Shown: piece by piece, positions 1-64,000 of the stretch
Position numbering within the stretch: position 1 is the stretch's first letter
Layout of the letters: every line of letters starts with the position of its first letter
From: Mediterraneibacter gnavus ATCC 29149
GTDB taxonomy: Bacteria; Bacillota; Clostridia; Lachnospirales; Lachnospiraceae
Direction of reading: 5' to 3'
Assembly (NCBI RefSeq): GCF_008121495.1
Contig: NZ_CP043051.1
Coordinates: 2,127,001-2,191,000 of the forward strand
DNA: 64,000 nucleotides
Translations under genes and position numbers: made by a program
The notes under the pieces: model-generated
Told to the model about the DNA's origin: nothing
Databases searched by the model: none
The model's input: the letters and a program-made list of their open reading frames with translations, nothing else

Positions 1-174
1 GTATTTATGAATTTCTCCGATTACGTTATCAATACCAACATGGAAATGCAGGTAGTGAAGTGGACAGACCACGACAACAACAAGATTAAGAATAAGTGCT
101 TAATGGTTGTGGACGGCAAAGTAGCTGACGCTGCGGGCATTATCTTAGTTAAAAAGGGCGTAACAGCAGTGTAA
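1..174 (+). CDS. Probable phage major capsid protein, C-terminal end (partial)
   Basis: The frame is open from the first base to a TAA at 172-174 and gives the last 57 residues of a protein that starts outside the window. The segment holds VFMNFSDYVINTN near its start and VVDGKVADAAG near its end. It lies directly before head fibre and connector genes, the place where the major capsid gene of HK97-like siphoviruses sits. The assignment rests mainly on gene order, because too little sequence is left to see a fold. It could also be a capsid accessory protein. Confidence 0.5.
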   Translation, partial: VFMNFSDYVINTNMEMQVVKWTDHDNNKIKNKCLMVVDGKVADAAGIILVKKGVTAV

Positions 175-190
175 GAAAGCGAGGCAGGCA

Positions 191-805
191 ATGAAAGGAC
201 ATTTAGACGTAAAGCAGTTGGAAAGCTATAATAAAGCAGATTTGCAGGAACTGGCAAAGCAGCTGGGCGTAGATGCAGAGGGAACAAAGAAAGAAATTGC
301 TGCACGCTGCGCAGCCGTCGAGGTAGACATACCAGACGACAGCGAGCTTACGGAAGAGGATAAAAAAGTAGCAGCCGAGGCAGCGGCAGAGGCAGCAGCC
401 AAAGCCGAAGAGGAAAAGGCAGCGGCAGAGGCGGCAGCCAAAGCCGAAGAGGAAAAGGCAGCGGCAGAGGCGGCAGCCAAAGCCGAAGAGGAAAAGGCAG
501 CGGCAGAGGCGGCAGCCAAAGCCGAAGAGGAAAAGGCAGCGGCAGAGGCGGCAGCCAAAGCCGAAGAGGAAAAGGCAGCGGCAGAGGCGGCAGCCAAAGC
601 CGAAGAGGAAAAGGCAGCGGCAGAGGCAGTAGCCAAAGCCGAGGAAGAAAAGAAAGCAGCAGGGCTGGTAAAAGTGAAAGCAAAGCGCCGTTTTCTTGAC
701 AAGGAATTAAACCAGATTAAGGATACGGGGGATATTTACACAGTAAGCAGAGAGCGTGCAGCAGTTCTGGAAGAGGCAGGCGTAGCAGTAGTAATGACAG
801 AGTAA
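191..805 (+). CDS. Phage structural protein with SAP/HeH-like N-terminus and Ala/Glu repeat stalk
   Basis: This 204-residue protein has three parts. Residues 1-40 resemble a short helix-extended-helix (SAP/Rho-N-like) motif (LDVKQLESYNKADLQELAKQL). Residues about 69-156 are a charged repeat of 13 residues (AAKAEEEKAAAEA) predicted to form a long helix or coiled coil. The last 45 residues (RRFLDKELNQ..., DIYTVSRERAAVLEEAGV) form a small conserved module seen in phage head genes. It follows the capsid end by 16 bases and is read with the head operon, so a capsid-associated or connector role is likely. The repeat number is expected to vary between relatives. I do not recognise a specific family for the whole protein. 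Confidence 0.75.
   Translation: MKGHLDVKQLESYNKADLQELAKQLGVDAEGTKKEIAARCAAVEVDIPDDSELTEEDKKVAAEAAAEAAAKAEEEKAAAEAAAKAEEEKAAAEAAAKAEEEKAAAEAAAKAEEEKAAAEAAAKAEEEKAAAEAAAKAEEEKAAAEAVAKAEEEKKAAGLVKVKAKRRFLDKELNQIKDTGDIYTVSRERAAVLEEAGVAVVMTE
395..658 (+). repeat. 39-bp tandem repeat array, about 6 near-perfect copies plus one degenerate copy
   Basis: Units start at 395, 434, 473, 512, 551, 590 and 629. Each full copy encodes AAKAEEEKAAAEA, and the first six are nearly identical at DNA level. The last unit is diverged (GTAGCC in place of GCAGCC, GAGGAAGAA in place of GAAGAGGAA). Near identity at synonymous positions indicates recent slippage or recombination rather than selection on protein alone. 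Confidence 0.95.
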
Positions 806-822
806 GAAAGAGGGTGCAGGCT

Positions 823-1173
823 ATGGCAGCAGATACCACAACATTAACCGAGAAGATGCGGGCGGCGCTGCGTATAAGCAGCACCAGTGAGAAAATCACA
901 GAGGAAATAAACGACTGTATAGCCGCCTGCAAAATGGATTTGCAGGACGTAGGCGTAAAGAAACTGGATGAAACAGACGCACTGATTATTAGGGCAATTA
1001 CCTTATACTGCAAGGCAGAGTTTGGCTATTCTGATAAATCAGAGCAGTTTTGGAAGTCTTACGAGTGCTTGAAAACTCATTTAAGCCTATCCAGTGAATA
1101 CACAGGCGGCGAAACGCCGGACAGTACAGACGACGAGGTAAACGAGGAAGATATCAAGAACTTATTCGGATAG
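823..1173 (+). CDS. Probable phage head-tail connector protein (gp6-like)
   Basis: This is a 116-residue acidic, mostly helical protein (MAADTTTLTEKMRAALRI..., LIIRAITLYCKAEFGYS). The pattern of a short helical domain with a Y-C-K-A-E-F-G-Y segment fits the HK97 gp6/Phage_connect_1 type connector family that follows the capsid gene. I chose ATG 823 because AAGAGG lies about 9 bases before it; the upstream GTG at 814 overlaps that ribosome binding site. The gene sits between the repeat-stalk protein and a fibre protein. The family call is an inference from size, composition and order. Confidence 0.6.
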   Translation: MAADTTTLTEKMRAALRISSTSEKITEEINDCIAACKMDLQDVGVKKLDETDALIIRAITLYCKAEFGYSDKSEQFWKSYECLKTHLSLSSEYTGGETPDSTDDEVNEEDIKNLFG

Positions 1174-1187
1174 GAGAAACAGACAGA

Positions 1188-1901
1188 ATGGCGATTAAAA
1201 GAGTAACTTATAATACGCTGTCTTATCTGGTAGCGGAAATTAAAGACCGCTACGCAGAGAAAAGCGCCATAGGAGCGCTGGGGGGGCTTGATAAGGTAGC
1301 GGTAGAAAATCTGGAAGACGATTTGAAAAAACTTATAAACGGCAAGGCAAATGCAGCCACCACGCTTGCGGGTTACGGCATCACAGACGGAATGACAGCA
1401 ACGGAGATAGCAAGCGCTATTTCCACGGCGATTGCTGGAACAGACCACTTAAGCCGTGTAATGGTAGACAGTACGGCAGATATTAACGTAGCGGCAGACG
1501 GTGCAGAAAAGAAAATCTACATGGTAAAGAATACCGACGGAGAGGCAGGAAACCTTTACAGTGAGTACATGGTAATTGACGGAAAGCTGGAAAAGGTAGG
1601 CGACTGGAAAGTAGACTTAAGCAGCTATGCCAAGACCACAGAAGTAACGGCAGCCATTGCAAATGCGCTGACAGCATACGCCAAGACCGCAGACGTTACT
1701 AAGGCAATCAATGCAGCAGTAGCGGGGCTTATCCAGCTGGACGACTTAAGCGTAGCGTCTACGGGGGCAGGCAATGTAGTAACGGGGCTTGCGTATGACA
1801 ACAAGACAGGAAAATTTACAGTAACCAAAGGACTTACTGCACTTACAGAGGCAGACTTTACAGAGATTACGCAGCAGGAAGTAAAAGCCATGTTTGCGTA
1901 A
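1188..1901 (+). CDS. Phage head/tail fibre-like structural protein
   Basis: This 237-residue protein has fibre character: a short N-terminal segment (MAIKRVTYNTLSYLVAEIKDRY), a TLAGYGITDGMT segment typical of phage fibre repeats, a beta-rich middle, and YAKTTEVTAAIANAL/YAKTADVTKAINAAV repeats (around residues 146 and 164). It is placed between head genes and head-completion genes, so it could be a capsid-attached fibre rather than a tail fibre. The start ATG 1188 follows AGGAGAAAC. A run of seven G (1280-1286) lies inside the coding sequence, a possible slippage point. The exact attachment site on the virion cannot be read from sequence. Confidence 0.65.
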   Translation: MAIKRVTYNTLSYLVAEIKDRYAEKSAIGALGGLDKVAVENLEDDLKKLINGKANAATTLAGYGITDGMTATEIASAISTAIAGTDHLSRVMVDSTADINVAADGAEKKIYMVKNTDGEAGNLYSEYMVIDGKLEKVGDWKVDLSSYAKTTEVTAAIANALTAYAKTADVTKAINAAVAGLIQLDDLSVASTGAGNVVTGLAYDNKTGKFTVTKGLTALTEADFTEITQQEVKAMFA

Positions 1902-1914
1902 GTGAGGTACTGGT

Positions 1915-2142
1915 ATGAGGTGGTTTAGCCTTGCCAGCTTAAAGGCGCTGGTATCAGAGATAACAGCCAGAGAAAACAGCAATATGCAGGCTGTAAATGA
2001 TACGTTTTCAGAAGTCTACGACAATATGGAAACGCTGGACGGGCGCATAGATGCTTTAGAGCATAAAACCGACGCTGCATATCTGGGTAACTGTTATTGC
2101 GGTAGCGTCTATTTGGGCTATGTGTCCGAAACGGACACCTAA
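1915..2142 (+). CDS. Small phage structural protein with C-terminal YLGN-type tag
   Basis: This 75-residue protein has a helical N-terminus (MRWFSLASLKALVSEITARE) with a coiled-coil-like stretch (FSEVYDNMETLDGRIDALEHK) and then a distinct end, AAYLGNCYCGSVYLGYV. The end resembles the C-terminus of the tail protein at 9655-10791 (LCYMGAAYM, GATYVGNSYL). The gene lies 13 bases after the fibre-like gene and 14 before the head-closure candidate. It may be a small trimeric or docking component of the fibre. I do not recognise a named family. Confidence 0.7.
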   Translation: MRWFSLASLKALVSEITARENSNMQAVNDTFSEVYDNMETLDGRIDALEHKTDAAYLGNCYCGSVYLGYVSETDT

Positions 2143-2156
2143 AGGAGTGGTAAAAA

Positions 2157-2480
2157 ATGGACTGGATAGACGAGATAACGCTAATAAGCGAGGTAAGCGG
2201 AGAAAACAGGGTAAATAAAAACGGCTTTTCAGTAAAGCCGGAAGAAAGCGCCCGCACTGTATTCTGTAATAAAAAATCAGTAGGGTACAGTGAATATTTT
2301 AAAAGCCAGCAGACAGGAAAGCTGGTAGAGGCAAAGTACGAGGTACATAAGGCAGATTATGGCGGCGAGGACGTAGTAGAAGTAAACGGGCGGCGCTATT
2401 TTGTGCTTAAGACCTACGACACAGGGACAGACACCATAGAGCTTACGCTTACAGATTTACGCCACAGAAACGAGGTGTAA
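2157..2480 (+). CDS. Probable phage head closure / head-tail joining protein
   Basis: This 107-residue beta-rich protein begins MDWIDEITLISEV and contains FVLKTYDTGTDTIELTLTDL near its end, the layout of SPP1 gp16/HK97 gp7-like head-closure proteins. It has a strong ribosome binding site (AAAGGAG at 2141-2147). It lies immediately before an HK97 gp10-type gene and a tail terminator, which is the usual order of head closure, neck protein and tail completion. The role is inferred from order and size. Confidence 0.6.
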   Translation: MDWIDEITLISEVSGENRVNKNGFSVKPEESARTVFCNKKSVGYSEYFKSQQTGKLVEAKYEVHKADYGGEDVVEVNGRRYFVLKTYDTGTDTIELTLTDLRHRNEV

Positions 2481-2482
2481 GC

Positions 2483-2914
2483 ATGGGAGAATTTAATACA
2501 GTTGGGCTGGAAGATATTATAGACGCTTTCGGCAGGAGAGAAACCGCCACGGTTGAGGCAGTACCGAAAATGCTTAAGGCTGGCGCAGATGTGCTGATAG
2601 AGGCACAGAAAGCAGAGGCACAGGCAATGGGACTGAACGAAACGGGCGGTTTTATCAATTCCATAAAAGCCACGGACGTAAAGGGCGACGATACGGAGAA
2701 ATACGTAGAGATATACCCGCAGGGACGGGCAGGGCATGGAAACGACAGGAAAGGAGATAAAAGCAAGGTGCGCTATGCAACAATCGGCTTTGTGGCAGAG
2801 TACGGCACAAGTAGCCACGCTGCACGCCCTTATATGACAGTGGCAAACGAAAAGGCGCACGAAAAGGTAGTAGAGGCACAGCGCAGTATATGGGAGAGTG
2901 AAACAGGCGAATGA
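2483..2914 (+). CDS. HK97 gp10-type tail completion/neck protein
   Basis: The 143-residue product carries the family signature IGFVAEYGTSSHAARPYM at residues about 100-117, followed by a helical tail. HK97 gp10-type proteins act at the head-tail interface of siphoviruses. It starts 2 bases after the previous stop and its own TGA overlaps the next ATG (ATGA, 2911-2914), so translation is coupled. Family assignment is good; the precise structural position is by analogy. Confidence 0.8.
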   Translation: MGEFNTVGLEDIIDAFGRRETATVEAVPKMLKAGADVLIEAQKAEAQAMGLNETGGFINSIKATDVKGDDTEKYVEIYPQGRAGHGNDRKGDKSKVRYATIGFVAEYGTSSHAARPYMTVANEKAHEKVVEAQRSIWESETGE

Positions 2915-3237
2915 GTATACAGGAGATTTTAGAAAGCGCAGGGTTGCCAGCCCAGAGAGGCGTTTACACTGGACGGGATAAGCCAGACGCATATTATACG
3001 TTTCTGCGGCTGCTGGGTACGCCTGCGGTAAATGCAGACGACGAAGAGAAAGAGCGCAGGGAAATGTATAGAGTTACGCTTTTCCATAAGGGCGATTTTG
3101 AGGCGCAGCTTGATAAGACAAAAGAGGTATTGAAAGCAGCAGGCGTTTATATCAACAGCATAGACGCAGAAAGCTACGAAACAGAAACGGGGTACTGGTT
3201 AGTACCTATCACAGTCGAGATTTTGAAAGAGGAGTGA
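2911..3237 (+). CDS. Probable phage tail terminator protein
   Basis: This 108-residue alpha/beta protein (MSIQEILESAGLPAQRGVYTG..., YRVTLFHKGDF, GYWLVPITVEI) matches the size and position of lambda gpU/SPP1 gp17-like tail terminators, which cap the tail tube and join it to the neck. It overlaps the previous gene by 4 bases and is followed 7 bases later by the tail tube gene. The family call depends on synteny more than on motifs. Confidence 0.65.
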   Translation: MSIQEILESAGLPAQRGVYTGRDKPDAYYTFLRLLGTPAVNADDEEKERREMYRVTLFHKGDFEAQLDKTKEVLKAAGVYINSIDAESYETETGYWLVPITVEILKEE

Positions 3238-3244
3238 TTAAACA

Positions 3245-3808
3245 ATGACACTGGGACTGAAAGATTTATATTACGCCGTATGCACAGAGGCAGACGGAGC
3301 AGAGAGCTACGGGACACCTAAGAAAATGGCAGAGGCAATGAGCGCCGATTTGTCCGTAAAGACAGCAGACGGCAGTTTGTATGCAGACGATACATTAAGC
3401 GAGAGCGTTACGGAGTTTGCAAGCGGAACACTTAAGCTGGGAATTAAAGATCTTACGCCGGAAGTGCTGGCAGAGCTGCTGGGGCAGGCAGTAGATAAGA
3501 ATAGCGTAGTATGGGCGGGAAAAGAGGACGAGCCGCCGTACGTTGCTGTAGGGTTCAGAGCTAAGAAAACGGGCGGTAAATACCGTTACGTATGGCTGCT
3601 TAAAGCAAAATTTAAAGTGCCGTCTGAAAAGTACGAAACAAAGGGCGAGAGCATCAAGTTTAACACGCCGGATATTGAGGCATCTTTTACAACGAGAAAG
3701 AAAGATAATTTGTGGAAAGCTGATTTTGTGGGAACAGAGGAAAGCGCAGCGGCTAAGACGTGGTTTACAGCAGTGCCGGAAAAGGCAGCAGCAATGGAAA
3801 GTGTATAA
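3245..3808 (+). CDS. Phage major tail (tube) protein, phi13-like
   Basis: The 187-residue protein starts MTLGLKDLYYAVCTE and contains TLKLGIKDLTPEVLAELLG and RYVWLLKAKFKVPSEKYETK, features of the phi13-type major tail protein family of Gram-positive siphoviruses. It forms the tail tube. It lies between the tail terminator and the tail chaperones, as expected. The ribosome binding site (GAGGAG upstream of 3245) is good. Confidence 0.85.
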   Translation: MTLGLKDLYYAVCTEADGAESYGTPKKMAEAMSADLSVKTADGSLYADDTLSESVTEFASGTLKLGIKDLTPEVLAELLGQAVDKNSVVWAGKEDEPPYVAVGFRAKKTGGKYRYVWLLKAKFKVPSEKYETKGESIKFNTPDIEASFTTRKKDNLWKADFVGTEESAAAKTWFTAVPEKAAAMESV

Positions 3809-3857
3809 AACAGGAAAGGAGAGAGGCGTAGCATGGGCTGCGCCTTAATTTTATATC

Positions 3858-4262
3858 ATGGGAGCATTAAAGAGCGGGGCTTTTCCCGTAGAGCTGAACG
3901 GCAAAGAATATGGTTTACTTTTTTCACTGAACGCATTAGACGAAGTACAGGAAAAGTTTGGGAGCTACGACAAATTAAGTGAGGTATTCAATAAAGATAA
4001 CCCAAACCTTTTTAAAGATACAAGGTGGTTACTTACGCTGCTTATTAACGAGGCACTTTTAGCAGAGGACGAAAACGCACAGCTACTGGAAGAGAAGAGG
4101 GTAGGCAGACTGATACACGCAGGAAATTTGCAGGAAGTACAGAACGCTATTTTTAAATCGTTCTACAGAGGAACAGCGGGAGACAACAGAGACGCAGAGA
4201 ACGAAAACGACGGAGAAGAAACAACAGAAGAGGGAAACAGGGAAGCCGTGCAGGAAAATTAG
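3858..4262 (+). CDS. Tail assembly chaperone G (short form)
   Basis: This 134-residue protein has an N-terminal beta segment (AFPVELNGKEYGLLFSLNALDEVQEKFG), a helical body and a highly acidic tail (ENENDGEETTEEG). Size and position before the tape measure fit the gpG-type tail chaperone of siphoviruses, which coats the tape measure during tail assembly. A slippery heptamer lies near its 3' end, so a fraction of ribosomes should make the longer GT product. ATG 3858 was chosen because the protein then starts at a typical chaperone N-terminus. The best visible purine-rich stretch (GAGAGG) is further upstream, so initiation may be weak. Confidence 0.8.
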   Translation: MGALKSGAFPVELNGKEYGLLFSLNALDEVQEKFGSYDKLSEVFNKDNPNLFKDTRWLLTLLINEALLAEDENAQLLEEKRVGRLIHAGNLQEVQNAIFKSFYRGTAGDNRDAENENDGEETTEEGNREAVQEN

Positions 4263-4465
4263 ATACTGCACGGCTTTTGTATATTGCAGTAGTGCTTTTG
4301 AGATACAGGGAACGTGAGGCGTGGAGAAAAACACCATACCAGATAACGACACTGTTTAAATATCACAAGGAATATAACCCGCACATTTTCCGACAGGAAC
4401 AGGCGGGAACACCAGCAGCTACAGAAAACATGGACGATATAGACATAGCGTTAGGAGGCTTTTAA
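3858..4465 (+). CDS. Tail assembly chaperone GT, made by -1 frameshifting
   Basis: Reading the G frame to 4238 and then slipping back one base gives a 202-residue fusion. The 0-frame part ends at the slippery site; the -1 frame stays open through the G stop codon and runs to TAA 4463-4465. The T part contains YREREAWRKTPYQITTLFKY and ends MDDIDIALGGF just 2 bases before the tape measure ATG. Siphoviruses commonly make G and GT in this way, with the T domain recruiting tail tube subunits. The downstream ORF has no start codon with a ribosome binding site of its own, which supports the fusion. Confidence 0.75.
4232..4238 (+). promoter_or_regulatory. Programmed -1 frameshift slippery heptamer GGGAAAC
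   Basis: The heptamer is G GGA AAC in the phase of the chaperone gene (codons GAG GGA AAC), the same form as the lambda G-T site GGGAAAG. After slippage the next codon is CAG at 4238 and the frame is open for 75 residues. Confidence 0.8.
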
Positions 4466-4467
4466 TT

Positions 4468-7400
4468 ATGGCAGATAAGACGCAGAACGTCAAAACAAGG
4501 TTAAGTTTTGACGGAGAGGCAGAGTATAAAGCAGCCTGCAAGGAAATTAACAGCACCCTTAAAGTACTTAATTCTGAAATGAAACTTGTAACGGCTGAAT
4601 ATAAGGACAATGCAAGCAGCGTAGATGCGCTGAAAGCAAAGCAGACGGTACTACAGAAAACATACGACGAGCAGGCAAAAAAGGTAAAAGAAACCGAGGC
4701 GGCTTTAGAAAAATGTCGAAAGGCAACAGGAGACAATAGCGAAGAAAGTAAAAAACTTGAAACCCAGTTAAATTACCAGAAAGCAGCGCTTGTAAAGACA
4801 GAGCAGGAATTAGGCAAAACGACTGACGAAATGGAAAAAGCAGAAAAAGCCGCTGACGAAATGGGAAAGGAAATAAAAGACAGCGGGGAACAGGCAGACG
4901 ACGCAAAGGGAAAATTTTCTGGATTTACAAGCGTGCTAAGCGGAATGGGTACAGCGCTTAAAGCAGCAGCAGCGGCGACGGCGGCAGCAGTTGCGGGAGC
5001 GGCAACAGCCATAGGAGCGCTTACCACAAAAGCGATAGAGGGATACGCAGCACAGGAACAGCTTGTAGGCGGTGTAGAAACTCTTTTCAAAACGTCGTCT
5101 GATACGGTTGTTGGTTATGCAAACGACGCATATAAAACAGCCGGAATGTCTGCAAATGAGTACATGGAAACAGTTACCAGCTTTTCAGCGTCACTGCTTG
5201 CCAGTATGAATAATGATACGGCAGCGGCGGCAGAAAAGGCAAACGTGGCAATTACGGATATGTCAGACAATGCAAATAAAATGGGTACTGATATATCGCT
5301 TATACAGAACGCCTATAACGGTTTTGCAAAGCAGAATTATACCATGCTGGATAACTTAAAACTGGGATATGGCGGTACAAAAGAGGAAATGCAGCGACTG
5401 CTTGATGATGCAAGCAAGCTATCCGGCATTAAGTATGATATTTCATCATATTCAGACGTTGTAGACGCTATTCACGTCGTACAGACGGAAATGGGCATAA
5501 CAGGGACAACGGCAAAAGAGGCAAGTACAACAATAGAGGGTTCGGTTAGTTCTATGAGTTCAGCGTGGGACAACTGGGTAGCTGGAATGGCAGACAGCGA
5601 GGCGAATTTCTCACAGCTTACAAGCAATCTGGTAGACAGTATTGTAACAGTGGTAGGGAATATAGCACCGAGGGTAATAGAAACAGTGCCGAGGCTGGTA
5701 AGCGGACTGGGAGAAATCGTAGAGCAGCTTGCAACGTATATACCACAGGTTATACAGGAGTTATTACCGCCTTTAATGAGCGGCGTACAGGACTTGCTTA
5801 ATACGCTGGTTGGAATGCTGCCGGAAATGATAAGCATAATCGGGCAGATTATACCGACAATCATAGATACGCTGCTTACTATATTACCGCAGCTTTTAGA
5901 GGCAGGCGTACAGATTATTACGGAATTGGCGCAAGGTATCGCACAAGCGTTACCTACATTGCTGCCAACAATCGTAACGGTGGTTACGAACATTGTAACC
6001 ATGCTGATAGAAAATATACCGTTGCTGATTACAGCAGCATTACAGCTGCTTACGGGGCTGGCACAGGGGCTGGTAGCAGCGCTGCCCGTTCTGATTGAGG
6101 CACTGCCGGAAATCATAACGGCTATCATAAATGCACTGGTTGAGGGCATACCGCTTATTATCGAAAGTGCGGGCGATATTATAGTTGCATTGATCGACGG
6201 AATCATAGATGCAATACCGCTTTTAATCGCAGCCATACCGCAGATTATAGCAGCCATTGTAACAGGGCTGATTACGGGGCTACCTAAGATTTTGACGGCG
6301 GCAGGCAAGCTGGTAACGACAATCATAAATAAAATAAAAGAGCTACCTACTCTGATACCGCAGGCAATCGCTGCGGGCGTTGAGAAAATAGCAGAGTGGG
6401 GCACAAATATGCAGGAAAAAGGCGGCACAGTTATAACAGATTTTGTAACGAAAGTTATAGATATCGTTAAGGAACTGCCGCAGAAAATCTGGAACAGTAT
6501 AGTAAGCGCAGTAACCAGAGTGGCTACGTGGGGCGCAAATATGCAGACCAAAGCCAAAGAAGTAATGAACACAATGCTTACGAACATTGTAACGATTGTG
6601 AAAGAAACGCCTACTAAAATCTGGAACAGCATAGTAGGGGCAGTAACCAGAGTGGCTACGTGGGGCAACAATATGCTTACGAAAGCCAAAGAGGTAATGA
6701 ATGCCATGGTAACAGGCGTTATTACGATCGTTAAGGAACTGCCGCAGAAAATCTGGAACAGCATAGTAGGGGCAGTAACCAGAGTGGCTACGTGGGGCAA
6801 CAATATGCTTACGAAAGCCAAAGAGGTAATGAATGCCATGGTAACAGGCGTTATTACGATCGTTAAGGAACTGCCGCAGAAAATCTGGAACAGCATAGTA
6901 GGGGCAGTAACCAGAGTGGCTACGTGGGGCAACAATATGCTTACGAAAGCCAAAGAGGTAATGAATGCCATGGTAACGGGCATTGTTACGATTGTTAAGG
7001 AAATACCGCAAAAGATTTATAACAGCATTTCTGGTGCAATTACCAAAGTGGCTACATGGGGTACAGAAGTAAAGAACAAAGCCGTAGAGGGCATGAAAAA
7101 TGTAATTACTGGAATAACAGACGTATTTAAGAATATTGGCAGTACGTTTGCTGGGTTCGGTAAAAACATGGTAGAGGGCATCTGGAACGGCATAAACGGA
7201 GCTACGCAGTGGATAAAGGACAAAATAAGCGGCTGGGTAGGCAATGTTACCGACTTCCTTAAGGATTTATTTGGAATTGCCAGCCCGTCTAAGCTGATGC
7301 GTGACGAAATCGGCGTATATCTGGCGCAGGGTATCGGCGTTGGCTTTTCTAATGAAATCGGCGGCGTTAAGAAAATGATTGAGGACAGCGTACCGCAGGA

Positions 7401-7599
7401 GTTTGACGTAGACGCAAAGGTAAATGTAGGCAATGAATTTAAGTATGATAACGACGACAAAAAGCCAAAGCCGAGAGGTGGCGGCAGTGCAGCAGGCGGC
7501 GTAGTTGTCAATCAGTATATTTATGCGAATACCACGGACTATGCAAAACAGCAGAAAGAGGCAGCCCGACAGTTCAGAATGATAGCAAGGACGGTGTAA
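4468..7599 (+). CDS. Phage tail tape measure protein
   Basis: The 1043-residue product sets tail length and is probably carried into the host during DNA entry. Residues 1-150 are coiled coil. An Ala-rich hydrophobic segment lies around 165-190, followed by a GYAAQEQLVGGVETLFKTS region typical of tape measures. Residues about 395-625 are strongly hydrophobic repeated helices (for example LPEIITAIINALVEGIPLII). Five 44-residue repeats with the core QKIWNSIVGAVTRVATWG follow (about 665-884). The C-terminus has GIASPSKLMRDEIGVYLAQGI, a widely conserved tape measure ending. At about 3.1 kb it predicts a tail in the 150-nm range by the usual rule of thumb; that figure is my inference. Confidence 0.95.
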   Translation: MADKTQNVKTRLSFDGEAEYKAACKEINSTLKVLNSEMKLVTAEYKDNASSVDALKAKQTVLQKTYDEQAKKVKETEAALEKCRKATGDNSEESKKLETQLNYQKAALVKTEQELGKTTDEMEKAEKAADEMGKEIKDSGEQADDAKGKFSGFTSVLSGMGTALKAAAAATAAAVAGAATAIGALTTKAIEGYAAQEQLVGGVETLFKTSSDTVVGYANDAYKTAGMSANEYMETVTSFSASLLASMNNDTAAAAEKANVAITDMSDNANKMGTDISLIQNAYNGFAKQNYTMLDNLKLGYGGTKEEMQRLLDDASKLSGIKYDISSYSDVVDAIHVVQTEMGITGTTAKEASTTIEGSVSSMSSAWDNWVAGMADSEANFSQLTSNLVDSIVTVVGNIAPRVIETVPRLVSGLGEIVEQLATYIPQVIQELLPPLMSGVQDLLNTLVGMLPEMISIIGQIIPTIIDTLLTILPQLLEAGVQIITELAQGIAQALPTLLPTIVTVVTNIVTMLIENIPLLITAALQLLTGLAQGLVAALPVLIEALPEIITAIINALVEGIPLIIESAGDIIVALIDGIIDAIPLLIAAIPQIIAAIVTGLITGLPKILTAAGKLVTTIINKIKELPTLIPQAIAAGVEKIAEWGTNMQEKGGTVITDFVTKVIDIVKELPQKIWNSIVSAVTRVATWGANMQTKAKEVMNTMLTNIVTIVKETPTKIWNSIVGAVTRVATWGNNMLTKAKEVMNAMVTGVITIVKELPQKIWNSIVGAVTRVATWGNNMLTKAKEVMNAMVTGVITIVKELPQKIWNSIVGAVTRVATWGNNMLTKAKEVMNAMVTGIVTIVKEIPQKIYNSISGAITKVATWGTEVKNKAVEGMKNVITGITDVFKNIGSTFAGFGKNMVEGIWNGINGATQWIKDKISGWVGNVTDFLKDLFGIASPSKLMRDEIGVYLAQGIGVGFSNEIGGVKKMIEDSVPQEFDVDAKVNVGNEFKYDNDDKKPKPRGGGSAAGGVVVNQYIYANTTDYAKQQKEAARQFRMIARTV
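6460..7119 (+). repeat. Five tandem 132-bp repeats within the tape measure gene
   Basis: Units start at 6460, 6592, 6724, 6856 and 6988, each 132 bp (44 codons). Units 2 to 4 are nearly identical at DNA level; units 1 and 5 are diverged. All keep the reading frame, so a gain or loss of a unit changes predicted tail length in a fixed step. Confidence 0.95.
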
Positions 7600-7602
7600 C
7601 AC

Positions 7603-8490
7603 ATGGAAAATGAAAAACTGACTTACATAAATTCAAGGGGCGAGCGGTTAGAGCTGGGAGTAGACAGCGTATATCATTGCAATATAAGTAAAGACGTAGA
7701 GGGCATTTCCGGCGTTACGAGCGTCATTTACAGCACAAACAGCATGGGACAGCACGGCGACACCTACGTAGGGCAGCGTATCGAGGCGAGGGACATAGAC
7801 GTAGTGGGACATATCAACACACGGGACAAGGCGCAGGCATTGGAACTGCGCCGCCGTATGCTTAAGATATTTAACCCAGAGCTTAGCGCTACGCTGGTGT
7901 ATGAGTACGGCGGCTTTAAGCGTGTGATTGATTGCAGGGCGTATGGAGAGCCTAAGATACTAAAGAAAGAGGTACTTTATGAGTTTGATTTACAAATAGA
8001 GTGCCTTAACCCGTTCTGGCGGGAAGAGGAAGAAACAAAAGAGGATATAGCAAGCTGGGTGGCTGCGTGGCATTTCCCTTGCGTTATCGAAAAGGACAGC
8101 ACAAAGAGCATGATATACGGATACCGAGCGGAAAGCGTAATAGTGGACTGCTACAACGAGGGCGACGTATCAACAGGAATGAGGATAAGGTTTACAGCAC
8201 TGGGGACAGTTTCAAACCCGATACTGCTTAATGTGGATACCGAGGAATTTATACAGATTAACGCCACTATGAAAACGGGCGACGTGATAGAGATTAACAC
8301 GAAGTACGGCAGCAAGGGCGCTAAGCTGATAAGGGACGGCGTAGAAACCGACTATTTCCGCTACATTGATGTAGACAGTACATTTATGCAGCTTGCCATA
8401 GGCGACAATATGTTTAGGTATGATGCAGCCAGCGGCGTAAATTCTCTGGAAGTATCCATATTCTATAGCAAGGAATTTTTAGGAGTGTGA
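7603..8490 (+). CDS. Phage distal tail (Dit-like) protein
   Basis: This 295-residue protein follows the tape measure by 3 bases. Its N-terminal half (YINSRGERLELG..., DTYVGQRIEARDIDVVGHINTR, LNPFWREEEE) matches the phage_tail/Dit family of siphoviruses, which forms the ring at the tail tip to which the tail fibre assembly is attached. The C-terminal half is a beta-rich domain (GDVSTGMRIRFTALG). Position and motifs agree. Confidence 0.85.
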   Translation: MENEKLTYINSRGERLELGVDSVYHCNISKDVEGISGVTSVIYSTNSMGQHGDTYVGQRIEARDIDVVGHINTRDKAQALELRRRMLKIFNPELSATLVYEYGGFKRVIDCRAYGEPKILKKEVLYEFDLQIECLNPFWREEEETKEDIASWVAAWHFPCVIEKDSTKSMIYGYRAESVIVDCYNEGDVSTGMRIRFTALGTVSNPILLNVDTEEFIQINATMKTGDVIEINTKYGSKGAKLIRDGVETDYFRYIDVDSTFMQLAIGDNMFRYDAASGVNSLEVSIFYSKEFLGV

Positions 8491-8494
8491 CGGT

Positions 8495-9649
8495 ATGGAA
8501 CTTAGAGTATTCGACAAGACAGCACAGCCGCTGGGAGCTATAGACGAGCTGGCAAGCCTGCTATGGCATACAAAGTATTTTGACGTAGGAACTTTTAGCC
8601 TGCTTGCGCCGATTACGGACAATAACAGCCGTTTGCTGGTAGAGGGTAACTTAATAACCAAGCACGACGGAAAAAAGGAAGTAAAGACCGCTGACGGCGG
8701 CGTATGGCGCAGGGCAGCGCAGATAACCTACGTACACATTACCAAAGACGAGAACGGCTTAGAGCAGTTAGAGGCACAAGGCTATATGCTTAGCTGGTGG
8801 CTTAATAAGCGCTGCATTTATCCGCAGATTGTGGCGACAGGTACAAACCAGTATCTTATAAACCTTATGGTAAAGAACAACTGCGGCAGCGCAGCAGGAA
8901 CAAAGCGGCGTTTTCCATTGCTTACATTTCTGGCGCAGGAAACCATAGACGGCGTGGCGGTTGAATATGCAAACGAGGCATACGCACAACTGGGGCAGGA
9001 AGTAAAGGCAAGGGCGCAGGCTGGAAAGCTGGGCTATGACATTCTGCTTAACGAAAGAGAGAGACTGTTTGGCTTTTATCTGTATAAGGGCAATGACCTT
9101 ACAGCCACAAATACCGAGGGTAACACACCCTGCATATTTTCAAGAGATTTTGATAATGTCAACGAGCAGGAATATACAGCCAGTATAGAGAACTGCGGCA
9201 ACTTTATTTATGTGCAGGGAGCAGCTGACGACGACGGCAGCCAGCCAGTAACCACAGTGGACGGCGAGGGCGCAACGGGGCTGGATTTGGTAGAGGTATT
9301 CTGCGACGCTACGGACATTGCCAGAAAGTACCAGCAAGGGGAAACAGAGGTAACAATACCGCTGAATACCTATATTGCAATGCTGAAAACGAGAGGCAGC
9401 GCAGAGCTGGAAAACTACGGCAAGAACATAAATTTTGTAAGTACCATAAATACAAATTCAAACTTGAAATTTAAGGCTGATTTTGATTTAGGCGACCGTA
9501 TTACTTGCAAAGAAACCAAGTGGGGCATACAGATAGATGCACGTATTACAGAAGTAACAGAAACATACCAGAAAGGCGAGGAAACCATAGAGGCGACTTT
9601 TGGCGACAGCCTGCCGACGCTGGTAGACCAGATTAGGAAAGTGAGGTAG
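8495..9649 (+). CDS. Tail-tip protein, ReqiPepy6 Gp37-like family
   Basis: The 384-residue protein (MELRVFDKTAQPLGAIDELASLLW, GYMLSWWLNKRCIYPQ, GDRITCKETKWGIQIDARITEVTETY) matches the Gp37-like siphovirus tail protein family that takes the Tal-like position after Dit. It probably forms the tail-tip hub. No peptidoglycan hydrolase domain is visible. It starts 4 bases after the Dit gene and is followed 5 bases later by the next structural gene. Confidence 0.8.
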   Translation: MELRVFDKTAQPLGAIDELASLLWHTKYFDVGTFSLLAPITDNNSRLLVEGNLITKHDGKKEVKTADGGVWRRAAQITYVHITKDENGLEQLEAQGYMLSWWLNKRCIYPQIVATGTNQYLINLMVKNNCGSAAGTKRRFPLLTFLAQETIDGVAVEYANEAYAQLGQEVKARAQAGKLGYDILLNERERLFGFYLYKGNDLTATNTEGNTPCIFSRDFDNVNEQEYTASIENCGNFIYVQGAADDDGSQPVTTVDGEGATGLDLVEVFCDATDIARKYQQGETEVTIPLNTYIAMLKTRGSAELENYGKNINFVSTINTNSNLKFKADFDLGDRITCKETKWGIQIDARITEVTETYQKGEETIEATFGDSLPTLVDQIRKVR

Positions 9650-9654
9650 CAGAA

Positions 9655-10791
9655 ATGGCAAACAGCTTACCGTTTAATGCCGTGGCAGTAGACGGAGAGT
9701 ACGACAGGGTATATAAAGCCGAGGATTGGGCGTGGTACTTTGCTACTTTCATTGCAAACGGCATTTTTCCAAAGCCGAGCGACGGGCTACAGGTGGTAGC
9801 TTACAGCGGCATGGAAATAAGAGTAAATGCAGGCTATGCCTTTATAAACGGCTACGCCTTTAGAAATCCTGCAACGCTTAGCGTAACACTGGATACGGCA
9901 GAGGGAGCGCTTAACAGGGTGGACAGGGTAGTAGTTCGCTGGGATTTGCCGCAAAGAGATATGTATATTGCGGTGCTGAAAGGCACACCGTCTGCAAAGC
10001 CGACAGCAACGGCAGTAACCCGCACTACGGAAATATGGGAGCTTGCACTTGCAGATATTTACGTAGGCAAGGGCGTAACAAGGATACAGACGCAGAATAT
10101 CACAGACCAGCGGTTTAATAGCGCAGTCTGTGGCATTGTGACGGGAACGGTGGAAGAGATAGACGCAAGCGTGCTTACAAAGCAGTTTACGGACTTTTTC
10201 AACACCTACAGCGCAGCCGTGCTGGACGAGTTCAGCGCATATAAGCAGAGTATGGAAAAGTACCTTACAGAGATTGCGGGCGTATATGACAGCTACGTAA
10301 GCAAGACAGAGGGTTTATTTGCGCAGTATGAGAGCCAGTTTAACGAAAGATACAGCAGTTTTGAAAGTACACTTGATAACTGGGACAATGAGCTTTTAAG
10401 CGCCTATACAGACTTTATGGCAAAAATTAAGCTATTCCAGTCGGACGCTGAAAACGAATTTAACACATGGTTTGAGAGCATCAAGGACAAGCTGGGCGGG
10501 GACATAGCAGGCAGCCTGCAACTGCAAATTGAAGAGCTGGCAGCAGCCATGCAGGAAGTGAAAGAGCAGGCAGAGGCAGGCACGAAAGAAACCAAAGAGG
10601 CAATAGCAGCGCTGGACGAGCGGCTTAAGAGGGTAGAAAGCGGCTGGGGCATTGACTATAAGCATGACGCTGTACTGGGATTGTGCTACATGGGTGCAGC
10701 ATATATGAGCCAGCATTACGAAAGAACAGAAGAAACGGCAGTATTAGGGGCTACCTACGTGGGTAATTCCTATCTTGCAAATACATTTTAG
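9655..10791 (+). CDS. Baseplate/tail fibre protein with long helical stalk and C-terminal tag
   Basis: This 378-residue protein begins with a beta-rich domain of a kind common in lower baseplate genes of Gram-positive phages (NGIFPKPSDGLQVVAYSGMEIRVNAGYAFI, NRVDRVVVRWDLP). Residues about 180-335 are a long helical region (coiled coil). The last 45 residues carry two copies of a LGxxYxGxxY motif (LGLCYMGAAYM, LGATYVGNSYLANTF). It probably carries or anchors the receptor-binding proteins, including the DGR target encoded two genes downstream. Its exact role is inferred. Confidence 0.75.
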   Translation: MANSLPFNAVAVDGEYDRVYKAEDWAWYFATFIANGIFPKPSDGLQVVAYSGMEIRVNAGYAFINGYAFRNPATLSVTLDTAEGALNRVDRVVVRWDLPQRDMYIAVLKGTPSAKPTATAVTRTTEIWELALADIYVGKGVTRIQTQNITDQRFNSAVCGIVTGTVEEIDASVLTKQFTDFFNTYSAAVLDEFSAYKQSMEKYLTEIAGVYDSYVSKTEGLFAQYESQFNERYSSFESTLDNWDNELLSAYTDFMAKIKLFQSDAENEFNTWFESIKDKLGGDIAGSLQLQIEELAAAMQEVKEQAEAGTKETKEAIAALDERLKRVESGWGIDYKHDAVLGLCYMGAAYMSQHYERTEETAVLGATYVGNSYLANTF

Positions 10792-10805
10792 AAAGGCGGC
10801 AGACT

Positions 10806-11243
10806 ATGAAAGGGTTTCCAAAGGTATTAAAGACAAAAGAGGACTATTACAACTGCCTTGCTATGGTAGCAAGCGGAGAACTGGCAGCAGCAGACTTGCT
10901 GGCAAAAATCGAGAGCGCAGAGAACCAGCGCTATATTGAGTGCGGCGTAGCAGCTGTAGAGGAAGAGAAAAAGGCGGTTACGGTATATTACTGCGACGAG
11001 GCAGCAGTAGGCATGAAGTTTGTAGCGGGCAGCGTATCCGGCACGGTGCAGGGAGTAACACATATCCAGACTGACGAGGCAGCGGCAGCAGGAGAGGCAG
11101 GAAACGACAGAACAGCCCTCACGCTTTCCAAAGCAGTAAAAGCGGGCTGCACGGTAATTGCGCTGGAACGCACAGACACCGTGGCAGGAATGACAACAGA
11201 CGACATTGCAGCACTGAAAGGAGTATTAAAGCAGTATGAGTAG
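10806..11243 (+). CDS. Phage protein of unknown function preceding the DGR target
   Basis: The 145-residue protein starts MKGFPKVLKTKEDYYNCLAMV, has a short helical N-terminus and a beta-rich C-terminal part (TVYYCDEAAVGMKFVAGSVSG, GCTVIALERTDTVAGMTTDDI). It overlaps the DGR target by 8 bases, so the two are translated together. A role as chaperone or adaptor for the variable protein is plausible from this coupling only. I do not recognise the family. Confidence 0.7.
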   Translation: MKGFPKVLKTKEDYYNCLAMVASGELAAADLLAKIESAENQRYIECGVAAVEEEKKAVTVYYCDEAAVGMKFVAGSVSGTVQGVTHIQTDEAAAAGEAGNDRTALTLSKAVKAGCTVIALERTDTVAGMTTDDIAALKGVLKQYE

Positions 11244-12378
11244 ATTATTAGTGGACGACGTTACAAAGACAGACGCAAGGGCGCTTTTGAATGTAAATAA
11301 AATGGCTACAATCAGCGATATTGTAGCACCGAGCAACGAGTACATTTACGCCAGCGGAGCAAATGAGCTGACCGTAGTAGAGGGCTGCGTAATTGCCGTG
11401 GGTGGCGCTGGAATTTTCAAGACAGCAAATACCATTCTTACGGCTGCTAATCTGGACGCAGGCAGCGCTTTTGCGGTAGGTAAGGACTATTACGTATATA
11501 TCTGCGACAGCAGAATTGACAGCGCAGACGAGAAATACGTAATTTCCCTTAACTCTACATACCCGACAGGCTGGAACGCTACAAACAGCCGTAAAATCGG
11601 CGGCTTTCATTATGGACGCTGCCGCAAGGTGGACAGCAATTTACAGCCGCTTAATGGCAGCAGTGTTATTTTTGGCACTGGCTGGGAAAGTGCAGTAAGC
11701 AACGGCATTGTACCACGTTCTGTATGGACACTGGGACACCGCCCGAAATGCAGCCCAGAGGGTATGGTATATTTAGGCGGCGGCACATGGGTAGATATTT
11801 ACCTTAATTCTGACGACGGAGCAAAGGGCTTAAAATCAGAGTACGGCTGCGCACCTATGACGGGTACAGAAAGCATGAACTGGTACAACTTTGTAGAACG
11901 TCTGGCAAAGAGCGGTAAGCGCCTGCCGAACTATGCGGAGTTTTGCGCTTATGCTTTTGGCAGCCCTGCCGGACTGGATAACGCAAATACAAACGCATGG
12001 AGCGCCACCAGCAATACAGGCAGAGGCGTAACGGGCAGCGTAGTAAATGCCGTTTCTTCCGTGGGCGTTGTAGATACCGTGGGGCGTGTATGGGAATGGC
12101 TGGACGAGCTTATTACAAGAGCGGAACACGCAACAAATGCAGACTACCACGCAAGCGTAGCGTGGGGATGGGACAAGAAAAGCCCATTGAATACAGGCGA
12201 GAAGTCTTACGACGTTGGTAACATTTACCAGTATTACGCATATTCTCTGGCGGCGCTGATAGCGGGCGGCTACTGGTACGATGGGGCGAATTGCGGCGCT
12301 CGTGCCGTGGTTTGCGACGTTTACCCGTGGAGTGTCTCTGCGAACGTTGGCGCTCGTGGGGCGTGTGACTCTCTGTAG
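11236..12378 (+). CDS. DGR target: variable C-type-lectin-like receptor-binding protein
   Basis: This 380-residue protein ends in a formylglycine-generating-enzyme/C-type lectin-like domain: GRVWEWLDE at residues 283-291, then SLAALIAGGYW and a Cys/Trp-rich end (ARAVVCDVYPWSV...GARGACDSL). This is the fold used by DGR variable proteins such as Mtd. The last 42 codons are the variable repeat. Compared with the template, ten codons changed, mostly Asn to Tyr, Asp, Val or Ser. It is the last structural gene of the tail module, so it most likely forms the receptor-binding tip whose ligand surface is diversified. The N-terminal 250 residues presumably attach to the virion. Confidence 0.9.
   Translation: MSRLLVDDVTKTDARALLNVNKMATISDIVAPSNEYIYASGANELTVVEGCVIAVGGAGIFKTANTILTAANLDAGSAFAVGKDYYVYICDSRIDSADEKYVISLNSTYPTGWNATNSRKIGGFHYGRCRKVDSNLQPLNGSSVIFGTGWESAVSNGIVPRSVWTLGHRPKCSPEGMVYLGGGTWVDIYLNSDDGAKGLKSEYGCAPMTGTESMNWYNFVERLAKSGKRLPNYAEFCAYAFGSPAGLDNANTNAWSATSNTGRGVTGSVVNAVSSVGVVDTVGRVWEWLDELITRAEHATNADYHASVAWGWDKKSPLNTGEKSYDVGNIYQYYAYSLAALIAGGYWYDGANCGARAVVCDVYPWSVSANVGARGACDSL
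12245..12370 (+). repeat. DGR variable repeat (VR)
   Basis: The 126-bp segment at the 3' end of the target gene aligns without gaps to 12806-12931 (offset 561). There are 13 substitutions, and all 13 are at positions that are A in the template copy (A to T, G or C). No other base differs. The GC-rich 3' part (12350-12370) is unchanged, as expected for the initiation-of-mutagenic-homing (IMH) end. Confidence 0.97.
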
Positions 12379-12380
12379 AC

Positions 12381-12399
12381 GGCGGGCGAAAGCCCAGCC
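12381..12399 (+). promoter_or_regulatory. Hairpin with GAAA loop downstream of the VR
   Basis: Stem GGC+GGGC pairs with GCCC+GCC with one bulged A, closing a GAAA tetraloop. It starts 10 bases after the end of the VR. DGR target sites characterised in Bordetella phage BPP-1 need a short hairpin with a four-base loop just after the IMH end. The position and loop fit. Confidence 0.7.
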
Positions 12400-12418
12400 G
12401 GATAAACGGGGGTAAGGC

Positions 12419-12775
12419 ATGGACATACAGACAAAAACAGATATTATACACCAGAAAATATACGATTTTCTGCTATATATCTATCCTTTACTTGCAAAGT
12501 ATCCAAAGTTTGAAAAATTCAGTTTACAGACGGCGACCAGAAACGCAATTCTTGAAATGCTGCAAGAGGTTATAAAGTGGGATAAGACGGCGACGAAAAG
12601 CCACTTATACACGGTAGATACGGCATTGCAGGAAAGTAAAGAATTGCTGCGGCTGGCGCATGATTTGGAATATAGCGCCATGAACGCACGGCACTACGGC
12701 GAGAGCTGCCGCAAGCTGAAAGAAATAGGCGTTATGCTGGGCGAAATGATAGAAGAGGTAAAGACCAGAAAATAG
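12419..12775 (+). CDS. avd: DGR accessory variability determinant (Avd-like)
   Basis: The 118-residue, almost entirely helical protein (KIYDFLLYIYPLLAKYPKFEKF..., LLRLAHDLEYSAMNARHYGE) fits the Avd/four-helix-bundle family (related to 23S intervening-sequence proteins) found between target and template repeat in many DGRs. Avd forms a pentamer that binds the reverse transcriptase and template RNA and is needed for cDNA synthesis. It is intact here. It starts 40 bases after the target stop, beyond the hairpin, and ends 30 bases before the template repeat. Confidence 0.9.
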   Translation: MDIQTKTDIIHQKIYDFLLYIYPLLAKYPKFEKFSLQTATRNAILEMLQEVIKWDKTATKSHLYTVDTALQESKELLRLAHDLEYSAMNARHYGESCRKLKEIGVMLGEMIEEVKTRK

Positions 12776-13101
12776 CAGGATATGGGGCAGCTGCTTACTT
12801 ACAGCCTCTGGCGGCGCTGATAGCGGGCGGCAACTGGAACAATGGGGCGAATTGCGGCGCTCGTGCCGTGAATTGCAACAATTACCCGTGGAATGTCAAT
12901 ACGAACATTGGCGCTCGTGGGGCGTGTGACTTAGTGAGAACATTACAGGCACAGAGTTCTACGGAATACTGGCAAGGACTTAGAAAGGGATAAGACCGAG
13001 TGTTTAATATCCTATAGTCAGAGCGGCTGTCCCGCCGTGAGGCAAAGAGAAAAAATACGGCTGCTGGTTAGTAGCTACGGCGAAAGGCAGGAGCTTAATA
13101 C
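12776..13101 (+). ncRNA. DGR template RNA region
   Basis: The 326 bases between avd and the reverse transcriptase contain no convincing ORF. In known DGRs this interval is transcribed as the template RNA: the repeat itself plus a spacer of about 140 bases at its 3' side, both needed for priming and adenine mutagenesis. Here the spacer would be 12932-13101. The exact ends cannot be read from sequence. Confidence 0.6.
12806..12931 (+). repeat. DGR template repeat (TR)
   Basis: The 126-bp TR contains 26 adenines, mostly grouped as AAC or AAT triplets in the phase of the target gene, so that mutagenesis changes surface residues without making stop codons. Thirteen of the 26 are substituted in the VR. 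It lies 30 bases after avd and 170 bases before the reverse transcriptase. Confidence 0.97.
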
Positions 13102-14163
13102 TTGAAGAGAGTAGGATACATTACCGATAAGGACGGGCGGCACATTACGCTTTTAGAGGCTATGGGCGACTACGGAAACGTACAGAAAGCATATAACAAA
13201 GCCAGAAAGTGTAAGCGCCACAGAAAAGACGTACTGATTTTTACGAAAGATAAAGAGGAAAATTTAGACAAGGTGCGGGAAGATATTCTAAACCTTGCCT
13301 ATGAGCCGAGCGAATACCATTACTTTAAGGTGTACGAACCGAAAGAGCGGCAGATAATGGCACTGCCGTTCTATGACAGGGTGGTACAGCACGCCATAAA
13401 CAACGTGTTAGAGCCTATATTTGATAAGCGGTTTATATCGCAGTCTTACGCCTGCCGGAAAGGTAAAGGTATGCACGCTGCATCTGATACGCTAAAAGAG
13501 TGACTGTATGAGTGGAACAAATACCACCCAGACCAGCCACTTTATGCTATCAAGGCAGATATACACCACTATTTCCAGAGCATAGACCATGCGGTATTAA
13601 AGACTGAAATACGTAAGGTTATAAAAGACGCTGGGGTACTGGCATTGCTGGACAGGATAATAGACCACAACGGCAATATGCCGGACGGCGTAGGGATACC
13701 AGTGGGAAACCTTACCAGTCAGTTATTTGCAAATATCTATCTGGACGCATTAGACCAGTTTATTAAGCATGAGCTGGGCGTAGAGGCGTACATACGCTAT
13801 ATGGACGACTTTGTAATATTAAGCCCAGACAAGGAACAGCTGCGCAGCTGGCTTGCACGGATAGAGCAATTCTTACGGGAAGAGCTTAAGTTAGAGTTTA
13901 ACCCGAAAACTACCATACTGGCAGCAAAGAACGGTATAGACTTTGTAGGCTACAAACACAGGGCGACGCACAGGAAAGTACGAAAGGACAGCATAAAGCG
14001 TATAAAGCGTACTATCAAGAAGTGCGAGAGCGGGAAAATCACAAAAGAACAGTTACAAAAGAGTATACAGAGCTGGACGGGACACGCAGGACACGCCGAC
14101 AGCTATAACCTACGAAAGAAAATAGAAACGCTGGCAGAGGCAGCCATAGAAAAGGCTGCTTAA
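13102..14163 (+). pseudogene. DGR reverse transcriptase interrupted by in-frame TGA
   Basis: The frame from TTG 13102 (CAGGAG 8 bases upstream) to TAA 14161-14163 encodes a 353-codon DGR-type reverse transcriptase, the usual family length, but codon 134 is TGA (13501-13503). Before it lie the finger motifs (YHYFKVYEPKERQIMALPFYDR, SYACRKGKGMH). After it lie the first catalytic Asp region (YAIKADIHHYFQSIDH), the DGR hallmark VGNLTSQ (201-207) and YMDD (233-236). TGG to TGA is a one-base change, and Trp is plausible at this place. Other genes of this phage end in TGA (2914, 3237, 8490), so TGA is a stop here. Unless TGA is read through, the enzyme is dead. Confidence 0.92.
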
Positions 14164-14187
14164 GCGGCAAAATGCAGGAGCGAGTAC

Positions 14188-14367
14188 ATGAGTAGCAATT
14201 TATTAAGGGTGGTACAGGAACAACAGGAAACCATAGAAAAGCAAAGCAGGCTTATTGCTGATTTAATAGCCACTCTGGAAAGCTGGGAGCAGACAGCGGG
14301 CTACGACGGCGAAGAGCTGAAAGAGCGGGCAGAAAATTTGCAATTAAGAGAAAGGCAGGATTTATGA
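14188..14367 (+). CDS. Small phage protein upstream of holin
   Basis: This 59-residue hydrophilic, helical ORF (MSSNLLRVVQEQQETIEKQS...) has a ribosome binding site (AGGAG, 14176-14180) seven bases before the ATG, and its stop overlaps the holin ATG (ATGA). Small coiled-coil proteins of this kind are common just before holins in Firmicutes phages and often belong to the XkdX/hemolysin-XhlA-like neighbourhood, but this one has no membrane segment and I cannot name its family. Confidence 0.75.
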   Translation: MSSNLLRVVQEQQETIEKQSRLIADLIATLESWEQTAGYDGEELKERAENLQLRERQDL

Positions 14368-14852
14368 ACATGACTATTACAGAATTTATTGAGGCGGCGG
14401 CACATAACAAAATTATCCAGCTGGTAGTATTGGCGATTGTGTGCGACACGGTTTTTGGCGTGCTGCGTGCAATCAAAGAAAAGAAATTTAACAGCTGCGC
14501 AGGAATTGACGGGGCTATCAGAAAAGTAGGTATGCTTATTTCTCTGGTATTCATGCTGGCAATCGACGTACTGATTAAGATTAACTTAATCGGATTTATA
14601 CCGGAGCAGGCACGTACATATTTAGGGCTTGACACCGTGGGCGTGGCTGAATTTTTCGCATTGCTTTACATTGCCTATGAGGTAGTGAGTATTTTTAAGA
14701 ATATGGCATTATGTGGGTTGCCCGTAAAAAAGGTATGGGAAAAGGTACGGGAGTTTTTAGCAAAGTATACGGACGAGCTGCCGGACACAGACGAACTGGA
14801 CGGGGACAGCACCACAGGCAGCGTAGAGGAACACAGGACACAGGAAAGATAA
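14364..14852 (+). CDS. Phage holin (toxin secretion/phage lysis family)
   Basis: The 162-residue protein has three to four membrane segments (LVVLAIVCDTVFGVLRAI, ISLVFMLAIDVLI, FALLYIAYEVVSIF) and the D-T-V-F-G-V-L-R motif of the holin_4_1 family. It forms the membrane lesion that releases the endolysin. The C-terminal 50 residues are charged and cytoplasmic. It overlaps the small gene before it by 4 bases and lies 78 bases before the endolysin start. Confidence 0.9.
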   Translation: MNMTITEFIEAAAHNKIIQLVVLAIVCDTVFGVLRAIKEKKFNSCAGIDGAIRKVGMLISLVFMLAIDVLIKINLIGFIPEQARTYLGLDTVGVAEFFALLYIAYEVVSIFKNMALCGLPVKKVWEKVREFLAKYTDELPDTDELDGDSTTGSVEEHRTQER

Positions 14853-14930
14853 GGATAATAAGGACATAGCAGCAAAGAGCGCTTGCGGGACACCGCAGGC
14901 GCTTATTTTGTATGCGGAAAGGCGGGAAAC

Positions 14931-16340
14931 ATGAAAATTAACAGAATGATAAGCGGGTACAATTTCAACAAGGGCAGCATTTCCAGAATTAAGTATATTG
15001 TTATCCATTACGTAGGCGCACTGGGCGGCGCAGAGGATAACTGCCGCTATTATGGCGGCGGCAATAGAAATGCGTCGGCGCATTACTTTGTAGGATTTAA
15101 CGGCGAGGTATGGCAGTGCGTAGAGGACGCTAATATAGCGTGGCATTGCGGAGCGTCGAGCTATAAGCACGCAGAGTGCCGGAACGCTAATAGTATCGGT
15201 ATTGAAATGTGCGTAAGGAAGAAAAACACAAAGAGCATGGGCGCAACAGATAAAGACTGGTATTTTGAGGACGCAACAGTAGAGGCAGCGGCAGAGCTTA
15301 CCCGTTACCTTATGAATAAATACGGCGTGCCTGCATCTCATGTAATCAGACATTACGACGTAACGGGCAAGATTTGCCCTAACCCGTATGTATATAACAC
15401 CAGCGCCCACACATGGGACGAGTTTAAGCGTAAAATCAGCGGACAGGCAGAAACACCGCAGGGCAGCAATGAAAAAATAATCTGGAATTTTCTTACAGGC
15501 AAGGGCTTAAATGCTTATGCCGTGGCTGGTATTATGGGTAATCTGTATGCTGAAAGCGGGCTTATGCCGAACAACTTACAGAACACCTATAACAATAAGC
15601 TGGGTAAGACGGACGCAGAATATACAGCGGCGGTGGATAATGGCAGTTATGGCAATTTTGTAAAGGACAGTGCAGGCTATGGGCTGGCGCAGTGGACGTA
15701 TTGGAGCAGAAAGCAGGCGCTGCTTAATCATGCAAAACAGGCGGGCGTATCCATTGCAGACCTTAATATGCAGCTGGGCTTTTTATGGGAAGAATTACAG
15801 GGCTACACAGTAGTAATGGACGCACTGAAAAAGGCAGGCAGCGTGCGTGCTGCATCTGATGCCGTTCTTACTGGATATGAAAAGCCAGCAGACCAGAGCG
15901 AAACAGTAAAGAAAAAGCGTGCAGAGTACGGCGAGGGATACTATAAAAAGTATGCAGCCGGAAACGGCACAAAATATTACAGAGTGCGCAAGAGCTGGAC
16001 GGACGCAGCAAGCCAGCTGGGGGCGTTTACGTCGCTGGAAAATGCAAAGAGCGCTTGCAAGGCAGGCTATACTGTATATGATGATAACGGCAAGGCAGTA
16101 TATACCGCAGCGGGGCAGCAGGCAAGCGCAGGCGTTCCGTTTAGCGTACAGGTGGATATTTTAGACCTTAATATCAGAACGGGAGCAGGCACAAACTATG
16201 CAAAGACAGGAGAAACCACAGGAAAGGGAGTATTTACCATTATGGAAGTGAAAGCCGGACAGGGCGCAAGTGCTGGCTGGGGACGCTTGAAGAGTGGCGC
16301 AGGCTGGATTAGCTTAGATTATGCCACAAGATTAGCTTAA
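14931..16340 (+). CDS. Endolysin with amidase and phage-lysozyme domains and SH3 end
   Basis: This is a 469-residue lysin. Residues about 15-170 are an N-acetylmuramoyl-L-alanine amidase (Amidase_2) domain with zinc ligands in YIVIHYVG and VIRHYDVTGKICP. Residues about 180-345 are a phage tail lysozyme-type glycosidase domain with probable catalytic Glu208 in LYAESGLMPNN and GYGLAQWTYW. A short SPOR-like segment follows (LGAFTSLENAKSACKAGYTVY), then an SH3b cell-wall binding domain (LNIRTGAGTNYAKTG). I chose ATG 14931 (AAAGGCGGG upstream); the frame is open to a TTG at 14883 that lacks a ribosome binding site. Two catalytic activities in one phage lysin are uncommon but known. Confidence 0.9.
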   Translation: MKINRMISGYNFNKGSISRIKYIVIHYVGALGGAEDNCRYYGGGNRNASAHYFVGFNGEVWQCVEDANIAWHCGASSYKHAECRNANSIGIEMCVRKKNTKSMGATDKDWYFEDATVEAAAELTRYLMNKYGVPASHVIRHYDVTGKICPNPYVYNTSAHTWDEFKRKISGQAETPQGSNEKIIWNFLTGKGLNAYAVAGIMGNLYAESGLMPNNLQNTYNNKLGKTDAEYTAAVDNGSYGNFVKDSAGYGLAQWTYWSRKQALLNHAKQAGVSIADLNMQLGFLWEELQGYTVVMDALKKAGSVRAASDAVLTGYEKPADQSETVKKKRAEYGEGYYKKYAAGNGTKYYRVRKSWTDAASQLGAFTSLENAKSACKAGYTVYDDNGKAVYTAAGQQASAGVPFSVQVDILDLNIRTGAGTNYAKTGETTGKGVFTIMEVKAGQGASAGWGRLKSGAGWISLDYATRLA

Positions 16341-16346
16341 GTTTTC

Positions 16347-16384
16347 GAGGGTGGGCGGTTCGCTGTCTGCCCTCTATTTTTTTT
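16347..16384 (+). terminator. Rho-independent terminator of the phage late operon
   Basis: A 12-bp stem (with G-U pairs) closes a TTCG loop at 16347-16374 and is followed by TA and eight T. It ends the late structural and lysis transcript. Confidence 0.9.
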
Positions 16385-16415
16385 ACAATTTTATAGGATT
16401 TTCTACATAAAAGCG

Positions 16416-16444
16416 TTGACAATATACCAAAGTTGGTATATAAT
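16416..16444 (+). promoter_or_regulatory. Consensus sigma-A promoter with embedded operator
   Basis: TTGACA (16416-16421), a 17-base spacer and TATAAT (16439-16444) match the consensus at every base. The spacer and the start of the -10 box are covered by a perfect 20-bp palindrome (16422-16441; core ATACCAAAGTTGGTAT). A protein bound there would block RNA polymerase. The Xre-type regulator at 16806 is the nearest candidate. Confidence 0.9.
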
Positions 16445-16508
16445 AAAATCATGGAAAGGAGATAAGAACAAATAAGAGGCAAAGCCACTGGAAAGGAGAA
16501 ACGGCACA

Positions 16509-16628
16509 ATGGGTAAGAAAAAGAAACAAAAGAAAAAGCCTATCGAATGGCGAGACCTGACAATCAACGCATTGATAGACTTAATCATAGGCATAATACT
16601 TATCATAATTGGTAAGTACATAGGTTAG
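16509..16628 (+). CDS. 39-residue basic membrane microprotein
   Basis: The ORF starts with eight Lys/Gln-type residues (MGKKKKQKKKPIEWRD) and then has one hydrophobic helix (ALIDLIIGIILIIIGKYIG). It has a strong ribosome binding site (AAAGGAG, 16491-16497) and is the first gene after the strong regulated promoter. The form (basic head plus one membrane span, under 40 residues) resembles type I toxins and superinfection-exclusion peptides. I do not recognise the family, so the function is open. Confidence 0.7.
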   Translation: MGKKKKQKKKPIEWRDLTINALIDLIIGIILIIIGKYIG

Positions 16629-16667
16629 GGCGAAAGCCCTAACCGACAGGCGGGCGATAAGCCCGCC
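16623..16667 (+). other. Two adjacent perfect hairpins after the microprotein gene
   Basis: The first is a 9-bp stem with a GAAA loop (16623-16644) that overlaps the stop codon of the microprotein. The second is a 7-bp stem with a GATAA loop (16649-16667). Neither is followed by a T tract, so RNA stability or processing is more likely than termination. The core GGGCGAAAGCCC (16628-16639) is also the core of the hairpin after the DGR VR (12384-12395). Confidence 0.75.
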
Positions 16668-16710
16668 GCCTATAAGAAATATAACACAAACCCACAGCCG
16701 AGTAAAGAGT

Positions 16711-16809
16711 ATGCTTTTGAAATTAGGAGTATTTTTAGTAGCAGTAGGACTTGTAAAGCTGCTTATTGCTTTCATTTTGAGAGCAAAAGAAAAGAGAGGT
16801 AAGGCATGA
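16711..16809 (+). CDS. 32-residue membrane microprotein coupled to the Xre regulator
   Basis: The ORF encodes one hydrophobic span (LKLGVFLVAVGLVKLLIAFIL) and a basic end (RAKEKRGKA). Its TGA overlaps the ATG of the Xre gene (ATGA at 16806-16809), so the two are probably translated together. The ribosome binding site before it is weak. A membrane peptide coupled to a phage repressor-like gene could be a sensor or an exclusion factor; that is inference. Confidence 0.6.
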   Translation: MLLKLGVFLVAVGLVKLLIAFILRAKEKRGKA

Positions 16810-17003
16810 ATTTAGGCGAGAACATAAGAAAAGCACGGAAAGCGGCGGGCGTTTCACAGTCGGAACTTGCGGAACGCCTGCAAGTCCACCAGAAAGATAT
16901 AAGCAGGTGGGAGAATGGGGCGCACGCACCGACAATAGAAATGTTTGCGAAAATATGCAGAGAGCTTAACGCCTCTGCTGATGAAATTTTAGAATTGAAG
17001 TAG
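16806..17003 (+). CDS. Xre/Cro-CI family HTH regulator
   Basis: The 65-residue protein is a bare lambda-repressor-like DNA-binding domain (NIRKARKAAGVSQSELAERL, then DISRWENGAHAPTIEMFAKI). It has no peptidase or oligomerisation domain, so it is Cro-like in size. It belongs to the cassette driven by the promoter at 16416 and probably acts on the palindrome inside it. There is a second HTH-type option outside the window that cannot be excluded. Confidence 0.9.
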   Translation: MNLGENIRKARKAAGVSQSELAERLQVHQKDISRWENGAHAPTIEMFAKICRELNASADEILELK

Positions 17004-17024
17004 ATACGAAAGCGAGGGCTTACT

Positions 17025-17711
17025 ATGACAAAGAAAAAGGTAATTTTATTGGTAGTGGCTGCATTATTTGCAGTAAGTGGCTTAACGGCGCTGCCGTCTG
17101 GAAATATAACAGGTGGGGTGGGCTGCATTGTGGTTGCGGCAGTATGTGCCTATTTTGGACTGAAAAAGAAAAGCGCAGGAAAAGAAAACGAAAACAGAAC
17201 GCCTGCGCCTGCCGCTGCATCTGGTGGCAGAGTTTTAGATACAATCAGAACGAAAGTAGTAGGCGTGACGTTCAATAATGAGGACGGAGAAAACAGGCAG
17301 GATATTTTAAGCAGAATGTCCGGCAGTGAAGATATTACAGTAGAAAAGTATACATACAACGGAGAGCCTGCCGCATACGTAAAGTGGGGCGATAAGGTAA
17401 TAGGCAATCTATCGGCAGAGCTGGCGGGGGACTTAGCGAGAAAGTACCCGAAAGCCCGCTACACCGCAGAAATACTGGAAATTTCTGGGGGGGGGGGGGT
17501 ACAGACGTTCGGGTGCAATATAGAGCTTGACGTAATCGAGGACGCAACGCCCAGCGTAAGCCAGCATACGGGAGAAACTACAGTATATGTAGACCGTAGC
17601 AACAAAAAATACCATAGTAAGCCTAACTGTTCGGGAATGAAAAACCCAAAGAGCATACCGCTAAGCCAAGCAAAGAAGAAATACACCGCTTGTAAAAAGT
17701 GTTGTAAATAG
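17025..17711 (+). CDS. Membrane-anchored HIRAN-like protein with poly-G tract
   Basis: This 228-residue protein has a hydrophobic N-terminus with two membrane segments (VILLVVAALFAVSGLTAL, GCIVVAAVCAYFGL). A HIRAN-like beta domain spans about residues 66-170 (VVGVTFNNEDGENRQDIL, PAAYVKWGDKVIGNLSAEL). A C-terminal Cys module follows (YHSKPNCSGM, YTACKKCCK) that probably binds zinc and is seen at the end of many secreted nuclease-like proteins. A run of 13 G (17487-17499) encodes SGGGG in the HIRAN part; a change of one G would truncate the protein. HIRAN domains bind DNA ends in other proteins, but the role here is unknown. Confidence 0.75.
   Translation: MTKKKVILLVVAALFAVSGLTALPSGNITGGVGCIVVAAVCAYFGLKKKSAGKENENRTPAPAAASGGRVLDTIRTKVVGVTFNNEDGENRQDILSRMSGSEDITVEKYTYNGEPAAYVKWGDKVIGNLSAELAGDLARKYPKARYTAEILEISGGGGVQTFGCNIELDVIEDATPSVSQHTGETTVYVDRSNKKYHSKPNCSGMKNPKSIPLSQAKKKYTACKKCCK
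17487..17499 (+). repeat. 13-G homopolymer inside a coding region
   Basis: Thirteen consecutive G in the HIRAN-like gene, read in frame as GGG GGG GGG GGG G. Tracts of this length are prone to slipped-strand mispairing and to base-calling or assembly errors. Confidence 0.9.
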
Positions 17712-17800
17712 GTAAAGGCATAAGCCGCAGACTTGTAAAAGAGTTTGCGGCTTTTCGTCGTATATGGGGAAAGAACAGGAACGAAAGAGAGGTAGCAGAA

Positions 17801-18862
17801 ATGGCGAATAAGAAAGGCAGCCGACAGCTGACATGGACAGACCGTATAAGTATTGAGGCATTGAAAAAAGCAGGGCATAGCGTGATAGAGATAGCAGAAC
17901 AGCTGGGCGTACACCGCAGCACTATATACAATGAGCTTAAGAGAGGGGAATATATGCACAGAAATAGCGACTATACAGAAACATTAAGTTATAGCCCAAA
18001 CAAGGCACAAATGAAAGCAGAGGAAAATTTAAAGGCAAGGGGTACACAACTTAAAATAGGAAACGATATTGCATACGCTAATTATATAGAGGATAAAATA
18101 GTAAATGAAGATTACAGCCCAGCTGCGGTACTGGGAGAATTGAAAGCACAGGGGAAAGAGGGGGACTTTTCCGTAACAGTATGCGTAACGACCTTATACA
18201 GCTATATTGATAAGGGTATTTTCCTTAAGCTGTCTAATAAGAATTTGCCAGTAAAGAAGAATAAGAAGAGAAATTATAAGAAAGTACAGAGGCAACAGAA
18301 AAGGGCGGCAGCAGGAGAGAGTATAGACAAACGCCCGAAAGAGATAGATACACGGGAAGAGTTCGGAAACTGGGAAATGGACAGCGTTTTAGGTAAGCGG
18401 GGAAAGTCAAAAAATACCTTGCTGGTACTGACAGAGCGGAAAACCAGAAACGAGATTATATTTAAACTGCCAGACCATACAGACGAGGCAGTAGTAGCGG
18501 CACTGGATAGATTAGAAAGAAAATGGGGCGCTGATATGTTTAAGCGGGTATTTAAGACAATCACAGTAGACAACGGCAGCGAGTTTGCAGATGCAGAGGG
18601 CTTACAGCGTTCTATTATCAACGAGGGAGAAAAGCGGACAAAGGTATATTACTGCCACCCTTATAGTAGCTGGGAACGTGGCACGAATGAGGTAACAAAT
18701 AAGATGATACGCCGGAAGATACCGAAAGGCACAAATTTTGACGACAGGACAGAGGAAGAGGTAGAGAGTATAGAGAACTGGATAAACGGATACCCACGCA
18801 AAATACATGGCTACCATTCAGCGGGGGAATTATTCAAGGAAGAGGTAAAGCAGCTTGCATAA
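17801..18862 (+). CDS. IS30-family transposase
   Basis: The 353-residue protein has an N-terminal HTH (ISIEALKKAGHSVIEIAEQL and VHRSTIYNELKRG) and an IS30-type DDE domain: D194 in EMDSVLGK, D257 in TVDNGSEF and the Glu in SSWERGTNE (E292 or E297). It is complete. It lies in phage-like sequence, with the same codon style as the phage genes and without visible IS30 inverted repeats directly around it. It is the last gene before the host gene codY. It may be an IS inserted in the prophage end, or it may serve as the prophage's own recombinase. Confidence 0.92.
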   Translation: MANKKGSRQLTWTDRISIEALKKAGHSVIEIAEQLGVHRSTIYNELKRGEYMHRNSDYTETLSYSPNKAQMKAEENLKARGTQLKIGNDIAYANYIEDKIVNEDYSPAAVLGELKAQGKEGDFSVTVCVTTLYSYIDKGIFLKLSNKNLPVKKNKKRNYKKVQRQQKRAAAGESIDKRPKEIDTREEFGNWEMDSVLGKRGKSKNTLLVLTERKTRNEIIFKLPDHTDEAVVAALDRLERKWGADMFKRVFKTITVDNGSEFADAEGLQRSIINEGEKRTKVYYCHPYSSWERGTNEVTNKMIRRKIPKGTNFDDRTEEEVESIENWINGYPRKIHGYHSAGELFKEEVKQLA

Positions 18863-19131
18863 CAACGGATACAGGGAGCGTGAGAGGCTGGCAGCAGTGG
18901 CAGCCTTACTACTGCGCTGTCTAAAAGTGAAAATACACAATAAAACAGGCTGCGTATTGTGCAAAACGGCAAAACGATAAAAACATGAAAAAATGTCGAA
19001 TTTAATGTTGACATTTTTAAACAAGAGGAAATTGCAACAATTTCATTGAAAATTCGTGAATTGTATGATAACATGAGGGTGTCTATTGAATAGGAACGAG
19101 TTGTATATACAATTAAGTCTGGAGGAGACGG
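18863..19131 (+). other. Prophage-chromosome junction region upstream of codY
   Basis: There is no ORF. The change from phage-style to host-style sequence falls here. It contains an inverted repeat CACAATA/TATTGTG (18936-18961) and another with 9-bp arms AAAAATGTC/GACATTTTT (18989-19018), either of which could mark an element end. Nearer codY, a stretch ending in TTGAAAATT (19046-19054) is half of a CodY box (AATTTTCWGAAAATT), in keeping with the autoregulation known in other species. The codY ribosome binding site is GGAGGAG (about 19121). The exact attachment site cannot be fixed without the left end. Confidence 0.6.
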
Positions 19132-19911
19132 ATGAGCGTACAGTTATTAGATAAGACAAGAAAAATAAATAAATTATTGCATAATAATAATTCCAGCAAA
19201 GTGGTGTTTAATGATATTTGTGCTGTCCTCACAGAGATCCTGAACTCCAATGTCCTGGTAGTCAGTAAAAAAGGAAAGATCCTCGGAGTCAGCAAAAGTG
19301 CGCATGTAGATGCAATCAATGAACTGATTGTAGAGTCTGTGGGAGCGCATATCGATGAGATGCTCAATGAGCGTCTGCTCAATGTACTTTCTACCAAAGA
19401 GAATGTGAATTTGGAGACACTTGGTTTTTCATCGGAAAAAGTGCAGGGATATCAGGCAATTATCGTCCCCATTGATATTGCGGGAGAACGCCTTGGAACA
19501 CTCTTTATTTATAAGCAGAATGAGTTGTATTCCATTGATGATATCATCTTAAGTGAGTATGGGACAGCAGTTGTCGGACTGGAGATGCTCCGGTCTGTGA
19601 ATGAGGAGAGTGCAGAGGAGACGAGAAAGGAACATATCGTACAGTCAGCGATCAGCACACTTTCATTCTCTGAACTGGAGGCGATCATTCATATTTTTGA
19701 AGAGTTGGATGGAACAGAGGGAATTCTGGTGGCAAGCAAGATTGCAGACCGTGTAGGAATCACAAGATCCGTGATCGTCAATGCACTTCGAAAATTTGAG
19801 AGTGCCGGAGTGATCGAATCCCGTTCCTCCGGAATGAAGGGAACATACATTAAGGTGTTGAATGACTATGTCTTTACCGAATTGGAAAAGATCAAAAAAG
19901 AACGTTTGTAA
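19132..19911 (+). CDS. codY: GTP- and branched-chain-amino-acid-sensing regulator CodY
   Basis: The 259-residue protein has the full CodY layout: an N-terminal GAF effector domain (LLDKTRKINKLL..., QGYQAIIVPIDIAGERLGTL) and a C-terminal winged HTH (ASKIADRVGITRSVIVNALRKFESAGVIESRSSGMKGTYI). CodY represses nutrient-limitation genes when branched-chain amino acids and GTP are plentiful. Length and motifs are standard. The prophage lies within 300 bases upstream and probably separates codY from whatever gene used to precede it. Confidence 0.98.
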   Translation: MSVQLLDKTRKINKLLHNNNSSKVVFNDICAVLTEILNSNVLVVSKKGKILGVSKSAHVDAINELIVESVGAHIDEMLNERLLNVLSTKENVNLETLGFSSEKVQGYQAIIVPIDIAGERLGTLFIYKQNELYSIDDIILSEYGTAVVGLEMLRSVNEESAEETRKEHIVQSAISTLSFSELEAIIHIFEELDGTEGILVASKIADRVGITRSVIVNALRKFESAGVIESRSSGMKGTYIKVLNDYVFTELEKIKKERL

Positions 19912-19928
19912 AAATCGTACAGAAGATA

Positions 19929-19956
19929 AAAGGGTATCAGCAAGCTGATGCCCTTT
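19929..19956 (+). terminator. Hairpin after codY (weak terminator)
   Basis: A 12-bp stem with a CAAG loop follows codY by 17 bases, but it is followed by TCTCTGAC rather than a T tract. It may stabilise the mRNA end or give partial termination. Confidence 0.55.
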
Positions 19957-19993
19957 CTCTGACTACAGGTAAGAAGAGCAGGAGGAAAAGAAC

Positions 19994-20320
19994 ATGTATG
20001 AAGGCAATGCAGTAGATCTTCAGATGGAGAAAGTGATCGCGGCAGATGCGATCCTGGATGATGAGACACATCACTGTCAGGTTTTTCGTTATGATATGGA
20101 AGAGGATTACATATACTTACAATTAAAGGAGGACGATCTGACAGCAATCTCGCTGGATGCAAAGTATCAGTGCTATATTTCCACAAGGACAGAGCTTTTG
20201 TTCTGCACGGGCGTGGTACAGGAGCGATATCAGTGTGAACACGGGAAAATTTTGGTCTTTCATATTGAGAATGGATTCTATACAATTTCGGATATGAAAG
20301 GACCTGTAAAAAGAAAATAA
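19994..20320 (+). CDS. Conserved hypothetical protein between codY and groES
   Basis: This 108-residue acidic protein (MYEGNAVDLQMEKVIAADAI..., YIYLQLKEDDLTAISLDAKYQCYI, KILVFHIENGFY) is beta-rich; its layout resembles small PilZ-like barrels, but I see no RxxxR/DxSxxG c-di-GMP motif. A good ribosome binding site (AGGAGG, 19980-19985) precedes the ATG. I do not recognise the family. Confidence 0.8.
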   Translation: MYEGNAVDLQMEKVIAADAILDDETHHCQVFRYDMEEDYIYLQLKEDDLTAISLDAKYQCYISTRTELLFCTGVVQERYQCEHGKILVFHIENGFYTISDMKGPVKRK

Positions 20321-20347
20321 ACTAAATATAAAATTTTTGAATCTCTG

Positions 20348-20376
20348 TTGACAAATAGAAAACAGAGTGCTATTTT
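20348..20376 (+). promoter_or_regulatory. groESL promoter
   Basis: TTGACA (20348-20353), a 17-base spacer and TATTTT (20371-20376), just before the CIRCE operator. A GAGTGCTA half-site (20365-20372) overlaps the -10 box. Confidence 0.8.
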
Positions 20377-20389
20377 ATATTCATGAGGT

Positions 20390-20416
20390 TTAGCACTCGA
20401 TATGAACGAGTGCTAA
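20390..20416 (+). promoter_or_regulatory. CIRCE operator (HrcA binding site)
   Basis: TTAGCACTC, a 9-base spacer and GAGTGCTAA form a perfect CIRCE inverted repeat, placed at the start of the groES transcript. HrcA represses groESL here until heat shock. Confidence 0.98.
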
Positions 20417-20443
20417 TAACGTATAAAATAAGGAGGATTTACC

Positions 20444-20728
20444 ATGAAATTAGTACCATTAGGCGATAAAATCGTATTAAAGCAATTAGAAGCAGAAGAG
20501 ACAACAAAGTCAGGAATCGTTTTGCCTGGTCAGGCAAAAGAAAAACCACAGGAAGCAGAGGTAATTGCAGTCGGACCTGGTGGAATGGTAGACGGGAAAG
20601 AAGTGACAATGCAGGTAGCTGTAGGAGATAAAGTAATCTATTCCAAATATGCAGGAACAGATGTAGAGCTGGATGGAGAAGAGTACATTATCGTAAAACA
20701 GAATGATATCCTTGCAGTTGTAAAATAG
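20444..20728 (+). CDS. groES: Co-chaperonin GroES
   Basis: The 94-residue protein has the GroES fold signature (LVPLGDKIVLKQLEAEE, KSGIVLPGQAKEKPQ as mobile loop, VIYSKYAGTDVELDGEEY). It caps the GroEL ring. A strong AAGGAGG precedes the ATG. It is first in the CIRCE-controlled operon with groEL. Confidence 0.98.
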   Translation: MKLVPLGDKIVLKQLEAEETTKSGIVLPGQAKEKPQEAEVIAVGPGGMVDGKEVTMQVAVGDKVIYSKYAGTDVELDGEEYIIVKQNDILAVVK

Positions 20729-20784
20729 AAGAAAGAGACAATTTTTTGGAAACAGTCAACAGACGAAGTATAACAGGAGTGTGA

Positions 20785-22413
<1,629 letters not shown>

Positions 22414-22418
22414 TGATA

Positions 22419-22475
22419 AGAGGTTTCCCGGATATCTGTTTTGATACAGATACCCGGGGCTCTTTTTTTATTTTC
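22419..22475 (+). terminator. Terminator of groESL
   Basis: AGAG plus a CCCGG...CCGGG stem with one mismatch is followed by CTCTTTTTTTATTTT. It ends the chaperonin operon. Confidence 0.9.
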
Positions 22476-22621
22476 GGGATTTCGGCAGTAATAGACAAAA
22501 GAATTATAGAAAAACTGAGAAATTATGTAAAAATTATGAATGAGACATTATCTATAAGTATTGCTTAATAATGGGAGTTAAAATAAATCAGGATAAAAAT
22601 AAATTGTAAGTGGGAATAGGC

Positions 22622-22650
22622 TTGACAAGTGGTGGGAATTTTTGTACCAT
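22622..22650 (+). promoter_or_regulatory. Probable guaB promoter
   Basis: TTGACA (22622-22627), a 17-base spacer and TACCAT (22645-22650), 50 bases before the guaB start. The 200 bases upstream of it show no other clear signal. Confidence 0.65.
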
Positions 22651-22696
22651 AACAGATAATCTATGGACATACATATTAGAGAAAGAGAGGAAATAA

Positions 22697-24154
<1,458 letters not shown>

Positions 24155-24164
24155 AGTGAAGGAG

Positions 24165-24195
24165 TGCCGGAGCAGGAAACTGTTCCGGCATTTTT
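24165..24195 (+). terminator. Terminator after guaB
   Basis: An 11-bp stem (one G-U pair) with a GAAA loop is followed by TTTTT. It lies 10 bases after the guaB stop and rules out a start at GTG 24164 for the next gene. Confidence 0.9.
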
Positions 24196-24211
24196 GAAAT
24201 CAGGAGTTCAG

Positions 24212-24895
24212 ATGAAAATAAGATCCAACAGAAGAAAAAGAAGAAGATATGGACGGGGAAGAAGTGACAGGAAAGTATTCTATGCAAGAGCCGGACTGGC
24301 AGCGCTGCTGTTATTGACAATAGTGCTGATCTTAAGGTCATGCATCTCAAAAAAGCAAGGAGAGATGCGGGCGGATGTGGATGCGTCCAGACCGGAGATT
24401 GATGTACAGCTTCTGGATATCAATGAGTACTCCAGACCGGAAATCGAGTCAGACGGGATCACAGGAATCGTGATTCATTATACGGCGAATCCGGGCTCTA
24501 CTGCACAGGAGAACAGAGATTATTTTGAAGGACTTAAGGACACCCATGAGACATCAGCAAGCAGTAATTTTGTCGTGGGACTGGAAGGAGAGATCATTCA
24601 GTGTGTGCCCACATGGGAGGTGGCATATGCATCCAACGAGCGGAATAAGGATACCATTTCGATCGAATGCTGTCATCCGGACGAAACAGGAAAGTTTACA
24701 GAAGAAACCTATCAGTCGATGGTGCAGCTGACCGCATGGCTTTGCAGAAAGTACAGTCTGACTGCGGATACAGTGATCCGCCACTATGATGTGACCGGAA
24801 AAAATTGTCCGAAATACTTTGTGGAAAATGAAGAGGCATGGGCGAATTTCAAAGAGGATGTGGCGAATGCACTGGCGAAAGGCGGTACGGATTAA
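24212..24895 (+). CDS. Membrane-anchored N-acetylmuramoyl-L-alanine amidase
   Basis: The 227-residue protein has an Arg/Lys-rich cytoplasmic end (KIRSNRRKRRRYGRGR), one membrane span (LAALLLLTIVLILRSC) and an outer Amidase_2/PGRP domain with zinc ligands in GIVIHYTANPG and VIRHYDVTGKNCP. It cleaves the stem peptide from glycan. I chose ATG 24212, which has AGGAG 5 bases upstream. It shares the fold with the prophage endolysin amidase domain (same VIRHYDVTGK motif), but it is a host gene with a membrane anchor. Confidence 0.9.
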   Translation: MKIRSNRRKRRRYGRGRSDRKVFYARAGLAALLLLTIVLILRSCISKKQGEMRADVDASRPEIDVQLLDINEYSRPEIESDGITGIVIHYTANPGSTAQENRDYFEGLKDTHETSASSNFVVGLEGEIIQCVPTWEVAYASNERNKDTISIECCHPDETGKFTEETYQSMVQLTAWLCRKYSLTADTVIRHYDVTGKNCPKYFVENEEAWANFKEDVANALAKGGTD

Positions 24896-24917
24896 AGGAA
24901 ACGAAAAAGTATATCTC

Positions 24918-24946
24918 TTGCGGTCTGAAACAATGCTTGTTATAAT
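24918..24946 (+). promoter_or_regulatory. aroK operon promoter
   Basis: TTGCGG (24918-24923), a 17-base spacer and an extended -10 TGTTATAAT (box at 24941-24946). Confidence 0.75.
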
Positions 24947-24989
24947 AAACGGACAGAAGAGTTAAAGGGAAAGAGCAGAGGGCGAAAAT

Positions 24990-25553
24990 ATGAATGAATT
25001 GATGATAAAAAAGTTTCGGGAATCATGTGATTATAATATCGTACTGATCGGATTTATGGGAGCTGGAAAATCGACGGTGGCAAGAACTCTGGGAGAATGG
25101 TTTGACATGGAGATTGTGGAAATGGATGAACTCATCTCGGATCGTCAGAGGATGAGTATTCCGGAGATTTTTGAAAAGCACGGAGAAGAGTATTTCCGGA
25201 ATCTTGAGACGAATCTTCTGATTGAGCTGCAAAAAACAAGTCGGACGATTATTTCCTGCGGCGGCGGTGCTGCAATGCGCAGTCAGAATGTAAGTGAAAT
25301 GAAAAAAAATGGATATGTGGTTCTGCTGACAGCTACTCCAAAGACGATTCTGGAACGTGTCAAAGAGAATGATGACAGACCTCTGCTGAAGAATCATAAG
25401 AATGTGGAATATATCGCAGAACTGATGGAAAAGCGCCGGGAGAAATATGAGACGGCAGCAGATTTGATCGTGCAGACAGACGAGAAGAATGTGCAGGAAA
25501 TCTGCAAAGAGATGATTACAAAATTGATGGAGATGGATAGTAGAGATGTTTGA
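24990..25553 (+). CDS. aroK: Shikimate kinase
   Basis: This 187-residue kinase phosphorylates shikimate in aromatic amino acid synthesis. The Walker A loop is GFMGAGKST (21-29), followed by the substrate-binding region (MDELI) and CGGG motif (IISCGGGAAM), with a lid Arg in NDDRPLL. It has an N-terminal extension of about 15 residues compared with the usual start. Its end overlaps the next gene by 8 bases. Confidence 0.93.
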   Translation: MNELMIKKFRESCDYNIVLIGFMGAGKSTVARTLGEWFDMEIVEMDELISDRQRMSIPEIFEKHGEEYFRNLETNLLIELQKTSRTIISCGGGAAMRSQNVSEMKKNGYVVLLTATPKTILERVKENDDRPLLKNHKNVEYIAELMEKRREKYETAADLIVQTDEKNVQEICKEMITKLMEMDSRDV

Positions 25554-26058
25554 TAAATTTTTTCCGGATGAATACCTGGCATCCGCTTATGTGATTCCTT
25601 TTGAAGAGCTGTATGAGAAGGGATACCGGGGAGTCATCTTTGATATCGACAATACACTGGTACCACACGGAGCACCGGCAGATGAAAGGGCAAAAAAGCT
25701 GTTTACGCGTTTAAACAAAATCGGATTTTCCTCCTGCCTTCTGTCAAATAATCAGAAACCGCGTGTGGAGATGTTTAATCAGGAGATACAGACTGCTTAT
25801 ATCTATAATGCTCACAAGCCTTCAATCAAGAATTATGAGAAGGCAATGAAGATTATGGGGACAACAAAGGAGCGCACCCTGTTTGTTGGCGATCAGCTGT
25901 TTACCGATGTATGGGGGGCAAAGAGAACCGGGATTCACAGTATTTTAGTGAAGCCGATCCATCCAAAAGAGGAGATTCAGATCGTTTTGAAGCGTTATTT
26001 GGAGAAAATTGTTCTTCATTTTTATAAAAAGAAGCGGAAACTGGATAAAAAAGGTTGA
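25546..26058 (+). CDS. YqeG family HAD phosphatase
   Basis: The 170-residue protein has HAD motif I FDIDNTL, motif II LLSNN, the motif III Lys in HKPS and motif IV GDQLFTDVWGA. These place it in the YqeG/IIIA HAD family (related to phosphatidylglycerophosphate phosphatase GEP4), which is often encoded near aroK, aroE and efp. It is translated with aroK (8-base overlap). The substrate is not known from sequence. Confidence 0.9.
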   Translation: MFDKFFPDEYLASAYVIPFEELYEKGYRGVIFDIDNTLVPHGAPADERAKKLFTRLNKIGFSSCLLSNNQKPRVEMFNQEIQTAYIYNAHKPSIKNYEKAMKIMGTTKERTLFVGDQLFTDVWGAKRTGIHSILVKPIHPKEEIQIVLKRYLEKIVLHFYKKKRKLDKKG

Positions 26059-26139
26059 AAAAAGACAGAATCTATTATAGAATTATAAACAGTCGAGAAA
26101 AGGCAGCGCATAAAGTGCGCATTTGAAGGAGGATTACAG

Positions 26140-26697
26140 ATGATTTCAGCAGGAGATTTTAAAAATGGTGTTACCGTTGAGATTGACGGAAATATCTATC
26201 AGATCTTAGAATTCCAGCACGTAAAACCTGGAAAAGGTGCAGCATTTGTTAGAACAAAATTAAAAAATATCATCAGTGGCGGTGTTGTTGAGAAAACTTT
26301 CAGACCAACTGAAAAATTCCCGAAAGCACATATTGACAGAAAAGACATGCAGTATCTTTACAGAGACGGAGATCTGTTTAACTTTATGGACGTAGAGACA
26401 TATGATCAGATCGCTCTGAACGAAGATGTTGTAGGAGATTCTCTAAAATTTGTAAAAGAGAACGAAGTAGTAAAGATCTGTTCACACAATGGAAACGTAT
26501 TCTCAGTAGAGCCACCTCTGTTCGTAGAGCTTGCGATTACAGAGACAGAGCCTGGATTCAAGGGAGATACAGCACAGGGAGCTACAAAACCTGCAACTGT
26601 AGAGACAGGAGCAATTGTTATGGTACCATTGTTCGTAGAACAGGGAGATGTACTGAAGATTGATACACGTTCAGGAGAATATCTCTCACGTGTTTAA
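26140..26697 (+). CDS. efp: Elongation factor P
   Basis: The 185-residue protein has the three-barrel EF-P layout: [17 protein letters not shown], the loop [11 protein letters not shown] that carries the position modified in some bacteria (Lys), and the C-terminal [17 protein letters not shown]. It relieves ribosome stalling at polyproline. AAGGAGG lies before the ATG. Confidence 0.98.
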
Positions 26698-26705
26698 TAC
26701 GAAGG

Positions 26706-26731
26706 AGACGCCTCAGGGCGTCTTTTTCTTT
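26706..26731 (+). terminator. Terminator after efp
   Basis: AGACGCC/GGCGTCT stem with a TCAG loop, followed by TTTTTCTTTT. Confidence 0.92.
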
Positions 26732-26921
26732 TGGTAAGATGGGGATTGGTGTGAACAGTAACATTTATAGAATCTTTATAGATAGTTCATATAAAGTTCG
26801 TTGTATTTCGCATCAGAGTCGGATATAATCAAGAAACATAATATTGTTCACATCAGATTTCAAAGGCACATTCGTGCCGCATTTCTCAAAAAGATGAGCA
26901 CACAATCAGGAAGGAGACAGT

Positions 26922-27821
26922 ATGGAATATAGAGAATTTGTGTGCGCAGCAATTGAAACAATGAATCAAAAGGAGGGGAAAAACGGGATACAGGCAAGAG
27001 AACACAGAGCAGTAAAAAACAATGGGAAGATTCGTGTTGGACTGTTGCTTCAGGAAACGGGATCCAATCTGTTTCCGACAATCTATCTGGAGGAATATTA
27101 TGAGAAGTTTCAAAAAGGGGAAACTCTGGAACAGATTGTGTCGGAGATCAGCCAGCTTTATCAAAAGATCAAGGCAAAAAATATCATAGATGTGGATTCT
27201 TTTTTTAATCTGGAATCATGGAAGAATAAGCTGGGGATCAAAGTGATAAAAACGGAGAAAAACAGGGAATTACTGGAAGAAATCCCGCATTTGGATGTGC
27301 TGGATCTTTCGCTGACCTTTTATGTCATTTTAGACCGGCAATGTGAGGGAAGCGCAACAATGCAGATCACAAATGAGTATATGAGGCAATGGAATCTTGA
27401 AACAGAGGAATTATATGAAATGGCCATGCGAAGTGCTGTCAGACTGCTTCCGGCGGAATTCTGCTCACTTCCCGATATGATCCGCAGGATAACCGGAATT
27501 GAAGTGGAGGCAATCCGCGGCATGCAGAGAGAATGTCAGATGTATGTACTGACGAATTCCAGCAAGATCCAGGGGGCAGCCTGTATGTTTTATCCGCATG
27601 TTCTTGAGATGATCGGTGAAATTTTGAAAGAGGATTTTTATATTCTCCCGAGCAGTATCCATGAAGTGATCATTTTGCCGAAATCAAGAGAAATTGCAAA
27701 AGAGGAACTGGATGCTATGATACAGGATATCAATCATACACAGGTAGACACAGAAGAAGTGCTCAGTGATCATGCATATCTTTATGAAAGAGGATTGGGG
27801 AAAATACAAATGGCCTTTTAA
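26922..27821 (+). CDS. DUF5688-type protein
   Basis: This 299-residue protein is of the Lachnospiraceae-type family I associate with DUF5688 (NNGKIRVGLLLQETGSNLFPTIYLEEYYEKF, MFYPHVLEMIGEILKEDFYILPSSIHEVIILP). The family often occurs in several copies per genome and its function is unknown. It is soluble, with no signal peptide. A decent ribosome binding site (AAGGAG) precedes ATG 26922. It is monocistronic, and the upstream 190 bases hold no other gene. Confidence 0.8.
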   Translation: MEYREFVCAAIETMNQKEGKNGIQAREHRAVKNNGKIRVGLLLQETGSNLFPTIYLEEYYEKFQKGETLEQIVSEISQLYQKIKAKNIIDVDSFFNLESWKNKLGIKVIKTEKNRELLEEIPHLDVLDLSLTFYVILDRQCEGSATMQITNEYMRQWNLETEELYEMAMRSAVRLLPAEFCSLPDMIRRITGIEVEAIRGMQRECQMYVLTNSSKIQGAACMFYPHVLEMIGEILKEDFYILPSSIHEVIILPKSREIAKEELDAMIQDINHTQVDTEEVLSDHAYLYERGLGKIQMAF

Positions 27822-27859
27822 AAAGAAAAGATGGAATGAGAAATTTGAAAGAAATGCTC

Positions 27860-27888
27860 TTTACAAGATTGTAAAATTGTGCTAGGAT
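27860..27888 (+). promoter_or_regulatory. tRNA-Arg promoter
   Basis: TTTACA (27860-27865), 17 bases, then extended -10 TGCTAGGAT (box at 27883-27888), 44 bases before the tRNA. Confidence 0.75.
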
Positions 27889-27931
27889 ATATAAAGTGTC
27901 CGGTTGAAATTCAAAGGACACAAAAGATTAT

Positions 27932-28003
27932 GCGTCTGTAGCTCAGTGGATAGAGCGATGCCCTCCGGAGGCATGTGCGGCGGTTCGACTCCGCCCAGAC
28001 GTG
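27932..28003 (+). tRNA. tRNA-Arg (anticodon CCG)
   Basis: The cloverleaf can be folded by eye: acceptor GCGTCTG/CAGACGT (the first pair is G-U), D stem GCTC/GAGC, anticodon stem ATGCC/GGCAT with loop CTCCGGA (anticodon CCG, reads CGG), T stem GGCGG/CCGCC with loop TTCGACT. The discriminator is G, and CCA is not encoded. Confidence 0.95.
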
Positions 28004-28032
28004 TATTTTTTATATCGAAAAGAGATCAGTAA

Positions 28033-28079
28033 AAGGGATTGAGCGGCATCCGGGCGGATGTGCTTCAATCCCTTCTTTT
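28033..28079 (+). terminator. Bidirectional terminator
   Basis: A long stem (AAGGGATTGA... with ...TCAATCCCTT) followed by CTTTTA lies between the tRNA and the convergent ABC operon. It serves both directions. Confidence 0.85.
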
Positions 28080-28875
28080 AAATCAAATTCACTTTTCTTT
28101 GCAAAATCCGATAAGTAATAAAGTATCCTGCAATGGCAAGTACTGTCGTAGTACAGGTTCCGATCAGGAGCATCTGAAAGAAATACTCTGAAAAGCTGGT
28201 CTGTGCAGGAGAAAAAACATAATCAGGAAAGACACTGGTGATGATGGATACTCCTATGCTGATAATCTGAGTAATGAGATTCAGAATAAAATATACAGCA
28301 ATGGATACAATGATCCGATGTGCGGGAACCAGCTGTCCGATTGCAATACTTGTATAAATAAATAGCACGCAGGAAAGAATTCCGACAAATGAAAAAAATA
28401 CAACAAGACCGCAAAAGGAAGAGAAGGACATACCAAGTGCAGCCTGAAAGTCAGGTTTGATCCTTTCCAGAGCAGACTGTATATTGTCTCCCGAAATCAA
28501 AAACCACGCAGCGGCAAAGCAGATTGTAAGATCCAGCACATACCAGATGGAGGCAGACAGAATCTTCGCCCAGAGCTGGGTCAGCGGTGACGCCGGAAGC
28601 GTCCAGGTGATGTATCCCTCATCTGTAAACAGGTTCTTATAAAACCGGACGGCATACATGATACAGCATCCAAAGGAAATCGCAGAAAACAGCATTGTGA
28701 GCACGACGATCAAAAGGGCGATAACCGGAGCAAATTCTTCAGGAGCTGCTGAAAAGTCAAGATGATCGATTACAAGGAAGCGTGCGATCAGACAGCCGAT
28801 GATCAGAATGATATGCAGGACTGCAAACATACGTACTCCATATTTTAAATCATGTTTGATCAATTTTTTTAACAT
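28078..28875 (-). CDS. ABC transporter permease (YtrC/D-like)
   Basis: The 265-residue protein has six membrane segments (VLHIILIIGCLIARFLVI, VIALLIVVLTMLFSAISFGCC, WYVLDLTICFAAAWFLI, GLVVFFSFVGILSCVLFIYTSI and others) and follows the ATPase gene with a 7-base overlap. With a GntR regulator of the YtrA type it forms a three-gene export system often induced by cell-envelope stress or antimicrobial peptides. The substrate cannot be named from sequence. Confidence 0.88.
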   Translation of the reverse strand: MLKKLIKHDLKYGVRMFAVLHIILIIGCLIARFLVIDHLDFSAAPEEFAPVIALLIVVLTMLFSAISFGCCIMYAVRFYKNLFTDEGYITWTLPASPLTQLWAKILSASIWYVLDLTICFAAAWFLISGDNIQSALERIKPDFQAALGMSFSSFCGLVVFFSFVGILSCVLFIYTSIAIGQLVPAHRIIVSIAVYFILNLITQIISIGVSIITSVFPDYVFSPAQTSFSEYFFQMLLIGTCTTTVLAIAGYFITYRILQRKVNLI

Positions 28876-29567
28876 CGAAATACCTCCCGGAATAAAGCAT
28901 CTACCGATTTTTTGTGTCCGCTGCGGATCTCATCGACAGAGGCGTTGAGTGTAATCTGCCCGTTTTGCAGAAATAAAACCCGATCCAGAACATTTTCTAC
29001 ATCTGCGATCAAATGGGTACAGATCAAAACAGACGCATCTTCGTTGTAGTTTGTCAGGATGGTTCGGAGAATATAATCTCTGGCTGCAGGATCTACACCG
29101 CCGATCGGTTCATCTAATACGTAAAGCTGTGCATTCCGGCTCATGACAAGGATGAGCTGGACTTTTTCTTTTGTCCCCTTTGAGAGTGTTTTCAGACGAA
29201 GCGAAGGATCGATATCCAGATCCTTTAACATCGTATGAGCACGGGAGACATCAAAATCGGAGTAAAAGTCACTGTAATAGGAAATCAGCTCTGAAATCCT
29301 GCGGCGTTCATCCAGACATCCGCGCTCCGGAAGATAGGAAACGATTTTCTTCGTCTCTACACCGGGAACTGATCCGTTTACTGTGATCTGTCCGTCAGTT
29401 GGTAAAAGAAGCCCGTTGATCAGTTTGATCAGAGTCGTCTTTCCGCTTCCGTTTGGTCCAAGCAGGCCGATGATCTCTCCGCGTTCCAGAGTCAGATCAA
29501 CATTGGAAAGTGCAAAAAAGTGATTGAATTTTCGGGTCAGCCCCTTGCATTCGAGAATGGGGTTCAT
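28869..29567 (-). CDS. ABC transporter ATP-binding protein (YtrB-like)
   Basis: The 232-residue ATPase has Walker A GPNGSGKTT, a Q-loop and signature region (TLSKGTKEKVQLIL) and Walker B LYVLDEPIGGVD. It powers the adjacent permease. It overlaps the GntR gene by 4 bases and the permease by 7, so the three are one transcript. Confidence 0.95.
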   Translation of the reverse strand: MNPILECKGLTRKFNHFFALSNVDLTLERGEIIGLLGPNGSGKTTLIKLINGLLLPTDGQITVNGSVPGVETKKIVSYLPERGCLDERRRISELISYYSDFYSDFDVSRAHTMLKDLDIDPSLRLKTLSKGTKEKVQLILVMSRNAQLYVLDEPIGGVDPAARDYILRTILTNYNEDASVLICTHLIADVENVLDRVLFLQNGQITLNASVDEIRSGHKKSVDALFREVFRC

Positions 29568-29935
29568 AGGTTTACCTCCTTGAGTGCTTTCTGTATCAAC
29601 GCAGCAATTTCTTCTTTCTGAAAGCCGAGCTGTTTCATCTTTTCAAGAAACTGTAGGATATGTTCGGATGCGAGACTGGTCTTCATTTCATCCAGCAGCT
29701 GGGTATCTTCTGTAATAAAACGTCCGCTTGTCCGCTGAGAATATACCAGTCCGCTCCGTTCCAGTTCGGAGAGTGCTTTTTGCATTGTGTTCGGATTCAC
29801 GGCAGCTTCTACGGCGAGATCCCGGACAGAGGGAAGTCTGTCACCGGGTTTGTAGATGCCGGATACGATATCCTGCTGAATACGCTCCATCAACTGTAGA
29901 TAGATGGGACGGTCATTGTCCAATTCCCATGGCAT
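29564..29935 (-). CDS. GntR family regulator, YtrA subfamily
   Basis: The 123-residue protein has an N-terminal winged HTH (PIYLQLMERIQQDIVSGIYKPG, LPSVRDLAVEAAVNPNTMQKAL) and only a short helical C-terminal tail, the hallmark of the YtrA subfamily. It is first in its operon and probably represses it through the operator at 29968-29985. Confidence 0.93.
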   Translation of the reverse strand: MPWELDNDRPIYLQLMERIQQDIVSGIYKPGDRLPSVRDLAVEAAVNPNTMQKALSELERSGLVYSQRTSGRFITEDTQLLDEMKTSLASEHILQFLEKMKQLGFQKEEIAALIQKALKEVNL

Positions 29936-29967
29936 TTGATCACCTCGTTTTCTATGAAAAACTAACT

Positions 29968-29985
29968 GTACTATATATGTAATAC
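29968..29985 (-). promoter_or_regulatory. YtrA-type operator GTACTA-N6-TAATAC
   Basis: The inverted repeat GTA-N-TA, six bases, TA-N-TAC lies between the promoter -10 box and the GntR gene, across the expected transcription start. It fits the YtrA-subfamily operator pattern. Confidence 0.75.
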
Positions 29986-29986
29986 A

Positions 29987-30015
29987 ATCGTATAATGAAG
30001 TTGCGGATTTGTCAA
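29987..30015 (-). promoter_or_regulatory. Promoter of the GntR-ABC operon
   Basis: On the minus strand, TTGACA (30010-30015), 17 bases, TACGAT (29987-29992). It overlaps the site where the nfo gene ends (30017). Confidence 0.8.
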
Positions 30016-30016
30016 G

Positions 30017-30922
30017 CTACTTTTCATTTGCCGCAAGAATTTTGGCAGGCAGTTCCGGGTGAAAGATCCCTTCCTTTAACATACGAATCTCATATTTGTA
30101 AGGGGCATAGGATTTCTTCTCTTTGACAGCCGATGGAATGTACGGTGTTTCCAGAATTTTCGGGATATCCATAAAATCTTTGTGGTGTACGATATGGTGT
30201 ATCGCGTCAAATCCGATATGTCCGAAACCGATATTGGCATGCCGGTCTTTTGCGGCTCCCGGAATATTTTTACTGTCATTAATGTGAAAGACGGCAATCT
30301 GATCTTTTCCGATCAGGCGGTCGAACTCATCGATCACATCATCGAAATGGTGGATGATATCATATCCGCTGTCACTGGTATGGCAGGTGTCAAAGCAGAC
30401 TCTCAGCTTGTCATTGTATACAACGCCGTCATAAATCTGTGCAAGCTCTTCAAATGTGCGGCCGATTTCGGAACCTTTTCCGGCCATGGTTTCCAGTGCG
30501 ATATGACAGGGAGTATCTGCTGTCAGGACAGCGTTGAGTCCTTTGATGATCTGGCGGATTCCGGCGTCAGTTCCGGCTCCTACATGAGAACCCGGATGAA
30601 GTACCAGAGTATGGCTTTTGCAGGCGGCAGTGCGCTCAATCTCCTTTGCCAGGAATTCGACTGCAAGTTCAAATGTTTCAGGTTTTACAGAATTTCCCAG
30701 ATTGATGATATAGGGAGCATGTACGATGATTTCGTCAATGCCATGTTCTTTCATATATTCCCAGGCAGATGAAATATTCAGTTCGCTGATTTCTTTGCGC
30801 CTTGTGTTCTGCGGAGCTCCTGTATAGAACATAAATGTGTTTGCGCCGTAGGAAACGGCTTCTTTTGCGGAACCAAGCAGCATCTCTTTACCGCTCATGC
30901 CCACATGTGATCCTAATTTCAT
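30017..30922 (-). CDS. nfo: Deoxyribonuclease IV (endonuclease IV)
   Basis: This 301-residue AP endonuclease has a TIM barrel with metal ligands in [26 protein letters not shown] (Glu), [13 protein letters not shown] and HINDSKN...DRHANIGFG. It repairs abasic sites. It is a single gene, transcribed away from argS. Confidence 0.96.
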
Positions 30923-31050
30923 AACATATATCCTCTTCTTTCCTTATTATATAAATCCTTTCGGATGCGTGTACAAACAGCTTGCCGTAAAGCATTATAC
31001 ATGATAAAATAGCAAAATGAAAGAAAAATAGAACGGAGAGTGGAACAGAA

Positions 31051-32814
31051 GTGAAAACATTGTTGGAACTGATTACAATAGAAATGAAAGAAGCCTTTGA
31101 GGCAGCCGGTTATGATGCGGCATTTGCGAAAGTAACCTTGTCAAACCGTCCGGATCTGTGTGAATACCAGTGCAACGGAGCAATGGCAGCAGCAAAAACT
31201 TACAAAAAGGCGCCGATCATGATCGCAAATGACGTGGTGGCAGGACTGCAGGAAAAAGACTGTTTTGAAATAGCAGAAGCGGTGAATCCGGGATTTATCA
31301 ATCTGAAAGTAAAACCATCCTTTGCAGCGGCATTTCTCAATGAGATGGCAGCGAGTGAAAAGCTGGGAGTGGAAGAGATGGAGACACCAAAGACGATCAT
31401 GGTGGATTACGGCGGACCGAATGTGGCAAAACCGCTGCATGTAGGACATTTGCGTTCTGCGATCATCGGAGAGAGTGTAAAGAGAATCCTGCGTTATAAA
31501 GGAAACAAAGTGATCGGTGATATTCATCTGGGAGACTGGGGATATCAGATGGGGCTGATCATTACAGAATTGCAGAAGAGAAAACCTGAGCTTCCATATT
31601 TTGATGAAAACTTCACCGGAGAATATCCGAAAGAGGCGCCGTTTACGATCGGAGAGCTTGAGGAAATCTACCCGACGGCCAGCGCTTATGCAAAAGAACA
31701 TGAAGAGTATCGTGAAAAAGCACTGCAGGCGACGTTCCTTCTGCAGAACGGACATCCGGGATTCCGTGCGATCTGGAATCACATTATGGCAGTTTCTGTA
31801 GCAGATTTGAAGAAAAACTATGCAAATCTGAACGTGTCTTTCGACCTCTGGAAGGGAGAGGCAGATGCCCAGAAATATATTCCGGATATGGTGGAGATGC
31901 TCAAAGAAAAAGGATATGCGCACTATGATGAAGGTGCTCTTGTAGTGGATGTACAGGAAGAGACAGACAAAAAAGAAGTGCCTCCGTGTATGATCTTAAA
32001 GTCAGACGGGGCTGCACTGTATGACACGACAGATCTGGCGACACTGGTAGAGAGAGAAGAACTGTACCAGCCGGACGAAGTGATTTATGTGGTAGATAAG
32101 CGTCAGGAGCTTCACTTTGTACAGGTATTCCGCTGTGCAAAGAAGACCGGAATCGTAAAACCGGAGACAGAACTGGAATTTTTAGGATTCGGTACGATGA
32201 ACGGAAAAGACGGCAAGCCGTTTAAGACAAGAGAAGGCGGCGTGATGCGTCTGGAAAATCTGATTCGTGAGATCAACGAAGAGATGTACAAGAAGATCAT
32301 GGACAACCGTACGGTTTCTGAGGAAGAGGCAAAGAAGACTGCACAGATGGTAGGACTTGCTGCGATCAAATATGGTGATCTTTCCAATCAGGCATCCAAG
32401 GATTATGTCTTTGATGTAGACCGCTTTACTTCCTTTGAAGGAAACACGGGACCGTACATTCTGTACACAATTGTCCGGATCAAGTCGATCCTGAATAAAT
32501 ACCAGGAAGAAAACAGTCTGGAGGATCTGGTGATCAGAGAGGCATCCAGTGAATTTGAAAAAGCACTGATGCTGGAATGTGCAAAATTCAATGATGTGAT
32601 CGAGACAGTTTATGAAGAGACAGCGCCGCACAAGCTGTGTGCATATATTTATGATCTGGCCAACGCATTTAATAAATTCTATCATGAGACAAAGATCCTT
32701 TCAGAGGAAGACGCAGAGAAGAAGAAAGGTTATATCGCGCTTTTGAAACTGACAAAAGAGGTTCTGGAGAGTTGTATCGATCTGCTTGGATTTGAAGCGC
32801 CGGAGAGGATGTAG
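31051..32814 (+). CDS. argS: Arginyl-tRNA synthetase
   Basis: This 587-residue class I synthetase has an N-terminal Add1 domain, a HIGH-type motif HVGHLRS within YGGPNVAKPLHVGHLRSA, a GKPFKTREGG segment in place of KMSKS and an anticodon-binding C-terminus ending LLGFEAPERM. It starts at GTG 31051 (CGGAGAG upstream). A CGG-reading tRNA-Arg lies 3 kb upstream, which is coincidental as far as I can see. It is followed 3 bases later by an alanyl-tRNA editing gene. Confidence 0.97.
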   Translation: MKTLLELITIEMKEAFEAAGYDAAFAKVTLSNRPDLCEYQCNGAMAAAKTYKKAPIMIANDVVAGLQEKDCFEIAEAVNPGFINLKVKPSFAAAFLNEMAASEKLGVEEMETPKTIMVDYGGPNVAKPLHVGHLRSAIIGESVKRILRYKGNKVIGDIHLGDWGYQMGLIITELQKRKPELPYFDENFTGEYPKEAPFTIGELEEIYPTASAYAKEHEEYREKALQATFLLQNGHPGFRAIWNHIMAVSVADLKKNYANLNVSFDLWKGEADAQKYIPDMVEMLKEKGYAHYDEGALVVDVQEETDKKEVPPCMILKSDGAALYDTTDLATLVEREELYQPDEVIYVVDKRQELHFVQVFRCAKKTGIVKPETELEFLGFGTMNGKDGKPFKTREGGVMRLENLIREINEEMYKKIMDNRTVSEEEAKKTAQMVGLAAIKYGDLSNQASKDYVFDVDRFTSFEGNTGPYILYTIVRIKSILNKYQEENSLEDLVIREASSEFEKALMLECAKFNDVIETVYEETAPHKLCAYIYDLANAFNKFYHETKILSEEDAEKKKGYIALLKLTKEVLESCIDLLGFEAPERM

Positions 32815-32817
32815 GAT

Positions 32818-33987
32818 ATGACGGAAAAATTGTTTTATCTGGACAGTCATCTGCAGAGATTTTCTGCGCAGGTAGAGCAGTGTGTCCCGGATGGAGAAAA
32901 CTGGCAGATCGTGCTGGATCGGACTGCCTTTTTTCCGGAAGGGGGAGGACAGTATGCGGATACAGGGATACTTGGCAGTGCGCGAGTGCTGGATGTGCAG
33001 GAAAAGGATGGTGTGATTTTTCACAGGACAGATGCGCCTCTTTCGGTTGGAGACTGTGTAGAGGGAAGGATTGACTGGGATCTTCGTTTTATGAAGATGC
33101 AGCAGCATACCGGAGAGCATATCGTTTCCGGGTTGGTTCATAAAAGGTTTGGGTATCAGAATGTGGGATTCCATCTGGGAAGTGAAGACTGCACGATGGA
33201 TTTCAACGGAGAGATTACCAAAGAGGAGATTCGCGAGATTGAATGGGAAGCCAATCGGGCAGTGGTGCGAAATCTGGAAGTGGAAGTGACCTATCCGGAT
33301 CAGAAAGCACTCCAGACGCTTGTATACCGCAGTAAGATTGAGATTGAAGGTCAGGTACGGATCGTGACGATCCCGGAATATGATGTGTGTGCGTGCTGTG
33401 CGCCGCATGTGAAACAAACAGGGGAGATCGGGCAGATCCGTCTGACGGGAGTGCAGCGTTATAAAGGCGGCGTCCGTGTGACCATGCTCTGTGGATTCCG
33501 TGCGTTGGAGGATTACCGCAGGAAAGCAGAGAGTACAGGGTGTATTTCTTCTGCTCTGTGTGTGAAAGAAGAAGACGTGGCGCAGGGGGTAGAAAAATTA
33601 AAAAATGACTGTACAGAATGGAAGCAAAGATATGCGCAGTTAAAGCGAGACATGCTTGCCATTCGTGCAGAAAGGCTGGCCGGGCAATCGGAGGATGTGA
33701 TTGTGTTTGCGGATGATCTGGAGGGAGAAGAGCTGAGGATTCTGATGAATCTTGTTCTGGATCATGGCAAACGGATCTGTGCAGCATTTGGCGGAGATGA
33801 GGAGCATGGTTTCCGTTATGTGATCGGAAGCAGGATATTGGATATGAGACCGCTTGCAAAAGAACTGAATGAGACATTTCATGGCAGAGGCGGCGGAAAA
33901 CCGGAGATGGTTCAGGGCAGTGTGCAGGGAAATGAGAGTGAGATGAGGGCATGGATACAGGAGAAAGCGAGGGAAATGAATGGATAG
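32818..33987 (+). CDS. Alanyl-tRNA editing protein (AlaX-L type)
   Basis: The 389-residue protein has the AlaRS-like editing fold: an N-terminal barrel (DRTAFFPEGGGQYADTG), zinc ligands HTGEH and CACCAPH, and a C-terminal DHHA1-like domain ending FHGRGGGKPEMVQGSV. It hydrolyses Ser or Gly mischarged on tRNA-Ala. It lies directly after argS and overlaps the next gene by 8 bases. Confidence 0.93.
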   Translation: MTEKLFYLDSHLQRFSAQVEQCVPDGENWQIVLDRTAFFPEGGGQYADTGILGSARVLDVQEKDGVIFHRTDAPLSVGDCVEGRIDWDLRFMKMQQHTGEHIVSGLVHKRFGYQNVGFHLGSEDCTMDFNGEITKEEIREIEWEANRAVVRNLEVEVTYPDQKALQTLVYRSKIEIEGQVRIVTIPEYDVCACCAPHVKQTGEIGQIRLTGVQRYKGGVRVTMLCGFRALEDYRRKAESTGCISSALCVKEEDVAQGVEKLKNDCTEWKQRYAQLKRDMLAIRAERLAGQSEDVIVFADDLEGEELRILMNLVLDHGKRICAAFGGDEEHGFRYVIGSRILDMRPLAKELNETFHGRGGGKPEMVQGSVQGNESEMRAWIQEKAREMNG

Positions 33988-34867
33988 AAATTCAGAACCG
34001 GTGAAATTCTGGCATGTATGTGGTCCGCTCTTATTGTATTGGGTGATTCAGTTTGTTGCCCGGTTAGTGGCAGAGCTTGCAGTAATGATTCCGCATATCG
34101 GTCAGGTTATGGATTATGACGCACTGGAAAAGAGCACTACGACAGAAGAGATGACCGAGGCGATTATGAGCAGTGTGCAGGGAATGTACGAGATTGTGGG
34201 TAAATATATTATGCCGATTCTTGCGTTCAGTGCGCTTTGTACGTTGTTTTTGACGGTACCGCTGTTTTTGAAAGACCGGAAGAAGGAACGAATACTTCAT
34301 AAACAGTCAGTGAAAGTTCCGGGAGTCAAGAAGTATCTGGTCGTTTTCGGACTGGGAAGTGCATTTTGTATCGGATTAAATTGTCTGATGATGTTGTCTG
34401 CCCTGGCGTTGTCCTCCTTAGCGTACAGCGATGTGGATATGCAGACGAATGTGGTCGTGCAGTTGATTTGTATGGGGATCATCGTGCCGGTTGCGGAAGA
34501 GTTGATGTTCAGGGGGCTTGTTTTTAAAAGATTCCGTGAAAAGAGCACATTCTTTAGTGCGGCGCTGCTTTCGTCTTTGATTTTCGGATTGATGAACGGG
34601 AATCTGCTGCAAATCCTCTATGTCGGAGCGATGGGAATGGTGCTTGCCTATTCCTATGAGATTTGTGGGACGATCAAGGTGCCGATCCTGCTTCATATTA
34701 CAGTGAATGTGATGGGAATTCTTCTGACAGACAGTGCACTGGGAGCATGGATCCAAGGCGATATCATGCGTCTTGGAGGGGCGGTTATAGTCAGTGCCTT
34801 TGTCGGTTCTTCCATGTATGTGCTTTTGAGGGGGATGAAGAAGCAAGAAGTACCGCCTGTTGAATAA
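33980..34867 (+). CDS. CPBP family intramembrane protease
   Basis: The 295-residue membrane protein has about eight spans and the CPBP/Abi signature EELMFRGLVFKRFRE (motif 1) with a later FGLMNGN (motif 2) and HITVN (motif 3) segments. The family includes CAAX-processing and bacteriocin-immunity proteases. In FGLMNGN the usual His of motif 2 is replaced by Asn, so activity is uncertain. Confidence 0.85.
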   Translation: MDRNSEPVKFWHVCGPLLLYWVIQFVARLVAELAVMIPHIGQVMDYDALEKSTTTEEMTEAIMSSVQGMYEIVGKYIMPILAFSALCTLFLTVPLFLKDRKKERILHKQSVKVPGVKKYLVVFGLGSAFCIGLNCLMMLSALALSSLAYSDVDMQTNVVVQLICMGIIVPVAEELMFRGLVFKRFREKSTFFSAALLSSLIFGLMNGNLLQILYVGAMGMVLAYSYEICGTIKVPILLHITVNVMGILLTDSALGAWIQGDIMRLGGAVIVSAFVGSSMYVLLRGMKKQEVPPVE

Positions 34868-34879
34868 AGCTTTTAGGAA

Positions 34880-34928
34880 AAAGATTACGGTTTACGCCGG
34901 TGGGGGTGAATCGTAATTTTTTTGTTTA
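34880..34928 (+). terminator. Terminator after the argS operon
   Basis: ATTACGGTTTA/TGAATCGTAAT stem followed by TTTTTTTG. Confidence 0.85.
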
Positions 34929-34950
34929 TTAATATTTAAGAATTTATACA

Positions 34951-34979
34951 TTGACTTTCAGGAGTCAGAGACGTATAAT
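34951..34979 (+). promoter_or_regulatory. Strong promoter of the Tad-like locus
   Basis: TTGACT (34951-34956), a 17-base spacer and TATAAT (34974-34979). It is the only good promoter before the pilin gene, so transcripts have a leader of about 420 bases. Confidence 0.85.
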
Positions 34980-34985
34980 TCATAC

Positions 34986-35407
34986 ATAACTTAATCGACG
35001 GAAGTTCTTCCGGCAGAGGTTATAAGTTCCATGGATCGTAATGAGATCCAGTCAAGAAATCAAGTGTTAATTTCTAACAGATTTCAGTTATTTTAAGTGT
35101 TTTATAATGAATCATATATGGCAATAGTCTGTAGAAGATACAGGCTCAGTTCTGATATTCCTGTCTGAGAAAATCATTTCTATTTTTATCTTACGATCTT
35201 ACAGATTTCCGGAATGCAGAAAATAATTATCGATTTAAACTTTCAAAGTTTAAATAATACAACAATATAAAATCGGCAATATATGTGCAGAAAAAGAAAG
35301 GAGGAAGTCTGATGAGAAGAGAAAAAGATGAAAAAGGCTGAAATTCTATAAAAATCCGGTAAAAAGTAAACAAAATCATGAAAAAGAATCAAAAGGAGTA
35401 GAAAAGT
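34986..35407 (+). other. Long structured leader of the Tad-like operon
   Basis: No long ORF is present. It holds a CGGAAG/CTTCCG hairpin (around 34998-35012), other local stems, a 23-bp perfect palindrome (35233-35255, arms of 11 bases around a C) and a 9-codon ORF with a strong ribosome binding site. I could not match it to a known riboswitch such as c-di-GMP-I or -II. Confidence 0.6.
35312..35341 (+). CDS. Possible 9-codon upstream ORF
   Basis: ATG 35312 to TGA 35341 encodes MRREKDEKG, preceded by the near-perfect AAAGGAGG 7 bases upstream. Such a strong site in front of so short an ORF suggests a leader peptide or a translated control element for the pilin gene 66 bases downstream. Confidence 0.4.
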   Translation: MRREKDEKG

Positions 35408-35572
35408 ATGAAAGCATTTATGGAAGAATATGGAGTAATCGTAGTAGCAGCAATCGTCATCATGATCATTGTAGTAGCAGCATCACCAATCGGAGACAGC
35501 ATTAAAAGCGGAATTATGGAAGCAGTACAGAAATTGACGAACGCACTTGCAGATGCAAATGGAGTCAGCTAA
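35408..35572 (+). CDS. Flp-like mini-pilin
   Basis: The 54-residue protein MKAFMEEYG... has one hydrophobic segment (VIVVAAIVIMIIVVAASP) right after the EYG and a short amphipathic tail (IKSGIMEAVQKLTNALADANG). The EYG and following helix align with mature Flp pilins, but there is no leader peptide: the start is only six residues before Glu-Tyr. It has a good ribosome binding site (AAAGGAG) and its stop overlaps the ATPase ATG (TAATG), so it is translated with the motor gene. It is probably the main filament or pseudopilin subunit. Confidence 0.8.
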   Translation: MKAFMEEYGVIVVAAIVIMIIVVAASPIGDSIKSGIMEAVQKLTNALADANGVS

Positions 35573-36636
35573 TGAAAATATCCAGGGAAGCATGGGATTT
35601 GAAAGAGGAGTGCTTCGGACCGCTGCTCCCATATGTAAAAGATCAGCAGGTTACAGACATCAATTATAACGGGACTGATGTGTGGATCGAACATTTAAAA
35701 TATGGGATTCGAAAAGCTCCGGTGAATCTGACACCGGAGTTCGCAGGCCGATTTAGCGTTCTGATTTCTAATATTGTGAGTGAACAAATCAATAAATTTA
35801 ATAATGTTCTGGAAGCGGAGACGGACACTCTCAGGATTTCGATCATTCATCCAAGCGTGACAAATACAGGGTATTCCATCTCTATTCGAAAAACACCGGC
35901 GGTTATGCGTATGACAGAAGAAAAAATGCTGGCCGATGGATACTGTTCCAGAGAGGTGCTTCTGTTTCTGAGAAATTGTATGGAAGCAAAATTGAATATG
36001 GTCTTTTGCGGGTGTCCGGGAGCAGGAAAAACAGAATTGCTGAAATTTTTAACACAATTTATACCGAAGCACGAAAAGGTGATGACCATTGAAGATAACC
36101 TTGAGATTCATTATCGGGATATTAATCCGGGGGCAAACTGTGTGGAACTGAAAGTAGATGAAGAATTTTTCTCCTATACGAAAGCAATCAAATCTGCACT
36201 TCGGCAAAATCCGCAATGGGTGCTTCTGTCAGAAGCGCGTTCTACAGAAGTGAAGTATCTTTTAGAATGCTTTTCGACAGGTCTTCACGGACTGACGACA
36301 CTACACACAGATGATACGAGGAAGATTCCTGACCGGATTCAGAATATGATGCAGGATTCTTACGCGGCATCCAGAATGGAAAATGACATCTATAGTTTTT
36401 TGAATGTAGGAATATTGCTCTGCAAAAAGGCAACCGGAAATGGAAAGGTCTTTCGGTTTGTCGATCAGATCTGCCTGTTTGACAGAATCGGAGAAGAAAA
36501 CCGAAAGTATCTGATCGTGGAAAATGGAAAAGTAGTGTCCAGAGAAATTTCTGAGAATATTAGAAAAAAATTTCAATGGGCAGGAATAAGATCCCCCTTT
36601 TTGGGAGAAAGTGAGGGGAAAATGGTGTGCAGGTAA
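35572..36636 (+). CDS. TadA/CpaF-type secretion ATPase
   Basis: The 354-residue ATPase has Walker A GCPGAGKTE (147-155), an Asp/His box region and the arginine finger domain of type II/IV secretion motors (LLSEARSTEVKYLLECFSTGLHGLTTLHTDD). It is shorter at the N-terminus than typical CpaF. It drives assembly of the pilins encoded around it. It follows the mini-pilin with a 1-base overlap. Confidence 0.92.
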   Translation: MKISREAWDLKEECFGPLLPYVKDQQVTDINYNGTDVWIEHLKYGIRKAPVNLTPEFAGRFSVLISNIVSEQINKFNNVLEAETDTLRISIIHPSVTNTGYSISIRKTPAVMRMTEEKMLADGYCSREVLLFLRNCMEAKLNMVFCGCPGAGKTELLKFLTQFIPKHEKVMTIEDNLEIHYRDINPGANCVELKVDEEFFSYTKAIKSALRQNPQWVLLSEARSTEVKYLLECFSTGLHGLTTLHTDDTRKIPDRIQNMMQDSYAASRMENDIYSFLNVGILLCKKATGNGKVFRFVDQICLFDRIGEENRKYLIVENGKVVSREISENIRKKFQWAGIRSPFLGESEGKMVCR

Positions 36637-36665
36637 AACAAAAAAAGAAAAGGTGAAAAAGGCAC

Positions 36666-38141
36666 ATGTTTCACTATTGGAATCCGAAACTGCTGAATCT
36701 GGAGATTCAGCGGTGTGGATACACATTCAGTGCTTCGTCCTATGTGAAATATCTGTTGGCGGTCTATCTGGGAATTGCAGGATTTGCCTATCTTTTTCAA
36801 CTGCAGGTTTTCTTTTCAGTGATTGTAATGGCAGCGGCATCGATATTTGTGCCAACGGTATTTTTAATGAATTATAAAAATCTGTATGAAGAAAAGAAGT
36901 TTGAAGATCTGACTGCCTATATGGAACAGCTTTTATATTCGTTTAAACGCAGGGCAAAGATTTTAACGGCGCTGGAAGATACAAAATTATTGTTCCGTCA
37001 GGGAGAGAGCCGTTTATACAATGGAATCGAATATGCAGTAGAGCATATCCAGTCCGCACAAAGTGAGGGAAACATTTATCAGGAGGCATTTTCAGAAATT
37101 GAAAAAGAGTATGGATGTAAAAGATTGTATAAGATCCATGATTTTTTGATGCAGGTAGAGCAGTCGGGAGGAAGCCCGGATGCAGCGATTGAGATTTTGC
37201 TGAATGACAGAAAAATGTGGATTGAGAGGATTTATGGTCTGCAGAAAGAAAAAAAGAATATCAAGGTTAAGGTAACGATCGGGATCGGACTGTCTTTTCT
37301 GATCTGTGCCATGAGTATTCTGATGCTGCCAAAAGAGTTTGATATCACACAGGATCCAATTTCTCAGGCGGTCACGACAGGAGTGGTGATTCTCAATATG
37401 CTGATCTGGTATGCAGCGCAGAAAAAACTTTCCGGCAGTCTGATCTTATCAGATGAAGATGTCGATGAAGCGGAAATCTGGGAAAAATATAAGTATGTTG
37501 TGAAGGGAAACCGGGAAAAGGAAAGGTTTAAATATAGTATCATTGGATGTATCTTCGGTGTGACGGCGATCTTACTAGGGAATACTGTGGGGATGACGGC
37601 AGCAGGTGCGGCGGGTGCAGCAGCAATCTGGATGTTGACGCAGGAGAAGCGAAAATATAAACATGCCAGAAAACGTGTATTACGTGAGGTGGAAAAACAA
37701 TTTCCGGAATGGCTGATGAATCTGTCCCTGCAGCTTCAGACGGATAATGTGCATGTATCTTTAAAGAAGACAATACCGGACGCACCGTTTATCTTAAAAC
37801 AGGATTTAACGCGGTTGGTAGAAGAAATCGAACAGCAGCCGAATGCACTTCAGCCTTATATCCGCTTTATGAGAGAGTTCCAGATTCCGGATGTGCTTTC
37901 TGCAATGAAGATCTTGTATTCCATGGCAGAATTTGGAATTGGAGATATGGGAGGGCAGATTGATGCGCTGGTACAGAGAAATACCGTTATGATGGATCGG
38001 GCAGAGCGTTTGAAGGAAGAAGATCTGATGGCAGGTGTTGGGTTTCTTGTACTGCTTCCAATGATCACGGGAGTCGTAAAAATGCTCGCAGATCTGGTAC
38101 TGGTCATTTTGGGGATTTTGTCTGTTGTAAATACAATTTAG
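36666..38141 (+). CDS. TadB/TadC-like membrane platform protein
   Basis: This 491-residue protein has two groups of membrane segments: an N-terminal pair (YLLAVYLGIAGFAYLF, FFSVIVMAAASIFVP), a middle group (ISFLICAMSILMLP-like and VVILNMLIWYAA), a third (SIIGCIFGVTAILLG) and a C-terminal hairpin (VGFLVLLPMITGVVKMLADLVLVILGI). Between them are cytoplasmic helical domains of the T2SSF kind. It looks like TadB and TadC functions in one polypeptide. It is the inner-membrane platform for the ATPase. Confidence 0.75.
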   Translation: MFHYWNPKLLNLEIQRCGYTFSASSYVKYLLAVYLGIAGFAYLFQLQVFFSVIVMAAASIFVPTVFLMNYKNLYEEKKFEDLTAYMEQLLYSFKRRAKILTALEDTKLLFRQGESRLYNGIEYAVEHIQSAQSEGNIYQEAFSEIEKEYGCKRLYKIHDFLMQVEQSGGSPDAAIEILLNDRKMWIERIYGLQKEKKNIKVKVTIGIGLSFLICAMSILMLPKEFDITQDPISQAVTTGVVILNMLIWYAAQKKLSGSLILSDEDVDEAEIWEKYKYVVKGNREKERFKYSIIGCIFGVTAILLGNTVGMTAAGAAGAAAIWMLTQEKRKYKHARKRVLREVEKQFPEWLMNLSLQLQTDNVHVSLKKTIPDAPFILKQDLTRLVEEIEQQPNALQPYIRFMREFQIPDVLSAMKILYSMAEFGIGDMGGQIDALVQRNTVMMDRAERLKEEDLMAGVGFLVLLPMITGVVKMLADLVLVILGILSVVNTI

Positions 38142-38169
38142 AAGGTTTGAGAGAAAAGAGGGCGATATC

Positions 38170-38277
38170 ATGAAAGAATTTTTGGAAGAATACGGTTCGA
38201 TCATCGTAATTTCAATCATCGGATATGCGGTCATGTCCGGTTTATGGAAGATTTTAATACAGGTAAGTTCTGTTTGA
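38170..38277 (+). CDS. Mini-pilin paralogue 2 (35 residues)
   Basis: MKEFLEEYG followed by one hydrophobic span (SIIVISIIGYAVMSGLW). It has the same N-terminal signature as the proteins at 35408, 38294 and 38458. It lies 28 bases after the platform gene, with GAGGGCGAT upstream. It is missed by length filters. A minor pilin or an assembly peptide is the likely role. Confidence 0.7.
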   Translation: MKEFLEEYGSIIVISIIGYAVMSGLWKILIQVSSV

Positions 38278-38293
38278 GAAGGAGAATAGCGGA

Positions 38294-38461
38294 ATGAAAG
38301 AATTTATGGAAGAGTATGGCGGTGTGATCGTGACGTGTATGCTGGGAATCATGCTGCTTGGACTTTTGTATTCGCTGCTTGCTTCAGGAGGTCAGCTGCA
38401 TAGGCTGGCAGAGCTGTTTTTTGACGGGATAGGGATAAAAATGTCAGGAGGGCAGATGTGA
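38294..38461 (+). CDS. Mini-pilin paralogue 3 (55 residues)
   Basis: MKEFMEEYGG followed by VIVTCMLGIMLLGLLYSLLA and a short soluble tail (LHRLAELFFDGIGIKMSGG). It has a ribosome binding site (AAGGAGAA) and a stop that overlaps the next GTG start (GTGA, 38458-38461). Confidence 0.75.
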   Translation: MKEFMEEYGGVIVTCMLGIMLLGLLYSLLASGGQLHRLAELFFDGIGIKMSGGQM

Positions 38462-38934
38462 AGAGCTGGATCGGAGAATATGGAAAAATCGCAGCAATGG
38501 CAATTATCCTGGCCGTATTATTTGCATTTGTTTGGAATCGTACTGATCGTGGATATCTGGGCGCGCTTTCAAAGGCAGAGCCAAAATCATTTTTAAAAGC
38601 AACCGATAATTCCGATTTTCTTGTACAGCTGAAACCGAGACCGGATCCGGTCTTGACGGTATCTGTCAGTAAACTGAAGTATCAAAGAAGATATGACCTT
38701 CTTCATGGAAAAGAAATCAGTGCCAGGGCTGTGGACGCGGATGGAAGAGAGCTTCCGGTCAGCGTGATAAAACTGATCGCTCCAGATGGAAGTCAGCTGG
38801 AAAAGGAACTAAATCCAGAGGCGTTTTGGACAGCGCAGAGAGGTGTTTATGAGATTACTTATCAGGCAGAGGAAAACTATCAGGGGGCTTATATTAGAAA
38901 AGTAACAAAGGTATGTCGGGTTACAGTAGATTAA
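38458..38934 (+). CDS. Pilin-like N-terminus fused to an Ig-like domain
   Basis: The 158-residue protein starts MKSWIGEYGKIAAMAIILAVLF, which again shows the EYG plus hydrophobic helix pattern. Residues about 60-158 form a beta-rich Ig-like/bacterial surface domain (LTVSVSKLKYQRRYDLLHGKE, GVYEITYQAEENYQG). It could be a tip or adhesin subunit carried on a pilin-type helix. It starts at GTG 38458 with GGAGGG upstream. Confidence 0.75.
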   Translation: MKSWIGEYGKIAAMAIILAVLFAFVWNRTDRGYLGALSKAEPKSFLKATDNSDFLVQLKPRPDPVLTVSVSKLKYQRRYDLLHGKEISARAVDADGRELPVSVIKLIAPDGSQLEKELNPEAFWTAQRGVYEITYQAEENYQGAYIRKVTKVCRVTVD

Positions 38935-38958
38935 AGTGCGGTTGAAAGGAAAAGAAAA

Positions 38959-39291
38959 ATGAAAGGTGCGATCGAAACAATGGTGGGAGTTGTACTGATT
39001 GCCTTCATGGCAGTGCTGAGTACTGCCTATATCAGCGCATCGTTGAATACACAGAAGGCACAGGCTTATCATTCTACAGTTGTAACAGAGATTGAAGCGA
39101 GTGATTATAATGCAGAGGTTCTGGAGAAATGTAAAAAGAAAGCGCTGGAAAACGGATATGAAAATCTGGATATTCAGGTTGTGACCAGTGCGGCAGGAAG
39201 CAAATATGCAAAAGTGACATTGGCATACCGGTACACGATTCCACTTTTGAATATGCTTTTGGAGCATCAGATCACAGGATATGCAAAATAG
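38959..39291 (+). CDS. TadE-like minor pilin
   Basis: The 110-residue protein has an N-terminal hydrophobic helix with a Glu near the start (MKGAIETMVGVVLIAFMAVLSTAYI) and a C-terminal alpha/beta domain (NLDIQVVTSAAGSKYAKVTLAYRY). This is the form of TadE-type pseudopilins and lies inside the same operon. No leader peptide is visible. Confidence 0.7.
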   Translation: MKGAIETMVGVVLIAFMAVLSTAYISASLNTQKAQAYHSTVVTEIEASDYNAEVLEKCKKKALENGYENLDIQVVTSAAGSKYAKVTLAYRYTIPLLNMLLEHQITGYAK

Positions 39292-39324
39292 AAAAAAGGG
39301 GAAAGGAGAGTATGCCAGGAACGG

Positions 39325-39993
39325 ATGAGACATGCAGTGATGGGATTTTTTATTTTAATTATGCTGATTTTTGCAGGAGCATCGATTTATACGGCGGAGA
39401 CAAAGACGATGCATCAGAATGAGCTGGACAGTATTCTGGGAGCAGCAATGGAAGAATCGATGGAGATTCTGACAGTTAATCCGACATATTCGATCGGGAA
39501 AGAGGTGGAAGGAAAAGAGCTGGCAGCAGATTTTATTCAGAATATGCTCATGCGAACAACCAGCAAATCGACATTTGAAGTAGAGATACTGACAGCAGAT
39601 GCGCAGAAAGGTTTGCTGGATGTGCGGGTGACGGAATATTATCGACAGATATGGGGAACGGGAAAGGCAGTTGCCAGAAAAACTGTGATATTGGATGATG
39701 TAGAAGGAAAAGAAGAGGTTTTCTCTAAGATATCATTCTGGAAATCATACAAAGATAATAAAGGCGAGGAAAAACGTATTGTAAAGCAGGTGGTAGTTCC
39801 GGAGGGGATTTTGCTGCCAAAGGAAATACTGCCGGTTGAAAATGAAAGTGGAGATGAGAAAGTGAAAGGCTGGAGAGCTGTCGGCCAGTCGGAAAACACC
39901 ATATATACAAAAGAAAATATCGGGACAGTGCAGGCGAAAGGCGATATGGATTTTGAAGCTGTTTATGAGAAAACCGGCAGTAAGGCAGATTAA
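39325..39993 (+). CDS. TadF-like minor pseudopilin/surface protein
   Basis: The 222-residue protein has an N-terminal membrane helix (MGFFILIMLIFAGASIYTAE), then a soluble domain (MLMRTTSKSTFEVEILTADAQ, VRVTEYYRQIWGTG) and an acidic C-terminus. Its position as the last gene of the pilus operon and the helix-plus-ectodomain layout fit a minor subunit. I do not recognise a named family. The ribosome binding site before ATG 39325 is weak; a better AAAGGAG precedes an out-of-frame ATG at 39312. Confidence 0.7.
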   Translation: MRHAVMGFFILIMLIFAGASIYTAETKTMHQNELDSILGAAMEESMEILTVNPTYSIGKEVEGKELAADFIQNMLMRTTSKSTFEVEILTADAQKGLLDVRVTEYYRQIWGTGKAVARKTVILDDVEGKEEVFSKISFWKSYKDNKGEEKRIVKQVVVPEGILLPKEILPVENESGDEKVKGWRAVGQSENTIYTKENIGTVQAKGDMDFEAVYEKTGSKAD

Positions 39994-40027
39994 AAAGGAA
40001 AAATATTACAAAAATATTAAAAAGTTA

Positions 40028-40056
40028 TTGCTTTTTCATCACGTATCGAATATAAT
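40028..40056 (+). promoter_or_regulatory. Promoter for the NlpC/P60 gene (upstream)
   Basis: TTGCTT, 17 bases, TATAAT (40051-40056). A second candidate, TTGAAA (40121-40126), 17 bases, TATTAT (40144-40149), lies closer to the gene, so two starts are possible. Confidence 0.65.
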
Positions 40057-40197
40057 TCTTATTGTATGATTAAACTTGACGATAATACCACACAATCCTT
40101 TCAAAATACCACAAACTGTATTGAAAAAGTGCGGAAAATCAGGTATTATGTAGAATATGTGGGGACATAAATAAGAATATTAAGGATAGGTGAAAGT

Positions 40198-41310
40198 ATG
40201 AAAATGAAAAAAGTACGAAGTGTACTGCTTGCGGCAGCATTAACGTGTTCCATGATAGTTACACCTGTTATGGCGGCACCAGATGATACAACAAGTCTTC
40301 AGAATCAGAAAGAATCAGCTCAGAATGAAGTGAACGGTCTTCAGGCACAGCTGAATGAATTGTTTACAAAGACAAATGATCTGGAAACACAGCTGATCAA
40401 CAAAGGGCAGGAGATTACCAAGGCTCAGGAAGACCTGGCTGTAGCAGAAGAGAAAAAGCAGCAGCAGTATGAAGATATGAAGCTTCGTATTAAATACATG
40501 TATGAGGAAGGAGATACTTCAGCATTAGAACGTATTGTAGCTTCCGGAAGTATCTCAGAGATGCTTACTCAGACGGAATATGTGGAGAAAGTACATACAT
40601 ATGACCGTGATAAGTTGCGGGAATATGCAGAGACAGTTCAGGAAGTAGAAGATCTGAAGACATCTCTGGAATCAGATATGACAAAATTGCAGAATCTGGA
40701 TGAGGAGTACAAGACACAGACAGCAGAGCTGTCAAGTACGATTGAGTCCAAGAGAGCAGAAGTGTCTAACTTGGATGCAATGATTCAGGAAGCTGCAAGA
40801 GCGGCAGTAGAAGCTGCGAAAAAGGAACAGGAAAAGAACAACACGGTAAATAATGAAAATACCAATACACCGTCAGGCGGTGGAGATAATAGCGGTGGAA
40901 CTGTAACGCCGGCACCAGAGCCGACACCGACACCAACTCCGGATCCGACACCAACTCCGACACCGACACCGGAACCAAATTACAATCCGTCTACCGGAAA
41001 TGCAGTCGTGGATCGTGCATACAGCTGGGTAGGAAAAGCGGAATATGTATGGGGAGCATGCAGTCCGGGAGCGTTTGACTGTTCCGGTTTTGTAGCGTAT
41101 TGTCTGACTGGCAATTATGCTCGTCTTGGTACAACGTATACATTCCTTGGATGGCCGCAGGTAAGCAACCCGCAGCCGGGAGATGTGGCAGTAAATGCAG
41201 AGCATTGTGGAATCTACATCGGCGGTGGCCAGATGATCCATGCAGCAGATTATGGAATCGGTGTTATTGTAGGACCGGTTCAGAGCGGTATGATCTACGT
41301 TCGTTACTAA
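40198..41310 (+). CDS. Secreted coiled-coil NlpC/P60 peptidoglycan endopeptidase
   Basis: The 370-residue protein has a signal peptide (MKMKKVRSVLLAAALTCSMIVTPVMA), a long coiled coil (about 35-215) of the PcsB type, a Pro/Thr linker of PT repeats (about 235-260), and a C-terminal NlpC/P60 domain with catalytic Cys in GAFDCSGFVAYCL and His in EHCGIYIGGG. It cleaves stem peptides during division or turnover, and the coiled coil probably keeps it inactive until docked. It is a single gene. Confidence 0.93.
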   Translation: MKMKKVRSVLLAAALTCSMIVTPVMAAPDDTTSLQNQKESAQNEVNGLQAQLNELFTKTNDLETQLINKGQEITKAQEDLAVAEEKKQQQYEDMKLRIKYMYEEGDTSALERIVASGSISEMLTQTEYVEKVHTYDRDKLREYAETVQEVEDLKTSLESDMTKLQNLDEEYKTQTAELSSTIESKRAEVSNLDAMIQEAARAAVEAAKKEQEKNNTVNNENTNTPSGGGDNSGGTVTPAPEPTPTPTPDPTPTPTPTPEPNYNPSTGNAVVDRAYSWVGKAEYVWGACSPGAFDCSGFVAYCLTGNYARLGTTYTFLGWPQVSNPQPGDVAVNAEHCGIYIGGGQMIHAADYGIGVIVGPVQSGMIYVRY

Positions 41311-41339
41311 AGAAAAATTCATATACAAAGTACAAAAGA

Positions 41340-41374
41340 AAAGCCCTGATGGTCATCGTGTCATCAGGGCTTTA
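41340..41374 (+). terminator. Bidirectional terminator
   Basis: AAGCCCTGATG/CATCAGGGCTT stem between convergent genes, with A-rich and T-rich flanks. Confidence 0.9.
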
Positions 41375-41380
41375 AGATTC

Positions 41381-41755
41381 TTAGATCAGTTTTTGGGGAA
41401 CAATTTCAAGCCAGTATCCATCCGGATCAGAGATGAAGTAAATTCCCATTCCCGGATTTTCGTAGCAGATACATCCCATTTCTTTGTGCTTTTTGTGAGC
41501 CGCATCGAAATCATCCACTTCAAACGCAAGATGGATCTCATTGTCTCCCAGGTTGTAAGGGCGATCCATATCACGCAGCCAGGTCAGCTCTAAAAGATGT
41601 GGAGTAGTTCCGTCTCCAAGGTAGACCAGGGTAAAGCTTCCATCCTCAGCGTCTTTTCTGCGAACTTCCGTCAGATCCAGAGCTTCTTTGTAAAATGCAA
41701 GAGATTTATCCAGATCCAGTACATTTAAATTGTTGTGTGCAAATGTAAATTTCAT
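41381..41755 (-). CDS. Glyoxalase I/VOC family lyase
   Basis: This 124-residue protein has the glyoxalase I pattern: HNNLNVLDLDKSLAFYKEAL (metal His at the start), LLELTW (Glu), HLAFEVDD (His) and DPDGYWLEIV (Glu). It probably converts the methylglyoxal hemithioacetal to a lactoyl thioester. I chose ATG 41755, with AAGGAT 7 bases upstream; the ATG at 41764 overlaps that site. Confidence 0.9.
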   Translation of the reverse strand: MKFTFAHNNLNVLDLDKSLAFYKEALDLTEVRRKDAEDGSFTLVYLGDGTTPHLLELTWLRDMDRPYNLGDNEIHLAFEVDDFDAAHKKHKEMGCICYENPGMGIYFISDPDGYWLEIVPQKLI

Positions 41756-41804
41756 AGAGTACATCCTTTCTTTTCCTTTTCCATCAGCATACCATAGAAA
41801 GTCC

Positions 41805-41833
41805 TTGCAATCCAGTATTTTCTATGATATACT
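41805..41833 (+). promoter_or_regulatory. rpsB promoter
   Basis: TTGCAA (41805-41810), 17 bases, extended -10 TGATATACT (box at 41828-41833). It leaves a leader of about 120 bases. Confidence 0.85.
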
Positions 41834-41958
41834 ACTAGCGTTGCGAAAAAACACGTATGCGTGGTATCACTGAAGGTGCCTAAGTTTGACGATAAGACAA
41901 GCCGGTCTCAGTGTAAAGAAAGTATACGGAAGTAAAAAACCAATTTGGAGGAAAAAAC

Positions 41959-42708
41959 ATGAGCGTTATTTCAATGAAACAACTTTTAGAAGCAGGTGTT
42001 CATTTCGGACATCAGACAAGAAGATGGAACCCTAAAATGGCTCCATATATCTACACAGAGAGAAATGGTATTTACATCATCGACCTGCAGAAATCTGTAG
42101 GAATGGTTGACGATGCTTACAAAGCAGTTTCTGATATTGCAGCAGAAGGCGGCACAATCCTTTTCGTAGGAACAAAGAAACAGGCTCAGGATGCAATCAA
42201 AACAGAAGCAGAGCGTTGTGGAATGTTCTACGTAAACGAGAGATGGTTAGGTGGAATGCTGACAAACTTCAAGACAATCCAGAGCCGTATCGCACGTCTG
42301 AAAGACATCGAGAGAATGGCAGAAGACGGAACATTTGATGTACTTCCTAAAAAAGAAGTAATCGAGCTGAAAAAAGAGTGGGAAAAACTGGAGAAGAACC
42401 TTGGTGGAATCAAAGAAATGAAAAAGATTCCAGATGCGATCTTCATCGTAGATCCTAAAAAAGAAAGAATCTGTGTACAGGAAGCACACACTCTGGGAAT
42501 TCCGCTGATCGGAATCTGTGATACAAACTGTGATCCGGAAGAACTGGATTACGTAATCCCAGGTAACGATGATGCGATCAGAGCAGTAAAATTAATCGTT
42601 TCCAAAATGGCTGATGCTGTTATCGAAGCAAATCAGGGAGCAGCAGAAGATGCATATTATGAGGAAGCTGAAGAAGCAGTAGCTGAAGAGACTGTAGAAG
42701 CAGAATAA
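41959..42708 (+). CDS. rpsB: Ribosomal protein S2
   Basis: The 249-residue protein begins [27 protein letters not shown], the uS2 signature, with [10 protein letters not shown] and [12 protein letters not shown] further on and an acidic C-terminal tail. It is a small-subunit protein. TTGGAGGA lies upstream. It stands next to tsf as in most bacteria. Confidence 0.99.
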
Positions 42709-42718
42709 TTATGAACGT

Positions 42719-42755
42719 AAATGCTTCAGCCTGAACATCAGGTTGGAGCATTTTT
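42719..42755 (+). terminator. Hairpin with T tract between rpsB and tsf
   Basis: A 14-bp stem (two or three G-U pairs) followed by TTTTT. It may act as an attenuator that sets the S2 to EF-Ts ratio. Confidence 0.8.
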
Positions 42756-42788
42756 GGTAAACTATTTCAATTCATGGAGGAAAAAATC

Positions 42789-43709
42789 ATGGCAATCACA
42801 GCAAGCATGGTAAAAGAGTTAAGAGAGATGACAGGTGCAGGAATGATGGACTGCAAAAAAGCTCTGAATGAAACAAACGGAGATATGGACGCAGCAATCG
42901 AGTTCTTAAGAAAGAACGGACAGGCAAAAGCTGAGAAAAAAGCTGGAAGAATTGCGGCAGAAGGTATCGTAAAAGCTGTTGTTAAAGATGACAAAGTAGC
43001 AGCAATCGTAGAAGTAAACTCTGAGACAGACTTCGTAGCTAAGAACGAAGAGTTCCAGGGATTTGTAAATGCAGTTGTAAATCAGGTTGCAGATTCTGAT
43101 GCAGCAGATATGGATGCATTCATGGCAGAAGCTTGGGCAGCTGATACAACAAAGACTGTAAAAGATGCTCTTGTTGAAAAAGTAGCAGTAATCGGAGAAA
43201 ACCTGAACATTAGAAGATTTGAAAAGATCGTAACAGACGGATGTGTTGTAGATTATATCCACGGCGGCGGACGTATCGGTGTTCTGATCGAAGCAGAGGC
43301 AGACGTAGTAAACGATGAAATCAAAAAATGCTTAAAGAACGTAGCTATGCAGGTAGCAGCTATGTCTCCAAAATATACATCTCGTGCAGAAGTTTCTCAG
43401 GAATACATGGATCACGAGAAAGAAATCCTTCTTGCAGCAGCTAAGAAAGAGAATCCGGAAAAACCGGAAAACATCATTGAAAAAATGATCATCGGACGTC
43501 TGAATAAAGAATTGAAAGAAATCTGTCTGTTAGATCAGGCATATGTTCAGGACAGTGACCTTACAGTTGCTAAATATGTAGAAAAAGTTGCAAAAGAAAA
43601 CAATGCAAACGTAACTGTTAAGAGATTTGTTCGTTTTGAGACAGGTGAAGGAATCGAAAAGAAACAGGAAGACTTTGCAGCAGAAGTTGCAGCTCAGATG
43701 GGAAACTAA
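42789..43709 (+). CDS. tsf: Elongation factor Ts
   Basis: The protein of 306 residues (MAITASMVKELREMTGAGMMDCKKALNE) is the guanine nucleotide exchange factor for EF-Tu. The core has EVNSETDFVAKNEEF and a C-terminal dimerisation region. I chose ATG 42789, preceded by GGAGG; the ATG at 42774 overlaps that site. The usual downstream pyrH and frr are not here. Confidence 0.98.
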   Translation: MAITASMVKELREMTGAGMMDCKKALNETNGDMDAAIEFLRKNGQAKAEKKAGRIAAEGIVKAVVKDDKVAAIVEVNSETDFVAKNEEFQGFVNAVVNQVADSDAADMDAFMAEAWAADTTKTVKDALVEKVAVIGENLNIRRFEKIVTDGCVVDYIHGGGRIGVLIEAEADVVNDEIKKCLKNVAMQVAAMSPKYTSRAEVSQEYMDHEKEILLAAAKKENPEKPENIIEKMIIGRLNKELKEICLLDQAYVQDSDLTVAKYVEKVAKENNANVTVKRFVRFETGEGIEKKQEDFAAEVAAQMGN

Positions 43710-43773
43710 TTTATCAATCGTTGGACTGATAAAAAGCGAATTAAATAGCGTATTTAAGCGGTTTCTAGCTATT

Positions 43774-43802
43774 TTGACAAGTGTTATAAACTACTGTAAA
43801 AT
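43774..43802 (+). promoter_or_regulatory. Promoter downstream of tsf
   Basis: TTGACA (43774-43779), 17 bases, TGTAAAAT (box 43797-43802). It points toward the GNAT gene and is followed by the TTGGGTA repeats. Confidence 0.75.
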
Positions 43803-43823
43803 CTCATAAAATATCGTGCTATT

Positions 43824-43868
43824 TTGGGTACAGATTGGGTAGAGTATTGGGTAAAGAAAATTACCCAA
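43824..43868 (+). repeat. TTGGGTA repeat cluster
   Basis: TTGGGTA occurs at 43824, 43835 and 43847 (11 and 12 bases apart, about one helical turn), followed by a near-inverted copy TACCCAA (43862-43868). Helically phased short repeats suit a recombinase or regulator. The rest of 43710-44032 holds no gene. Confidence 0.75.
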
Positions 43869-44032
43869 CCTCTTAACGAGGAATTTGCTTGTTGTTTAAA
43901 ATAGAAAGGGAACGCTGTGAATGTTGAGGGTGTATTGCGGAAGTGATATACCCTCTTTTTTGAAAATAACTGGTGTTAGATGTTAAAGAATATGGTAATA
44001 TAAAAGAAATATACAAATGAGAAGTTGTAGGA

Positions 44033-44659
44033 GTGAAGCTATTGATTGAGATAAAAGAAGTTTGCAAACAAGATTACAAAAAAGCTCAGAAATTTGCAAT
44101 TCAGGGAATGCATTTGGATTGGTATATGGATAGCAAAGTTATTTTAGATTTGTATGCAAAATATTTCTGGTATATGGAACTAAATCGTGCAACAAAAGTT
44201 TATGGTGCTTATGCAGATGATATTTTTGTGGGTGTTTTACTTGCAGAAATAAAGAATGAGCCAAAACGTTATTACAGCGTGTCAAAAGCGATTTATGTGA
44301 AGATATTTGATTGGCTTCAGCATCTTGTGGCGGGAAAAGGTGTTGAAGAATATGATGAAGCGAATAAAGATATGTATAAGTCTTTTTGTCAAAAGAATAA
44401 ACCTGATGGAGAGATAATTTTTCTTGCCGCGGACCCTGATTGCAAAATTAAAGGTGTTGGAACAGCATTATTGTCTGCATTTGAAAAAGATGAAAGCGGA
44501 AAACTTATTTATTTATACACAGATAATGCTTGCACTTATCAATTTTATGAGCATAGAGGTTTTGAACGTTCAGAAGAACGACAAGTTGTGCTTGACTTGG
44601 ATAAAAGGCAAGTCCCTTTAACTTGTCTGTTTTATACAAAGAAAATTACTGAACAGTAA
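44033..44659 (+). CDS. GNAT family acetyltransferase
   Basis: The 208-residue protein has the acetyl-CoA-binding segment FLAADPDCKIKGVGTALLSAFE and a C-terminal strand YQFYEHRGFE, both typical of GNAT enzymes. The substrate is not visible. GTG 44033 touches the ribosome binding site GTAGGAG; TTG 44042 nine bases later has better spacing and may be the real start. The gene has AT-rich codon use unlike tsf, which suggests acquisition. Confidence 0.85.
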   Translation: MKLLIEIKEVCKQDYKKAQKFAIQGMHLDWYMDSKVILDLYAKYFWYMELNRATKVYGAYADDIFVGVLLAEIKNEPKRYYSVSKAIYVKIFDWLQHLVAGKGVEEYDEANKDMYKSFCQKNKPDGEIIFLAADPDCKIKGVGTALLSAFEKDESGKLIYLYTDNACTYQFYEHRGFERSEERQVVLDLDKRQVPLTCLFYTKKITEQ

Positions 44660-44682
44660 TAAACTAGAAAATCCTAGTTTGT

Positions 44683-44720
44683 AGCAGACAGTTTTTTGAT
44701 TAACTGTCTGCTTTTTCTTT
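44683..44720 (+). terminator. Bidirectional terminator
   Basis: AGCAGACAGTT/AACTGTCTGCT stem followed by TTTTTCTTTTT. Confidence 0.92.
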
Positions 44721-44963
44721 TTAGTCATAATTGATAGTGGTGCTATAAAATGGTTCATATCCATTATGAAAAGACCATTTAGAACGGTGTAGATTGATTG
44801 TAAGGGTGGTGGGAGTTCCGTTGATTTGATTATGCTCTGCTTCGATTTCCGCTACCACTTCATCAGCATTCCAGTATTGATATACAATAACTTGTAGTTC
44901 AGTATCACGATTAGCCCCATTGCTGAATGACATACTGTTAAATGCAAGATAATCGGGTTGCAT
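44721..44963 (-). CDS. Orphan hypothetical protein (possibly a fragment)
   Basis: The 80-residue frame (MQPDYLAFNSMSFSNG..., YYWNADEVVAEIE-like, LTINLHRSKWSFHNGYEPFY) reads like real protein rather than a shadow, because no other gene lies on the opposite strand. No ribosome binding site is obvious and the minus-strand sequence upstream (to about 45100) is non-coding. It may be the end of a decayed mobile-element gene. I do not recognise it. Confidence 0.4.
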   Translation of the reverse strand: MQPDYLAFNSMSFSNGANRDTELQVIVYQYWNADEVVAEIEAEHNQINGTPTTLTINLHRSKWSFHNGYEPFYSTTINYD

Positions 44964-45346
44964 TTTGCGCTCTCCGGCGGTCGCAAATGCAAAAAAGCGG
45001 AATATTGATTTCCATACGCCGGACAGGTGATGGATTTCACCCCGGGTTATTCATACAACCGCTTTTTCAGGTGCAAATTATTTTTACGGTGTCTTATAAA
45101 AGGTGATTTTATCAATATTGTCCGTTATGGTATTTGCAGAAGAAGAGAATGAGGGATGAAGGACCTCCAGTGGATCCTTGATACTGCAGCATCTGCATAT
45201 GAAAAGCGATTTATGAAAAAAACGAGGATATTTGTTGATATTTCTTTTGATTACACACAGAAAATCTCTTGATATTATTGACAGAACCAAAAAAGAATAG
45301 TAAGATAAAACAATAATAATTACTATTTCTATATTAAAGAGAAAGG
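44964..45346 (+). other. Non-coding stretch with promoter of the SDR gene
   Basis: No gene is seen in these 380 bases. TTGACA (45278-45283), 17 bases, TAAGAT (45301-45306) is a good promoter for the dehydrogenase that follows. The rest looks like degraded sequence. Confidence 0.6.
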
Positions 45347-45352
45347 ATGTTT

Positions 45353-46099
45353 ATGATGTTAAAAAATAAAGTAGCAATTGTTACGGGAGGGACTCGTGGA
45401 ATTGGTTTTGCAGTTGTAAAGAAATTTATTGAAAACGGTGCGGCTGTTTCTCTATGGGGGTCACGTCAGGAAACGGTTGATCAAGCATTGGAGCAGTTGA
45501 AAGAGTTATATCCAGATGCGAAGATAAGTGGAAAATATCCAAGTTTGAAAGATACAGCACAGGTAACAGCGATGATAAATCAGGTAAAAGAAGAATTTGG
45601 AGCTGTTGATATTCTTGTAAATAATGCGGGAATCTCTCAGAGCACATCGTTTTATAATTATCAGCCAGAAGAATTCCAGAAAATTGTGGATCTGAATGTT
45701 ACAGCAGTATTCAATTGTTCTCAGGCAGCGGCAAAGATTATGAAAGAGCAGGGCGGAGGCGTAATCTTGAATACAAGCTCTATGGTGAGTATTTATGGGC
45801 AACCATCCGGATGTGGATATCCTGCATCGAAATTTGCTGTAAATGGATTGACAAAGTCTCTGGCAAGAGAACTTGGCTGTGATAATATCCGTGTAAATGC
45901 AGTAGCGCCTGGTATTACAAGAACAGATATGGTTGCGGCACTTCCGGAAGCTGTGATCAAACCGCTGATCGCAACGATTCCTCTTGGAAGAGTTGGAGAA
46001 CCGGAAGACATTGCAAATGCATTCCTTTTTCTTGCAAGTGATATGGCAAGCTATGTAACTGGTGAAATTTTATCTGTGGATGGAGCTGCAAGAAGCTAG
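45353..46099 (+). CDS. Short-chain dehydrogenase, BaiA-like (hydroxysteroid or 3-oxoacyl reductase)
   Basis: This 248-residue classical SDR has the cofactor motif TGGTRGIG, the NNAG motif, catalytic Ser in TSSMVS and YPASK (Tyr-X-X-X-Lys), and ends DGAARS. From memory, its first 70 residues follow those of BaiA 3-alpha-hydroxysteroid dehydrogenases of bile-acid-converting clostridia closely (GGTRGIGFA, QLKELYPDA). A FabG-type oxoacyl reductase is the alternative. It has its own promoter and terminator. I chose ATG 45353 (AAAGGA upstream); 45356 is equally possible. Confidence 0.85.
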   Translation: MMLKNKVAIVTGGTRGIGFAVVKKFIENGAAVSLWGSRQETVDQALEQLKELYPDAKISGKYPSLKDTAQVTAMINQVKEEFGAVDILVNNAGISQSTSFYNYQPEEFQKIVDLNVTAVFNCSQAAAKIMKEQGGGVILNTSSMVSIYGQPSGCGYPASKFAVNGLTKSLARELGCDNIRVNAVAPGITRTDMVAALPEAVIKPLIATIPLGRVGEPEDIANAFLFLASDMASYVTGEILSVDGAARS

Positions 46100-46148
46100 T
46101 TACAGTATTTTGAACTATTTTTATATCGAATCATAGTCTGTTTGACTG

Positions 46149-46188
46149 AAAAATACTCCGGCTGCTTTTGGGCAACTGGAGTATTTTT
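46149..46188 (+). terminator. Bidirectional terminator
   Basis: AAAAATACTCC/GGAGTATTTTT stem between the convergent SDR and pnuC genes. Confidence 0.88.
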
Positions 46189-46228
46189 GGAGAAGGAAAA
46201 TTCGTAAAAATTCTGAAAACAAGAGGGG

Positions 46229-46921
46229 TTAATGATGTTTGCTGTTTTTCGCAGCAAGTTTTTTCCAGTTGTAATATCCATATATGGAGTTGAATAAGTA
46301 AGCAATCCACATTACAACCATGGTAACTGCAGAAGAATCTTTTCCAATCAGGAGAATCCACATAATGACGGATACGATATTTACAATAATCCATAACAGC
46401 CATTGTTCTGCGTAACGTGCAACCTGCATAATCAAGGCAATGACAGAAAAGACGGTTGACATGGCATCGATCAAGGCAAGTTGTCCGCCAAGATGAGTCA
46501 GAATTTGCCAGTAAATGATAACAATCACGGCTGTGGCAGCCAAAAGAATTACGATTTGTTTTGGCGTCAGAGCTTTCCCCTCTACTTCACCGCTCTTTTC
46601 ATCTTTATGCCTCGACCAAAGATAGAAACCGATAAAGTTCATCGGAATGTAGTAAAAGGCATTTAACATGAATTCCCCATATAAGTGATTATTAAATGTT
46701 AGATAAGCGTAAATAGCGACATTGATCGTTGCAAAGAAATAAGTGCTTACTTTTCCTTTTGCGGCGAGAACAACTCCTAGAATTCCGGTGATTCCACTGA
46801 TCAGAGCTAGTGTATTATCGCCCCAGATGATGCTTAGTACAATCATAATAACGGTTGATAAAACCAGCCAGCATAATTCAAATTTGCTCCAGCCTTTAAA
46901 AAAGTCTTTTACTTTACTCAT
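46229..46921 (-). CDS. pnuC: PnuC-type nicotinamide riboside transporter
   Basis: The 230-residue membrane protein has seven to eight spans and the PnuC signatures (ATINVAIYAYLTFNN, YIPMNFIGFYLWSRHK, ARYAEQWLLWIIVNIVSV). PnuC carriers bring in nicotinamide riboside or related vitamins by facilitated diffusion, trapped by a kinase. It is the last gene of a three-gene unit with a PfkB kinase and an ADP-ribosylglycohydrolase. Their presence suggests a ribosyl-nucleoside salvage route. Confidence 0.92.
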   Translation of the reverse strand: MSKVKDFFKGWSKFELCWLVLSTVIMIVLSIIWGDNTLALISGITGILGVVLAAKGKVSTYFFATINVAIYAYLTFNNHLYGEFMLNAFYYIPMNFIGFYLWSRHKDEKSGEVEGKALTPKQIVILLAATAVIVIIYWQILTHLGGQLALIDAMSTVFSVIALIMQVARYAEQWLLWIIVNIVSVIMWILLIGKDSSAVTMVVMWIAYLFNSIYGYYNWKKLAAKNSKHH

Positions 46922-46948
46922 GATTTGTTTCCTTTCTAAGAATGGTTT

Positions 46949-47857
46949 TTAAGTTTCATCTTGTTTTGCATTTTCAAATTCTTCTGTTGTAATGATAGGA
47001 CCTTTGACACTGACTACTTTCGCGGCAATCCGATTTGCCGTGGAGATTGCTTCCAGAAAAGAGTGCCCCATTGTTCGCATGGCAATGACAGAACCGATGT
47101 GGGAATCACCAGCACCAATCGTATCGACAACAGTTGCCTGTTTGGAAGAAACTAAGGCGTGAGTTCCATTTTCAAAAAGGTGTACCCCTTGTTTCCCCAA
47201 TGTGATTAACACAGTGTTTCCAGTTGATTTCGAAAGAATTTCTGCTGCCTGAGTGATATCGTCGGTATTTGTAGAAGTTAAAGCTTCTAATTCATTCAGA
47301 TGCATGACTGGATGAAGTGCATACAGACGTTTCAATTTTTTTGGATCAATATAAGTGATTCGTGGGCCTGGGGCATAATAAACGGTCAATTCTTGATTGG
47401 ACTCCAGAAAATTTAAAATGGCATCACCGCCGTCTCCTTCTAATTCATATCCACTCACATAAACAGAGTCATAAGAATCTACAGCAAGGGAAGAAAACCA
47501 TTCCTCTTGAAAATGACATTCGATTCCGGGGACAGTTAAGAATGTGCGTTCGCCGTCTGCTTCTACCATACAGAGACAGTATCCGTTATCAGAATTTTCG
47601 CAGTGGACAGGGCTTTCGTGTCCGGCCTTTTTTAGTTCTTTGCGAATGAAATCTGCATACATTCCAGTTCCGATTGGTGCAAACAATGTGTAGTTTACAC
47701 CGAAATGTTTTAAAATGTCTGCTACGTTATATGCGCAGCCGCCAACCATCATGGATTGTCCTTTGGCATAGACATCCGTTCCGGATTTTGGAATTCGATC
47801 AATTTCCATCACGATATCTAGCATAGCTGCACCGATTACGATACATCCTTTTCCCAT
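46949..47857 (-). CDS. PfkB family sugar/nucleoside kinase
   Basis: The 302-residue kinase has the ribokinase fold: MVGGCAYNVADIL near the N-terminus and DTIGAGDSHIG with catalytic Asp251. The substrate cannot be read, but the neighbours (a PnuC carrier and an ADP-ribosylglycohydrolase) point to ribose or a nucleoside such as nicotinamide riboside. It overlaps the hydrolase gene by 22 bases. Confidence 0.92.
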   Translation of the reverse strand: MGKGCIVIGAAMLDIVMEIDRIPKSGTDVYAKGQSMMVGGCAYNVADILKHFGVNYTLFAPIGTGMYADFIRKELKKAGHESPVHCENSDNGYCLCMVEADGERTFLTVPGIECHFQEEWFSSLAVDSYDSVYVSGYELEGDGGDAILNFLESNQELTVYYAPGPRITYIDPKKLKRLYALHPVMHLNELEALTSTNTDDITQAAEILSKSTGNTVLITLGKQGVHLFENGTHALVSSKQATVVDTIGAGDSHIGSVIAMRTMGHSFLEAISTANRIAAKVVSVKGPIITTEEFENAKQDET

Positions 47858-48849
47858 TTGATTTGCCCCCTTTTTTTGATGATTGCATCTGCATATTTTG
47901 TAAAATCAATCTGATTTGACTTTTGGATCAAAGCAATATCTTTTTCAGGAATTTCGGAGAGTCCCTGAGCTGCACCGCAAATGGCAGCAGCCATTGCCCC
48001 AATCGTATCAGTATCGCCACCTAAGTTTGCACAGAGTAACGCGCATTTTCGAACATCAAAGCTGTAATAAGCAATTGCTAAAGCAGCGGGAACAGATTCC
48101 GAAGTATTTACACCTGCTCCGATGACATTGTAGATATTTTCTAAAAACGCAGTTTCATCATTTGCGTAAGTTTGTGCCAGAAGGATACCAAGTTTTGTTC
48201 TTGCGCCCAGAGACGGACTTGGAGTAGAAGCGCCAAGATTCATTGCGTATTCTTCTACAGAAAGTGCATCTTCGATCATTTTTTCGCGGTCATGGTATTC
48301 CAGCGCAGAGGCAACTGCCATCGCGATCATAGAAGCACCAGCTAGCGTAATATCACTTGTATGTGTTACACTGGATACTGCTGCAACATAGCGGCATAGC
48401 TCTTCTTTTTGTGTTGTGGAAAATAATGTCCCAATTGGTGCAATCCGCATTGCAGCCCCATTGGATACGGATTCATCTGAGAATTCCTTGGCGCTTTTTC
48501 CTTCCTGGAAGAGTTTCAAAGCAACTTTTGATGTTGGACCTAAAATATTATTTTTAAAAGCATGTTCCTTTTCGGCCCATTCTAAAATGTGTGTGGCAAT
48601 GTTTTGACTATTCGGAATAAAATCTGTTTCTATTAGGCTGTCTAAAATAGTCAATGCCTGGCTTGTATCATCAGTAAACTGACCTGCTTTGTATTGATAA
48701 GAAATGATATTTTCCGGACAGCCGTCTAAAAAATCTGTGATTTTACCGTAATATTCCAGGCAACGTTTTCGACTCCACAATTCTGGAGGCATTCCCATCG
48801 CATCACCGATTGCCATTCCATATAAGGTACCTAATATATGATTCTTCAT
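47836..48849 (-). CDS. ADP-ribosylglycohydrolase family protein
   Basis: The 337-residue protein has the DraG/ARH layout: GTLYGMAIGDAMGMPPE at the N-terminus, metal-binding TDDT (59-62) and GGDTDTIGAMAAAICGA near the C-terminus. Enzymes of the family cleave N- or O-glycosidic bonds of ADP-ribose. Next to a PnuC carrier and a PfkB kinase it may instead release ribose from imported nucleosides or related compounds. It is first in its operon. Confidence 0.92.
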   Translation of the reverse strand: MKNHILGTLYGMAIGDAMGMPPELWSRKRCLEYYGKITDFLDGCPENIISYQYKAGQFTDDTSQALTILDSLIETDFIPNSQNIATHILEWAEKEHAFKNNILGPTSKVALKLFQEGKSAKEFSDESVSNGAAMRIAPIGTLFSTTQKEELCRYVAAVSSVTHTSDITLAGASMIAMAVASALEYHDREKMIEDALSVEEYAMNLGASTPSPSLGARTKLGILLAQTYANDETAFLENIYNVIGAGVNTSESVPAALAIAYYSFDVRKCALLCANLGGDTDTIGAMAAAICGAAQGLSEIPEKDIALIQKSNQIDFTKYADAIIKKRGQIKWEKDVS

Positions 48850-48868
48850 GTTACTACATCTCCTTTCT

Positions 48869-48884
48869 ACTTGTTATAATAAGT
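48869..48884 (-). promoter_or_regulatory. GntR operator copy 1, over the promoter of the salvage operon
   Basis: ACTTGTTATAATAAGT, an imperfect palindrome. On the minus strand it overlaps the -10 box TATTAT (48876-48881) of a promoter with TTGTAT (48899-48904) 17 bases upstream. Confidence 0.8.
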
Positions 48885-48942
48885 TAAAGTAATGAAAAAT
48901 ACAATTCATAAAATCCACAAAAAATCAGGAGAAAATTTGTTA

Positions 48943-48958
48943 ACTTGTTATAATAAGT
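48943..48958 (+). promoter_or_regulatory. GntR operator copy 2, over the -10 of the regulator gene
   Basis: The same 16 bases, ACTTGTTATAATAAGT, repeated 74 bases away. It contains TATAAT (48949-48954), a likely -10 for the regulator gene. Two identical copies in one divergent region are strong evidence for a shared operator. Confidence 0.82.
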
Positions 48959-49016
48959 GGTTTGAAAAGCTGTACTTTTTGGAGTATAATGATGATACAA
49001 GGCAGGAGGAATTTGT

Positions 49017-49739
49017 ATGAAAAAAACACCAAAATATGCACAGATAGAAGCAGAACTGATTGCACAGATAGAATCAGGCCAACTTACTCCAGGAGCAGAG
49101 CTTCCCAGTGAATCTGATTTAATCGAATGTTATGGTGTAAGTCGTGTAACAGTCCGACGTGCGATTGATGAGCTGTATCATCAAGGGTATGTTGAAAAAA
49201 TGCAGGGAAAAAGAGCATGTGTGAAAGAAAAAGTAAAACTTCAGGAATTGACTTCGATTTCAAGCTATACGGAAGAAATCATCCGACAGGGGATGACACC
49301 ATCTCGTAAATTATTGTCATTCGGACTTCGTGTTTGTACGAAGGAAGAGGCAGAACAACTCGGATTAAAAAAAGCAGATCCGGTTTTTTTTATGGAGCGA
49401 ATTTATTTTGCGGACGGATCGCCATTATGTCTGACGAGCACAGTGTTGCCTTATCAATTATTCAGAGAGATTGAAACATATGATTTTGAACAAAATTCCC
49501 TGTATCAGGTTTTGGAGGAGCAATATCATATTCAGATTACCACGACTTCTTTGAAATTAAAAGCTGTCTCTGCATACGGAAATATCTCCCGATTTTTGAA
49601 TGTAGAAGAAGATACGCCGCTGCTATATTCTGATGGTATTACGTATGGGATTCAGAAAGATCGGGAAGTACCGATTGAGTTGTTTCAAAACTATTATTTG
49701 ACCAGCCGGTTCGAATATTCGCTGATTCAACGTCGATAA
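49017..49739 (+). CDS. GntR family regulator, HutC/UTRA type
   Basis: The 240-residue protein has an N-terminal GntR wHTH (PKYAQIEAELIAQIESGQL, SRVTVRRAIDELYHQGYVEKM) and a UTRA ligand domain (SSYTEEIIRQGMTPSRKLLSF, VFFMERIYFADGSPLC). It is divergent from the hydrolase-kinase-PnuC operon and flanked by the two operators, so it probably represses both and itself. The ligand is likely the transported compound or its phosphate. Confidence 0.93.
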   Translation: MKKTPKYAQIEAELIAQIESGQLTPGAELPSESDLIECYGVSRVTVRRAIDELYHQGYVEKMQGKRACVKEKVKLQELTSISSYTEEIIRQGMTPSRKLLSFGLRVCTKEEAEQLGLKKADPVFFMERIYFADGSPLCLTSTVLPYQLFREIETYDFEQNSLYQVLEEQYHIQITTTSLKLKAVSAYGNISRFLNVEEDTPLLYSDGITYGIQKDREVPIELFQNYYLTSRFEYSLIQRR

Positions 49740-49762
49740 CAATACCGATTTATTGATGTAAA

Positions 49763-50067
49763 GTGATTACTGCTGTACAAATCGAAAAAGTGGAGTTAAA
49801 ATTTTGTGAAAGAATTAGAAATAGAAGAATGAGGAAAGAGGATGCTTATATGGCATCCATGCAGAGTTTTGCAATGAGAGCAAGTTTTCAACTTCCAGTT
49901 GAAATTGTTCTGGAAGGGGACCGGCCAGTGAAGTCGGAGACATTTATGATTTGAATGTGGGTACTGATAGACAATGCCCCTATGTCGGAGAAGACAAAAG
50001 ACCAATTAGTATGTATGTTGATGATGAGCGGTTTTGTGATTTTATTTTGAGGGATAAAAGGGTATAG
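49763..50067 (+). pseudogene. Degraded hypothetical gene
   Basis: A first frame (MITAVQIEKVELKFCERIRN..., SFQLPVEIVLEGDRPV) is followed, after a one-base shift near 49930, by an open frame that continues with EVGDIYDLNVGTDRQCPY and ends DKRV at TAG 50065-50067. Together they give about 100 residues of one protein-like sequence. I cannot name the ancestor. The rest of 49740-50282 holds no gene apart from the terminator. Confidence 0.4.
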
Positions 50068-50117
50068 AGAGAAAAAGAAAACAGAAGAATAAATAAAAAA
50101 GGATAGCCGAAGTATTC

Positions 50118-50158
50118 AGATTTCACTTTTGAAGACATAAAAAGTGAAATCTTTTTTT
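50118..50158 (+). terminator. Hairpin terminator
   Basis: AGATTTCACTTTT pairs with AAAAGTGAAATCT and is followed by TTTTTTAC. It separates the decayed gene from the PhoH-like operon. Confidence 0.88.
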
Positions 50159-50282
50159 ACTTTTAACCCAAATTTTATATAAATGTGATATTGGATTATA
50201 CGAGGCAGAGGTAATCTATAAAAGAACATTGCGCAGATTGTTTGTGCGATGGAATAAAAACAAAGATGTGAAGAGGTCTTTT

Positions 50283-51656
50283 ATGAAAAAAACATATGTA
50301 CTTGATACAAATGTGCTGATTCAGGCACCCTATGCGGTCGAATGTTTTGAGGAAAATACAGTGGTACTTCCGATGACAGTGTTAGAAGAGTTGGATAACA
50401 TGAAAAAAGAAGAGGGAGAAAAAGGTGCCAATGTACGCAAAGTGATTCGGATTTTGGACGCACACAGAGAAAAAGGAAATTTGCTGGAAGGGGTGCGTAT
50501 GGAATGGGGAGGGATTCTGCGTGTAGAAAAAAATTACCGGAACGTTGAATTGCCTCCGGATCTTCCGGAACATAAATCTGATAATCGCATTCTGAAAGTT
50601 TGTGTAGGGCTGTCAAATGATCTGAAAGAACAGGTGATTCTGGTGACAAAAGATATTCTTTTGCGTATCAAAGCACAGTTGCTTGGAATTCAGGCAGAGG
50701 ACTTTGGGACAGAGCAGGTTGCGGTACATGAGGAGCAGTATTTGGGGAGGAGAGAGGTGTTTGTACCAGAAGAATTGTTTAAAGATTTTAAGAAAAAGGG
50801 AGTTCCGGTAGAATGTGTATATTGCTGTGATATGAGCGGGAATCACACTTGCCCGGAATTGTTTGAAAACGAATTTATTCTGTTAAAAGCGGATCAGTCT
50901 TCGAAAAAGACTCAGTTGGGGCGGGTTGAGAAAGGGATGATCCGAAAGCTTGATTATAGAAAAGCTGCTCCATATGGAGTTAGTCCAAGGAATGTAGGAC
51001 AGTATTTTTTACAGGAAGCATTGATGCAGTCTGCAGAGAAAGCTCCGCTTGTCATTGTAAAAGGAATGGCAGGGACGAGCAAAACTTTTTATTCACTGGC
51101 AGTGGGACTGGAAAAATTGTTAAACAATCCATCTGGAGAATATCGGAGGATCCTGATCTGTCGTCCGAATGCTTTATTTGATTCTGACATTGGATTTCTT
51201 CCAGGTGATGAGCAGGAAAAGATTTCTCCTTTGATGCGTCCGATTATGGATAATCTGGAACAATTGGTAGATTCCAGTGATCGTGAGCGATATTCAAATG
51301 AGCAGGAATTGAATGATAAAATACAGGAAATTTTTGACAGAGGAATCATCCAGACAGAGGCTCTGACCTTTATCAGAGGAAGATCCATCATGAAAACATA
51401 TTTGATCATAGACGAAGCGCAAAATATGACACCGGCACAGATTAAGGGAATTATTACGCGTGCCGGAAAAGAAACAAAAATAATTTTATTGGGAGATCCA
51501 AATCAGATAGACAGACCTTATTTGGATGAAAGAACCAATGGATTGAGTTATGCTGCAGAGCATATGAAGGGAAGTCCGTTATGCTGGCAGGTTACTTTGT
51601 TGCCGGAAGAATGTGAAAGATCCGTGTTGGCAACGGATGCTATCCGCCGTTTGTAG
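50283..51656 (+). CDS. PIN-PhoH family ATPase/ribonuclease (YlaK-like)
   Basis: The 457-residue protein has an N-terminal PIN nuclease domain (YVLDTNVLIQAP, Asp at start; LPMTVLEELD) and a C-terminal PhoH-type ATPase with Walker A KGMAGTSKTF and Walker B TYLIIDEAQNMTP. The usual Gly-Lys-Thr is Ser-Lys-Thr (GTSKT), still P-loop-like. I chose ATG 50283 (AGAGG upstream). It stands before ppk, with 39 bases between, so shared transcription is likely. Confidence 0.92.
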   Translation: MKKTYVLDTNVLIQAPYAVECFEENTVVLPMTVLEELDNMKKEEGEKGANVRKVIRILDAHREKGNLLEGVRMEWGGILRVEKNYRNVELPPDLPEHKSDNRILKVCVGLSNDLKEQVILVTKDILLRIKAQLLGIQAEDFGTEQVAVHEEQYLGRREVFVPEELFKDFKKKGVPVECVYCCDMSGNHTCPELFENEFILLKADQSSKKTQLGRVEKGMIRKLDYRKAAPYGVSPRNVGQYFLQEALMQSAEKAPLVIVKGMAGTSKTFYSLAVGLEKLLNNPSGEYRRILICRPNALFDSDIGFLPGDEQEKISPLMRPIMDNLEQLVDSSDRERYSNEQELNDKIQEIFDRGIIQTEALTFIRGRSIMKTYLIIDEAQNMTPAQIKGIITRAGKETKIILLGDPNQIDRPYLDERTNGLSYAAEHMKGSPLCWQVTLLPEECERSVLATDAIRRL

Positions 51657-51695
51657 AAGAAAAGCGAGTAAAAAACATAGAAAGGAACTGTTTAG

Positions 51696-53783
51696 ATGAA
51701 AGAATCAGAGAAAAAAATAAAGAAAAGTCCATATATGATGAATCGGGAATTATCCTGGTTGAAGTTTAATGAGAGAGTATTGAATGAGGCGGGAAATCCG
51801 AAAGTCCCACTTGCAGAGAGGTTGACTTTTGTATCGATATACCAGTCAAATTTAGACGAATTCTATCGAGTTCGAGTAGGAACGCTGATGGATCAAATGG
51901 ATGTATCAGAAGTTGTTCGTGAGAATAAAACCAATATGACAAGTGAAGAGCAAGTGAAAGCAATTATAAGGGCAACACGAGAGCTAGAGGAGAAAAAGAC
52001 GGTTATTTATGAACAATTGATGGGGGAACTGGAGCCGAAAGGAATTCGTTTGATCAATTTTAATAAGCTGTCTGCAGAAGAAGGAAAAATTCTGGAGGAA
52101 TATTTTGACAGGGAAATTGCACCCTACTTATCAGCGAATATCGTAAGTAAACAGCAGCCCTTTCCTTTTTTAAAGAATAAGGATATCTATGCTGTTGCTC
52201 TTTTGGAGTCGAAGGGTGGGAAGACGAGAACTGCAATCATTCCATGCAGCAACAATGTGTTCCGCAGATTGATCGATATTCCAACTCGAAAGGGAACCTT
52301 TCTGCTTTCAGAAGAATTAATTCTGCAATTTCTTCCGAAATTCTTTAAAAATTATAGTGTGAAAGAAAAATCTTTGATTCGTGTCACAAGAAATGCAGAT
52401 ATTGACACAGAGATGATTTATGACGAGGATCTGGATTACAGAGATGCGATGGAAAATTTAATAAAAGAGAGAAAGCGGATGAACCCGGTCAGGATGGAAT
52501 TTACCGGAACTCTGAATAAAAAAATGATGCATGCGTTATGCAAAACGATCCACGTGGAAAAGGAACATGTATTTAGGTCGGAAGTCCCATTGGATCTGTC
52601 ATTTGTCTTTGCTATTCAGAGCTATCTGAAAAATACAAATGCAGGGGAGTTGTTTTATCCAAGACGAACCCCAAGGCCAACCCCTCAGTTGAATGATAAG
52701 GAATCTTTGATTCCGCAGATTCTGGAAAAAGATGTGCTTTTATCTTATCCGTTTGAAAGTATGAAATCCTTTATCAATCTGCTATATGAAGCAGCGGAGG
52801 ATGAGTCGGTTGTATCGATTAAAATGACGTTGTACCGTTTGGCAAATAAAAGCCAGATTGTAGATGCACTGGTGGAAGCCGCAGAAAATGGAAAAGAAGT
52901 TGTTGTACTGGTAGAACTTCGCGCCCGCTTTGATGAAGAAAATAATATTGAATATTCCAGAAAATTGGAGGAGGCCGGCTGTCGTGTGATTTATGGATTA
53001 AACGGATATAAAGTACATTCAAAATTATGCCTGATTTCCAGAAAAACAGAGCAAGGAGTGTCCTATGTGACACAGATCGGAACTGGAAATTATAATGAAA
53101 AAACATCTGCGCTGTATACGGATCTGTCATTGATTACAGGAAATCAAGAAATCGGAAAAGAGGCTGCTGAAGTGTTTGCAGCACTGTTAAGAGGAGAAAC
53201 AGTGGAAGAAACCCATCTTTTATTAGTAGCACCAAAATGTTTGCAGAATAAAGTGTTGGATATGATAGAAGAAGAAATTCAACATGTGAAAAATGGAGAA
53301 GAAGGATACATCGGAATTAAAATCAATTCTTTGACAGACAAGGTGATCATTAGCAAATTAGTCGAAGCGTCTCAGGCAGGCGTAAAGATTGAAATGATTG
53401 TCAGAGGAATCTGCTGTCTGATTCCAGGTGTCAAAGGGTATACAGAAAACATAACTGTGATAAGTATTGTAGGGCGTTTCCTGGAACATTCTCGAATTTA
53501 TCGATTTGGAACGAAAGAAAGAGAGAATGTGTATATTGCCTCAGCAGATTTTATGACACGAAATACGCTTCGTCGTGTGGAGGTGGCTGCCCCGGTTCTG
53601 GATGAACGATTAAAAAATCAGCTGGACTGGATGTTTGAAACGATGATGAAGGATGATGAAAAGGGAAAATGTCTGACGGAAAAAGGAATCTATGTGGATC
53701 GAAATCTTCATGTACAGAAATTGAATTCCCAGGAGTGCTTTTATGAGGCTGCTTATGCAAATGCGGAAAAAAGACAGAAATAG
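51696..53783 (+). CDS. ppk1: Polyphosphate kinase 1
   Basis: This 695-residue enzyme makes polyphosphate from ATP. The N-domain begins NRELSWLKFNERVL; the catalytic domains contain VVVLVELRARFDEENNI and the phosphorylated His441 in GYKVHSKLCL, and ATQIGTGNYNEKTSALYTD. Length is typical. It follows a PhoH-like gene and precedes an HD hydrolase by 23 bases. Confidence 0.97.
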   Translation: MKESEKKIKKSPYMMNRELSWLKFNERVLNEAGNPKVPLAERLTFVSIYQSNLDEFYRVRVGTLMDQMDVSEVVRENKTNMTSEEQVKAIIRATRELEEKKTVIYEQLMGELEPKGIRLINFNKLSAEEGKILEEYFDREIAPYLSANIVSKQQPFPFLKNKDIYAVALLESKGGKTRTAIIPCSNNVFRRLIDIPTRKGTFLLSEELILQFLPKFFKNYSVKEKSLIRVTRNADIDTEMIYDEDLDYRDAMENLIKERKRMNPVRMEFTGTLNKKMMHALCKTIHVEKEHVFRSEVPLDLSFVFAIQSYLKNTNAGELFYPRRTPRPTPQLNDKESLIPQILEKDVLLSYPFESMKSFINLLYEAAEDESVVSIKMTLYRLANKSQIVDALVEAAENGKEVVVLVELRARFDEENNIEYSRKLEEAGCRVIYGLNGYKVHSKLCLISRKTEQGVSYVTQIGTGNYNEKTSALYTDLSLITGNQEIGKEAAEVFAALLRGETVEETHLLLVAPKCLQNKVLDMIEEEIQHVKNGEEGYIGIKINSLTDKVIISKLVEASQAGVKIEMIVRGICCLIPGVKGYTENITVISIVGRFLEHSRIYRFGTKERENVYIASADFMTRNTLRRVEVAAPVLDERLKNQLDWMFETMMKDDEKGKCLTEKGIYVDRNLHVQKLNSQECFYEAAYANAEKRQK

Positions 53784-53806
53784 CAGAAAAATTTTCAGAC
53801 GGAAAA

Positions 53807-54487
53807 ATGGAATTGGAGAAGGCGAAAGAATTGAATTACAAAGAGATATTACAAAATGAGGAAGTAAAAGCGTATTTGGAGAAGGGCAACGAAAATCTCG
53901 GAATTCTTGGGTATACCGATCATTCCGAAAAACATTGTGCAATAGTTGCAAAACGTGCAGGGATGATTTTGTCAAAATTTGGATATACAGAACATGAGAT
54001 TGAACTTGCAGAGATTGCAGGGGCTATGCATGACATTGGGAATGTGATCAATCGAAAGAATCATGGGGAATATGGGGCAATTCTGGCATGTTCAATCTTG
54101 GAAAAGTTGAAAATGCCGCTGAGAGACAGAATCCTTGTTATGTCAGCGATTGGAAATCATGATGAATCTACAGGGGAGGCCATCGATGCAATATCAGCTG
54201 CGTTGATTCTTGCGGATAAGACAGATGTCAGGAGAAATCGTGTAAGAAATAAAGAAAAAGCAAGTTTTGATAAGCACGATCGTGTGAATTATGCAGTGAC
54301 AAGTGCGGCTGTAAAAGTGAATGCGCAGAAGCATCTGATCGCATTGAATTTACAGATTGACGAGGAGATTTGTACAATGTATGAATATTTTGAAATTTTT
54401 CTCGGCAGGATGATGATGTGTAGGAAAGCGGCAGAAGTACTGGGAGCCAGGTTTAAATTAACCGCAAACGGAAGCAAAGTATTATAG
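53807..54487 (+). CDS. HD domain phosphohydrolase
   Basis: The 226-residue protein has HD motif residues in HSEKHCAIVAKRAG and AGAMHDIGNVIN and a later D in ILADKTDVRR. HD proteins act on nucleotides or phospho-signals. Its proximity to ppk suggests a role in phosphate or nucleotide metabolism, but no substrate can be read. The ribosome binding site is weak (GACGGAAAA). Confidence 0.9.
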   Translation: MELEKAKELNYKEILQNEEVKAYLEKGNENLGILGYTDHSEKHCAIVAKRAGMILSKFGYTEHEIELAEIAGAMHDIGNVINRKNHGEYGAILACSILEKLKMPLRDRILVMSAIGNHDESTGEAIDAISAALILADKTDVRRNRVRNKEKASFDKHDRVNYAVTSAAVKVNAQKHLIALNLQIDEEICTMYEYFEIFLGRMMMCRKAAEVLGARFKLTANGSKVL

Positions 54488-54626
54488 GCATGGAGGAAAA
54501 ATAGAAAAAGCAGTCGGTCGGTTTGCAAGAACAGAAGCAGAGATAAAAGAGTTTGCAAAATAGAGTAACTCTCCTGAAAGAAAATATGGTATAGTAAAAA
54601 GAAAAACGAATACATGGAGAGAAAAT

Positions 54627-55244
54627 ATGAAAACGATTATCATAGGAATTGCAGGCGGAACGGGGTCAGGAAAATCTACATTTACGAAAAAATTAAAGAA
54701 AGAATTTAAAGATGATGTGGCAGTTTTATATCATGACAATTATTACAGGGATCAGAGTGACATCCCGTTAGAAGAGCGAAGAAAGACAAATTATGATCAT
54801 CCGGATGCAATGGAGACAGAGCTTTTGATCCGGCAGTTGATGAACCTGAAAGCAGGAAAGGCAGTAGATTGTCCGGTATACGATTATACACAGCATACAA
54901 GATCGGATCAGGTTGTGAGGGTGGAACCGAAAAAAGTAATTCTTCTGGAAGGGATTCTTGTTCTGGCAGATGAGCGTCTGAGAGATTTGTTGGACATCAA
55001 GGTTTATGTGGAGGCAGATGCGGATGAACGAATCCTGCGTCGGATCATCCGCGATGTCAAGGAGAGGGGACGTGATATGGAAGGTGTTGTGGAGCAGTAT
55101 CTGACAACAGTAAAACCGATGCATTATTTATATGTAGAGCCGACGAGATGTATGGCAGATATTGTGATCAACAGCGGAAAGAATCCGGTGGCATTTACAC
55201 TGGTAAAAAACACCATACAAAAAATATTGGATGAGGCAGAGTAA
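54627..55244 (+). CDS. udk: Uridine kinase
   Basis: The 205-residue kinase has Walker A GGTGSGKST (10-18), then YHDNYYRDQ, DHPDAMET and YDYTQHTR in the nucleoside-binding region. It phosphorylates uridine and cytidine for salvage. TGGAGAG lies upstream. Confidence 0.95.
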   Translation: MKTIIIGIAGGTGSGKSTFTKKLKKEFKDDVAVLYHDNYYRDQSDIPLEERRKTNYDHPDAMETELLIRQLMNLKAGKAVDCPVYDYTQHTRSDQVVRVEPKKVILLEGILVLADERLRDLLDIKVYVEADADERILRRIIRDVKERGRDMEGVVEQYLTTVKPMHYLYVEPTRCMADIVINSGKNPVAFTLVKNTIQKILDEAE

Positions 55245-55285
55245 CTGCAGATATCCGGACAGGCTGTAATAGAAAGGATGAGATT

Positions 55286-56155
55286 GTGCAAAAGAGTATA
55301 AACAAATTGCGAATTCTGACACCGGAAAAATTTCAGGCGGAGTATCCGCATATTTTTAAAAGAAATTTTGGTGAAATTGCGTTGAACAGAGTGCATTTCT
55401 GTAAGGCAGAATGTCTGCGTCAGGCAGTCACAGGAACATTTGCGATTCCAAGAAAAACAAAGCTGACAGGAGATAAGATCACGTTTGGGTACTGTATTGC
55501 AGAGGAACAGCTGATCTTTATTGAAAATCAGGATCATATCAAAATAGAGATGAAAAAAGTCCGGGAATATCAGGATGAAGAGCGTACTTCGCCATTGTTG
55601 CTTTTGTTTGACTGGATGGAGTATCTTATCAAAGATGACATGCTGTTTCTGCAGGATTATGAAGAAAATCTTTCCCATCTGGAAGAGGAACTGCTGGAGG
55701 GAAATATGGAAGATTTTGACAGAAAAATCCTGTTATCCAGAAAGGAACTTTCTGTGCTGAGTGCGTATTATGAACAGTTATCGGATATGGGGGAAACTCT
55801 TCAGCAAAATGCAGCGAGACATCAAACAGAACAGGAAGCATTGCTTTTTGGGCTTTTCTGTGAGAAGGCAGGACGATTGTATGACATGGTGCAGACACTC
55901 AAAGAGTATTCCATGCAGCTTAGAGAAATGCATCAGACGCAGATCGATATCCGGCAGAATGAAATTATGAAAGTGCTGACGATTGTTACAACGCTTTTTA
56001 TGCCGTTGACGCTGATTGCAGGATGGTACGGAATGAATTTTGCACATATGCCCGAACTGACTGCACCGGGAGGGTACGGGATCATCTGTGTTGTGTGTCT
56101 GCTTCTTATTGCAGTGGAAATCTGGATTTTTAAAAAGAAAGGATGGTTTAAGTAG
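55286..56155 (+). CDS. CorA-like magnesium transporter
   Basis: The 289-residue protein has a large cytoplasmic domain with a long helix (about 110-225) and two C-terminal membrane segments, with the pore motif GMNF (YGMNFAHMPEL) between them, typical of CorA. It starts at GTG 55286 (AAAGGA upstream). The second helix ends with a Lys-rich end (FKKKGWFK). Confidence 0.93.
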   Translation: MQKSINKLRILTPEKFQAEYPHIFKRNFGEIALNRVHFCKAECLRQAVTGTFAIPRKTKLTGDKITFGYCIAEEQLIFIENQDHIKIEMKKVREYQDEERTSPLLLLFDWMEYLIKDDMLFLQDYEENLSHLEEELLEGNMEDFDRKILLSRKELSVLSAYYEQLSDMGETLQQNAARHQTEQEALLFGLFCEKAGRLYDMVQTLKEYSMQLREMHQTQIDIRQNEIMKVLTIVTTLFMPLTLIAGWYGMNFAHMPELTAPGGYGIICVVCLLLIAVEIWIFKKKGWFK

Positions 56156-56853
56156 TCATCATTTCCAATAACGCAGCCCCTTCAGTCACACCGTTATGAT
56201 CGCAGTCCGGAAGCATATGATCGGCTTCTTTTTTCAGAATCTCAACGGCATTGCCCATGGCAAACTTCATTTCGGAAGCCTCAAACATACTCAGATCATT
56301 TTCTCAGTCCCCGATGCAGGCAATCTCAGATTTTGCAATACCAAGTGATTGGGCCAGATGCGTCAGAGCGCCCCTTTGGAGGGTTCTGATGAAAAGATCT
56401 CTGCATACTGACCGGTGTAGGCAGCACGAAGAGACGGGGAGTTTGCAAGATGCATTTTGAGCTGCGGCATGGAGTTTTTGGAAAAAAGTAAAACTGCAGT
56501 TCTTTCACATCACATGAAAGCTCCTGGATCGTCTGTTCCATATTTTGGACATAACGGACTTTTCTGGCATCTTTTCCATAGATCAGACGTCCCAGAAAAA
56601 CAAGGCTGTGTCCCTGCAGCAGATACTCATGTCTGATATGCGCAGTGATACCAAGCTTCTCGCTTTGACAGGCATTTAACAAAGAAAGAGCAGTCTGCTT
56701 TGGAATTTCTGACTGGTAGAGCGTCTTTTGCGTGTGATAGTCTGTGACCTTTGCTCCGTTTGAGGAGATGACATAGCGAAACAGGGAATTCTGATCTGTC
56801 AGCTGATGCGGAAGTCAGGTTCCATCCATATCGATTGCCAGTAATTTGATCAT
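56148..56853 (-). pseudogene. HAD (Cof-type) hydrolase pseudogene
   Basis: On the minus strand ATG 56851-56853 opens with IKLLAIDMDGT, motif I of Cof-type HAD hydrolases, then TGA. The body (FRYVISSNGAKVTDYHT, LLNACQSEKLGITAHI) continues in frame. A shift follows around 56450, and the C-terminal motif appears as CIGD, a second TGA, ENDLSMFEAS. At least two stops and a shift make it dead. Confidence 0.85.
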
Positions 56854-57056
56854 AATCGGTGCCTTCTTTCAAGTCTGTGAATTTATGGAGATTATTATTT
56901 ATAGTGTAACACCTTCAAATCAATACGAAAAGACTTCTAAAAAATTTTTTCCCACATAAAATTAGAAAAAATATAGTAATTCTATCAGATTTATAGTATA
57001 CTTAAAACATACTGAAAAAGTAGGAATTGTAAAGAATGAGGGAAAGGATGAAAACA

Positions 57057-58250
57057 ATGAAAAAGATTTTAAAAAGTCTGCCGTTTCAGCTTCTTTTGGG
57101 AGTGATCATCGGAATTGTGCTGGGGCTGATTTCAAATGAAGCGGTCATGAATGTGATCGTCACGATCAAGTTTGTATTAGGAGAACTGATTAATTTCTGT
57201 GTACCGCTGATTGTGATCGGGTTTATTGCGCCATCAATCACGAAGCTCGGGAAAAATGCGTCAAGGATATTAGGAGTGGCTGTTCTTCTTGCTTATGTAT
57301 CCTCCGTCTTAGCGGCGCTGGGATCAATGGCAGCCGGATATGGACTGATTCCGCATTTATCAATTGTTTCGGAAGTAGACGGGCTGAAAGAACTTCCGGA
57401 AATTGTATTCCAGTTGGAAATCCCGCAGATTATGTCCGTGATGAGTGCGCTTGCATTTTCTATTTTGATCGGGCTTGCGGCAACCTGGACCAAGGCAGAG
57501 ACAGTGATCCGGCTATTAGATGAATTCCAACAGATCGTACTGATGATCGTATCCAAGATTGTCATTCCGATCCTTCCGGTATTTATTGCGCTTACATTCT
57601 GGTCTCTGGCATACGAGGGAACGATCACAAAGCAGCTGCCGGTATTTCTCAAGGTTGTGCTGATCGTGATGGTGGGGCACTTTATCTGGATGGCGGTTTT
57701 ATATGCAGTGGGTGGAATTTACTCCGGAAACAATCCGTGGAAAGTTGTAAAGCATTATGGTCCGGCATACATTACTGCAGTGGGAACGATGTCCTCTGCT
57801 GCAACGCTTGCAGTGGCTTTAAAATGTGCCAGAAAGTCGGAGCCGGTACTGAGGGATGATATGGTCAGCTTTGGGATTCCGCTGTTTGCAAACATTCATC
57901 TTTGTGGTTCTGTTCTGACAGAAGTATTTTTTGTGATGACGGTCTCCCAAATTTTATATGGAAAACTGCCGTCAGTCGGAACCATGATCTTATTTTGTGC
58001 ACTGCTTGGCGTGTTTGCAATCGGAGCACCGGGGGTTCCAGGCGGAACGGTGATGGCTTCTCTTGGGCTTATCACGGGAGTTCTTGGATTTGATGCCACA
58101 GGAACAGCACTGATGCTGACAATCTTTGCATTGCAGGACAGCTTTGGTACCGCATGCAATGTGACAGGAGACGGTGCACTGACTATGATTCTGACTGGAT
58201 ATGCAAGACGGCATAATATCGAGCAGCAGACAGAAACGATTGAATTTTAA
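57057..58250 (+). CDS. Dicarboxylate/amino acid:cation symporter (DAACS family)
   Basis: The 397-residue protein has eight or more membrane helices and the family signatures (ALTMILTGYARR-like end, GTMSSAATLAVALKCARK serine-rich hairpin, and PGVPGGTVMASLGL). It imports a dicarboxylate, glutamate or a related substrate with sodium or protons. I chose ATG 57057 because GGAAAGG lies nine bases before it; ATG at 57036 and 57048 are also in frame. Confidence 0.9.
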   Translation: MKKILKSLPFQLLLGVIIGIVLGLISNEAVMNVIVTIKFVLGELINFCVPLIVIGFIAPSITKLGKNASRILGVAVLLAYVSSVLAALGSMAAGYGLIPHLSIVSEVDGLKELPEIVFQLEIPQIMSVMSALAFSILIGLAATWTKAETVIRLLDEFQQIVLMIVSKIVIPILPVFIALTFWSLAYEGTITKQLPVFLKVVLIVMVGHFIWMAVLYAVGGIYSGNNPWKVVKHYGPAYITAVGTMSSAATLAVALKCARKSEPVLRDDMVSFGIPLFANIHLCGSVLTEVFFVMTVSQILYGKLPSVGTMILFCALLGVFAIGAPGVPGGTVMASLGLITGVLGFDATGTALMLTIFALQDSFGTACNVTGDGALTMILTGYARRHNIEQQTETIEF

Positions 58251-58265
58251 GAATCGTGGATAAAA

Positions 58266-58311
58266 AGGGCAGGGACATATTGCGTAACAGGCGATATGTC
58301 CCTGCTTTTTA
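58266..58311 (+). terminator. Terminator after the symporter
   Basis: GCAGGGACATAT/ATATGTCCCTGC stem followed by TTTTT. Confidence 0.92.
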
Positions 58312-58385
58312 GCGTTCTTCTACTTTACAACAGAAGAGGAGACTTCTATAATAAAGTCAAAAGAAAATCCACAGGAGCAGAACTT

Positions 58386-59345
58386 ATGACGATAAAGGAA
58401 ATTGCAAAGCTTGCGCAGGTATCCAGTGCAGCAGTGTCGAGATATATGAACGGGGGATACGTAAGTGAAGAAAAGAAGGAGAGGATCCGGGCAGTGATCG
58501 AAGAAACAGGATACCGCCCGTCTGTACAGGCGAGAACGCTTCGCACCAAACGAGCGTGCCTGGTCGGAGTGATTGTTCCAAAGATCAATTCAGAGTCGAT
58601 CAGCAGGATTACAGAGGGAATTGGTCAGGTACTTTCAGAAAGAGCCTATCAGATGCTTCTGACCATCACAGATAACGATCCGTCCAAAGAGCTGGAATAC
58701 ATGGATTTGTTTGAATCTTATCCGGTGGACGGAATCATTCTGGTAGGAACAGTCCTTTCCAGTGCGCACAAGGAAAAACTGAAAAAGTGCAGAGTGCCGA
58801 TCGTAGTAATCGGACAGCAGACAAACGAGGTCAGCTGTATTTACCATGATGATTATGGGGCTGCAAAAGAACTGGCAGAACAGATCGGAAAAGAAATGTC
58901 CGGACGTATTGCTTATATCGGTGTGACAAGAGAGGATAAGGCGGCAGGTGCAGCCAGAGAAGACGGCTTCCGGGATGGTCTGAGAGCAGTTGGCAGAGAG
59001 CTGGAGGAAGGATGTCTGCGCCGGGCAAGCTTCACAATGGAGTCCGGATATGAGCAGGCATGTGATCTTTTGAGATCAGAGAGTGATATCGATATCATAT
59101 CTTGCGCCACAGATACCATTGCTGCAGGAGTGATCGAAGCAATTGCACAGCTTTCGCCTCAAAGGAGTATTCAGGTGACAGGATTTGGGGACAATCAGTT
59201 TCTGAAAGCGGTTACGGGCGGAATCAGAACCGTGCATTTCGGGTACCAGACAAGTGGTGTAAAAGGCGCCAGATTGCTGCTGGATATGGTAGAATCAGGA
59301 AAGACACTCACGACAGAGATTAAGCTTGGATATGAACTGCTGTAA
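58386..59345 (+). CDS. LacI family regulator of sucrose genes
   Basis: The 319-residue protein has the LacI HTH (MTIKEIAKLAQVSSAAVSRYMNGG, hinge ARTLRTK) and a periplasmic-binding-like effector domain (LVGVIVPKINSESI, DGIILVG, DIISCATDTIAAGVIEAI). It stands just before the sucrose PTS gene, the usual order of ScrR-type regulators. I chose ATG 58386 (AGGAG, spacing 8). Confidence 0.9.
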   Translation: MTIKEIAKLAQVSSAAVSRYMNGGYVSEEKKERIRAVIEETGYRPSVQARTLRTKRACLVGVIVPKINSESISRITEGIGQVLSERAYQMLLTITDNDPSKELEYMDLFESYPVDGIILVGTVLSSAHKEKLKKCRVPIVVIGQQTNEVSCIYHDDYGAAKELAEQIGKEMSGRIAYIGVTREDKAAGAAREDGFRDGLRAVGRELEEGCLRRASFTMESGYEQACDLLRSESDIDIISCATDTIAAGVIEAIAQLSPQRSIQVTGFGDNQFLKAVTGGIRTVHFGYQTSGVKGARLLLDMVESGKTLTTEIKLGYELL

Positions 59346-59392
59346 AACAGAAATCTAGCAAAATATACAAAAAAAATAAAATATAAATTAGT

Positions 59393-59424
59393 AAAAATGC
59401 CATCTTTACAAATGGCATTTTTTT
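59393..59424 (+). terminator. Terminator after the LacI gene
   Basis: AAATGCCAT/ATGGCATTT stem followed by TTTTTT. Confidence 0.85.
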
Positions 59425-59430
59425 CACTAT

Positions 59431-59461
59431 TATAATCTTACAAGATATGAAATCGATTACA
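59431..59461 (+). promoter_or_regulatory. Sucrose operon promoter -10 and LacI operator
   Basis: TATAAT (59431-59436) has no clear -35 at the right spacing. TGAAATCGATTACA (59448-59461) is a near palindrome with ATCGAT at its centre, as in LacI-family operators of sugar genes, placed over the expected start of transcription. Confidence 0.65.
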
Positions 59462-59503
59462 TGAAACGTGAGTCTTGCAAAGAAAAAAGAAAGGGATGAA
59501 GGT

Positions 59504-61428
59504 ATGGATTACAAAAAAACCGCACAGGAAATTTTGAATTATGTTGGTGGGAGCAAGAACATCATTTCAGCGGCACATTGTGCGACCAGACTGCGCCTGG
59601 TTATTGCAGATAACAAGAAGGCAGACAAAGGTGCGCTGGAGAATGTAGATGGAGTCAAAGGAGTGTTTGAGGCATCAGGACAGCTTCAGATCATTCTGGG
59701 GACAGGTACGGTCAACAAGGTGTTTGATCAGTTTATTGAGATTGCAGGAGTGACAGCAAGCTCCAAGGCGAAGCAAAAGAGGCAGCGGTACAGAAGCAGA
59801 ACTGGTTTATGCGGGCAATCAAGCTTCTGGGAGATATTTTTGTTCCGATCATTCCTGCCATTGTGGCAAGTGGATTTTTGATGGGAATCATGAACTCTCT
59901 TGATTTTATGAATACGAACAATTTTATTCATATTGACACGACCAGTTCACTGTATGTATTTGCGAATCTGTTCAGTAATACAGCGTATACCTTTTTACAG
60001 ATTCTGATTGCTTTTTCAGCTGCAAAAGCTTTTGGTGCGAATCCATACCTGGGAGCTGTAATCGGAATGATCACAATTAACCCGGCGCTGCAGAATGCGT
60101 ATACTGTGGCGACAGAAGGTGTGAAAGCAACGCAGTCGGTATTCTTTGGACTCTATCAGATTGATATGGTTGGATATCAGGGACATATCATTCCGATTAT
60201 CATTGCCGTATGGCTGATGTCTGTGATTGAGAAAAAGCTGCACAAGGTTGTTCCGGAGGTACTGGATCTGTTCGTAACACCTCTGGTAAGTGTATTTGTG
60301 ACAGGGTATCTGACACTGGCAGCTATCGGTCCGGTCTTTGTATGGGCGGAGAATGCGATCCTGAACTGTATCCAGTGGCTTCTGACACTTCCTCTGGGAT
60401 TGGGAAGTCTCGTAATGGGAGGTCTGTATGCACCGACTGTAGTGACAGGAATCCATCAGATGTATGCAGCGATCGACCTGGGACAGCTTGCACAGTATGG
60501 AGTGACTTACTGGCTTCCGCTGGCAAGTGCGGCAAACGTGGCACAGGGAGCAGCAGCGCTTGCAGTTGCAGTAAAATCAAAAGATAAGAAGATCAAAGCG
60601 CTGGCACTTCCATCATCTTTAAGTGCATTTATGGGAATTACAGAGCCGGCGATCTTTGGAGTGAACTTAAGATTTTTCAAGCCGTTCATCGCAGGATGTA
60701 TCGGTGGAGGATGCGGTGCACTCTATGCATCAATCGTACACCTTGGAGCAAAAGGAACCGGAGTGACAGGTATTTTTGGTATCCTTCTGTGTCTGAACCA
60801 GCCGGTACAGTATCTGATCGAGATGGCGATCGCAGTCGGAGTTGCCTTTGCGGTATCATTTATCCTTTATAAAGATAAAAAGGAAGAAATAAAAGAGCAG
60901 GCAGAAGCAGTGATTCCGGCAGAAGAAATTCCGGTTTCACAGGCAGAGGCTGTCACAGAAGAGACTCTGGGAAGTCCCGTTTCCGGAAAAGTTGTTCCGA
61001 CAGCTGAGATTTCCGATGCCACATTTGCGGAGGAAATCCTGGGAACAACTGTTGCTGTAGAGCCGGAAGCAGCGGAGCTTGTAGCCCCTTGTGACGGTAC
61101 GATCCTGAGTATTTATGATACGGGGCATGCAGTTTGTATGACCACACCATCCGGTGGAGAGCTTTTGATCCATGCAGGAATTGATACCGTAAAAATGGAA
61201 GGCAGAGGATTTACAAAGTGTGTGGCAGACGGAGATTATGTTCATGCGGGAGATGTACTTCTTAAGATGGATCTGGATGCGATCCGAAAAGAGGGTTACG
61301 AGACAACAACGATGATGATTCTTACCAATGCAGATGACTATGATGTGGAAAAGGTTTCTGCAGATCATGTCAGCTGTGGAGAAAAAATGATGGTACTTCA
61401 TAAAAAATACGAGGAGATAGAGATATGA
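59504..61428 (+). pseudogene. Sucrose-type PTS EIIBCA, broken by a frameshift
   Basis: The first frame (from ATG 59504, AAGGG 8 bases upstream) encodes EIIB (YVGGSKNIISAAHCATRLRLV with the phosphorylation Cys) and stops at 59881. The second, in a -1 frame, carries the linker and EIIC (from about 59770 to 60900, with GITEPAIFGVNLRF) and EIIA (LLIHAGIDTV, active His). The shift lies in 59768-59770 between SSK and EAKEAAVQKQNW. One missing base would restore a single protein of about 641 residues. No start with a ribosome binding site is seen for the second part. The domain order B-C-A is standard for sucrose and beta-glucoside permeases. Confidence 0.85.
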
Positions 61429-62831
61429 ATGCATTGACAAGAGATCTGGAAGGTTTAACAAAGTCGGCAGAAGCGTGTGCAGACGGCAAAGACCGTTTCC
61501 GCCAGAAGCTGCATCTGATGCCGCCGACAGGATGGCTCAATGATCCCAACGGACTGTGTCAGTTCAAAGGAATCTACCACGCATTTTTTCAATATTCGCC
61601 ATTTAATGCAACGGGTGGTCTGAAGATGTGGGGACACTATACAAGCCGGGATATGATCGAATGGAAATACGAGGGTGTCAGCCTGTATCCGGATCAGCCG
61701 TTTGACTGCCATGGCGTGTATTCGGGATCAGCGTTTATTGAAGACGGAAAGATGTACCTGTATTATACCGGAAATGTGAAGCTTGAGGACGGAGAATTTG
61801 ACTATATCCGAACCGGCCGGGAGGCAAACACAGTTCTGGTGGTCAGCGAGGACGGAGAGCATTTTGGCAGAAAAAGAGAACTGATGAGAAACAGTGATTA
61901 TCCGCAGGATCTGACCTGCCATGTACGTGATCCGAAAGTCTGGAAAGAAAACGGCATGTATTACATGGTGCAGGGAGCCAGAACGCAGAAAGATGAAGGA
62001 AAAGTGCTGATTTTTGAGTCTGAGGATCAGCTGAACTGGATCTACAAAAGCGATGTAAAGACAGCAGAGCGATTTGGATATATGTGGGAGTGCCCAGACT
62101 ATTTTGAAACAGAAGGCAGAAAGATTTTATCGACTTCCGTGCAGGGGCTGGAAGGCGGCGTGTGGAATGCACGAAATGTGTACCAGTCCGGATATTTTCT
62201 GGTAGAGGGGGATATCCTTTCCGAGTATGTGCTTTCTGACTATGAACTCTGGGACTATGGATTTGATTATTATGCACCGCAGAGTTTTGAAAGTGAGGAT
62301 GGACGCCGGATCCACATCAGTTGGATGGGAATGCCGGATTGTGAGGAATACACAAACCTGACGCTGGAAGATGGATGGCAGCACTGCTTTACATTTCCAA
62401 GAGAAGTGCATGTCAAAGATAAAAAAGTGCTTCAGCAACCGGTAAAAGAACTGGAAGCACTGCGCAGAGGAGAAGAAAGAGCAGTCTCTGTTCTGGAGAA
62501 GAAAGGTACAAAAGTCTTTGAGGCAGAGGTGCAGAATATCACAGGAAATCACTTCCGCGCAGTACTGGCAAAAGAACTGGTTCTGGAATATGTAAACGGA
62601 AGATTTGAGATGAAGTTTACAAGCCAGGATAAGACGTCCGTATCCGCGGGAAGAAGTCTTAGATTCCGGGAAGTAAGTGAAGTCAGAAACGTCCGGATTC
62701 TTGCAGATGTTTCTTCTGTAGAAGTGTTTGTCAATGATGGAGAGACTGTGTTTTCTACAAGGTATTATCCGCAGGATTATGAAATAAAAATAGAAGCTTT
62801 GGATGCCAAGATTGCATTCTGGGAGCTGTAA
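61425..62831 (+). CDS. scrB: Sucrose-6-phosphate hydrolase (GH32)
   Basis: This 468-residue GH32 enzyme has the nucleophile Asp40 in WLNDPNG, transition-state Asp169 in RDPKV and acid/base Glu222 in ECPDYF. It hydrolyses sucrose 6-phosphate into glucose 6-phosphate and fructose. Its ATG overlaps the PTS stop (ATGA), so expression depends on translation of the second PTS part. The beta-sandwich C-domain is present. Confidence 0.95.
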   Translation: MNALTRDLEGLTKSAEACADGKDRFRQKLHLMPPTGWLNDPNGLCQFKGIYHAFFQYSPFNATGGLKMWGHYTSRDMIEWKYEGVSLYPDQPFDCHGVYSGSAFIEDGKMYLYYTGNVKLEDGEFDYIRTGREANTVLVVSEDGEHFGRKRELMRNSDYPQDLTCHVRDPKVWKENGMYYMVQGARTQKDEGKVLIFESEDQLNWIYKSDVKTAERFGYMWECPDYFETEGRKILSTSVQGLEGGVWNARNVYQSGYFLVEGDILSEYVLSDYELWDYGFDYYAPQSFESEDGRRIHISWMGMPDCEEYTNLTLEDGWQHCFTFPREVHVKDKKVLQQPVKELEALRRGEERAVSVLEKKGTKVFEAEVQNITGNHFRAVLAKELVLEYVNGRFEMKFTSQDKTSVSAGRSLRFREVSEVRNVRILADVSSVEVFVNDGETVFSTRYYPQDYEIKIEALDAKIAFWEL

Positions 62832-62835
62832 AAGC

Positions 62836-62876
62836 AAAAATGTTCCCATCGGGATTTTCTGATGGGAACATTTTTG
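62836..62876 (+). terminator. Bidirectional terminator
   Basis: AAAAATGTTCCCATC/GATGGGAACATTTTT stem between convergent genes. Confidence 0.92.
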
Positions 62877-62906
62877 TTATGTAAGAAAGACTGTCAAATG
62901 TACAAA

Positions 62907-64000
62907 TCAGTTTGCATCTTCTTTGTCTTTGGGCAGTACAATGTTGAGGAGTACTGCAAGCAATGTAGCCACTACAACCGGTGATTTGCCGAAGATCATC
63001 ACAAACCAGTCCGGGAAGCTGGCAAGAGAATCACTTGCCTGTGAGATTCCCATTCCCAGTGCTGCCGCAAGTCCCACGATGGAAGTATTGCGAAATGTCA
63101 TATTTTGTGATGTGATCAGTTTCATTCCGGTCATGGCGATGGATGCGAAAACAGACACTGTGGCACCGCCGAGTACACAATACGGAATTGTCGTTAAAAG
63201 AGACGAGAATTTCGGGATCACTCCGGCTATCAACAGAATCAGTGCCGCACCGCCGAGTACACAGCGGTTGATAACTTTTGTCGTTGCAACGATTCCCACG
63301 TTCTGGCTGTATGTAGCAGTCGGGAGTCCGCCGAGAAGAGAAAATAGAATATTGGAGATTCCATATCCTACGATTCCTCCCTGCAGTTCCTGATCTGTTG
63401 GCATACGATTCATTCCTCCGCTGGTTGTGGCGGAAAAGTCGCCGATTGCCTGAATGGAGTTGATTGCAAACAGAAGACCGATTGCGACACAGGCGGAAGG
63501 TTCGAAGCGAATTCCGAAATGAAGCGGGCTTGGCACCTGGAAGAGGGCAGCATCATGGATAGGAGAAAAGTCTACCATTCCGAAGAACAGTGCGATGATA
63601 TATCCACCGATGATACCGATCAGAATGGATGCCAGTTTCCAGATTCCTTTTCCAAAATGATTCAATACCGTTACAATAGTCAATGTCAAAATAGCGACCA
63701 GCCAATTTTGCCAGGAACCATAATCTTCGCTGCCTACCCCTCCGGCCATATAGTTAATGGCAGTCGGATACAGAGAAAGTCCAATTGTAAATACAACGGT
63801 TCCAGTGATCAGAGGCGGGAAAAATTTGCGGATCTTCCGGATAAAAAGTCCCACAAAAACAGCCACGATACCACCTGCGATCATAGCACCTAAAATGGTG
63901 GCGACATCATACTCTTCGGCAATGGACTGCATACTCGGAACATAGGCAAAGCTGATGCCCATGATGACCGGAAGGCCGGATCCGATTGTAAGATACCGGG
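62907..64000 (-). CDS. Nucleobase:cation symporter-2 (xanthine/uracil permease), partial
   Basis: The minus-strand frame is still open at the window end, so the N-terminus is missing. The 364 residues seen have about ten membrane segments and the family pattern GSGLPVIMGISFAYVPSM near the edge, then NSIQAIGDFSATTSGG with the substrate-binding Gln and the QNVGIVATTKV region. The family takes up xanthine, uric acid or uracil. Substrate is most likely xanthine by GNPR-type similarity, but I cannot be certain. Confidence 0.88.
   Translation of the reverse strand, partial: RYLTIGSGLPVIMGISFAYVPSMQSIAEEYDVATILGAMIAGGIVAVFVGLFIRKIRKFFPPLITGTVVFTIGLSLYPTAINYMAGGVGSEDYGSWQNWLVAILTLTIVTVLNHFGKGIWKLASILIGIIGGYIIALFFGMVDFSPIHDAALFQVPSPLHFGIRFEPSACVAIGLLFAINSIQAIGDFSATTSGGMNRMPTDQELQGGIVGYGISNILFSLLGGLPTATYSQNVGIVATTKVINRCVLGGAALILLIAGVIPKFSSLLTTIPYCVLGGATVSVFASIAMTGMKLITSQNMTFRNTSIVGLAAALGMGISQASDSLASFPDWFVMIFGKSPVVVATLLAVLLNIVLPKDKEDAN

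What the first reader, a model, noticed from the sequence alone, without database searches (positions are those of the whole stretch)
11236..14163. Complete DGR architecture in a Lachnospiraceae prophage, with adenine-only VR/TR differences
Target gene, hairpin, avd, template repeat and reverse transcriptase are present in the order of known DGRs. The 126-bp VR and TR align without gaps at an offset of 561 bases. There are 13 differences, all at template adenines (13 of 26), and no other base differs. Ten codons of the receptor-binding protein have changed, mostly from Asn. This is direct evidence of past retrohoming and of a phage that diversifies its adhesin.
Basis: partly seen in the sequence, partly recalled or inferred. 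Interest (0 to 1): 0.88.

Follow-up and report, generated by a model that had tools for sequence, protein, structure and literature searches.

The report
Phage tail-fibre diversifier, its enzyme interrupted
A virus dormant in a gut bacterium carries a known kind of machine that rewrites the tip of its own host-binding protein, and the machine clearly worked in the past, but in this copy the gene for its copying enzyme contains a premature stop, so it is probably switched off now.

Summary
The DGR is real. VR 12245-12370 and TR 12806-12931 align without gaps (offset 561); all 13 differences fall on TR adenines (13 of 26; 0 of 100 other bases; P = 6e-11). The target is a homologue of BPP-1 Mtd; Avd and the hairpin are present. 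In 31 distinct VR/TR pairs of this prophage family 376 of 805 adenines differ against 16 of 3043 other bases. A prophage in another genus (L013) has an identical TR and near-identical flanks, yet its VR differs at 16 of 26 adenines and 0 of 100 other sites.

Of 37 family loci checked, 34 keep the frame open, two are cut by contig ends, one (L023) has its own stop. Both RT pieces still show purifying selection, so the stop is recent, read through, or a sequencing error. Best reading: a BPP-1-type DGR, recently silenced in this copy. An RT-dead DGR prophage is on record (proACA1-A, PMC10612066), so novelty is low.

In passing: a second DGR with open RT in the same genome; Patescibacteria DGR RTs with tracts suggesting phase variation.

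The parts
11236..12378 (+). [quoted passage not shown]
   Evidence: Pfam mtd_2nd PF21916 E 2.6e-42; PDB 1yu4 Mtd E 7.4e-24, and 1yu1 over residues 44-380; PHROG 11262 tail protein E 4e-101
12245..12370 (+). variable repeat (VR) at the 3' end of the target gene
   Evidence: 13 of 26 TR-A positions differ, 0 of 100 others
12347..12370 (+). nearly invariant 3' end of the VR, at the place of the IMH of known DGRs
   Evidence: its one A is unchanged in 17 of 17 same-register pairs; one of the 17 (L017) differs at the last base, a T; IMH role inferred from BPP-1 (recalled)
12380..12400 (.). hairpin just after the target stop codon: 8 bp, one bulge, GAAA loop
   Evidence: DNA fold -9.9 kcal/mol, z -2.4, 4 of 200 shuffles as good (L098 and L116 weaker, z -1.6 and -1.5); 7-bp core kept in 16 of 16 aligned sequences, window included, with one pair changed on both sides in L098 and L102
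12419..12775 (+). avd, accessory variability determinant, 118 aa
   Evidence: Pfam bAvd PF22296 E 2e-20; PHROG 3206 'Avd protein of DGR' E 9e-31
12806..12931 (+). template repeat (TR)
   Evidence: 126 nt, 26 A; identical to the TR of L013
12932..13101 (+). spacer between TR and RT, probably part of the template RNA
   Evidence: 0 differences of 169 positions (12932-13100) to L013; function inferred; no Rfam match up to E 0.1
13102..13503 (+). reverse transcriptase, first piece (133 codons), ending in an in-frame TGA at 13501-13503
   Evidence: PHROG 1423 E 2e-47; stop
13504..14163 (+). reverse transcriptase, second piece (219 codons), same frame; catalytic motifs at 13552-13563 and 13798-13809; first ATG/GTG/TTG only at 13645, past the first motif
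   Evidence: RVT_1 E 2e-14, PHROG 1423 E 6e-89, motif coordinates
13483..13494 (.). point where near-identity to the L013 prophage ends
   Evidence: 2 differences of 381 in 13102-13482, then 57 of 217 in 13483-13699

Best explanation
This is a phage-borne, BPP-1-type diversity-generating retroelement. RT and Avd copy the TR RNA with errors at adenines, and the mutated cDNA replaces the VR, so the C-terminal face of the Mtd-like tail protein changes while TR and scaffold stay fixed. The sequence shows the anatomy, the adenine-only footprint and the family-wide VR variation. The biochemistry (priming, Avd binding, IMH and hairpin use) is inferred from BPP-1. In this copy the RT frame is cut by TGA at codon 134, before both catalytic motifs, so the element is most likely silent now and the current VR fixed. 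The stop is recent.
For: Adenine-only VR/TR; 31 distinct pairs with 376 of 805 A against 16 of 3043 non-A changed; L013 with identical TR, 0 of 1001 differences in 9500-10500 and 5 of 1745 in 10500-12244, but a VR differing at 16 of 26 A and 0 of 100 others; Mtd, bAvd and RT homology; hairpin. Stop. Of 37 family loci checked, 34 are open across the region, L010 and L090 are cut by contig ends, and L023 has its own stop. Recent: pN/pS of the two RT pieces is 0.02-0.12 against L006, L086, L087 and L007, and 0.10-0.26 against L013, L009 and L017; no lesion seen in target, avd or TR; VR and TR have no non-A difference.
Against: No reads or second isolate of this strain: the TGA could be a sequencing error. 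UGA can be leaky in Firmicutes (recalled), so some RT could still be made. Purifying selection on both pieces equally fits a working gene.
Confidence: 0.78

Rival explanations
1. The DGR is fully active: the TGA is a sequencing or assembly error, or is read through often enough.
For: Both RT pieces are under purifying selection. No other lesion was seen in target, avd or TR. VR and TR have no non-A difference. The 25-nt stop context has 0 exact matches in viral contigs (genome contigs was not scanned with it), so no independent copy of the stop is known.
Against: The genome is one contig, rated 100% complete. The lesion is a substitution-type stop, not an indel as is typical of long-read errors (recalled). 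The other three RVT_1 matches in the genome are open.
Confidence: 0.17
2. The interrupted element is served in trans by another RT, for example that of the second DGR in the same genome or of a co-infecting phage.
For: A second DGR with an open 381-aa RT lies at 350684-351829 of the same chromosome.
Against: The second RT piece is 30% identical to it over 214 residues. The window's TR region found no match in the second DGR. No Avd match was found among the four L175 proteins scanned. DGR RTs act on their own structured template RNA (recalled).
Confidence: 0.04
3. The RT works as two pieces, the second restarted just after the stop at a non-standard codon.
For: The frame is open for 219 codons after the TGA and a CTG follows it directly.
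Against: The first usual start (TTG 13645) lies past the first catalytic motif at 13552-13563. CTG is a poor start (recalled). Among the 37 family loci only L023 has a stop inside RT.
Confidence: 0.02

Closest known systems
Bordetella phage BPP-1 DGR (mtd, avd, TR, brt)
   Same: Mtd-type target (1yu4 E 7e-24); bAvd family; best PDB match of the family RT profile is 8ub7, 'Reverse transcriptase', E 1e-63 (that this is the BPP-1 enzyme is recalled); adenine-only changes; phage tail position. Gene order as in BPP-1 (recalled).
   Different: Target about 30% identical to Mtd of BPP-1 and relatives; RT second piece 41% identical to brt, and nearer (50%) to that of Aeromonas phage phiARM81mr; siphovirus-like Lachnospiraceae prophage; RT interrupted here.
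Pseudoalteromonas prophage proACA1-A against phage ACA1 (PMC10612066; passages read)
   Same: Prophage with DGR, hypervariable VR and a broken RT, called 'presumably no longer functional' by its authors; in the 5.6 kb compared I found a 1-nt deletion in RT and 20 of the 22 differences in the target gene.
   Different: Frameshift at codon 318 instead of a TGA at codon 134; P2-like phage; a near-identical phage with intact RT is in hand.
The same prophage family in other Lachnospiraceae (L006 GAM79, L013 Faecalicatena faecalis, L017 An196, L086 IMG/VR and others)
   Same: Same cassette, about 71-97% DNA identity, TR with 24-29 A (17 in L023).
   Different: RT frame open in 34 of 37 loci checked; L010 and L090 cut by contig ends; L023 has its own stop.

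Membership tests
Diversity-generating retroelement | TR/VR near-repeat whose mismatches fall on TR adenines | tested here: met
   13 of 13 differences at A; family 376 of 805 A against 16 of 3043 non-A
Diversity-generating retroelement | VR at the 3' end of a target gene with a C-type-lectin-type binding domain | tested here: met
   VR ends 8 nt before the target's end; Mtd homology through residue 380 (1yu1). Fold itself not shown: AlphaFold model pLDDT 31.5, unusable
Diversity-generating retroelement | DGR-clade reverse transcriptase, complete and functional | tested here: not met
   Both pieces match PHROG 1423, and the family profile matches 8ub7 best, but the frame is cut by TGA. Relatedness met, intactness not; activity not testable here; no RT tree was built
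Diversity-generating retroelement | accessory protein (Avd) | tested here: met
   PF22296 E 2e-20; PHROG 3206
Diversity-generating retroelement | IMH and hairpin downstream of VR | tested here: met
   hairpin 12380-12400, core kept in 16 of 16 aligned sequences, one pair changed on both sides in two; IMH inferred from the nearly invariant 3' end
Diversity-generating retroelement | ongoing retrohoming | not testable with these tools
   needs reads or culture

The most novel reading that the evidence does not exclude
Hypermutation is itself switched in DGRs. The RT segment just before the first catalytic motif is a recurrent interruption site: TGA at codon 134 here, TGA at position 138 in L023, and frame-shifting simple-sequence tracts at about positions 135-143 in seven distant RTs. 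The window's TGA would then be a selected off state that locks a successful adhesin, not plain decay.
Probability: 0.06. Interest if true: 0.72.

Novelty: new member of a known kind. Interest (0 to 1): 0.36.

Why it matters
It gives a clean natural pair (window and L013: identical TR, near-identical flanks, freely differing VR, two genera) showing DGR-driven change of a tail-tip protein in gut prophages. It also corrects the claim of a complete element: this copy looks frozen, which makes it a natural test of what a lysogen's VR does once the RT is lost. DGR surveys that count RT genes without checking the frame would miscall such copies.

Tried and rejected
Rejected or led nowhere: (1) G442's '2 TGA' RT: both stops align to positions 14-15 of the family RT, probably before this RT's start, so I do not count it. 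(2) L103's stop: its match begins only at residue 180, so the contig probably joins something else there; not counted. (3) L083's stop lies at position 344, the C-terminal end. (4) The 25-nt stop context in viral contigs: 0 exact matches. (5) A second VR elsewhere in the genome: only two 19-22 nt matches of E 0.16 and 0.30. (6) Rfam on 10500-15000: no match up to E 0.1. (7) AlphaFold of the target with 16 rows: pLDDT 31.5, so no fold search was run. (8) att sites: longest direct repeat 18 nt, not convincing; no phage integrase among the proteins scanned, though 17801-18862 matches a PHROG 'transposase' of the integration class, E 1e-144. (9) GA-tract pattern in viral contigs: 0 matches. (10) The L013 breakpoint 7 to 18 nt before the stop: probably L013's own recombination, since L006, L086 and L007 stay 96-99% identical from 13050 to 14250; left as a coincidence. 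(11) Results against a simple adenine rule: 14 of 31 pairs have at least one non-A difference, L092's 3' end not counted (cut to 116 nt; it held 9 non-A differences after a likely indel); T to G at TR position 16 recurs in 6 pairs (L006, L008, L012, L024, L087, L093), perhaps the edge of the replaced tract. The offset of each pair was chosen to maximise matches with TR adenines left free, which leans slightly towards the rule. Five of the 37 family loci had no usable pair (L007, L010, L090, L097, L100), and two duplicate pairs (L095, L096) were dropped. (12) In one search two of the eleven added query proteins came out empty or 8 aa long through a strand slip (L205, L198); the other twenty queries carried the search.
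Full report
Observation. The repeat pair is as described. VR 12245-12370 and TR 12806-12931 align without gaps at offset 561; 13 positions differ, all at A in the TR (13 of 26; 0 of 100 others), hypergeometric P = 6.1e-11. Apart from itself and the VR, the TR region has only two matches of 19-22 nt (E 0.16 and 0.30) in the 3.55-Mb chromosome. Ten codons change, eight of them from Asn. The genome search also flags one TGA inside this RT, and none in the other three RVT_1 matches of the genome.

Parts. The target is an Mtd homologue: Pfam mtd_2nd E 2.6e-42; six Mtd chains in the PDB, E 7e-24 to 4e-20, three of them aligned to residue 379 or 380, that is through the VR. Avd matches bAvd. A hairpin with GAAA loop follows the target stop; its core is kept in 16 of 16 aligned sequences, window included, and in L098 and L102 one pair changed on both sides. 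Neighbours are Dit, a Gp37-like minor tail protein, a structural protein, holin, and an amidase/lysozyme; the 145-aa gene just before the target had no match. Terminase, portal and a replication protein lie upstream of the window. So the cassette sits in the tail-tip and lysis region of a prophage. Its edges were not settled.

Host. The host family is Lachnospiraceae by inference: the contigs of L013 and L017 reappear, by length and (L013) by RT position, as 'same family, other genus' in the search of 397 family genomes.

Relatives. Searching with the second RT piece gave the best 80 loci (of 274 candidates each time) in genome contigs and in viral contigs. In 33 VR/TR pairs, window included (31 distinct), 376 of 805 A cells differ against 16 of 3043 other cells, L092's 3' end excluded; 17 of 31 pairs have no non-A difference. 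L013 (Faecalicatena faecalis) is the strongest case. It has an identical TR, 0 of 1001 differences at 9500-10500, 5 of 1745 at 10500-12244, 9 differences clustered in avd, and 18 of 997 further left at 8504-9500; yet its VR differs from the window's at 16 of 26 A and 0 of 100 others.

The interrupted RT. Both catalytic motifs (13552-13563, 13798-13809) lie after the stop; the first ATG, GTG or TTG in frame is 13645, past the first motif. Of 37 family loci, 34 are open across the region, two are cut by contig ends (L010, L090), and one (L023) has its own TGA four codons further. Of 175 RT loci scanned, some of them the same contig twice, 159 were open, 7 cut by contig ends, and 9 flagged. Of these 9, one is the window itself, one is L023, four are tract loci (below), and three I do not count as interior stops (L083, L103, L190). 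In 397 family genomes, 14 had a match at E <= 1e-60 and two were flagged; I count only the window's. The two RT pieces show pN/pS 0.02-0.12 against L006, L086, L087 and L007, like avd (0.09-0.11) and holin (0-0.09); against L013, L009 and L017 the values are 0.10-0.26, some from very few changes. The stop is therefore recent, or tolerated, or an error; I cannot separate these without reads. An RT-dead DGR prophage is on record: proACA1-A, whose authors call the RT presumably no longer functional (PMC10612066, passages; my comparison).

Mechanism. Shown: anatomy, adenine-only footprint, repeated VR replacement within the family, interrupted frame. Inferred from BPP-1 (recalled): RNA-templated mutagenic cDNA synthesis by RT with Avd, retrohoming guided by IMH and hairpin, change of tropism. 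Most likely state now: silent, with the present VR fixed until the cassette is exchanged by recombination.

Template erosion. L023, the other relative with a stop in RT, has a TR with 17 A instead of 24-29; against L021 it lost 9 of 26 A but changed only 5 of 98 other sites (P = 2e-4). L007's TR differs from the window's at 5 of 26 A and 0 of 100 others (P = 3e-4). As a control, the TRs of seven other relatives differ from the window's at 0-2 of 26 A and 0-13 of 100 others, with no excess at A. L023 and L007 look as if mutated copy had entered the TR itself. L007 is a MAG contig that begins near the TR, so mis-assembly from VR reads is possible.

Side findings. (a) A second DGR at 350.7-354.2 kb of the same chromosome: a 381-aa open RT, a 625-aa tail-fibre target, and a 112-nt VR/TR with 13 of 25 A changed; the 112 nt were delimited by the first non-A mismatch on either side. 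(b) Four distant RTs (L043, L045, L051, L063) shift frame at a GA or G tract just before the first catalytic motif. In the phylum of L043, 109 of 379 genomes had an RT match at E <= 1e-25. In 30 of the fetched loci (the query's own, known to bear a tract, plus the 29 best others) there were 20 tracts in 32.6 kb of RT with 75 nt of leader, against 3 in 70.9 kb of flank (P = 6e-8); 19 of the 30 have at least one. The first two scans had 4 in 89.1 kb of RT (the four named) against 33 in 619 kb outside, and 0 in 89.2 kb against 14 in 538 kb. Of 49 loci examined, 13 had two frames, each with a tract by the junction; all 13 are among 18 that I had fetched because their open frames were short, and the other five of the 18 had a single match and no tract. 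Five more of the 49 showed stops without a frame change (L207, L217, L220, L221, L245), not followed up. Tracts in the body of RT lie at two places in the family numbering: about 135-143 in seven loci (frame broken in all seven) and about 186-201 in twelve (L205 and L222 in frame, ten broken). Some 5' tracts lie before or beside a downstream start codon and may act in the leader. Of 35 tract loci, 29 carry an A-specific TR/VR-like pair, against 3 with C and 3 with G as the test base. This reads as slipped-strand phase variation of DGR reverse transcriptases; length variation within one population was not seen or tested. In the listings (some capped) no title names it, nor do the passages I read in PMC11792537, PMC10053308, PMC6851277 and PMC8144416; most subscription papers are not held.

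Noticed in passing
L043, L045, L051, L063; L200-L225 and L228-L242 (DGR loci of Patescibacteria and kin): DGR reverse transcriptases with simple-sequence tracts (G8-10 near the 5' end; GA/CT/GT/AC repeats at about RT positions 135-143 or 186-201), in frame in some loci and frame-breaking in others: looks like phase variation of the RT. No title naming it in the listings.
   Followed up: partly
L175 4685-8168 (- strand), chromosome 350684-354167: A second DGR in the same genome: open 381-aa RT, 625-aa tail-fibre target, 112-nt VR/TR with 13 of 25 A changed.
   Followed up: yes
L023 4301-4424 (TR), RT stop at 5010: The other relative with a TGA in RT also has an adenine-poor TR (17 A; 9 of 26 A lost against L021, 5 of 98 other sites changed): a template apparently overwritten by mutated copy.
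   Followed up: partly
L007 107-232: TR differs from the window's TR at 5 adenines and nowhere else; template self-mutation or MAG mis-assembly.
   Followed up: no
window 13483-13503 against L013: Near-identity to the L013 prophage ends 7 to 18 nt before the premature stop, inside RT.
   Followed up: partly
window 12481-12514 against L013: Nine differences clustered in 34 nt of avd within otherwise near-identical sequence: a small recombined or converted patch.
   Followed up: no
TR/VR position 16 in L006, L008, L012, L024, L087, L093: A recurrent non-adenine VR difference (T to G): perhaps the 5' limit of the replaced tract.
   Followed up: no
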